A stretch of DNA of 36,497 nt, taken from positions 1 to 36,497 of the forward strand of contig VMGT01000013.1 of assembly GCA_007376725.1 (NCBI GenBank). Reading direction: 5' to 3'. Numbering within the stretch: the stretch's first letter is position 1; the number at the start of each line of letters is the position of its first letter. Origin of the DNA: Parcubacteria group bacterium Greene1014_15 (GTDB lineage Bacteria > Patescibacteriota > Minisyncoccia > Phycocordibacterales > VMGT01). The notes below the pieces were generated by a model that made no database searches, had not been told where the DNA came from, and saw only the letters and a program-made list of their open reading frames with translations. This document shows positions 1 to 36,497 of this stretch, piece after piece. The position numbers and the translations under genes were made by a program.

Positions 1-678
1 GAACGGCGTGCAGTGATCGAAGCAACGATGAAAGCTGGTGCACGGAAAGCGTATGTTATCCGCGAACCCATTTTGGCCGCAATTGGCGCAGGGATACCTA
101 TATATGAGGCGCGGGGACACATGGTTGTTGATATTGGCGGCGGTACAACTGACGTGGCCGTTATTTCTCTCGGTGGCATAGTGTCTTCGGCCTCGGTGAA
201 ATGCGCAGGAAATCGTATTGATGCCTCTATTATTGACTACATTAAAAAGACGTTCAATCTGGCGATTGGCGATAAAACAGCGGAAGATATTAAAATGCAG
301 GTAGGTTCTGCCGTGCCCGTTGACGAGGAACTTTCCATGACTATCAAGGGGCGTGATTTTGTTTCTGGACTTCCGCGATCCACGGAGATCAAGACCAATG
401 AAATTGTAAAAGCGATCACAAAGGAGCTTCGAGAGGTAATCAAAGCTATCAAAGATGTTTTGCAGGAAACGCCTCCTGAATTGTCAGCAGATATCATAGA
501 TCAGGGTATTATTATGACCGGCGGGACGTCACAACTGCGCAATCTGCCGGAACTTGTCTTTCGCCGCACGGGCGTGAAAGCTGTTCTCGCGAAAGATCCG
601 CTCTACTGTGTGGCGAATGGGACGGGAATTGCTCTTGAGCATTTGGATACATATAAAAGGACAATTATTTCCAAATAA
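1..678 (+). CDS. mreB: Rod shape-determining protein MreB/actin-like ATPase, 5' truncated by window edge
   Basis: Frame is open from nt 1 (ERRAVIEATMKAGARKAYVIREPILAAIGAG...VVDIGGGTTDVAVISLGG); actin-fold phosphate-binding motifs; strong similarity to the full MreB at 11049-12113. Confidence 0.93.
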   Translation, partial: ERRAVIEATMKAGARKAYVIREPILAAIGAGIPIYEARGHMVVDIGGGTTDVAVISLGGIVSSASVKCAGNRIDASIIDYIKKTFNLAIGDKTAEDIKMQVGSAVPVDEELSMTIKGRDFVSGLPRSTEIKTNEIVKAITKELREVIKAIKDVLQETPPELSADIIDQGIIMTGGTSQLRNLPELVFRRTGVKAVLAKDPLYCVANGTGIALEHLDTYKRTIISK

Positions 679-690
679 GTTTCTTTCCGT

Positions 691-1398
691 ATGGAAAAGA
701 ATATTACTCATTTTATTGAAACACTGCGGGAGCATTATGAACGGAGGGGTGGTCTTCATCATGCGTATCTGCTCGATCGCAGCACGGCGCGGACACGCGG
801 TGAACTTTTTACATTTTTTGAAAGCGATCTTGGTATGGCAACGTCGGGAAATCCGGATATTTGGAGCGCTTCCTTTGAATCATTTGGCATTGATGATGCG
901 CGAGAGCTTGGTGAACGTGCATCGCGAAGTCCGCTTGGCGATCGAAAAATTTTTATTATTGAAATGCAGTTCATTACGGTGCAGGCGCAGAATGCTTTGC
1001 TCAAGGTTCTCGAAGATCCGGTGAAAGACACACATTTTTTCTTTTTGATGCCCAGTGCCAGTGCGGATATTTTGCTTCCCACGGTGCTCTCGCGCCTTAT
1101 GCGTATAGGAGGAGCAGGGTGCGCAGAGCAGGTGGTTGATGATCGGGTGAGATCTTTTCTTGCGTATGATAGAGCGAAACGCATCGTATTTCTTAAGACT
1201 GCTTCCCAAATTCTAGAAGACAAGAAGGCTGCTGTTACGTTTATTAATTCACTCGAAGAGCTTGTATATTCGAAGGCTCGTGGCGCCGCAGTACCTTCTG
1301 AAATTGCCCAATCTCTCGAAGAAATTGAGCTTTGTCGCGGCTATATGTATGACACATCAGGGTCTATGAAGATACTACTTGAACATGATACTACTTGA
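691..1398 (+). CDS. holB: DNA polymerase III delta' subunit-like protein, C-terminus altered by a tandem duplication
   Basis: HAYLLDRS...ITVQAQNALLKVLEDPVKDTHFFFLMPSA..LLPTVLSR is typical of clamp-loader delta'. Confidence 0.8.
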   Translation: MEKNITHFIETLREHYERRGGLHHAYLLDRSTARTRGELFTFFESDLGMATSGNPDIWSASFESFGIDDARELGERASRSPLGDRKIFIIEMQFITVQAQNALLKVLEDPVKDTHFFFLMPSASADILLPTVLSRLMRIGGAGCAEQVVDDRVRSFLAYDRAKRIVFLKTASQILEDKKAAVTFINSLEELVYSKARGAAVPSEIAQSLEEIELCRGYMYDTSGSMKILLEHDTT

Positions 1399-1402
1399 AC
1401 AT
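1371..1402 (+). repeat. Perfect 16-bp tandem duplication (gatactacttgaacat x2)
   Basis: 1371-1386 and 1387-1402 are identical; the second copy creates the TGA stop of the delta' ORF. Confidence 0.97.
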
Positions 1403-1435
1403 TTGGCGCTCGTACTGCCGGTTTTTGAATGAGAG

Positions 1436-1461
1436 AACGGCGACTTTTTTGAGTCGCCGTT
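1436..1461 (+). terminator. Rho-independent terminator-like hairpin
   Basis: aacggcgact-ttttttg... pairs with agtcgccgtt; lies between convergent genes. Confidence 0.6.
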
Positions 1462-1474
1462 TGTTGCGGGAGGG

Positions 1475-2047
1475 CTACCGATGCTTTACAGGGAGTATGT
1501 CATGGACAAATCCCAATCGCTTTGCATCTTCTGGTGTAATCACGGTCCCGTCGCGGCACATCTCTTTGATTCTTTTGAGAGAAAGTTTTGTTTGGGATGC
1601 AATGATCTCATAATATTTTATACTGTCCCAATCGAAACATTTGTTCATCTCAGAGATGTCCGTTTGGGTATGCTTGCCTTCAGACAGAGACATGTTCATC
1701 TGATGAAGGTGTATGAGAGTGTTTGGTGTTATGAAACGGTGCTTTTTTGGCACAGAGAGGAGCGCAAGGATTGCTGCCGAGGCGACGATTCCCGTACCGA
1801 GAGCATGTATATTCGGTCGTGGGTTTAGCGCGTAGTTGAGAAGGTCGTACCAAGCGAATGTGGGGGCAATATCTCCGCCCGGACTCATAATGTAGAGTAG
1901 AATTGGCGATTCTGTATCAGCGGAGATTTTCTCGTCGGGGATTTTCCTGTCTCCTTCAAGAAATACCATGAGCTGCTGATACATATCTTCAAAAAGCTCA
2001 TCAGTGCAGGGGCCTAACCAATTAAGTCTGCGGATGCCCGTGAGCAT
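1475..2047 (-). CDS. ClpP-family serine protease
   Basis: MSPGGD, GTGIVASAAILALLS (catalytic Ser context), PNTLIHLHQ (catalytic His context), KRLGFVHDIL; overall ClpP layout. Confidence 0.82.
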   Translation of the reverse strand: MLTGIRRLNWLGPCTDELFEDMYQQLMVFLEGDRKIPDEKISADTESPILLYIMSPGGDIAPTFAWYDLLNYALNPRPNIHALGTGIVASAAILALLSVPKKHRFITPNTLIHLHQMNMSLSEGKHTQTDISEMNKCFDWDSIKYYEIIASQTKLSLKRIKEMCRDGTVITPEDAKRLGFVHDILPVKHR

Positions 2048-2244
2048 GACGCGCTCCTTTTTGTGTGAGAGAACGATTGAACATTAATGCTACCATCTTC
2101 AGCATAGAGGTTTTCGAGAAATGGTCAATGCGCCCTCCTGTTTTTGACAGAATAGGTATGTGGATAAATCATTTTTTATGCGGGTTACTGTGGCATATAC
2201 TGGAATCACTACATAGTACTCATTATTAGTTTATTTTATAATTT

Positions 2245-2523
2245 ATGGAACAGGGGAAAGGTACAAATCCCATGATTGTTGCTGTTGTTGCGGCGCTTGT
2301 CATGGGGCTCGCCGGGGGATACTACTACGGCTTCACGCGAGGAAAAGCTACAGTGGTCGCAGAGCAAGATAAAGCGGCACAAGTTGCTGCGGAGGAAGCG
2401 CAACAGCAATTAGCAGAGCAGGCGAACCCATTTGGCTCTGAAGAAGAGAGCGCCGTGAATCCCTTCACGGAGACGTATGAAAATCCGTTTGAAGGAGGCG
2501 GGTTTAATCCTTTCGCTCAATAG
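2245..2523 (+). CDS. Small membrane-anchored protein with repeated NPF motifs
   Basis: N-terminal hydrophobic helix (MIVAVVAALVMGLAGGYYYGF), then an acidic/Gln-rich tail with NPFG, NPFT, NPFE, NPFA. Confidence 0.65.
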   Translation: MEQGKGTNPMIVAVVAALVMGLAGGYYYGFTRGKATVVAEQDKAAQVAAEEAQQQLAEQANPFGSEEESAVNPFTETYENPFEGGGFNPFAQ

Positions 2524-2555
2524 CACATGTCAATATTTTTAATTATTCACATTAT

Positions 2556-5176
2556 ATGAAGAAGTACGCTTTGATACTTGGAACGATCACAGTCTCTGTT
2601 TTTTTCGGGGCTGTGCTTGTTGCGAATGCTCAAAATAATCCATTTGCAATCGAATTTCCAATTGCAGAGCTTGGCAACTGTGGTTCGATACAAGAATGCA
2701 AGGTTTTCTGCGACGATCCGGCAAATGGAGAAGCTTGTTTTGCATTTGCAGAGAGTCATGGCTTGGTGCGGGAAGAGGATACCAGGAGGCACGACGAGGA
2801 GAAAAATTTTAAGGAACGTCGGCGTGATGTTTTGCAAGAGCAGACCGGTCCGGGCGGCTGCAATTCAGAAGAATCTTGTCGAGCTTTTTGTTCTGATCCG
2901 GCAAATGGGGAAGAATGCTTGGCATTCGCAAAACGACACAAACTTCACTCGGAAGACAAACTTGCAGAAATCGAGACGAAAATAGAACACAATCGCAGGA
3001 AAGAAGAAGTAGTGCAGGCTGGCAGTGGTCCCGGAGGATGTAATTCACCGGAAACATGCGACGCATTTTGTCGGGAGCCTGCAAATAGGCAGACATGCTT
3101 TGCTTTTGCAAAAGAGCACGACCTCATTCCACAAGAAGAGTTGGCGCAGATTGAGCAACAGTTGAATCGTCCACAGACCGGTCCGGGCGGCTGCGATTCG
3201 CGAGAAACATGCGATGCGTTCTGCCGTACGCCAGCAAATGCGCAGACGTGTTTAGATTTTGCCGTCGCAAACGGACAGCTTACAGCAGAACAAGCAGCAC
3301 AATTTAGAGAAATACAACTTAACAGGGTGTCAGATCGAGTTCGTCCTCGCGTGCGCGGACCAAATATCAGGGGCCCGGAGGAGCCGGAAATTGATGAACT
3401 AAAGGCTGCAGAGGTGATTGCGCAGAATGGCGGTCCGGGAGGATGCAAGACGTTTGAAGAATGCGAAGCGTTCTGTAATGATCCTCAAAATGAAGATACT
3501 TGTTTTAATTTTGCGCGTGAGCATGGTTTGATGCCGCAAGAAGAGTTGAATAAAATCGAGAAGCTCCGCACGACAACGGGACCGGGCGGTTGCCGCGGAC
3601 GGCAGTGTGAAGAGTTCTGTTCGCAGGAAGGCCGCGAAGAAGAGTGTCTTAATTTTGCCATTGATAATGGTCTTGTGCCGCCCGAAGAGGTGGAGCAAGC
3701 GAAGAAGTTTATTGATATTGCTAAAAAAGGAGGACCCGGGGGGTGCAAGGGGCGCCGGTGTGAAGACTTTTGCAACCAACCTGAAAATCAGGAGCAGTGC
3801 TTTGCGTTTGCAAAAGAGAACGGACTCATTCCTCCAGAAGAAATTCAAAAGATTGAAAGAATTCAGCAAACACTCAAGACAGGGGGTGGTCCCGGGGGTT
3901 GCACATCAGAGCAAACATGTCGTAGTCACTGTTCAGATCCGTCTCACTTTGAGGAGTGTGCAGGCTTTGCTGTTGGCGCCGGACTCGTGAATCCGGAAGA
4001 AGCAATGATGCAACTCGAACAGTTTGTCGGCGCCGGTCAACATCAAGGGTTTGGCCCCGGAGGTCCGCAAGGATTCGGCCAAGGTCCGGGTCAAGGATTC
4101 GGCCAAGGTCCGGGTCAAGGATTCGGCCAAGGTCCGGGTCAAGGATTCGGCCAAGGTCCGGGTCAAGGATTCGGTGAGGAGGCTTTGGAGGACAATTTGA
4201 TGCGGAGCGCCAAAAGCAATTTGAAGAAAGGTTCAAACAATTTGAACAGTTTAGAAATCAGTTCGAACAGGGTGGCCCGCAAGGACAAGGATTCCCCGGC
4301 GACCATGGCGGTTTTCCTGGACAAGGCGGGACTGACGGTCAATTCCCCGGAGGCGGAGCAACGCAAGGTGATTTCCCGGGAGGAGAGGGAGTTAGACCCG
4401 GGTTCGACTCGACGGGAAGCAGACAGGGGCGAGGACCTATGGGAACGCCTCGCATGCCGCTTGGGGGCCAAGGCATGCCTTCACCAGGTGAAAGGGGCCA
4501 CTCGTTTGAGGGGGAAGCGAACAGACAATTTGAAGGTGAGTTTAACAAGCAATTTGATCAGCAATTCAACCAACAGCGTGAGGAAGAAATAAGGCGGCGT
4601 ATGCAAGAGAGCGGTTCCCAGGGAAACTTTGGCCAGCCTGGAGTTTTCCCGGGCCAAGGCAGTACTGGGGGAACATTTCCTGGTGATGGCGCTACAGGAG
4701 GAAATTTTCCGGGCGGTTTTCATCCACCAGAGGGCAGTTTTACCCAGCCGACAGGAACGATGATGCCTCCACCAAGCGAAGACTTTGGAACGATGCATCC
4801 TCCAACAACGATGCCTCCGCCAACAACTACAACGATGCCACCACCGACAACCATGCCTCCGCCAACCGGCACGTTCACTGAACCAACAACGATGCCTCCG
4901 CCAACAACTACAACGATGCCACCACCGACATCACCTCCACCGAGCACGTTCACTGAACCTACGACAATGCCGCCTCCAACAACGATGCCACCACCGACAT
5001 CACCTCCACCAAGTACGTTCACTGAACCAACAACCATGCCGCCTCCAACAACGATGCCGCCACCGACATCACCTCCACCGGATGGGGGAATGATGATGCA
5101 TCCACCGGGAGCATTTGGGAATATCACACGTGTGATTGCGACCGTTCTAGGAGCCTTTCTCCAGTTATTCAGATAA
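2556..5176 (+). CDS. Secreted Cys-repeat, Gly/Gln-rich and Pro-rich surface protein, split by a frameshift (ORFs 2556-4592 and 4178-5176)
   Basis: Signal-like N-terminus MKKYALILGTITVSVFFGAVLVANAQ; eight repeats of the type GPGGCxSxxxCxxFCxxPxNxxxCxxFAxxxGL; after ~4175 the compositionally consistent frame is -1 (GGFGGQFDAERQKQFEERFKQFEQFRNQFEQGGPQGQGFPG...) into MPPPTTMPPPTSPPPSTFTEP. Confidence 0.75.
4068..4174 (+). repeat. 24-bp tandem repeat, about 4.5 copies (caaggattcggccaaggtccgggt)
   Basis: Four identical consecutive 24-nt units from 4068, plus a partial fifth. Confidence 0.97.
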
Positions 5177-5192
5177 AATAGACAGTGCGGAG

Positions 5193-5226
5193 AAACCACA
5201 TTCCAAATCGATTTGGAATGTGGTTT
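5193..5226 (+). terminator. Perfect palindromic terminator hairpin
   Basis: aaaccacattccaaatc|gatttggaatgtggttt is a 34-nt perfect palindrome at the start of a T-rich tract. Confidence 0.85.
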
Positions 5227-5248
5227 TGTTTTTGCTACTATGCATTGT

Positions 5249-5800
5249 ATGGCATACGATTTTGCACAATTCAAAAAAAGCGTGAAAGGAGTCGAAGAGT
5301 GGCTTCAGAAAGAATTCAGCACGATACGCACAAGCAGGGCGTCACCCTCTTTGCTTGACGGGGTTTTTGTGGATGCGTATGGAACAAAAATGCCGATTAT
5401 GCAAGTTGCGAGCATGGCATCAGAAGATGCACGGACACTACGCGTTGCTCCATGGGACATGACTCAAGTAAAAGCGATTGAAAAAGCAATCACTGTTGCG
5501 AATCTTGGCGTTTCGGTTTCTGTTGATGATCATGGAATTCGCGTTCATTTTCCCGAGCTTACTGGAGAGCGGCGAGCGATGCTTGCAAAACTTGCAAAAG
5601 AAAGATTGGAACAGGCTCGTATTACACTTCGACAAGAACGCGACAAAGTTTGGAACGATATTCAGGATAAAGAACATGCCGGGAGTATTCCCGAGGATGT
5701 AAAGTTTCAAGCAAAAGATGCCCTGCAGAAAATTATGGATGAAACAAACAAACGTCTGGAAGAAATGACCGAGAAAAAAGAAAAAGAAATATTGTCGTAG
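5249..5800 (+). CDS. frr: Ribosome recycling factor
   Basis: STIRTSRASPSLLDGVFVDAYGTKMPIMQVASM...RTLRVAPWD...; start placed at MAYDF because the upstream ORF extension overlaps the terminator hairpin. Confidence 0.96.
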   Translation: MAYDFAQFKKSVKGVEEWLQKEFSTIRTSRASPSLLDGVFVDAYGTKMPIMQVASMASEDARTLRVAPWDMTQVKAIEKAITVANLGVSVSVDDHGIRVHFPELTGERRAMLAKLAKERLEQARITLRQERDKVWNDIQDKEHAGSIPEDVKFQAKDALQKIMDETNKRLEEMTEKKEKEILS

Positions 5801-5814
5801 ATTTTGTGTTCCCT

Positions 5815-6154
5815 GTCATTCCCGCGAAAGCGGGAATCCAGTAGGATGTGTTAATGAAAACCTACTATGTATACATTTTGGCAAGCAGGCGAAATGGAAC
5901 TTTGTATATTGGAGTGACCAATAATCTTGCGCGGCGTATTTGGGAGCATCAACAGAGTCTCATAGAAGGATTTACTAAAAAATATCATGTAAATCATCTT
6001 GTATATTACGAAGCGACAAATGACATAAATTCAGCACTACAAAGAGAGAAACAGTTGAAGAAGTGGAATCGAAAATGGAAACTTGAGCTTATTGAGAAAG
6101 TAAATTCAGAATGGAAAGATTTAACGACTGGATTCCCGCTTTCGCGGGAATGAC
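5815..6154 (+). mobile_element. 340-bp inverted-repeat-bounded GIY-YIG cassette
   Basis: Perfect 28-bp inverted repeats: 5815-5842 gtcattcccgcgaaagcgggaatccagt and 6127-6154 actggattcccgctttcgcgggaatgac. Confidence 0.75.
5848..6153 (+). CDS. GIY-YIG endonuclease domain protein (UPF0213/YhbQ-like); ATG alternative at 5854
   Basis: YYVYILASRRNGTLYIGVTNNLARRIWEHQ; C-terminus TTGFPLSRE and the stop codon are encoded by the right inverted repeat. Confidence 0.93.
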   Translation: MLMKTYYVYILASRRNGTLYIGVTNNLARRIWEHQQSLIEGFTKKYHVNHLVYYEATNDINSALQREKQLKKWNRKWKLELIEKVNSEWKDLTTGFPLSRE

Positions 6155-6160
6155 AAGAAG

Positions 6161-7258
6161 ATGCCGATACTCATTTTTATCATCATATTGGGAGGGTTGA
6201 TTCTCATCCACGAATTCGGGCATTTTATTGTCGCGAAGCGTTCCGGTATTCGTGTTGACGAATTCGGTATCGGTTTTCCACCCCGGTTACTTCGTCTTTT
6301 CAAAAAAGGGGAGACCGAATATACCATTAACGCCATTCCGTTCGGAGGTTTCGTAAAAATATTCGGAGAAAATCCGACTGACGAAACTCGTACGGAAGGG
6401 TCTGATAAGAAACGCAGTTTTATCCATAAATCTAAGATGACACAGATGGCGGTCATAGCTGCCGGCATTGTTTTTAATGTGTTGATTGGCTGGCTTTTGC
6501 TCTCGATCATCTTCGCTATTGGCTTTCCTGCGTCAGTTGATCTCTATCCAGAACGCACGCTTGAGAACGTTGGTGTGACAGTTCTAGGCGTTCTTGAGAG
6601 CTCGCCTGCGGCAAGGGCAGGCTTTAAGGATGGCGATGTTCTCAAGTCCATTGCTGTTGTAGGAGAAGGAACGCGTTTTCCTGCAACCTCGGTAAAAAAT
6701 GTTCAAGAATTTATTAGCGCTCACAATGAGCCTCTCTCCATAGAGATTGTACGCAATAGAGAGGTAAAGACTATTGAGGTAACCCCTGCGGACGGGGTTG
6801 TTAAAGACAAACATGCAATTGGAGTTTCTATGGATGAGATCGGCTTTCTGCGCTTTCCAGTTCACGAAGCGCTGTGGCAGGGCGCTCGTCTCACGTACGA
6901 ATATATTGGACAAATCGCTGTCGGTCTTTTTTCTCTTATACACCAAGCGATCATGGGCACAGCTGATTTTTCACAAGTGAGCGGCCCCGTTGGGATTGTG
7001 GGTATTGTTGATGATGTTTCTGCTCTCGGCTTTCTCTATATTCTGCGTTTCGCGGCGATCATTTCTATTAATCTCGGGATTTTGAATCTGCTGCCGTTTC
7101 CAGCGCTTGACGGCGGTCGTCTCTTCTTTTTGCTTATTGAGGCTCTTTGTCGCAAACCACTCCCGCCACGGTTTGTTATTATGGCAAATACTGTCGGTTT
7201 CGTTCTTCTTATAATCTTAATGGTTGCTGTGACGTGGAAAGATATTGTTGCACTATAA
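6161..7258 (+). CDS. rseP: Site-2 intramembrane metalloprotease
   Basis: HEFGH (HExxH), PDZ-like region, NLLPFPALDGGRL. Confidence 0.95.
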   Translation: MPILIFIIILGGLILIHEFGHFIVAKRSGIRVDEFGIGFPPRLLRLFKKGETEYTINAIPFGGFVKIFGENPTDETRTEGSDKKRSFIHKSKMTQMAVIAAGIVFNVLIGWLLLSIIFAIGFPASVDLYPERTLENVGVTVLGVLESSPAARAGFKDGDVLKSIAVVGEGTRFPATSVKNVQEFISAHNEPLSIEIVRNREVKTIEVTPADGVVKDKHAIGVSMDEIGFLRFPVHEALWQGARLTYEYIGQIAVGLFSLIHQAIMGTADFSQVSGPVGIVGIVDDVSALGFLYILRFAAIISINLGILNLLPFPALDGGRLFFLLIEALCRKPLPPRFVIMANTVGFVLLIILMVAVTWKDIVAL

Positions 7259-7284
7259 ACTTTCTGGCACGCAAAAAAAGGAAT

Positions 7285-7309
7285 CGCGCAGAGACTCGTG
7301 CTCTGCGCG
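7285..7309 (+). terminator. Rho-independent terminator-like hairpin
   Basis: cgcgcagag-actcgtg-ctctgcgcg followed by gtttt. Confidence 0.7.
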
Positions 7310-7471
7310 GTTTTGTGCTGTCAGTTGATAACTGTTTCTTGCTCGCGAACTAAGAGGAACTGCTCATATGGCTCACCGCAGTGTTGGCAGAATCTTGAGC
7401 GGATCATACTATAAACTAAAGTGTGTCCAGATAAAAAGAACCCACCAGGTTCAGCTGCCCAACATGTGGAA

Positions 7472-7576
7472 AAATCCCTCCCACCCTCCCTTTGAAATCT
7501 CCCTCATTCCCTCTTTGATAAAGAGGGAGGTTCTTCCCGAGTTTCCCCCTTTTGCAAAGGGGGAGAAAGAGATTTA
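7472..7576. repeat. REP-like hairpin cluster (family B: ccctcattccctctttgataaagaggga / tcccccttttgcaaaggggga)
   Basis: Two adjacent hairpins; same family as the cluster at 22972-23092. Confidence 0.8.
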
Positions 7577-7625
7577 GAGAGTCTTATTGACAAGTGTGAG
7601 CAGGTACTTGGTTCTTACACAAAAT

Positions 7626-7652
7626 CTGCGGCAGGATTATATCCTGCCGCAG
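7626..7652. terminator. Hairpin downstream of the minus-strand gene
   Basis: ctgcggcaggat-tat-atcctgccgcag, a perfect 12-bp stem. Confidence 0.6.
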
Positions 7653-7662
7653 GATGTTCTCG

Positions 7663-8439
7663 CTATGAATATGCAACACAGCAAAGCTTGATGGATTTTC
7701 TATGCACGAATCCCTTTGCCTCAAGAGAATTTCGGAGTTTAGAAATATGAGCAGCGCCGAATTTTATGCCAATACAGCCACGCGTTTGTTTTTCGAGGTG
7801 TATGTTCAAAATTTGCATGCATGCATTGTTTGTTAGTATGCCATCGAAGATCGAACGCATGGATTCATCCGCCCAGAAGAAAACGAATGCATGGGCGTAT
7901 TCTTCTCGTGTATACAGCCTTTTTTCAATGACTTCGAGTGCTTGCTTGACATAGTTGAGTACTTCAGTTTTTCTGTCTCTCGAAAGCTGTGAGCACTTCT
8001 CGATGAGGTGTCGCTCGGAATCTTCCCATGCGATAGAAGTAATGCGCAGCCATGAACGGTGAGAAATTTCATTTTGAAAAGCTGCGGACTCTCTTGTCAT
8101 TGTATTTGAAAAATAAAGATTTGTTGCCATGAAATATGCAGAAATTGCTGACAAAAATGCTTCGGTGAGCGGGCTTTTTGACATACTTGCACGATATTCG
8201 ATAAGGTCTTCCTGCAGATCGTCCCGAGTTTCGAGTGGCAGGTTCTCGTGCAATACGAGTGTGCATTCATGCAGGATTTGTCGAATCTTTCGGTAATAGC
8301 TGCGCTCGCCGAGATGATTTGTGCCGATAAGTTTGATGATCGTCTGCATGTTTTGATGCGTATACTCATGGCAATAGGTAAAGATGCCTGTTTCGGATAT
8401 GAGCATTTCTCTGTCAAATAACGCAATTTCTTTTGGCAC
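7663..8439 (-). CDS. Hypothetical protein with N-terminal HExxH-like motif (CHEYTHQ)
   Basis: Long ORF between terminators; TYCHEYTHQNMQTIIKL; no confident family. Confidence 0.7.
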   Translation of the reverse strand: MPKEIALFDREMLISETGIFTYCHEYTHQNMQTIIKLIGTNHLGERSYYRKIRQILHECTLVLHENLPLETRDDLQEDLIEYRASMSKSPLTEAFLSAISAYFMATNLYFSNTMTRESAAFQNEISHRSWLRITSIAWEDSERHLIEKCSQLSRDRKTEVLNYVKQALEVIEKRLYTREEYAHAFVFFWADESMRSIFDGILTNNACMQILNIHLEKQTRGCIGIKFGAAHISKLRNSLEAKGFVHRKSIKLCCVAYS

Positions 8440-8674
8440 TACCGTCCCCAGTTTATGATAAAGGATTGGAAGTGGAATCTATTCTTTAGACTAGCACAGT
8501 ACGAAAATGTCGCACACAGGCAAGGTTGTGCTGTGCGCGGTTACGGTTATTATTCTAGTATCTACCGAGAAATTCTGCCTAATTACCAACGAAATCCTTG
8601 ACATTTGTGCAACTTTGTGATAAGCATTTGTGCAGATAGAACATGTATTTCTTCGAAACCAGAAGGAGGTTGTG

Positions 8675-8992
8675 ATGAATCAATCAGGAGTTGGTCGTTT
8701 GTGGAATGTGAAAACTCTTTGTGTGTATCATGCTCTCATTGATGCCGCAAAAAGTGGGATACTCGGATGCGGCATGGTAAACGACAAGAGAGCACGCATC
8801 CGGCATCTTGTAGATGTACTTCTCGAAGCAGGATACAAGCCCTCTAGTAATTCTACAACCTGCTATGTGAACGTACGAGAATTACGTACGCGTGGATTAT
8901 TGCAACAAGAAATAAAAAATCGGAGATTCAATAAAGCGACTTGGACCCTCGAGATCTGCGAATTACGAAATAGAAAAAGATTTGAAAACTAA
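8675..8992 (+). CDS. Hypothetical small protein, possibly winged-helix-like
   Basis: ATG preceded by agaaggaggttgtg (Shine-Dalgarno); MNQSGVGRLWNVKTLCVYHALIDAAKSG...VRELRTRGLLQQEI. Confidence 0.65.
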   Translation: MNQSGVGRLWNVKTLCVYHALIDAAKSGILGCGMVNDKRARIRHLVDVLLEAGYKPSSNSTTCYVNVRELRTRGLLQQEIKNRRFNKATWTLEICELRNRKRFEN

Positions 8993-9060
8993 TGTACAAT
9001 AAACAAGCATCATTCGTTCAAAAATGACGCAAAATCGAAAAAAGTCTAATTTTTATACTG

Positions 9061-9519
9061 GATGATGTTCCCTCGCTTGAAGAGCTTCAAAAGTCAAAAG
9101 TTTCTCGTTCGGCGGTCCGCCCATCTCCAAAGGTTGCAGTCGCATATCCTGAATTGCGAGAAGTGTTGAATGCGGTTTTTACTCTGCAAGAAGATGTTCA
9201 GAGACTCTCGCGATTGCTTGACACATGTCTCATCACTCTCGAAGAGAGGCTTCTGCGTGCCATTCAACAAAATGCAGTCGTCAAAACAGATAATGTGACA
9301 CCCGTTCCGAATGTTGCAGAAATTGCAGGGGCAGCCTCTCTTCCACATGTCGAGAATGGTCATGCGGTTCAGCTCTCTCGTCCTGCGGTGAATTTCCCCC
9401 TCTCTCTTCTTGACGAGGGAGGAATATATCTGAACGGCGACTTCTTTGGTAAGAAATTTCTCGAACACTTTGAGATGAACGGTGGTGTAGTCACTGAGTC
9501 TGCTGTTGCTACTTCGTAG
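9061..9519 (+). pseudogene. Hypothetical protein ORF lacking an in-frame ATG; possible +1 frameshift from a start at 9024
   Basis: Frame is open from 9061 (DDVPSLEELQKSKVSRSAVRPSPKVAVAYPELREVLNAVF...) but has only a TTG at 9154; ATG at 9024 (MTQNRKKSNFYTG*) is in another frame. Confidence 0.45.
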
Positions 9520-9524
9520 TATCA

Positions 9525-9564
9525 AAATGTGCATGTAACAGATTGTTTTGTTACATGCACATTT
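9525..9564 (+). terminator. Perfect 16-bp stem hairpin
   Basis: aaatgtgcatgtaaca-gattgttt-tgttacatgcacattt followed by ccttttt. Confidence 0.8.
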
Positions 9565-9616
9565 CCTTTTTAGTCTTTTTTTGACCCGCTGCTACTTTTT
9601 CTATAGAATGATCTCT

Positions 9617-10873
9617 ATGCGGCAGAGCACACTTTTTACAAAAACGAGGAAAGAAGCGCCGAAGGATGAAGTTGTACGCAATGCAATTCTGCTCATTCGA
9701 GCCGGATATATCTATAAAGAAATGGCGGGAGTTTATACCTATTTGCCGCTCGGTCTTCGTGTTTTGCGGAATATTGAACGGATTATTCGGGAAGAAATGA
9801 ATGTTGCAGGTGCACAGGAACTTCTCCTCACATCCCTGCAATCACCCTCTGTGTGGGAGAAAACAGATCGATGGAGTGATGCGGTGATCGATAATTGGTT
9901 TAAGACAACACTTGCGGACGGTACGGAAATTGGTATAGCAAGTACACATGAGGAGCCGCTCACCAATCTGCTCACGCACTATGCACATTCGCACCGTGAT
10001 TTTCCTCTCTATATCTACCAAATACAAACGAAGTTTCGTAACGAGTTGCGCGCCAAAAGCGGTATCATGCGCGGAAGGGAATTTGTCATGAAGGATTTAT
10101 ATTCGTTTTGCCGCACCGAAGATGAGCATGCTGCATTTTACGCACGTATGAAAGAAGCGTATACGAATGTATTTAGGCGCTCTGGTATTGGCGAGCAAAC
10201 GTATTTTACCTATGCATCGGGAGGAAGCTTTTCCCATGCCTCTGATGAGTTTCAGACGGTGACGGATGCTGGGGAGGACACCATATATGTAGATCCCGAT
10301 ACGCGATTCTCTGTGAACGAAGAAATGCTTGGTGATGAAAAAATTCTTGAAAAATTTCACGTAACCAAAGATCGGCTTATTCCTAAAAAATCCGTGGAGG
10401 TAGGGAACATTTTTCCCCTCGGAACAAAATTTTCCGAAGCATTTGGTCTTACGTATCGCGATGAGGCGGGAGAGGAAAAGCCGGTCATTATGGGAAGTTA
10501 TGGTATTGGCTTGGGGAGGCTTATGGGTACGATTACCGAAGTGTGTTCTGACGATCAAGGTCTTGTGTGGCCGAAGGAGATTGCGCCGTTCCGGGCGCAC
10601 CTTGTGCGTCTCGGCGATCAGCTCGATGTCGCGAAATGTGCAGATCAGTTGTATAGTGAACTCACGCAAGGCGGTATCGAAGTACTCTATGATGATCGAG
10701 CATCCGTTTCCGCAGGAGAAAAACTTGCCGATGCCGATCTTCTCGGCATGCCAACGCGGATTGTGGTGAGTGAAAAGACTCTGCGGGCGGGGGTGGGTGA
10801 GTTTCGCGATAGAAAAAGCGGCGAAGTCTTGATGGTACCCTATGCAGAGATTGCAAAGCGACTTGCCGCGTGA
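9617..10873 (+). CDS. proS: Prolyl-tRNA synthetase, short form (alternative ATG at 9608)
   Basis: YTYLPLGLRVLRNIERIIREEMNVAGAQELLLTSLQ, FRNELRAKSGIMRGREFVMKDLYSF, MGSYGIGLGRLMGTI. Confidence 0.95.
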   Translation: MRQSTLFTKTRKEAPKDEVVRNAILLIRAGYIYKEMAGVYTYLPLGLRVLRNIERIIREEMNVAGAQELLLTSLQSPSVWEKTDRWSDAVIDNWFKTTLADGTEIGIASTHEEPLTNLLTHYAHSHRDFPLYIYQIQTKFRNELRAKSGIMRGREFVMKDLYSFCRTEDEHAAFYARMKEAYTNVFRRSGIGEQTYFTYASGGSFSHASDEFQTVTDAGEDTIYVDPDTRFSVNEEMLGDEKILEKFHVTKDRLIPKKSVEVGNIFPLGTKFSEAFGLTYRDEAGEEKPVIMGSYGIGLGRLMGTITEVCSDDQGLVWPKEIAPFRAHLVRLGDQLDVAKCADQLYSELTQGGIEVLYDDRASVSAGEKLADADLLGMPTRIVVSEKTLRAGVGEFRDRKSGEVLMVPYAEIAKRLAA

Positions 10874-11048
10874 GGCTGGATTCACACATTAGACTTCTTC
10901 GGAAAGTCCTTTCTACTACAATTTTTGTTTTTCGGCTGCGACTGTGTCATGCTTCGTAAAATGATTCTCGCCGTACAACCAGTACGCCGTCGAACGAAGA
11001 GGTCTATTCTTTTGAGAGATATGAGAAAAATTCTTTTACAGCAGCACA

Positions 11049-12113
11049 ATGTTCAAAAATTATATCGAGAAATTATACTCGCTTTTTTCCAATCATATCG
11101 GCATTGACTTAGGCACTGCAAATACGCTGGTGTATTTTCGCGGAAGGGGCATTATTATTAATGAACCTTCAGTTGTTGCTATAAATCAAAAGACCGGACG
11201 CGTTGTCGCAGTTGGAAAATATGCCAAAGAAATGCTCGGACGCACACCGCCGCATGTGATCGCTGTGCGGCCGCTCGTTGAAGGTGTGATTTCGGATTTT
11301 GAAGTAACCGAGGAAATGCTCGCATATCTTTTGAGCAAAGCGCAGCAGCACTCAAAAAAGATACTCGGACCGCGAGTTGTCATTGGTGTGCCCTCGGGAA
11401 TCACGAATGTGGAAACGCGCGCAGTGCGCGATGCGGCACGCAATGCCGGAGCGCGCGAAGTCCATGTTGTTGAAGAACCGATGGCTGCCGCTCTCGGCAT
11501 GCATTTGCGCGTGAATGAGCCAATCGGCACGATGGTCATTGATATCGGCGGCGGCACGACGGACATTGCGGTCATTTCTCTCGGTGGTATTGTCACGTCG
11601 CGCAATGTTCGCATTGCAGGTGACAATTTCGACCGCGATATATCATCCTATATTCGTAGTGAATTTAAGATTCTTATCGGTGAAAAGACCGCGGAACATC
11701 TGAAGAAAACAATTGGTTCTGTAACGCCTCGATCTGAACTTTCGGAAGCGCCTGTGCGTGGCCGTGATCTGATCACGGGTCTTCCGCGTGAGGTGACTAT
11801 TACTGATTCTGATATTCGAGAAGCGATATCACAGTCGATCGAGGCGCTTCTTGATGCCGTAAAGGAGGTGATCGAAACAACGCCTCCTGAAATTCTTGCC
11901 GACATTATGAAATATGGTATTCATGTTGCGGGTGGTGGTGCGCTCTTGCGTGGTCTTCCTGAATTATTCTCTGAATGGCTCAAGATGCCGGTGTATGTTG
12001 CGGATGATCCGCTTACGGCGGTAGCGAGAGGAACCGGCATTATACTTGAAGACATGGAATTGTATAAAGATGTGCTCATAGAGAACGAAGATGATCTACC
12101 TCCGAAGAGATAG
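11049..12113 (+). CDS. mreB: Rod shape-determining protein MreB
   Basis: IGIDLGTANTLVYFRGRGIIINEPSVVAI...MVIDIGGGTTDIAVISLGG...ILEDMELYK. Confidence 0.97.
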   Translation: MFKNYIEKLYSLFSNHIGIDLGTANTLVYFRGRGIIINEPSVVAINQKTGRVVAVGKYAKEMLGRTPPHVIAVRPLVEGVISDFEVTEEMLAYLLSKAQQHSKKILGPRVVIGVPSGITNVETRAVRDAARNAGAREVHVVEEPMAAALGMHLRVNEPIGTMVIDIGGGTTDIAVISLGGIVTSRNVRIAGDNFDRDISSYIRSEFKILIGEKTAEHLKKTIGSVTPRSELSEAPVRGRDLITGLPREVTITDSDIREAISQSIEALLDAVKEVIETTPPEILADIMKYGIHVAGGGALLRGLPELFSEWLKMPVYVADDPLTAVARGTGIILEDMELYKDVLIENEDDLPPKR

Positions 12114-12930
12114 CAGAAGACGAGGAGTGCGGAAACCGTTTGTGGTTATGAGCGGTGTTCTTGCGCTACTTATTATTTTTTCTCTTTTTTCGATTAAGCC
12201 GCCCTCTGCAGCCGGATCAATTGCATACTTTTTAGGCCGCCCCGTGTGGGCGTTTCAGCGGTTTGTGCGTGGGATCGGAGAGGATGCGTTTTCGATTCTA
12301 CGCACGAAAGCAGCGCTCGTTCGGGAAAACGTGACGCTTCGTGAGCAGATGAAGGAGCTTGAGTGGAACATACTTGATCGTGATCGTATTGCACAAGAAC
12401 TTGAGACGTTCGAGAAAATACTTGGTCGAAGCAGCGCGCGAGTATTTACCGTCGGGAAAGTGCTTGCAAAGCCGGGCGCTCTTCCCTATGATACATTCAT
12501 TCTTGATGTTGGCACGGAAAACGGTGTTTTGCTTGGTGATACCGTTCTTGTCGGAAATGATATTGCTGTCGGTACGATCATCGAAGTGCGCGGCAGTATT
12601 TCAAAAGCGCAACTCTTTTCTTCAGCAGCGCTTAAGACACCCGTGCTCGTTGGCGAAAAAGCCCGAGCGTTTGTGGCGCATGGGTATGGTGCGGGAAACA
12701 TCGTTGTGACTATACCGCGTGATCTTGAAATTCTTGCGGGCGAACCAGTGTATTTGCCGACAGATCCGCGTACATACCTTGGCGCTGTTGATGTTGTTAT
12801 AGAGCGACCATCGGATGCGATAAAGATTGTCGGTATACGTTTGCCGGTCAATCTTTTTGAGCTCTCACAGGTGAAGATTTTGCATTCGCAGCCGGTAACT
12901 GAAAAATCAACTAAGGCACCACTAGAATGA
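12091..12930 (+). CDS. mreC: Rod shape-determining protein MreC
   Basis: N-terminal TM, coiled coil, beta-rich domain; directly downstream of and overlapping mreB. Confidence 0.88.
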   Translation: MIYLRRDSRRRGVRKPFVVMSGVLALLIIFSLFSIKPPSAAGSIAYFLGRPVWAFQRFVRGIGEDAFSILRTKAALVRENVTLREQMKELEWNILDRDRIAQELETFEKILGRSSARVFTVGKVLAKPGALPYDTFILDVGTENGVLLGDTVLVGNDIAVGTIIEVRGSISKAQLFSSAALKTPVLVGEKARAFVAHGYGAGNIVVTIPRDLEILAGEPVYLPTDPRTYLGAVDVVIERPSDAIKIVGIRLPVNLFELSQVKILHSQPVTEKSTKAPLE

Positions 12931-13205
12931 TACGTTTTTTGTTGGACATTATACTGTTCATTTTGGCGCTTGGGGGGATCTGGTGGCTCTTTGTGCCTCT
13001 TGTCTTGTTGTTGTTGTTTTGGTTTGATCGACAGTATGAGTCTGTTGTGGCTGCTCTCATGATGGATATACTCTATGGCGCTCCGTTTGTGAGAAATGTC
13101 GAAGTATTCTATCTTTTCAGCTTTGTTTGCGCGGTTGCGTTTCTCTCTGCGGAAGTACTCAAAAAGCGTTTGCGTTATTATGGAATATACCGAAGGAATC
13201 TATGA
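12927..13205 (+). CDS. mreD: MreD-like integral membrane protein (short)
   Basis: Hydrophobic 92-aa ORF overlapping the mreC stop and the mrdA start; assigned mainly from synteny. Confidence 0.6.
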   Translation: MIRFLLDIILFILALGGIWWLFVPLVLLLLFWFDRQYESVVAALMMDILYGAPFVRNVEVFYLFSFVCAVAFLSAEVLKKRLRYYGIYRRNL

Positions 13206-14896
13206 TGCGTTTCAGATGGAGATTTTTTGGCGGGAGGAAGAAGCAAGATATCGCCCTCGATGAAATTTTTCTTGATTCAAGCAATCTTTCCGGTCTAAAT
13301 ACCGACCAGTTTGAAGGACATCTTGAAAAACCAATCAGTAAATACAGCATTTTCACTCTTGCTATCGCTTTTCTTGTTGTGGGCCTTATTATCCTCGTGA
13401 AATCATTTATTCTTCAGATCGAGGAGGGAGAGGTGTATGCGATTCTTTCAGAAAAAAATCGTTTGCGGCACCATCCAATTTTTGCGGAGCGCGGGGTTAT
13501 GTATGACAGAAAAGAGAATGAAATTGGATGGAATGTCATACATGAAGATGAAGATTTTTTTTCGCGAAAATATATAGACGCTCCAGGTCTCTCTCAACTT
13601 ATCGGGTATGTCAGTTATCCCAAGCGTGACACATCTGGCGTGTATTATGAGATGGAGATTTCCGGTACAGCAGGCGCCGAGAAAGTATTTAATACGCTTC
13701 TTGCAGGAGAGAGCGGAATGCAAATTATCGAAACAGATGCGTTGCAAAGAATTCAGTCTGCAAGTGTTTTGCGCAAGCCGATATCTGGAACAAATCTTCA
13801 TTTGTCGATTGACGCAGATGTTCAGAAAAAACTCTATGCGGTGATGGACGATCTCGCGGGGCGTGTCGGTTTTGATGCCGGAGCCGCGGTGATCATGGAT
13901 GTAAAAACCGGAGAACTTCTTTCTCTGGTGAGCTATCCTGAATTTTCGAGTAATGTGCTTGCAAGCGCTTCTAACACGGCCGCAATCACAGAATATCAGA
14001 ACGATCGGCGCAAGCCTTTTTTAAATCGCGCGGTTTCCGGGCTCTATACGCCTGGTTCGATTATGAAACCGTTTTTTGCTCTTGCCGCGCTCAACGAAGG
14101 AATCATTACACCGACGAAGCAGATACTTTCTACGGGCTCGATTTCTATTCAGAATCCATACGATCCTGATAAATCAACGATTTTTCTCGACTGGAAAGAG
14201 CACGGCCTTGTCGATATGCGTCGTGCGCTCGCGATGTCATCAAACGTTTATTTTTACGAGATTGGCGGAGGGTATAAAGACCAGAAGGGACTTGGCATAA
14301 CAAAAATTGAAGAATATGCGCGCTTGTTTGGTTTTGGAAAAGAAGTTGGTATCGGTATTGCTCCGGAATTGCCGGGCGTTATCCCGAGTCCTGCATGGAA
14401 AGCAGAAAATTTTGAAGACAAAACATGGCGGCTTGGAGATACATACAATACGGCAATTGGTCAATATGGCTGGGAAGTATCGCCGCTCCAAGTGGTGCGT
14501 GCGTTTGCGGCAGTTGCAAACAACGGGAAACTGCTTCTACCGCAGCTTCTCAAAATGCCTCTCGGATTTCAAGCTCCTGGTGTAGAACTTGCGATACCGC
14601 AAGAGCATTTTAAGGTTGTACAAGAGGGGATGCGTGCGGTTGTGACGGAGGGGACAGGGCAGGGGCTTTCATTTCCAAATATACACGTTGCTGGCAAAAC
14701 CGGAACAGCGCAGATTGGTATATCAAAAAAATATGTTAATTCATGGGCAGTCGGTTTCTTTCCGTATGAACATCCACGGTACGCTTTTGCTGTCGTCATG
14801 GAACACGGCCCCGTTGAAAATCTCACCGGCGGCGTTTTTGTTATGAATCAATTACTCGCGTGGATGCAGATATACACGCCGGAATATCTGCAATAG
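13202..14896 (+). CDS. mrdA: Penicillin-binding protein 2
   Basis: SxxK (PGSIMKP), SxN (SSNVYFYEIG), KTGTAQ motifs; mre operon position. Confidence 0.92.
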   Translation: MMRFRWRFFGGRKKQDIALDEIFLDSSNLSGLNTDQFEGHLEKPISKYSIFTLAIAFLVVGLIILVKSFILQIEEGEVYAILSEKNRLRHHPIFAERGVMYDRKENEIGWNVIHEDEDFFSRKYIDAPGLSQLIGYVSYPKRDTSGVYYEMEISGTAGAEKVFNTLLAGESGMQIIETDALQRIQSASVLRKPISGTNLHLSIDADVQKKLYAVMDDLAGRVGFDAGAAVIMDVKTGELLSLVSYPEFSSNVLASASNTAAITEYQNDRRKPFLNRAVSGLYTPGSIMKPFFALAALNEGIITPTKQILSTGSISIQNPYDPDKSTIFLDWKEHGLVDMRRALAMSSNVYFYEIGGGYKDQKGLGITKIEEYARLFGFGKEVGIGIAPELPGVIPSPAWKAENFEDKTWRLGDTYNTAIGQYGWEVSPLQVVRAFAAVANNGKLLLPQLLKMPLGFQAPGVELAIPQEHFKVVQEGMRAVVTEGTGQGLSFPNIHVAGKTGTAQIGISKKYVNSWAVGFFPYEHPRYAFAVVMEHGPVENLTGGVFVMNQLLAWMQIYTPEYLQ

Positions 14897-14898
14897 AG

Positions 14899-14929
14899 AC
14901 AGACCATCGCGCAGGGTGCGATGGTCTGT
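14899..14929. terminator. Hairpin between convergent genes
   Basis: acagaccatcgc-gcagggt-gcgatggtctgt. Confidence 0.7.
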
Positions 14930-14932
14930 AGA

Positions 14933-15685
14933 TTAGACGTGGTACGCAGTCAATCCATTCAATGCAAGCACCCGTTGTACGTGTCTTGATGCGAGAGGTC
15001 TCCATATGCGGCGAAGCTCAATCTCCCGTCCGCATGATTCGCAAAATGCATGATAGTCTGCTCCAAAAACGCGGGCAGTTTCGCAGTTGATGCACTTCGA
15101 AACACGAACAATTATCTTGCGACGTATTTTGCCGCACGAGAATCTATGTCTACCGTAACCATTGAAGAGTAATCTTAAAAAAGTACCCGCTTCCCACAGT
15201 ACTGAATTATCGTAGTGTGTCTTTCCAGTCTCTGTGACTATGAAGGATGAGTGGTAATCTGTGTCTGCACCGAAATCATGTGGCTTTCCCTCGCAAGGGA
15301 ATTCGCTCGTCCTTTCTACCACTTCTGCAGAGAGGAGCAGATTAAGCGATGGGGTTCCCGCAACCACAGCTCGCTTCATGACATAGTCATGGAGAATTGC
15401 AGTCAGCTCTGGGCGTTTTTCCGCGATGAAGTTATCGAGCTCGGTATTGACGTCAACATCGCTTATTGATACCCCCGGGAAGAATGAGTCCCAATTTTGA
15501 AGAAGAATCTCTCTGAATATCTGTTTGTTGATATTCAGTTCATTCTCGACCTCTCGTCCGATGGTTGAACGAACAAGGCCGTCGAGCGTGCCTTCTTTCC
15601 CAAACTTGTCCTGTAGGCGCGAGATAAGCTCCTCGATGGAAAGATCAAGTGCGGGTGTTTTGTAGACCATAATGTCATGCGACAC
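14933..15685 (-). CDS. Hypothetical protein with C-terminal CxxC...CxxC zinc-ribbon-like module
   Basis: KCINCETARVFGADYHAFCESCGREIELRR. Confidence 0.65.
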   Translation of the reverse strand: MSHDIMVYKTPALDLSIEELISRLQDKFGKEGTLDGLVRSTIGREVENELNINKQIFREILLQNWDSFFPGVSISDVDVNTELDNFIAEKRPELTAILHDYVMKRAVVAGTPSLNLLLSAEVVERTSEFPCEGKPHDFGADTDYHSSFIVTETGKTHYDNSVLWEAGTFLRLLFNGYGRHRFSCGKIRRKIIVRVSKCINCETARVFGADYHAFCESCGREIELRRIWRPLASRHVQRVLALNGLTAYHV

Positions 15686-15723
15686 GGAGTACTCCTTGTG
15701 TGTAGGTGTCCTAAACTGAAAAG

Positions 15724-15751
15724 ACTATACGTTAAGTATGAGAAATGTCAA
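15724..15751 (-). promoter_or_regulatory. Sigma70-like promoter for the minus-strand gene ending at 15685
   Basis: On the minus strand: TTGACA-16 nt-TATAGT. Confidence 0.55.
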
Positions 15752-15758
15752 GAGTATC

Positions 15759-15787
15759 TTGACAGAGTCTTGTAATATACATATACT
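15759..15787 (+). promoter_or_regulatory. Sigma70-like promoter for the nuclease gene
   Basis: TTGACA (15759-15764)-17 nt-TATACT (15782-15787). Confidence 0.6.
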
Positions 15788-15826
15788 TTCCCCTGGTCAG
15801 TTTCACCCAAAGGAAGGAGATACCGC

Positions 15827-16579
15827 ATGTGGAAGCATAAGAAGCTCGTATTTTTTCTGTTTATTGTTCTGCTCTGTGTTCTGGGAGCTGCGTTCTGGCA
15901 TTTATATGAGACGCGGATCATTCGGCTCAATTATGAAGGTTTTACGGTGTGGCTTGATTGCAGTCGGCGCGGCGCGGTGAGGTTTTGGTATGTTGCGAAG
16001 AGAGATGGTGGAAATCTTGAGCGTGTGCATATATTTTCCACTGACCCTAGAGTTCCGAAAAAATGTCAGCAGAAATCGACGGCGCTTTATACAAGCAACG
16101 AAGAAGTTCATTATGATCGCGGTCACTTAGTTCCCGCGAATCACTTTGACCACTCGCAAAAAGCGCTCAAACAGACCAACTATATAACGAACATAGTGCC
16201 GCAAGCGCGTGAGATGAATCGCGGAGCATGGCTGCGGACAGAAGAGATCATTGAATGTTATCGTGATACGTTCGAACTTGTGGTGGTTGGCGGGGTACTT
16301 TGGGGAGACAACAAGGCCGATGATTATTTTCTCAAAAGTCATGGCATTGCAACGCCGGACGCATTTTGGAAAGTGATCGTGAGAGACGGACATGATGTCA
16401 TTGCGTGGATTATTCCCAATTCTGCGGAAGCGAAGCGAGAGAGACTTGATACCTACATCGTTTCGGTTGCGGACATCGAGAACAGAATCAAGCAAAAAAT
16501 TGCTGATGTCCCAAGAATACATACAGACGATAGACCGGAAAAATCGTGGCCAATTCCCGCAGGTTGCAGTAAAAAGTAA
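15827..16579 (+). CDS. Membrane-anchored/secreted DNA/RNA non-specific endonuclease (NUC1/EndoG-like)
   Basis: N-terminal hydrophobic segment; DRGHLVPANHF (DRGH) with TNYITNIVPQAREMNRGAW. Confidence 0.92.
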   Translation: MWKHKKLVFFLFIVLLCVLGAAFWHLYETRIIRLNYEGFTVWLDCSRRGAVRFWYVAKRDGGNLERVHIFSTDPRVPKKCQQKSTALYTSNEEVHYDRGHLVPANHFDHSQKALKQTNYITNIVPQAREMNRGAWLRTEEIIECYRDTFELVVVGGVLWGDNKADDYFLKSHGIATPDAFWKVIVRDGHDVIAWIIPNSAEAKRERLDTYIVSVADIENRIKQKIADVPRIHTDDRPEKSWPIPAGCSKK

Positions 16580-16600
16580 CCTGGTGAAAGGAGATTTTCA

Positions 16601-17095
16601 ATGTCAGAAGAAAAGTTTGCTGTTCCCAAGGGTTTGGGGCGATTTGCAAACAAACTGCATGAGGCAATGATCGAAGAAGAAGAAGCGGCAGAGAGACAGA
16701 GGCAAGAGGAAATCTGGCGGCGCAAAGAAGTACGAATGCGAAATCGTGAAGCTGGCTTACAGTACGCACAAGCTATATTCACATGGGCACTCCAATTTCG
16801 TTCGTCTGAAACGGGAAAAAAGCTTATTCAGGTCGGCCATCCACTTGTTTCGTATGCGCGGGAAAACGGTGTTTTCTTTTTTGATGGCGATGTTGTGGGA
16901 AAAGCGTGGCGCGGGCTTGGTGTAGACAATGGCGGTGTGTGGTGGAAGGCAAATGGTTGTGGTTGTCATCCGATGTCAGTCTCGTCGCCGGAAGAGCTCG
17001 CCGAGCAGGTAGACGCCGCAATTCTTGCATGCGCGTGTACATGGATCCAAGATGGTCGTGTATGGAAATGTATCAAAGACTGCTTCGCTGATTAA
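16601..17095 (+). CDS. Hypothetical protein
   Basis: SD-like gaaaggagatt upstream of ATG; acidic/coiled N-terminus and Cys-containing C-terminus. Confidence 0.65.
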   Translation: MSEEKFAVPKGLGRFANKLHEAMIEEEEAAERQRQEEIWRRKEVRMRNREAGLQYAQAIFTWALQFRSSETGKKLIQVGHPLVSYARENGVFFFDGDVVGKAWRGLGVDNGGVWWKANGCGCHPMSVSSPEELAEQVDAAILACACTWIQDGRVWKCIKDCFAD

Positions 17096-17104
17096 CTTCG
17101 TGCG

Positions 17105-17136
17105 GTGCCGTTATGCTTTTATAAGCATAACGGCAC
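17105..17136 (+). terminator. Rho-independent terminator-like hairpin
   Basis: gtgccgttatgctt-ttat-aagcataacggcac followed by a T-rich tract. Confidence 0.75.
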
Positions 17137-17192
17137 TTGCTATTTTAGCAATATGGTGTACAATAGCAGTGTTAATTACATAACAGACTACT

Positions 17193-17666
17193 GTGGCAGA
17201 TAATCAAGAAAAAGAATACCTTACGCAAGAAAAATTTAACGAGCTCCAAAAGGAGCTTGGTTTGCTTAAATCTGAAAAACGCAAAGAAGTTGCCGATGCT
17301 CTCGAGTATGCGAAGTCTCTTGGCGATCTGTCGGAAAATGCCGAGTATCAAGAGGCACGCGATATGCAGGCGAAGCTTGAACATCGGATTTCACATCTCG
17401 AACAGGTGATCAAATCTGCAATCATTATTCAACCTCGTCATAGCGATGTGATCGGTATCGGTTCGACTGTTGTTGTGAAGAAGACTGGGGATAGCAAAGA
17501 ACGTACATTTTGTCTTGTTGGATCAGAGGAAGCAAATACGACAGAAGGAAAAATTTCTGATCAATCTCCCTTGGGAGAAGCAATGATGGGTAAGAAGGGA
17601 GGCGATTCGTTTGTGTGCTGCGCTCCCAACGGAGATATGCACTACAAAATTCTCGAAGTGAAATAG
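17193..17666 (+). CDS. greA: Transcription elongation factor GreA (GTG start)
   Basis: YLTQEKFNELQKELGLLKSEKRKEVADALEYAKSLGDLSENAEYQEARDMQ. Confidence 0.95.
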   Translation: MADNQEKEYLTQEKFNELQKELGLLKSEKRKEVADALEYAKSLGDLSENAEYQEARDMQAKLEHRISHLEQVIKSAIIIQPRHSDVIGIGSTVVVKKTGDSKERTFCLVGSEEANTTEGKISDQSPLGEAMMGKKGGDSFVCCAPNGDMHYKILEVK

Positions 17667-17683
17667 ATTCAAACAAAAACATC

Positions 17684-17850
17684 GTATCTGCTCACAAAAC
17701 TGAGGAAACGTTTATATCCAACATGTTTTTACAACCCATTCCTCTGTTGTGTCATCCCCGCGAAAGCGGGGAATCAGAAAACACTTTTTGTTTGCACTGG
17801 ATTCCCGCCTTCGCGGGAATGACATTCTACTCAGTCTTGTGAGCAGATAC
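17684..17850. mobile_element. 167-bp MITE/REPIN-like element with nested inverted repeats
   Basis: Outer IR gtatctgctcacaaaactgag (17684-17704) / ctcagtcttgtgagcagatac (17830-17850), 20/21 match; inner IR pair related to the GIY-YIG cassette ends (17751-17777 and 17796-17823). Confidence 0.7.
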
Positions 17851-17896
17851 AAAACATCGGCTGGAGGGGCCGGTGTTTTTGTTGTAGAATCATTGC

Positions 17897-19486
17897 ATGT
17901 TTTGGGCAGATGCACTGGCGGATAAAATTGGAAAAGCGTATGCGAAAAAAATTGCATCAAAAGATGTGCTTGTTGTGCGTGATGAAAAAACAGCATCTGG
18001 GCGCGTACATGTCGGCTCTTTGCGCGGTGTTGCGGTGCATGGGGTTATTGCGGAGGTTCTCAAGGAGCGCCGGATTGCGCAGAAATTTTTGTATGAAATA
18101 AATGACTTTGATCCGATGGATGGTTTGCCGGTCTATTTGGATGCGAACAAATATCAATCGTACATGGGTATGCCACTTTGTGCAGTGCCATCTCCGGACG
18201 GAAAAGCGGAGAATTATGCAGAATACTTTGGTCAGGAATTCGAGAGTGTTATCACTGATGTAGGATTTACAGCAGAATTTTATCGCTCAAGTGCTCTTTA
18301 TCGAGAGGGGAAATACAATGACACGATTCGCCTTGCCCTTGAACATACAGATACAATCCGAGAAATATACAAGCGTGTGTCGGGTTCGATCCGTGAGAGC
18401 AATTGGCTTCCGCTCTCTGTTGTATGTGAAGTTTGCGGGAAAATTGGCACTACCAAAGCGATTTCATTTGACGGAAAAGAAGTAGAATATATTTGTGAGC
18501 CTTCTCTGGTGACATGGGCGAAAGGCTGCGGGCACAAGGGAAAAATTTCTCCCTTTAACGGCAATGCGAAGCTTCCATGGAAAGTGGAATGGGCGGCAAA
18601 GTTTGTTGTGCTTGATGTTTCTGTGGAAGGAGCAGGAAAGGATCATTCGACAAAGGGAGGTGCGCGCGAAATTGCTGATGCAATTAGCCGAGAAGTATTT
18701 AAGCATGAGCCGCCGTTCGATATTCCGTATGAATTTTTCAATATTGCAGGCAAAAAGATGTCTTCGTCAAAGGGTATGGGAGTATCTTCGCGTGAAATAG
18801 CAGACCTCTTGCCAAAGGAATTGTTGCGCTTCTTGCTCATTCACAAACTGCCGAATCAAGTGATCGACTTTGCTCCAAATGGTGATACGATCCCTGTTCT
18901 CTATGATACTTACGATCGTTTTGCTGAAAAATATTACACAGATGTACAAGACGATCAAAGTCGCGCTTTTTACTTGAGCAACACTGAAGATGAGCGGAAA
19001 GATATTCATGCACATTATCTGCCGCGGTTTTCAAGTATTGCAACACTTGTGCAGATGCCGCACCTCGATGTATTTAAAGAAGTTGCAAAATTGAAAGGAA
19101 GTGAATTAACTGACGAAGAAATGGAGGAGGTTCGTACGCGTGCGATGTACGCAAAGAAGTGGCTTGATGAGTACGCTCCCGAAGATTTCAAGCTTGAACT
19201 GCAGACTGAATCTGTTCCCGAACAGGCTCGAGCGATAGCTGCCCTGCAGAAAAAAGCTGTAGCATCAGTGCTTGCATACATACAATCCCAAGAGATATTG
19301 GATGGTCAGGCATTGCACACGAATTTACATGAAATTCGCAAAGCATCCGGTCTTGAACCAAAAGATTTTTTTGGCCCGCTCTACCTCTCCATTCTTGGAA
19401 AAGAAAGCGGCCCCAAGCTCGGTTGGTTTCTCTCGGTGCTCGATAGGGATTTTCTCGAAAAGCGTCTCGCAGAAGTTTCGGAATAA
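17897..19486 (+). CDS. lysS: Class I lysyl-tRNA synthetase
   Basis: ASGRVHVGSLRG (HIGH-like), KKMSSSKGMG (KMSKS), archaeal-type class I LysRS layout. Confidence 0.94.
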   Translation: MFWADALADKIGKAYAKKIASKDVLVVRDEKTASGRVHVGSLRGVAVHGVIAEVLKERRIAQKFLYEINDFDPMDGLPVYLDANKYQSYMGMPLCAVPSPDGKAENYAEYFGQEFESVITDVGFTAEFYRSSALYREGKYNDTIRLALEHTDTIREIYKRVSGSIRESNWLPLSVVCEVCGKIGTTKAISFDGKEVEYICEPSLVTWAKGCGHKGKISPFNGNAKLPWKVEWAAKFVVLDVSVEGAGKDHSTKGGAREIADAISREVFKHEPPFDIPYEFFNIAGKKMSSSKGMGVSSREIADLLPKELLRFLLIHKLPNQVIDFAPNGDTIPVLYDTYDRFAEKYYTDVQDDQSRAFYLSNTEDERKDIHAHYLPRFSSIATLVQMPHLDVFKEVAKLKGSELTDEEMEEVRTRAMYAKKWLDEYAPEDFKLELQTESVPEQARAIAALQKKAVASVLAYIQSQEILDGQALHTNLHEIRKASGLEPKDFFGPLYLSILGKESGPKLGWFLSVLDRDFLEKRLAEVSE

Positions 19487-19498
19487 TCCCCAAAACGC

Positions 19499-19526
19499 TT
19501 GACAAGAACAACGATATGTATATTCT
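19499..19526 (+). promoter_or_regulatory. Sigma70-like promoter upstream of parB
   Basis: TTGACA-16 nt-TATTCT. Confidence 0.45.
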
Positions 19527-19604
19527 ACAGGGAGAACTTTGTGACCCGAGTCTCATGGTCACAAAGCAAGCTGATGCGGTAATCTCCAAAAAGGAGTTAT
19601 ACTC

Positions 19605-20441
19605 ATGGCAGAAGACACTATGGGAAGTTTCAAAGCGGTGGGCCAGGTTGTGGAAATTCCCGTTGAAATGATCGATCCAAACCCATACCAACCGCGTACG
19701 CATTTTGACGCCCTAAAGATCGCCGAACTCGGTGAGTCCATTAAGGAAAATGGACGGGTCACGCAACCGATCACTGTTCGCGCGAAAAATGGCCGATTCG
19801 AGTTGGTTATTGGCGAACGCCGTCTGCGGGCGTGCAAGGCGATCGAGTTTAAGACTATCTCTTCGATTATTTCCGAGATGAGTGCAGAAGAGGCGTGTGA
19901 AGTTGCTCTCATCGAGAATATCCAGCGAGAAGATTTAACGCCCATGGAAGAGGCGCGGTCAATAGCCAGCCTAGTCGAGCAATATGGTGGCAGTTACGCC
20001 CAAGTTGCGGAGCGGATCGGCAAAAGCGAGCCATATGTTCGACAGAGAGCGGCGCTGCTTACTCTCGCGAAGCCGATTCATGAGATGCTCGATGAGGGGA
20101 AGCTTAATGTTGCGCAGGGTATTGCAATCGTGAATTTGGGTCTCGACGATGAAGAGGCGCAAATGCAGGTTGCAAAGAAAGCGTTCCGTCTTCGTCTGAA
20201 TGCAAATCAGATCAAGGGAAATGCTCAAGATAAAACCGACAAGGTGAAGCGTGACCAGAGGAATACTGTGACGCTTGCGTCAACAAGCAGGGATCTCATT
20301 CGTGCCCACGATTCTCTTGAGAGATACATGGGCGATGGTCTCTCTACGCTCGCGGACATAAAAAAGCGTACTCTCTTTGAAAAGCAGGTCAAGGATATGC
20401 GCGATATGTGTGACGTAGTGTTACAGAACATCGGTAGCTAA
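19605..20441 (+). CDS. parB: Chromosome-partitioning protein ParB/Spo0J family
   Basis: IDPNPYQPRTHFD, VIGERRLRACK, LIENIQREDLTPMEEA, HTH region YAQVAERIGKSEPYVRQRAAL. Confidence 0.93.
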   Translation: MAEDTMGSFKAVGQVVEIPVEMIDPNPYQPRTHFDALKIAELGESIKENGRVTQPITVRAKNGRFELVIGERRLRACKAIEFKTISSIISEMSAEEACEVALIENIQREDLTPMEEARSIASLVEQYGGSYAQVAERIGKSEPYVRQRAALLTLAKPIHEMLDEGKLNVAQGIAIVNLGLDDEEAQMQVAKKAFRLRLNANQIKGNAQDKTDKVKRDQRNTVTLASTSRDLIRAHDSLERYMGDGLSTLADIKKRTLFEKQVKDMRDMCDVVLQNIGS

Positions 20442-20470
20442 TTTTTTCTGCAAAATTCGAAACAAGCAAA

Positions 20471-20498
20471 AGGCCCACGGAGTAAAATCCGTGGGCCT
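20471..20498 (+). terminator. Rho-independent terminator
   Basis: aggcccacgga-gtaaaa-tccgtgggcct followed by catttttg. Confidence 0.85.
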
Positions 20499-20513
20499 CA
20501 TTTTTGTACATGG

Positions 20514-22094
20514 TCATGGAAAGACGTGTACTTCAGTGGCATCCAAAGCATGTAGGATATTTTGTACACACTGTTTGTGGGCTTGGAGTGGAACAAAACC
20601 GCCCTTAATCGTCTCGAGAGTTTCGATGACACCCTGTAACATCTGACCGAAATCACCTGTCTTGCCGACAACATCAATAAGTCGTTTGAGACCGTCGATT
20701 TGCTGCTCTATGGATACGGGTACGTGAGCATTGATCTCTTTTATCGGCGGAGTGTCACCGTTGCGCGTGTTGCCGAGCACACCCTCTTTTTGCAGAGCGC
20801 GAATGATTGCGGACGTACGCCGGTGATCCAACCGGAGCATGCTCCGGATCTCTCTATACGTTACGATGTTTTCTCGGCCACGAATATAATTCTTCGCTTT
20901 TTGAATCGCAGCATCGAAGCGCCGATGATCTTCAACGAATTTCTTAAGAAGACGCACCTCGGCGCACTTTCTGCATTCACCAGTTTTTTTTCGAGCAGGT
21001 GGGGCAGATTTCTTGCACGAAGGGCAGTTTAACGGTACGGCATTGTCGAGAATTGCGCGCGGCGTTTTAGGAACAACATACGGACCAATGACTTTCTTCT
21101 CTTCAAGACGGCGCATTATTTCTCTCGCATTTGGATAACTCGTGTGAAGCTGTTTTATTAGAAACCTAATTGCGGCGCGGCCGTGTTCTCTCACAAGTTT
21201 TTCAGCTTGGGACATCAGTTGCATCACTATTTCTTCACTAAATACCGCTTCTTTTCTTTTGTCCGCTTCGTGCGCATGTTCTAACACCAAGCGTGGTAAT
21301 AACGCTCGTTTCGGCCCTACTATCCCTTCTTGTTCGAGAAGAGAGAGAATTGCTTGAGCCCGTTTGAAACTCGTAGAAAACCTCTCCCGTATTGATACAT
21401 TGGAAACGGTTCTCATCGTAGAAACATACGCCCGAGCATCTGGTAGATGCCGCAGGACGATCGGATCATGCGCGTATGGATGCTCTCCCACAGTTGCGCC
21501 ATGTACCTCATGTACAGCCCCGTTTTCATGCCCCTTTTTTACACTGTCTGTGTGCATTGTTGTAACCTCAAGCACGGCTAATTCGTTTTCTGTAAGCGGT
21601 TTCCAACCATCCCCGAGTTCCTGGACTGCATGCGTGAGGCACAGCCCTGCCTGCCGAATTTGCACCGGACGCTCGCATCCTTCTTCCTCACAGAGATATG
21701 AAGGTTCTTTGCAACGACGACACTCGCCATCGGTAAACTCACCTTGAAGAGATTGAAGTCGAAAACAGGTCGTTACGAGAATATCTCGCTTCTGTATTTG
21801 ACAGGAAACCTGTTTTCCGATCTGGAATTTTGGTTTTCCGATTGACGCTTCGTCTTTCAGCGCTTGAGTTAAGCATACTGCACATCGTCCCGTAATTGGC
21901 ACGGCGATGGGTCGCTTTTCGCATTCTTCACAACGTCTCGACGGAGCGCCGCAGGCGAAGCACCCTTCTTGCCCCTGGACGAGCTCACAATGGCTTACCG
22001 TGGTATCTCGTCCGGCTATCTGGCAAAAAACATGCTCTTTGTGGTTGTCTACCATTGATGCCGTACTTCTCTCTTTTTCTGCATATTGTTTCAC
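20514..22094 (-). CDS. Multi-zinc-ribbon protein with FtsK-gamma-like winged-helix modules
   Basis: CFACGAPSRRCEECE, CRRCKEPSYLCEEEGCE, CPSCKKSAPPARKKTGECRKC; EEIVMQLMSQAEKLVREHGRAAIRFLIKQLHTSYPNAREIMRRLEEKKVIGP resembles FtsK gamma. Confidence 0.65.
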   Translation of the reverse strand: MKQYAEKERSTASMVDNHKEHVFCQIAGRDTTVSHCELVQGQEGCFACGAPSRRCEECEKRPIAVPITGRCAVCLTQALKDEASIGKPKFQIGKQVSCQIQKRDILVTTCFRLQSLQGEFTDGECRRCKEPSYLCEEEGCERPVQIRQAGLCLTHAVQELGDGWKPLTENELAVLEVTTMHTDSVKKGHENGAVHEVHGATVGEHPYAHDPIVLRHLPDARAYVSTMRTVSNVSIRERFSTSFKRAQAILSLLEQEGIVGPKRALLPRLVLEHAHEADKRKEAVFSEEIVMQLMSQAEKLVREHGRAAIRFLIKQLHTSYPNAREIMRRLEEKKVIGPYVVPKTPRAILDNAVPLNCPSCKKSAPPARKKTGECRKCAEVRLLKKFVEDHRRFDAAIQKAKNYIRGRENIVTYREIRSMLRLDHRRTSAIIRALQKEGVLGNTRNGDTPPIKEINAHVPVSIEQQIDGLKRLIDVVGKTGDFGQMLQGVIETLETIKGGFVPLQAHKQCVQNILHALDATEVHVFP

Positions 22095-22097
22095 CTG

Positions 22098-22424
22098 CTA
22101 CTCCTTTTTTGTGAATGCGGACATTGAAATAACATTATGCCCTAACATATATGCGCGTATGAGTGGTATGAGCATCGCTTCCTCCTTCTTTTTCGCCTCC
22201 TTTTTTTCCGCAATTTGAAGCGCACGAGCAATGGCGTATTCACATCCCTCACCACGCTCGGCAAGTGGTTTATCACAAGGAGACATGCGGCCTTGTGGAT
22301 CAAGGAATCCTTGTGCTAGGCACATGTCTGCTGTTGCATACAAGGTATATACGTTAGAGTTAATTTCTTTTTCAACGCGAGGATGATGCATCTCAACACA
22401 ATACGTGCAGCCGTTCATATACAT
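22098..22424 (-). CDS. Hypothetical Cys-containing protein
   Basis: ORF in apparent operon with flanking minus-strand ORFs; MYMNGCTYCVEMHH...CLAQGFLDPQGRMSPCDKPLAERGEGCEYA. Confidence 0.6.
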   Translation of the reverse strand: MYMNGCTYCVEMHHPRVEKEINSNVYTLYATADMCLAQGFLDPQGRMSPCDKPLAERGEGCEYAIARALQIAEKKEAKKKEEAMLIPLIRAYMLGHNVISMSAFTKKE

Positions 22425-22816
22425 TCTTCCCCATCATGTCTACTCATGACAGCAAGGTGTTGCTCTTCCGTTTGCAGAAAAAGACCTACTGTCGTATACC
22501 TGCAGCCGATCTCTTTCCTGTAACCACGTTCTTCTGCATCATCAATTTTACACCACGGCCACCCGCCGATTTCTTGATAACGATGCGTGAGTGCCTTCTT
22601 TGCTTCGTCCGATAGTACTGGCGTAAATTCGAAAAACGGAGCATCGCCGTGTCGGTATTCGGGAGACTCGATAAACTCATCAATGTAAGCCTCTATTGGC
22701 GCGATTTCAAAGACTAACTGCTCGTCAATCTTAAGTTGGCGTAATTCATCCATGATCGTGGTGATACGTTGTATTCTGGCTTCATATCGTGCTCTTGCTT
22801 CAGTGAGACTAATCAT
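22415..22816 (-). CDS. Hypothetical protein (internal ATG start preferred; ORF extends to 22882)
   Basis: MISLTEARARYEARIQRITTIMDELRQLKIDEQLVFEIAPIEAY...; overlaps the next minus-strand ORF. Confidence 0.55.
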   Translation of the reverse strand: MISLTEARARYEARIQRITTIMDELRQLKIDEQLVFEIAPIEAYIDEFIESPEYRHGDAPFFEFTPVLSDEAKKALTHRYQEIGGWPWCKIDDAEERGYRKEIGCRYTTVGLFLQTEEQHLAVMSRHDGEECI

Positions 22817-22911
22817 TGTGCGACCCTTTCTGCTACCAATCTGTTTGCGTATGCCAAAAAACTTCTGCTGATACAAAAGCATACATAGACACTCTAGTCA
22901 AGATAAACACT

Positions 22912-22928
22912 GTGTGATATAGTCACAC
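22912..22928. promoter_or_regulatory. Candidate operator dyad GTGTGA-TATAG-TCACAC
   Basis: Perfect 6-bp arms upstream of the minus-strand operon. Confidence 0.3.
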
Positions 22929-22971
22929 TGGAATAATTAATTATGAATTGTGCAATCCCCACACTTTCGGA

Positions 22972-23092
22972 AAATCCCCCTCATTCCCCCTTTCATAAAG
23001 GGGGAAGCCGAAACGCCACTCTCTCCTTTATGAAAGGGAGGGTGGGAGGGATGTGGACTCCTCCCTTTTTGAAAGGGAGGGTGGGAGGGATT
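22972..23092. repeat. REP-like hairpin cluster (family B)
   Basis: ttccccctttcataaagggggaa and related copies gaaagggagggtgggaggga (x2); same family as 7472-7576. Confidence 0.8.
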
Positions 23093-23188
23093 TATTCATA
23101 GCTGTGAGCAGTTACTGAAAGTACCTTGACGAATTTGAAGATACATTAATGAACCGGGGCTTACATGAGCCAATGAGGAGAGGTTTTG

Positions 23189-26100
23189 ATGGGAACAACG
23201 ATTGAATTACAGCATCTTCATCTTCCTGTCGACGATCGGCGAGAGCGTATTATTTCCGCGGTGAAACAGAATCAAGTAACGCTCATTGTCGGCAAAACCG
23301 GGTCTGGCAAAACGACAAGGATTCCTCAATTTCTACTTACTAGCGGCATCGGAGCTCATACTTGTCTTGTGTGCACACAGCCACGTAGAGTTGCGGCAAT
23401 GGGTGTTGCTTCGCGCGTAGCGGAAGAACGCAATTCTGTGCTCGGCGCAGAGGTTGGATATCACATTCGATTCGAACGCAAGCTCTCAAAGGAAACACGC
23501 CTCAAATTTGTTACCACGGGCGTACTGTTGCGAGAGACTATCTCTGATCCGCTGTTGACTCGCTATGTGTGCGTCATCATTGACGAAGCGCATGAGCGTG
23601 ATCTCTATACTGACTTGTTGCTCGGATACCTCAAGCGCGTGTGCGCCAACCGGCCCGACTTCAAGCTTGTGGTAATGAGCGCGACGCTCGACTGGCGCTT
23701 GTTCGCTGAATTTTTGCCCGGATCTGCTCTCGTGCGCATACCCGTACGGACGTATCCCGTGAACATCGAGTATCATCCTGCGAACTATCGTGATGATTTG
23801 TTTGCAGCAATGCTGCGGGATATTCAGTGGATATACCACATGAACAATGAAGGGGACGTTCTTGTCTTTTTGCCCGGCGAGCGCGATATCATGGAGTTTA
23901 TCGGAAAGCTTAGAGCTCTCCGATTAAAAGATCTCCATATATTGCCGCTCTATGGGGCGCTCTCTCCGAATGAACAACGGAAAGTATTCCGGGACACGGA
24001 AGGGCGCAAGGTGATTGTTGCGACAAACCTCGCAGAAAGCTCGCTAACACTCGGGCATATTACCGTTCTCGATTCGGGTCTCGCAAAGATTCCAGGATAT
24101 GATGCGGCGCTTGATGTTGAAACGCTTGATCTCGCGAAGATTTCTCAAAGTTCTGCGGAGCAGCGCGCGGGGCGTGCTGGCCGTGTAGCGCCTGGGAAAT
24201 GCATCCGTTACTTTTCAGAAGCGGACTTCATGTCGCGTCCGAGGTTTGATGATCCACAGATACACACGAGCGATCTCACGAGCCTTGTGCTCACCATGAA
24301 GTCTCTTGGCCTTCCGCGCGACTTTGACTTGCCGACACATCCGAGCGAAGAATCGTGGGAACGCGCAGTTGCGAAACTCAAAGTATTTGGTGCTCTTGAT
24401 CATATGGGTGCGTTCACATCGTATGGACGAGAGATGGTGCATTTTCCTCTTGAGCCGGAACTTGCGCACTTTGTGCTGCAAAATCGGCGTGCCTCGTTTG
24501 GGTGTCTCAAGATGGTCGTCGTCATGGCTGCCATGCTCACCGTCGGTCGTTTTTTCGTTCATGATTCCGACGATAGTGGATTGGAACATGCAAAAGAGTA
24601 TTTTCGGAGTCGCGGCGGTGACTTTATGACGCTTTGGAAAATCTGGCAGGGATATTACAAGTCAGGATTTAGTGATGCATGGTGTGTTACACACAAGCTT
24701 AATCCACAGTGGATGAAAGCAGCGAGAACCATGCGCGCTGAAATTCGGCGTACCCTAACGCGATTAAAGATACTGCATGTTGAAGTGGACGCGCGTTATG
24801 CGGAGCGAATTGATGCGGCGATCGTAAAAGGATTTTTACCAAATCTCCTTTGCTACCATCGCAACAATCTGTACCGCAATGCTCGTTTGAGTGAGCCGGT
24901 GAGTCTTTTCCCAGATTCCGCGCTCTTTGAACAATTGCCACCGTATGTCGTGTCTTATCAACTGCGACGGACGACGCGTCTGTATGCACACTGCAATCAG
25001 ATGGTTTCGCACGAGTTACTTCTCGAGATTGCCCCGGGCGCCCTTGTGCCGATGGTGATTAAATCAGGCGCCGCGCGAGACCTTCACGATGAGACCGTTG
25101 AGAAGAAACATTCGATTCATATGGCGGGTGTCTTGAGGATCTCAAAGGGAGGGAAAGAGCGTATCGTACATGTGGATGTTGACGTGGTACGAGATGGTGC
25201 GCATACTGTTTCTCTTGTCGATCGCGGTTCGCTTGTCATTGACGAATCACGATTTCCTGTAGCGCGACTGCCACTGTCACGAGACACCGTCACACTTCTT
25301 ACGGAGCACGATATCCGTGTGCTCGGTGAGATCCCGACAACGCAAGAGCTTTTGAGCGAGCTTTATCTCCCAGATTCCGTGTGTGTGGAAATACTTGCGG
25401 CTCTTAAACAGCTTGGCTATGTTGCCAAGAATTTGCCGCCCAAAAAAGTTCCACGCAGTGTTCTACCTTCGGCACAACGATTTAGAGAGGAAAGAAAAGG
25501 GGCGAGAAAGCCTGCGGATCGCCTCGTGTTTGGGCTCTACGAGAAACCGCTTGACGAACTGCATTTTTCTGCGAGCGCGCGTATGCATCTCTTTGGACTT
25601 GGCATCGCGACAATCGGCGATCTTCTAAAGTACAGCGAAGTCGGCCTTGAGCGCGCTTTGCGAACTCTTGGAAAAGGGCGCGATGATATCGTTCTCGAAG
25701 TGAAAGAACAACTTGGATTTTTCGGTCTGGTTCTTTTACCGAGCGACCCTGGCGGCTGGGGAGAGAGAAAAAAAGGAGAAGGATGGCGTATCACGGACAA
25801 TGAGCTTTCCGAAGCCGTTTTTTCGGGCAATTCTCTCTCCGAAGAAGAATTTTCTCACATTGTTGGTGACCAGTTTCCTCTGTTCAAACAATTTCGCGAA
25901 GGAGACGATAGCGAGAAGCTCTTGGCGCGTAATGCTCTTACGGCCCTTAATCTTGGACTATGCAAGAAGAACGCCAGTTCGATTGGTAAACGGCTTGAGT
26001 ATGGCAGAAAGGAATTCATGCTCGAATGGGACGATCTCGTGCAAGAGGGCAGTATTGGCTTGATGCGCAGCATTGAGACATTTGACTATACCCGCGGATT

Positions 26101-27304
26101 TCGTTTCAGCACCTACGCGACATGGTGGGTGCGTCAGATCATGATCTGTCTTTTGGATGAATGGCTCCGTCCGGTGCGACTTCCCGTTTACGTGGCGGAA
26201 CAGTTTAAACAAAAGATTGACAAAATGAATGATGCGTGCATCGTGCTCGCGCAGAAGGGCAATATGCATCCCACGCGGGATGACGTTGCTCGAGAATTAG
26301 GCATTACCGGCGACGCGCTCGAACGATTGTTGGTTCTCCATAAGTTTTGGCAGACGGACTCACTTGATCGCGTCGTGATCGAAGGAAGAGAGTCGGAACA
26401 GGACGTTCTCGTGAGCGACTCTGTCTCTGACACGCGCGATTCGGCAGAAGAGCGGTATATTAATCAGCAGTTGATTGACTTTGTTTGCAAGCTTATTTCT
26501 GAAAGCAGTGCACAACCGGTTGATCATCGCTGTATTGAGCTCTACTATGGGCTCAATGGCAACCGAGAGCATACGCTTGAGGAGATTGGCGAACAGTTTG
26601 GTGTTACACGAGTGAGAATTCGCCAAAGAATTGCGAAGGTGCTTGATTCACTGCGTACGCAGGAGAATTGGGAGCGCGCGCGGGAATACGTGTCGTGGCT
26701 CCCCGCTCCCGGGTATATTCGCAGGACGGATATGGTGGTTGGCGAATCTGCGCGTGAACGCGTTGTGCGAAAAGATCGCACACGTGAAGAAATTGCAGAG
26801 GAACTCGTGCGGCGGGCGGCGCTTACCAATGAAGTTACTGTTGATGATCTCAAGAAAGGAGAGGGCTTGTCAGAAGACCTCGTACTACTGCGCAGACAGC
26901 TTATCGGAGAATTTAGCATTAAGGCAAAGCTCTCCACGGCATTTACGGCAGAGTATTTCAATCTGTCGGACGAGATTGCCGCAGAAGAGGAACTTGCATA
27001 CTTGACTGTTGTCGATGGAGTGAACAAGGAAGATGTGAGAGACGCGCCGGCATGGCGCTGGGACGCGATGCGTATCATACTCCAAGCGGCGGATGCCGAT
27101 GGCTGTACGTCGGAAGATATATTCGGGACGAGCAGGGTGGCGCACATAGCACACGCTCGACACGTCGTCATGTATCGCTTGCGAGAAGAGCTCGCATTGC
27201 CATTCACGACGATCGCGCGGTTTTTGGGCAACAAGGATCATTCAACCATTATCCACGGCTACTATCGCATCAAACGGGAGTATGTGCCGGCACGGTTGAA
27301 GTAG
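23189..27304 (+). CDS. Giant fusion: DEAH-box (HrpA/HrpB-like) helicase + alphaCTD-like modules + sigma-70 + DnaA domain IV-like
   Basis: [10 protein letters not shown] (Walker A), [81 protein letters not shown] (alphaCTD-like); [35 protein letters not shown] (sigma r2), [29 protein letters not shown] (sigma r4); [39 protein letters not shown] (DnaA IV). SD aggagagg precedes ATG 23189. Confidence 0.88.
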
Positions 27305-27322
27305 AGTCGTTACCACAACTAT

Positions 27323-27353
27323 ACCCATCCCAACGCAAAGCGTTGGGATGGGT
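27323..27353 (+). promoter_or_regulatory. Perfect 14-bp stem, 3-nt loop hairpin abutting the SD of the next gene
   Basis: acccatcccaacgc-aaa-gcgttgggatgggt immediately followed by ggagg; no T-tract. Confidence 0.75.
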
Positions 27354-27366
27354 GGAGGTACCATCC

Positions 27367-28065
27367 ATGAAAATACAAGGAGTGCTTTCCGTAGAGGGCA
27401 TCAACCTGCACGTGCAGATTGATGCGGGAGATGAAGCAAAAGATGTGTTCGTTACGAATCTGCCGCCGCACGCTCTCGTGTTTACACGCGAACGTTTGCG
27501 AATCGAGGCGCTTGGTTTCTCGCAAGAGATTGTTGACACGCTTTTGCGGCAGAGGATCTTTCATTTGAATGATCTCGTTAATGAATACTGGGAGTTTACT
27601 CTCGAGAATGTTCCAAGCGAGGTGCGCGCAGATGTAGAAAAAACGCTCGAACTCTTTCTTGATGCTGCACTCATACCGTTCTCGGAAGAAATCCCTGAAG
27701 GTTTAGCGGCGCCGGAAGAATTAAAGCGTAGTGTGGCAAAACTTAAGGAGCTTCAAGAGATGCTCAATAGTGGGGCGCATTCCGAATCTCTCATTACAGA
27801 GGAGATTGAGAGCGGTACTATAGAGCGCGAGACCTCTGTTTCTGTGGCAAGTAACGGCGTTCATAACGAGAGCATTTCTGTCCTCGGACTTCCTGCGGGA
27901 GTTACAAGAGAATTACAGGGCGCTTTAGGTGTCACAGCGCTTGGCGACTTTGGCACAAAACATGTTGGTCGTAGAGAACTCGCTACACTGCGCTACATGA
28001 ATGAAAAAATTCTTGCGCGCATCGAAGCAGGTCTTTTGCAGCATGGTTTGGAACTTCCTACTTGA
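27367..28065 (+). CDS. Protein with two alphaCTD-like helix-hairpin modules
   Basis: SD ggagg 8 nt before ATG 27367; modules LRIEALGFSQEIVDTLLRQRIFHLNDLVNEY... and ISVLGLPAGVTRELQGALGVTALGDFGTKHVGRRELATLRYMNEKILARIEAGLLQHGLEL. Confidence 0.65.
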   Translation: MKIQGVLSVEGINLHVQIDAGDEAKDVFVTNLPPHALVFTRERLRIEALGFSQEIVDTLLRQRIFHLNDLVNEYWEFTLENVPSEVRADVEKTLELFLDAALIPFSEEIPEGLAAPEELKRSVAKLKELQEMLNSGAHSESLITEEIESGTIERETSVSVASNGVHNESISVLGLPAGVTRELQGALGVTALGDFGTKHVGRRELATLRYMNEKILARIEAGLLQHGLELPT

Positions 28066-28076
28066 GGTTTGAGTTC

Positions 28077-28877
28077 ATGAGAAACAAAGAACAAGCACTT
28101 GCTACAAAATATCTCCAAAAGGATGCGGGCAGCGACGGGCGGAATTTGCACAACGCGCAAGCGCTTGCACAGTTACAGAAAAAAATTGGTATTGCATTCC
28201 GTAACCCCGCTCTGCTCTCGGAAGCGTTGACGCATCGCTCATTTCTTAATGAAGTGCCGAAAGAGAAGCGCGAGCGATTCGCGCATAACGAAAGACTTGA
28301 GTTTCTCGGAGACGCGGTACTTGAACTTGCGGTAACCGATAAGCTCTATCGCATGTTTCCGGGAGTGCCCGAAGGTAAGCTCACGGACTATCGCTCCGCT
28401 CTTGTCAATATGACCTCTCTTGCCGAAACTGCGGACAAGCTCGGTTTGAACGACTTTTTACTTCTCTCTCAAGGAGAAGTTAAAGGTCCCGACCGCGCTC
28501 GCGAGCGCATTCTGGAGAACGCGTTTGAGGCGCTTGTCGGCGCGATCTATATCGATCGAGGGTTTGGTGTCGCGACACTGTTTCTCGATGATGTATTGTT
28601 CGTGAAGATTGATACGATCATAGCAGGACGACAGTATCTCAATCCAAAAAGTCATTTTCAGGAGATAGTGCAGGAGCGCGAAAAAGTTACTCCTCATTAT
28701 GAGACGCTCAAAGAAACAGGAACAGATCATGAAAAAGTTTTTCGTATCGGCGTGTTTTTTGGAGAACGATTAGTGGCGGAGGGTGACGGCAAGAGCAAAC
28801 AGGAAGCCGAGCAAGATGCTGCCCGGAAAGCTCTCGAAAAAGAGTACGGTATCGTTCTCAAAAATAGTTCTTTGTAA
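28077..28877 (+). CDS. rnc: Ribonuclease III
   Basis: NERLEFLGDAVLEL signature, ILENAFEALVGAIYID, C-terminal dsRBD (GDGKSKQEAEQDAARKALE). Confidence 0.96.
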   Translation: MRNKEQALATKYLQKDAGSDGRNLHNAQALAQLQKKIGIAFRNPALLSEALTHRSFLNEVPKEKRERFAHNERLEFLGDAVLELAVTDKLYRMFPGVPEGKLTDYRSALVNMTSLAETADKLGLNDFLLLSQGEVKGPDRARERILENAFEALVGAIYIDRGFGVATLFLDDVLFVKIDTIIAGRQYLNPKSHFQEIVQEREKVTPHYETLKETGTDHEKVFRIGVFFGERLVAEGDGKSKQEAEQDAARKALEKEYGIVLKNSSL

Positions 28878-28886
28878 TGAGAATGG

Positions 28887-29636
28887 ATGGGACACATGCC
28901 GGAAATCATCGTTGATCGGTATGGTGAAAAGATTGCAATAGCTGTGTCGGAACAAAAACTCGAACGGTTTGAGCTTAATCATGGCGATGGCAGTCTTGCA
29001 AGAATGTTTCAACTTCTTGCTGATCGTCGTCATAGTCTTGCCGATGTTGCTCGACATTTCGGTCTTTCTCGCGAGAGAGTACGACAGATATATCATGACA
29101 ATCTTGAGCCGTATTTTGATGAAGGTGGAGGGGAGCGTCATGTTCTGTATTCTGCTCTTCGGGTTCACGGAAAATTCCCAGACTATGTATTGCGTGTCTG
29201 GAGAGTTGCGAGAAAACAGGGTATTCGAGTTGAACACATCAATTATCAGGATACTGAAGGAAGGGTGTGGATGACCGATCATAACGCTCTGCAACTAAAC
29301 GGTACATTTTGCCAGGTGCGTTTCGGGGCAAATATCAGGAATCCCAGCGGGAAAAAAAGCGGTTTCTGGACAATGGTGAACGTACCGGTTGATGAGATCG
29401 AAAAGTTTGATTTTCATGTGTTCGTTGTCCAAGTTCCCGACATTCCAGAAAAATTTTTCATTGTTCCTTCCAAAATGCTTGCAACGATACCGCGACACAA
29501 CTCTGTAACAAAAGATAGAGCGTTGCGGGAAGTATACCTGCCACTCGGAAAGTGGTACGAATACTCGCAAGACTGGAAATTTCCCTGGAATAAGTACGAA
29601 AACGCCTGGCATCTGTTAAAGGAAAAGAAAGAGTGA
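28887..29636 (+). CDS. Sigma-region-4-like HTH fused to an uncharacterised C-terminal domain (nuclease-like?)
   Basis: HSLADVARHFGLSRERVRQIYHDNLEPYF matches the sigma-70 r4 HTH signature; C-terminal FDFHVFVVQVPDIPEKFFIVPSKMLATIP. Confidence 0.65.
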   Translation: MGHMPEIIVDRYGEKIAIAVSEQKLERFELNHGDGSLARMFQLLADRRHSLADVARHFGLSRERVRQIYHDNLEPYFDEGGGERHVLYSALRVHGKFPDYVLRVWRVARKQGIRVEHINYQDTEGRVWMTDHNALQLNGTFCQVRFGANIRNPSGKKSGFWTMVNVPVDEIEKFDFHVFVVQVPDIPEKFFIVPSKMLATIPRHNSVTKDRALREVYLPLGKWYEYSQDWKFPWNKYENAWHLLKEKKE

Positions 29637-29661
29637 TCATTTCATAGACTGTGAATTACGA

Positions 29662-29690
29662 AACTCCCGCACACACCTGCTGCGGGAGTT
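29662..29690 (+). terminator. Rho-independent terminator
   Basis: aactcccgca-cacacctgc-tgcgggagtt followed by tttt. Confidence 0.9.
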
Positions 29691-29802
29691 TTTTCATACA
29701 TCACAAAACCGCTTCAAGATTGAAGCTTCTGTCTTTCACACAATGTACACAACAAAAAACACAAATAACGAAAACAAAAACATCAGATTACTTTCGGGAT
29801 GG

Positions 29803-29894
29803 GAAATGGGGTCAAATGGGCAGGATGCAGAAATGGGGTCAATCAGAAATGGAAAGAAATGGAAAGAAAAAAGAAATGGGGTCAGCCACCATTT
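29803..29894. repeat. RAYT-associated left-end repeats (gaaatggggtca x3; last extended to aaatggggtcagccaccattt)
   Basis: Copies at 29803-29814, 29830-29841 and 29873-29884; 21-nt end at 29874-29894. Confidence 0.85.
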
Positions 29895-29920
29895 CTCAAT
29901 TTCTATGATATTATAACTCC

Positions 29921-30598
29921 ATGCCACGCATCGCACGCACCGACATTGCTGATACTGTGTACCACGTTCTGAACCGTGCCAACGCACGGGCACAGATTTT
30001 TGATTCGAAGAAAGATTACGATCTCTTTGAGAACATTCTTGAAGAAGCCGTTGAACGTTTCAGTATGCGCCTTCTTGCGTACTGCCTCATGCCGAATCAC
30101 TGGCACCTAGTGCTCTACCCGCGTGCCGATAACGACCTCTCACGATGCATGACATGGCTCACGAATACGCATACCAGGCGCTGGCACGTGATGAAACAGA
30201 CGGTGGGACAAGGACATCTCTACCAAGGCAGGTATAAATCATTCTTGTGCGAAACTGACTCGCATTTTGTAACCCTTGTTCGGTATGTCGAGCGCAACGC
30301 CCAAAAGGCCAATCTCGTTCAACGAGCGGAGAACTGGAGATGGTCGAGTGTGTGGCGAAGGGAGAATGGTACAGAGCGGCAGAAGAAACTCCTCTCGCAG
30401 TGGCCCGTGTCGGAGCCGCATCAGTATCTTGCACTGCTCAACGAGCCACAGACCCAGGCAGAAGAAGATGCTCTTGAGCGATCAATCACCAAAAATATTC
30501 CATTTGGCACTGAGCAGTGGCAGGGTGTTATTATCAAGAAGTATGGTCTGGAACAAACACTGCGATCAGTTGGTAGGCCAAGAAAAAATGGTGGCTGA
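29921..30598 (+). CDS. REP-associated tyrosine transposase (RAYT, Y1_Tnp/IS200-like)
   Basis: ARTDIADTVYHVLNRANARAQIF, YCLMPNHWHLVLYP (HUH), GHLYQGRYKSFLCETDSHFVTLVRYVERNAQKANLV, WRWSSV. Confidence 0.95.
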   Translation: MPRIARTDIADTVYHVLNRANARAQIFDSKKDYDLFENILEEAVERFSMRLLAYCLMPNHWHLVLYPRADNDLSRCMTWLTNTHTRRWHVMKQTVGQGHLYQGRYKSFLCETDSHFVTLVRYVERNAQKANLVQRAENWRWSSVWRRENGTERQKKLLSQWPVSEPHQYLALLNEPQTQAEEDALERSITKNIPFGTEQWQGVIIKKYGLEQTLRSVGRPRKNGG

Positions 30599-30657
30599 CC
30601 CCATTTTCCTCCATCCCCATTTTCCTCAAGAAAAAATGGTGGCTGACCCCATTTTCC
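30580..30657. repeat. RAYT right-end direct repeats (aagaaaaaatggtggctgaccccattttcc x2)
   Basis: 30580-30609 and 30628-30657 are identical 30-mers; the core is the reverse complement of 29874-29894. Confidence 0.93.
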
Positions 30658-30821
30658 CCCACCCATTTTCCCCCACGAGATTTCTCGGTAGAATCCTTGA
30701 TTGCTTCGTCGCTTTCGGCCTTACGTTTCTTTTGAATTACACCCTGTGGTGAGTATTCCCGCAGGGTGTTTCTGTTTTGTGGAACAGTAGTCGTGGACTG
30801 TGGATAAATCGCTTGCGGATG

Positions 30822-30867
30822 TGGGGCAAAGTGGAATACACTGATAACTAAGTGGGAAAAAGTGGGA
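30822..30867 (+). promoter_or_regulatory. MraZ-box-like repeats upstream of mraZ
   Basis: TGGGA-aaaag-TGGGA (30853-30867) and TGGGG-caaag-TGGAA (30822-30836), each with 5-nt spacers. Confidence 0.7.
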
Positions 30868-30886
30868 AAAAAGGGCCCACGACGAT

Positions 30887-31321
30887 ATGTTGATCGGTGA
30901 GTATATACACACGCTTGATGCGAAAAAGAGACTCTCACTTCCGGCTAAATTTCGCAAAGAGCTGGGTAAAAAGGTGGTAGTGACATACGGATTGGACAAA
31001 TGTCTGTTTGTCTATCCGGTGAAAGACTGGGAACGCGTGAGCGCTAAACTCTCGGAACTTTCAGTGGGGAAGTCAGATACCAGAGGATTCAGCAGATTTA
31101 TACTCGCAGGCGCAGTGGAAGTTGATGTGGATTCGATCGGAAGGATACTCATCCCCGACTTTTTAAAAGAGTATTCTCATCTGGCGAGCAAGGTAGTGTT
31201 CGCAGGAGTGTACAACAGGGTTGAGATCTGGAACGAAGGGGCATGGAGTGAATACAAGAAGCGGATTGGAGAGCAGGCTGACGCGCTGGCAGAAAAACTC
31301 GGTGAGGTTGGAGTGTTGTAA
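30887..31321 (+). CDS. mraZ: Transcriptional regulator MraZ
   Basis: MLIGEYIHTLDAKKRLSLPAKFRKEL...VDVDSIGRILIPDFLKEY; upstream of rsmH. Confidence 0.95.
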   Translation: MLIGEYIHTLDAKKRLSLPAKFRKELGKKVVVTYGLDKCLFVYPVKDWERVSAKLSELSVGKSDTRGFSRFILAGAVEVDVDSIGRILIPDFLKEYSHLASKVVFAGVYNRVEIWNEGAWSEYKKRIGEQADALAEKLGEVGVL

Positions 31322-31324
31322 GAT

Positions 31325-32239
31325 ATGCATGTACCAGTACTGACAGAAGAGGTTGTACACGGTTTGGATATCAAGACGGATGACGTGGTGCTCGATGGGA
31401 CGCTCGGTGGCGGAGGACATAGTCAGGCAATCTGTGCCCGGTTAGGAACGAAAGGCATGTTCATAGGAATAGACGCGGATATTGCTGCGGTAGAGAGAAC
31501 TCAAAAACTCCTTCGTGGATGCGCTTGCCAGGTCAAACTCGAACAGTCAAACTTCCGATATTTAGATAGGATCATCGGTCAACATAACGTCTCCCACGTT
31601 TCTAAGGTTTTGTTTGACCTTGGGATTAGTTCGTTTCAGATAGATGCTCCTGTGGAAGGTGAAGAAGGCAGAGGTTTTAGCTTTCAGAGAAATGAGCCGC
31701 TCGTGATGACCTTTGAACAGCAGCCGGGTGATAGATTGACCGCAGGACAGCTTTTGGCAGTTGGAGACGAAGAACAATTAACGACGATCATATCGCGATA
31801 TGGCGAGGAAAAGTATGCACGCCGTATCGCCCGTGCGATTGTCACTGATCGGGAACAAAAACCGATCGAAATGACGCAAGATCTTGTGCGTATTATTCGC
31901 GAGGCAACGCCCGCGCTGTATCATCGGGCACGATCGCACTTTGCGACAAAGACATTTCAAGCGCTTCGAATGGCAGTGAATGATGAACTGGGAGCGCTCG
32001 AAGAAGGTTTAGAAAAAGGCTTCAAAGCGCTTGCAAGCGGAGGACGAATGGCAGTGATCTCTTTTCACAGTCTCGAAGATCGGATCGTCAAAAATTTCTT
32101 TCGAGACCAGGAAAAAAGCGGTCTTGGAACGAGGATAACGAAAAAGCCAATCGTGCCATCGCAAGAAGAAGTACTGCGGAATCCTCGGTCGCGAAGCGCA
32201 AAGTTGCGCATATTTGAAAAAAATGAAGCACTACAGTGA
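31325..32239 (+). CDS. rsmH: 16S rRNA (cytosine-1402-N4)-methyltransferase
   Basis: HVPVLTEEVVHGL, VLDGTLGGGGHSQAI, FDLGISSFQID, ISFHSLEDRIVKNFF. Confidence 0.97.
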   Translation: MHVPVLTEEVVHGLDIKTDDVVLDGTLGGGGHSQAICARLGTKGMFIGIDADIAAVERTQKLLRGCACQVKLEQSNFRYLDRIIGQHNVSHVSKVLFDLGISSFQIDAPVEGEEGRGFSFQRNEPLVMTFEQQPGDRLTAGQLLAVGDEEQLTTIISRYGEEKYARRIARAIVTDREQKPIEMTQDLVRIIREATPALYHRARSHFATKTFQALRMAVNDELGALEEGLEKGFKALASGGRMAVISFHSLEDRIVKNFFRDQEKSGLGTRITKKPIVPSQEEVLRNPRSRSAKLRIFEKNEALQ

Positions 32240-32552
32240 AACAGTCCAAAATCCCGAACGAAAAGTGTTCTTTCTGCTGGCTGCAATTTTACTTTGTTTG
32301 TTTGCTGTGTATGGCTTTTTATTAAATGCGACTATTGTTCGCGTTGTTGCGCGAGAGGCGGCGATTGGGTTTATCTCCGAACTCGATGTGCAACTCGGCG
32401 AGCTTGAATTTTCATATATTTCTCTGCAGAACACTATTGATCTTAACATGGCATATAATCGAAATTTCGTAGATGCGCCGTCGCCGATTTTCATCTCGCG
32501 CGAGTCAAGCGGCCGAAGCCTTTCATTGTTGCCGAATCAAGGTGAGTTGTAA
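32223..32552 (+). CDS. ftsL: FtsL-like small bitopic division protein
   Basis: Single N-terminal TM segment and short coil, between rsmH and ftsI (synteny). Confidence 0.55.
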   Translation: MKHYSETVQNPERKVFFLLAAILLCLFAVYGFLLNATIVRVVAREAAIGFISELDVQLGELEFSYISLQNTIDLNMAYNRNFVDAPSPIFISRESSGRSLSLLPNQGEL

Positions 32553-32575
32553 TTCTGTTTTTTGTCCACGATGCA

Positions 32576-34303
32576 ATGAATCGACGAGCGATATTCCGAA
32601 TCAGAATACTATTTGCGGGGATCTTTCTTTTTGCTCTGCTCATTGTTTCGAAGCTCTATCTGGTGCAGATAGTGAATGGCGACATTCTTTCCGAGCGGGC
32701 GGAACGCCAGTATATGAATCCAAGTTACGTCACGTACAATCGTGGCGCTGTCTTTTTTGAAGACAAGGATGGTAAACCGGTTTCTGCGGCAACTCTCAAG
32801 ACGGGATTCATTGTGTATCTAAATCCCGTGCATATTGAAGATGCGCCGGCAGTGTATGAGCAACTTGCGCAGCACATTGAGATAGACAAGGAAGCATTCC
32901 TCACGAAAGCGGGAAAGAAAGATGATCCCTATGAAGAGATTGCAGTACATGTGGATAGTGAAACGGCGAACAAGATCGAGGCGCTCAAAATTCCTGGTAT
33001 TCATCTGCAGAAACAGAAGTGGCGCTTCTATCCCGGCGGATCGATGATGTCGCATGCGCTTGGTTTTGTCGGATGGGAAGGAGATGACTTGAGTGGGCGC
33101 TACGGTATCGAGCGATACTATGACGATGTTTTGAATCGCAGTGACGAGGGGGTGTATGTCAACTTTTTTGCCGAGATATTTTCAAATTTGAGCAAGGTGC
33201 TCGCAAAAAACAAAAAACGATCCGAAGGGGATATCGTGCTCTCAATCGAGCCTTCGGTGCAAAGTTTTCTTGAAAAGCAGCTTGAAGAAGTTACCATGGA
33301 GTGGCATGCTCGTGCGGCGGGCGGCATTATTATCAATCCACAAAACGGAGAAATGTACGCGATAGCCGCATATCCCGCATACGATCTAAATGCATTCGGT
33401 GAAGAAAAAAATTCTTCCATATTTGCGAATCCCCTCGTAGAGAATGTATTTGAAATGGGTTCGATCATTAAACCGCTGACGATGGCGGCAGGTCTTGATG
33501 TCGGTGCGGTGACTGCGGAAACAACCTACTATGATGCGGGGTTTGTCGAGATGAACAGCGCGCGCATTGAGAATTTTGACGGCAAAGGGCGCGGAAAAGT
33601 TGATATGCAAAAAGTGCTCAACGACTCTCTCAATACCGGCGCTGTGTTTATAGAGCAGAAAATTGGCAATGCAAAATTTTCTCAATATTTTCGCGACTAT
33701 GGACTCGGTGAAGAGACGGGTATTGATGTGCCGAATGAGACCATGGGTCTGCTTGATAACTTGGATAGCCCGCGTGACATCGAACATGCGACAGCGGCGT
33801 TTGGACAAGGTATTGCTATGACGCCGATTGGCACCGTGCGGGCGCTTTCTGCTCTTGCAAACGGCGGCAAACGTATTACACCGCATCTTGCGAAGCGGAT
33901 TGAGTACAAACTTGGCTACTCAAAGAGTATTGCATTTCCTCCGGATAAACAGGTGCTCGAACCAGAGACTTCGGAGGAGATTACTCGCATGCTCGTGCGT
34001 GTCGTTGACGAAGCGCTTCTTGAAGGGAAGGTCAAAATGGATCAGTACAGCATTGCGGCAAAAACAGGTACAGCTCAAATTGCCAAAGAGGGGGGCGGAG
34101 GCTATTATGATGATAGGTACTTGCACTCGTTCTTTGGGTACTTTCCGGCGTATAAGCCGAAGTTTTTGGTATTTTTGTATGTGATTGAACCGAAAGGGGT
34201 GCGCTATGCATCAGCAACGCTCACGCATCCGTTTATTGATATTGCAAAGTTTTTACTAAATTACTACCAAGTGCCTCCCGATCGGGGAGCTGTAGTGCCG
34301 TAG
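32576..34303 (+). CDS. ftsI: Penicillin-binding protein 3/FtsI-like transpeptidase
   Basis: EMGSIIKPLT (SxxK), SLNTGAVFIEQ (SxN), AAKTGTAQIA (KTG); dcw position. Confidence 0.92.
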   Translation: MNRRAIFRIRILFAGIFLFALLIVSKLYLVQIVNGDILSERAERQYMNPSYVTYNRGAVFFEDKDGKPVSAATLKTGFIVYLNPVHIEDAPAVYEQLAQHIEIDKEAFLTKAGKKDDPYEEIAVHVDSETANKIEALKIPGIHLQKQKWRFYPGGSMMSHALGFVGWEGDDLSGRYGIERYYDDVLNRSDEGVYVNFFAEIFSNLSKVLAKNKKRSEGDIVLSIEPSVQSFLEKQLEEVTMEWHARAAGGIIINPQNGEMYAIAAYPAYDLNAFGEEKNSSIFANPLVENVFEMGSIIKPLTMAAGLDVGAVTAETTYYDAGFVEMNSARIENFDGKGRGKVDMQKVLNDSLNTGAVFIEQKIGNAKFSQYFRDYGLGEETGIDVPNETMGLLDNLDSPRDIEHATAAFGQGIAMTPIGTVRALSALANGGKRITPHLAKRIEYKLGYSKSIAFPPDKQVLEPETSEEITRMLVRVVDEALLEGKVKMDQYSIAAKTGTAQIAKEGGGGYYDDRYLHSFFGYFPAYKPKFLVFLYVIEPKGVRYASATLTHPFIDIAKFLLNYYQVPPDRGAVVP

Positions 34304-34315
34304 TTTCTTTTAGTA

Positions 34316-35611
34316 ATGAAAAATTTTTTACGAAAAAGCGCCGCAACGCTCCTTGGCTTTCTTGCGCGCATGATCGTGCGGAAGTATCGGCCAAAGATTG
34401 TTGCCGTAACGGGAAATGTCGGCAAGACTTCAACAAAGGATGCCATATTCAGCGTTCTTGAGATCGGGCGCCATGTTCGCAAGAGCGAAAAGAGTTTTAA
34501 CAGTGATATCGGTATTCCGCTTATCATTATTGGCGCGCACAATCCTTGGTGGAATATCTCTAAATGGTTTTCGGTATTTTGCCAAGCAATTTCTCTTCTT
34601 GTATTGAAACACGAATATCCGGTTTGGCTTGTGCTCGAAGTCGGCGCAGATCGCCCCGGAGATATTAAGCGTGTGACATCGTGGCTTCGGCCGAACATTG
34701 TCGTTATCACGCGGCTCGCTGATGTGCCAGTGCATGTTGAATACTTTAACTCGCGCGATGATCTTATAGCTGAAAAGCAGCGCCTCGTGCGTGCATTAGA
34801 GGAAAACGGGTTGCTCATTGTGAACCGTGATGACCCGGATGTGTATGCGATGCGCAAGCTCTTTTCGGGGCAGGTTATTTCATATGGTTTTAGCGAAGGG
34901 TCTTCGGTGCAAGCAGACTATTGCAAAGCAATGCTTGACGAAAATGGCAAGCCGCTTGGCGTGAAATTCAAAGTGGCGTATGACAATCACACGATTGAAG
35001 TGAAATTGCATGGAACGCTTGGATTTGGTCAAGCGTATGCCGCGCTTCCCGCGCTTACCGTTGGCGCCGCGAGCAATATCAAAGTCGAGGATATGCTCGA
35101 CGCGCTTTCTAGGTTTGTCTCTCCTCCTGGACGTATGAGATTGCTTGATGGCGTTAAAAAGACGCTTATCATTGACGACTCTTGCAACTCATCGCCTATA
35201 GCAATGGAAAATGCTCTTGCGGCACTTGCTGAACTTCCATGCATGGGACGGAAAATTTGTATACTTGGCGATATGCTCGAACTCGGAAAATATTCTGCGG
35301 AAGAGCATAAACGCGTTGGCGCTCGCGTTGCTAAAATCGCTGATATATTACATACGGTTGGTCTGCGCGCGCGGGGAATAGCGCAAGGCGCGCTCAATAA
35401 CGGCATGAGTGAAAAAGTGATTATGCAATACGATGATGCGCGCGTTGCGGGGAAGGAACTTGAACTCGCGTTGCTCGAAGGAGACATCATACTCATAAAA
35501 GGTTCTCAAGCTCTGCGCATGGAGCGTGCGGTAGAAGAAATAATGGCGCACCCTGAAAAAAAAGAGGAACTTCTTGTGCGGCAGAATCCCGAATGGCTTA
35601 CTAAAGCATGA
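34316..35611 (+). CDS. murF: UDP-N-acetylmuramoyl-tripeptide-D-alanyl-D-alanine ligase-like Mur ligase
   Basis: VAVTGNVGKTSTKDAIFSVL, DDSCNSSPIAMENALAAL, LGDMLELGKYSAEEHKRVG, LIKGSQALRMERAVEEI. Confidence 0.92.
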   Translation: MKNFLRKSAATLLGFLARMIVRKYRPKIVAVTGNVGKTSTKDAIFSVLEIGRHVRKSEKSFNSDIGIPLIIIGAHNPWWNISKWFSVFCQAISLLVLKHEYPVWLVLEVGADRPGDIKRVTSWLRPNIVVITRLADVPVHVEYFNSRDDLIAEKQRLVRALEENGLLIVNRDDPDVYAMRKLFSGQVISYGFSEGSSVQADYCKAMLDENGKPLGVKFKVAYDNHTIEVKLHGTLGFGQAYAALPALTVGAASNIKVEDMLDALSRFVSPPGRMRLLDGVKKTLIIDDSCNSSPIAMENALAALAELPCMGRKICILGDMLELGKYSAEEHKRVGARVAKIADILHTVGLRARGIAQGALNNGMSEKVIMQYDDARVAGKELELALLEGDIILIKGSQALRMERAVEEIMAHPEKKEELLVRQNPEWLTKA

Positions 35612-35660
35612 TGTCTGTCTTGAAAATTTTGTACAATGGCGTAGTGTAAAAATGACTTAC

Positions 35661-35735
35661 GGCCCTATCGTCTAACGGTTAGGACAAGGCCTTCTCAAGG
35701 CTTAAATCAGAGTTCGATTCTCTGTAGGGTCACCA
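35661..35735 (+). tRNA. tRNA-Glu (anticodon CTC), CCA encoded
   Basis: ggccctatcgtctaacggttaggacaaggccttCTCaaggcttaaatcagagttcgattctctgtagggtcacca folds as a cloverleaf; tRNA-Glu-like D arm. Confidence 0.93.
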
Positions 35736-35861
35736 CATGTGATTTTTGCTAGCGCAAGTGGAACTTTGCGTTTAAGAATATGGATGATTTCGGTGTTCCA
35801 CTACTTTGTTGTGATAAAGCACGTCTTTGCTTACGTATGCTCTTGAGTATAGACTGAATAC

Positions 35862-36494
35862 ATGAAATCTCCCGAGCAAGCACAAGGTCAAGAAAATGAT
35901 TTCGAGGGTTTCAAGAACTGGCTGCGGAAGGATTATGATAATCAGCTCAGCCAATTAGGGCTAACGATCGAAGATATCCGCGGAAAGCGAATATTGGAGA
36001 TCGGTGCATATGACAGACGCTTTGCTGCTGCGTGTCAACTTTTCGGCGTCACCGAGGACGTATATTCTGTCGAACCCTCTCTTGATGGGAGTGTTAAAGA
36101 AGGATATGCCGAACAGCATGATGCCATGGAAATTGTCGATAAACTTCCTGCCGAAATCCGGGAAAAGATCGATCAAAAAACATTAATTACCGATGCTGAA
36201 CATATTCCGCTCGAAGATCAAGCGGTCGATATTGTGCTCGGCCGTAGGGTCCCGTGGTTTGGTGTAGAGCAACTTACCGATCGTATTAAAGAAGGTCTTC
36301 GAATTGCATCAGAAGTTCGGCTTTATCCCGTGACGCAAGAGATGGAAGTGGAATTCACCCAGGCCTTGAGTGCAATTAAGCGCGACATTCCAGGTGTCGA
36401 GGTTGAGTATTGCACGACGACAGACGTTGAGGTGCCGACAGAAGATGGTTCGACCCACGTGATTGAAAAGGTGGCTATCGTGCACTGCATTTAA
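35862..36494 (+). CDS. Putative SAM-dependent methyltransferase-like protein
   Basis: IRGKRILEIGAYDRRFAAAC (motif I-like), ITDAEHIPLEDQAVDIVLGRR. Confidence 0.6.
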   Translation: MKSPEQAQGQENDFEGFKNWLRKDYDNQLSQLGLTIEDIRGKRILEIGAYDRRFAAACQLFGVTEDVYSVEPSLDGSVKEGYAEQHDAMEIVDKLPAEIREKIDQKTLITDAEHIPLEDQAVDIVLGRRVPWFGVEQLTDRIKEGLRIASEVRLYPVTQEMEVEFTQALSAIKRDIPGVEVEYCTTTDVEVPTEDGSTHVIEKVAIVHCI

Positions 36495-36497
36495 AGT

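Follow-up and report, generated by a model that had tools for sequence, protein, structure and literature searches.

An orphan protein next to a helicase-sigma-DnaA_IV fusion in Greene1014_15 as a possible diverged copy of that protein's alphaCTD-like linker

The open reading frame (ORF) at 27367..28065 (+) of the Greene1014_15 contig is a genuine gene, encoding an orphan protein of 232 aa with two degenerate alphaCTD/HhH-like modules. Alignments provide moderate evidence that this protein represents a diverged copy of the linker (residues ~646-848) between the helicase and sigma regions of the large fusion protein encoded upstream. Judged by profile comparison, the resemblance of its C-terminal module to the C-terminal domain of the RNA polymerase alpha subunit is probably more than chance, although it varies with the profile, and that of the N-terminal module is suggestive only. 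The window, meaning the whole stretch of DNA analysed, is the entire contig of 36497 bases from a 1.17-Mb genome.

The orphan ORF and its modules

The ORF begins with ATG, preceded by a GGAGG Shine-Dalgarno sequence 8 nt upstream. An ORF with a strong Shine-Dalgarno sequence and two quoted peptides had been reported in a sequence-only reading of this DNA, and all are present at 27367-28065 on the plus strand. The protein consists of several segments: an N-terminal segment (residues 1-35, 27367..27471, +), for which a low-confidence model predicts two β strands and to which fusion residues 644-688 align as similar; a weak N-terminal alphaCTD-like module, ORF_N (residues 36-112, 27472..27702, +); a linker; and a C-terminal alphaCTD-like module, ORF_C (residues 161-232, 27847..28062, +).

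The modules were compared with a mixed alphaCTD profile made from 18 RpoA CTDs and 6 non-RpoA alphaCTD-like proteins of relatives. With shuffle counts that are somewhat flattering because the modules were picked by eye beforehand, ORF_C reaches 9.6 bits over nearly the whole domain, a score attained by 2 of 5000 shuffles, and ORF_N reaches 4.4 bits over the domain's first half only (13/5000); the ORF linker, used as a control, is matched by 1466 of 5000. The corresponding modules of the fusion score 19.5 bits (MID_C, fusion residues 776-860, 0/5000) and 9.0 bits (MID_N, residues 681-760, 1/5000). In a ranking by the alphaCTD profile, the fusion modules and ORF_C stand ahead of 469 other ORFs of the genome. 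The result for ORF_C depends on the profile, with 217 of 5000 shuffles doing as well against RpoA alone and none of 5000 against the non-RpoA alphaCTD-like set, and the dependence of ORF_N is the opposite (5/5000 against RpoA alone, 818/5000 against the non-RpoA profile). Of the two alphaCTD patterns claimed by the earlier reading, the C-terminal one is thereby placed probably above chance, and the N-terminal one is left suggestive.

The ORF has no Pfam match even at E<=10, PF03118 included. The single NCBIfam match (E<=10) is meaningless. No match to the ORF was obtained in the PDB or in the phage and plasmid collections, and no credible relative was found in a scan of ~750 genomes of the same phylum; collection scans with the fusion linker as query likewise returned no relatives. 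Neither an RNA-binding domain nor a known anti-sigma family was detected in the ORF with Pfam and NCBIfam. When the genome was scanned with PF03118 (cut at E<=1), the ORF was not matched; the fusion alone was, at E 0.0075 and below the cut-off. Three sets of apparent hits were set aside: a match in G015 (E 1.5e-4) falls in a long coiled-coil, lytic-transglycosylase-like protein, one in G274 (E 0.003) spans no more than residues 100-168, for the most part linker, and matches of residues 98-140 to I-CeuI and homing endonucleases (E 0.02-0.1) were put down to linker similarity. Single-sequence AlphaFold2 modelling of the ORF is poor (pLDDT 39); the C module reaches pLDDT 65, with one long helix where the second hairpin is expected, and Foldseek searches with the single-sequence models gave no match. 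The models thus lend no support to the compact four- to five-helix HhH-type fold expected of an alphaCTD.

Compared with the alphaCTD of RpoA (PF03118), the C module is a weak whole-domain profile match that keeps the same helix order and the '..L.LS..t...L....I.tiGdL' start, but the ORF lies below any Pfam threshold. It is a separate protein of 232 aa, not tethered to the N-terminal (assembly) domain of RpoA, and a normal RpoA is present in the same genome (G000:C41). An alphaCTD-like module outside RpoA is a feature shared with small stand-alone proteins of relatives (for example G007:C7, 163 aa; G028:C7, 179 aa), some of which join a sigma-r4-like HTH to a clear alphaCTD (L142 on G024:C29, 209 aa; L140 on G029:C2, 267 aa). 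All these proteins match PF03118 clearly (E 1e-7 to 1e-21) and have the hairpin glycine, whereas both modules of the ORF are degenerate and an HTH is absent from it. Sigma-r4 proteins of ~350 aa in relatives, also considered, form a separate family with no visible alphaCTD.

The DNA-contact set was checked in E. coli numbering (Arg265, Asn268 and the hairpin residues Gly296/Lys298). In the E. coli alphaCTD, Arg265 contacts UP-element DNA and the 261-type acids contact sigma region 4. In the alignment, the Arg265-equivalent is replaced in all four modules (ORF_N, ORF_C, MID_N and MID_C), and every module but MID_C has also lost the hairpin glycine; the RpoA of the same genome keeps both. The 261-type acids are not kept in the ORF modules. 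The earlier description of 'RNAP-derived parts' is not supported in a functional sense, given these losses. With the contact residues missing, alphaCTD-like action on DNA is unlikely and docking is the better guess for the role: on sequence grounds, the modules are degenerate and probably serve in protein docking.

The fusion protein and its linker

The fusion (23186..27304, +) is a single ORF of 1372 aa, delineated by domain and structure searches. It comprises a DEAH RNA helicase (residues 5-619), two alphaCTD-like modules (~644-850), sigma-70 regions r2-r4 (945-1169) and DnaA domain IV (1297-1362). The Walker A, DEAH, region 2.3 WW and DnaA KDHST loop motifs are intact. The helicase half is complete, with E about 1e-106 to 1e-120 against HrpA, Prp22/DHX8 and Prp43 structures, and the ~300 residues between helicase and sigma belong to no confident family. 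With HrpA and the Prp22-Prp43 DEAH helicases the fusion shares the whole DEAH core, OB fold included, up to residue 619; in place of the C-terminal part of HrpA, it has the alphaCTD-like linker, sigma-70 and DnaA domain IV. Like the sigma protein MzaA from the MZA anti-phage system, the fusion is large with its sigma-70 core on the C-terminal side, but it matches MzaA in the sigma region only, at 156/800 bits, far under the curated cut-off, and no Mza partner genes are seen in the window. DEAH helicases occur in 15 of 387 genomes of the class, that of Greene1014_15 included; in the other 14, where some longer helicase frames were read in part, the sigma fusion was not seen. No such fusion or linker copy was found in the literature searched. 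Two 35-nt partly palindromic repeats lie directly upstream of the fusion gene (23018-23091) and are possible regulatory sites.

Blind searches agree with the earlier claim that the fusion contains the same type of module, with residues ~640-851 matching genuine RpoA proteins of other genomes. The fusion or its linker retrieved the RpoA of G016, and the RpoA CTD was matched in G507 (E 3.4e-4) and G676 (E 0.0023).

The apparent source of the ORF is the segment of fusion residues 644-846 (25115..25723, +), as indicated by alignments. In global alignment, the score of ORF_C against fusion residues 783-852 is equalled by 0 of 2000 shuffles and by 0 of 8078 windows from the other ORFs of the genome. 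The N-terminal half is less distinct: for ORF residues 1-106 against fusion residues 644-747, the score is equalled by 11 of 2000 shuffles and, among real windows, by 15 of 7232. When the whole ORF is moved along the fusion, the best spot is the collinear window from 646, with a score of 33, and windows from other ORFs reach at most 28 (n=2462); at the window 644-846, set beforehand, the score is 23 and a single one of 2462 genome windows is higher. No significant match was returned by phmmer or BLASTP between ORF and fusion, or by a local alignment restricted to the N module.

The island and the neighbouring genes

Between lysS and mraZ the window carries 11.4 kb (19487..30796), a region that is an island or a strongly divergent locus. 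In G001, a sister species and the only other genome of the same genus that was compared, the lysS-mraZ distance is ~0.95 kb, a figure derived in a draft assembly by joining two contigs, one following lysS and one preceding mraZ, over a 119-base end that is identical in both; G001 likely has an empty site at this position. The island comprises a second ParB, which shares 37% identity with the main ParB of the genome on C54, an FtsK-gamma protein and two small orphans, all three on the minus strand, as well as the fusion and the ORF, a second RNase III, a protein with sigma region 4 and a RAYT. Direct repeats of more than 10 bp flanking the island were not found. Contamination was considered and rejected, since the contig composition fits the genome, as do the rsmH and lysS proteins, which are 73-84% identical to those of G001.

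Of the non-ParB island proteins used as queries, none was found in G001, G002, G004 or G016, and neither the fusion gene nor the ORF was found in any relative searched. The proposal of an interacting pair therefore lacks comparative support, with both genes missing from relatives and the same-genus locus apparently empty, and conservation of gene order in relatives, which had been suggested as a check, is a test that this pair has no means of passing.

The fusion, ORF and RNase III genes lie on the same strand with short gaps (27304/27367 and 28065/28077). The ORF had been placed immediately after the fusion; it does come next after the fusion stop at 27304, but the 62-nt gap between the two genes contains, directly ahead of the Shine-Dalgarno sequence, a perfect 14-bp hairpin (27323..27353, +). 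The hairpin has a z of -5.4 against shuffles and may be a terminator-like or processing element. Perfect hairpins of at least 12 bp occur about once per 10 kb in the genome and, being so common, this one need not be special. Co-expression of fusion and ORF is not certain because the strong hairpin separates the two genes. The second RNase III gene (28077..28877, +) follows ~12 nt past the ORF. It is a divergent copy, the main one being on C51, with active-site motifs as in relatives; in the rnc tree it sits on a long branch, and grouping with its own family is not rejected (p-AU 0.26). Next comes a protein with a sigma region-4-like HTH according to Pfam (28887..29636, +).

Elsewhere on the island, the 526-aa protein at 20514-22094 (-) has two FtsK-gamma-like winged-helix domains, no FtsK motor and Cys-rich, zinc-ribbon-like stretches. 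The region 29867-30664 holds a RAYT-type Y1 transposase (29921-30598) between GGGGTCAGCCACCATTT repeats of opposite orientation. A perfect DnaA box, TTATCCACA, is located upstream of mraZ (30799-30807, -), and the same box precedes mraZ in G001 (L159).

Possible roles of the ORF and the alternatives

The reading tentatively preferred, to which somewhat less than an even chance is given, is that the ORF is an island-encoded, diverged and free-standing copy of the linker, which would either partner the linker modules of the fusion or compete with them. A stretch made up of the β segment, the degenerate alphaCTD-like module 1, a spacer and the alphaCTD-like module 2 would have been copied into the ORF, which would travel with the fusion on the 11.4-kb island. 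The modules would act as docking surfaces, having given up the reading of UP-element DNA. The fusion would be an island-borne alternative sigma factor, placed by its DnaA domain IV and with an RNA helicase attached, and the ORF product would pair with or compete against the linker modules, the two sharing a target on RNA polymerase or on the fusion. Along this route the gene itself, its likeness to the linker, the missing contact residues, the island location and the intact catalytic and sigma motifs of the neighbours are observed; we infer the duplication, the co-expression, the interaction between ORF and fusion and the effect on transcription. A more ambitious version, which is decidedly doubtful, describes a self-contained initiation device in which the helicase-sigma-DnaA_IV chain with its built-in modules is joined by the free-standing copy as a dedicated subunit.

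Other explanations place the ORF in different settings. It could be a helical/HhH nucleic-acid adaptor for RNA processing that has the DEAH helicase and second RNase III as working partners, transcription being uninvolved. HhH modules commonly bind nucleic acid, the helicase half of the fusion is a complete RNA helicase of HrpA/Prp type, and the RNase III gene just downstream, although a second copy and divergent, has normal active-site motifs. Such a role is nevertheless rather unlikely: intact sigma and DnaA IV domains are on the same chain as the helicase, the ORF modules are without the hairpin glycine usual in DNA-binding HhH, and the ORF is without a detected RNA-binding domain. The likeness to alphaCTD could also be coincidental, the ORF being a fast-evolving, mostly helical island orphan that shares no domain with the fusion. 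The empty Pfam search, the meaningless NCBIfam match, the negative phmmer comparison with the fusion, the lack of support from AlphaFold2 and Foldseek and the flattering by-eye choice of modules all fit this explanation, but the C module beats both the shuffle and the real-window controls and the best match of the ORF in the fusion sits collinearly, so coincidence is considered unlikely.

A copied linker could instead act as an anti-sigma-like inhibitor that binds the fusion where its own modules would bind and keeps the island sigma silenced. Anti-sigma genes frequently adjoin their sigma gene, the ORF is collinearly similar to the linker adjoining sigma, and its translation start is separate and flanked by the hairpin; the ORF, however, resembles no known anti-sigma family, and this role is given only a slim chance.

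The interest of the ORF rests chiefly on the adjoining fusion and on the possible linker copy. If the ORF is the detached linker, a piece of RNA polymerase has been put to new use two times, once within a sigma factor and once as its separate partner, and, if true, this happened in a bacterium with a small genome, on an island that looks mobile. If the self-contained device exists, it would redirect the RNA polymerase of the host (1.2-Mb genome) to island genes and, through the helicase and the second RNase III, would couple initiation to transcript processing. A testable question follows: does an alphaCTD-like module without DNA contact serve an alternative sigma purely for docking? Ordinary RpoD matches, and DnaA matches too, are seen in nearly all of 31 relatives. 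Besides RpoD, extra sigma-70 proteins (frames of 449-731 aa) occur in all three genomes of the family: L101 (G002:C6), L102 (G000:C13), L104 (G002:C15) and L105 (G001:C12).
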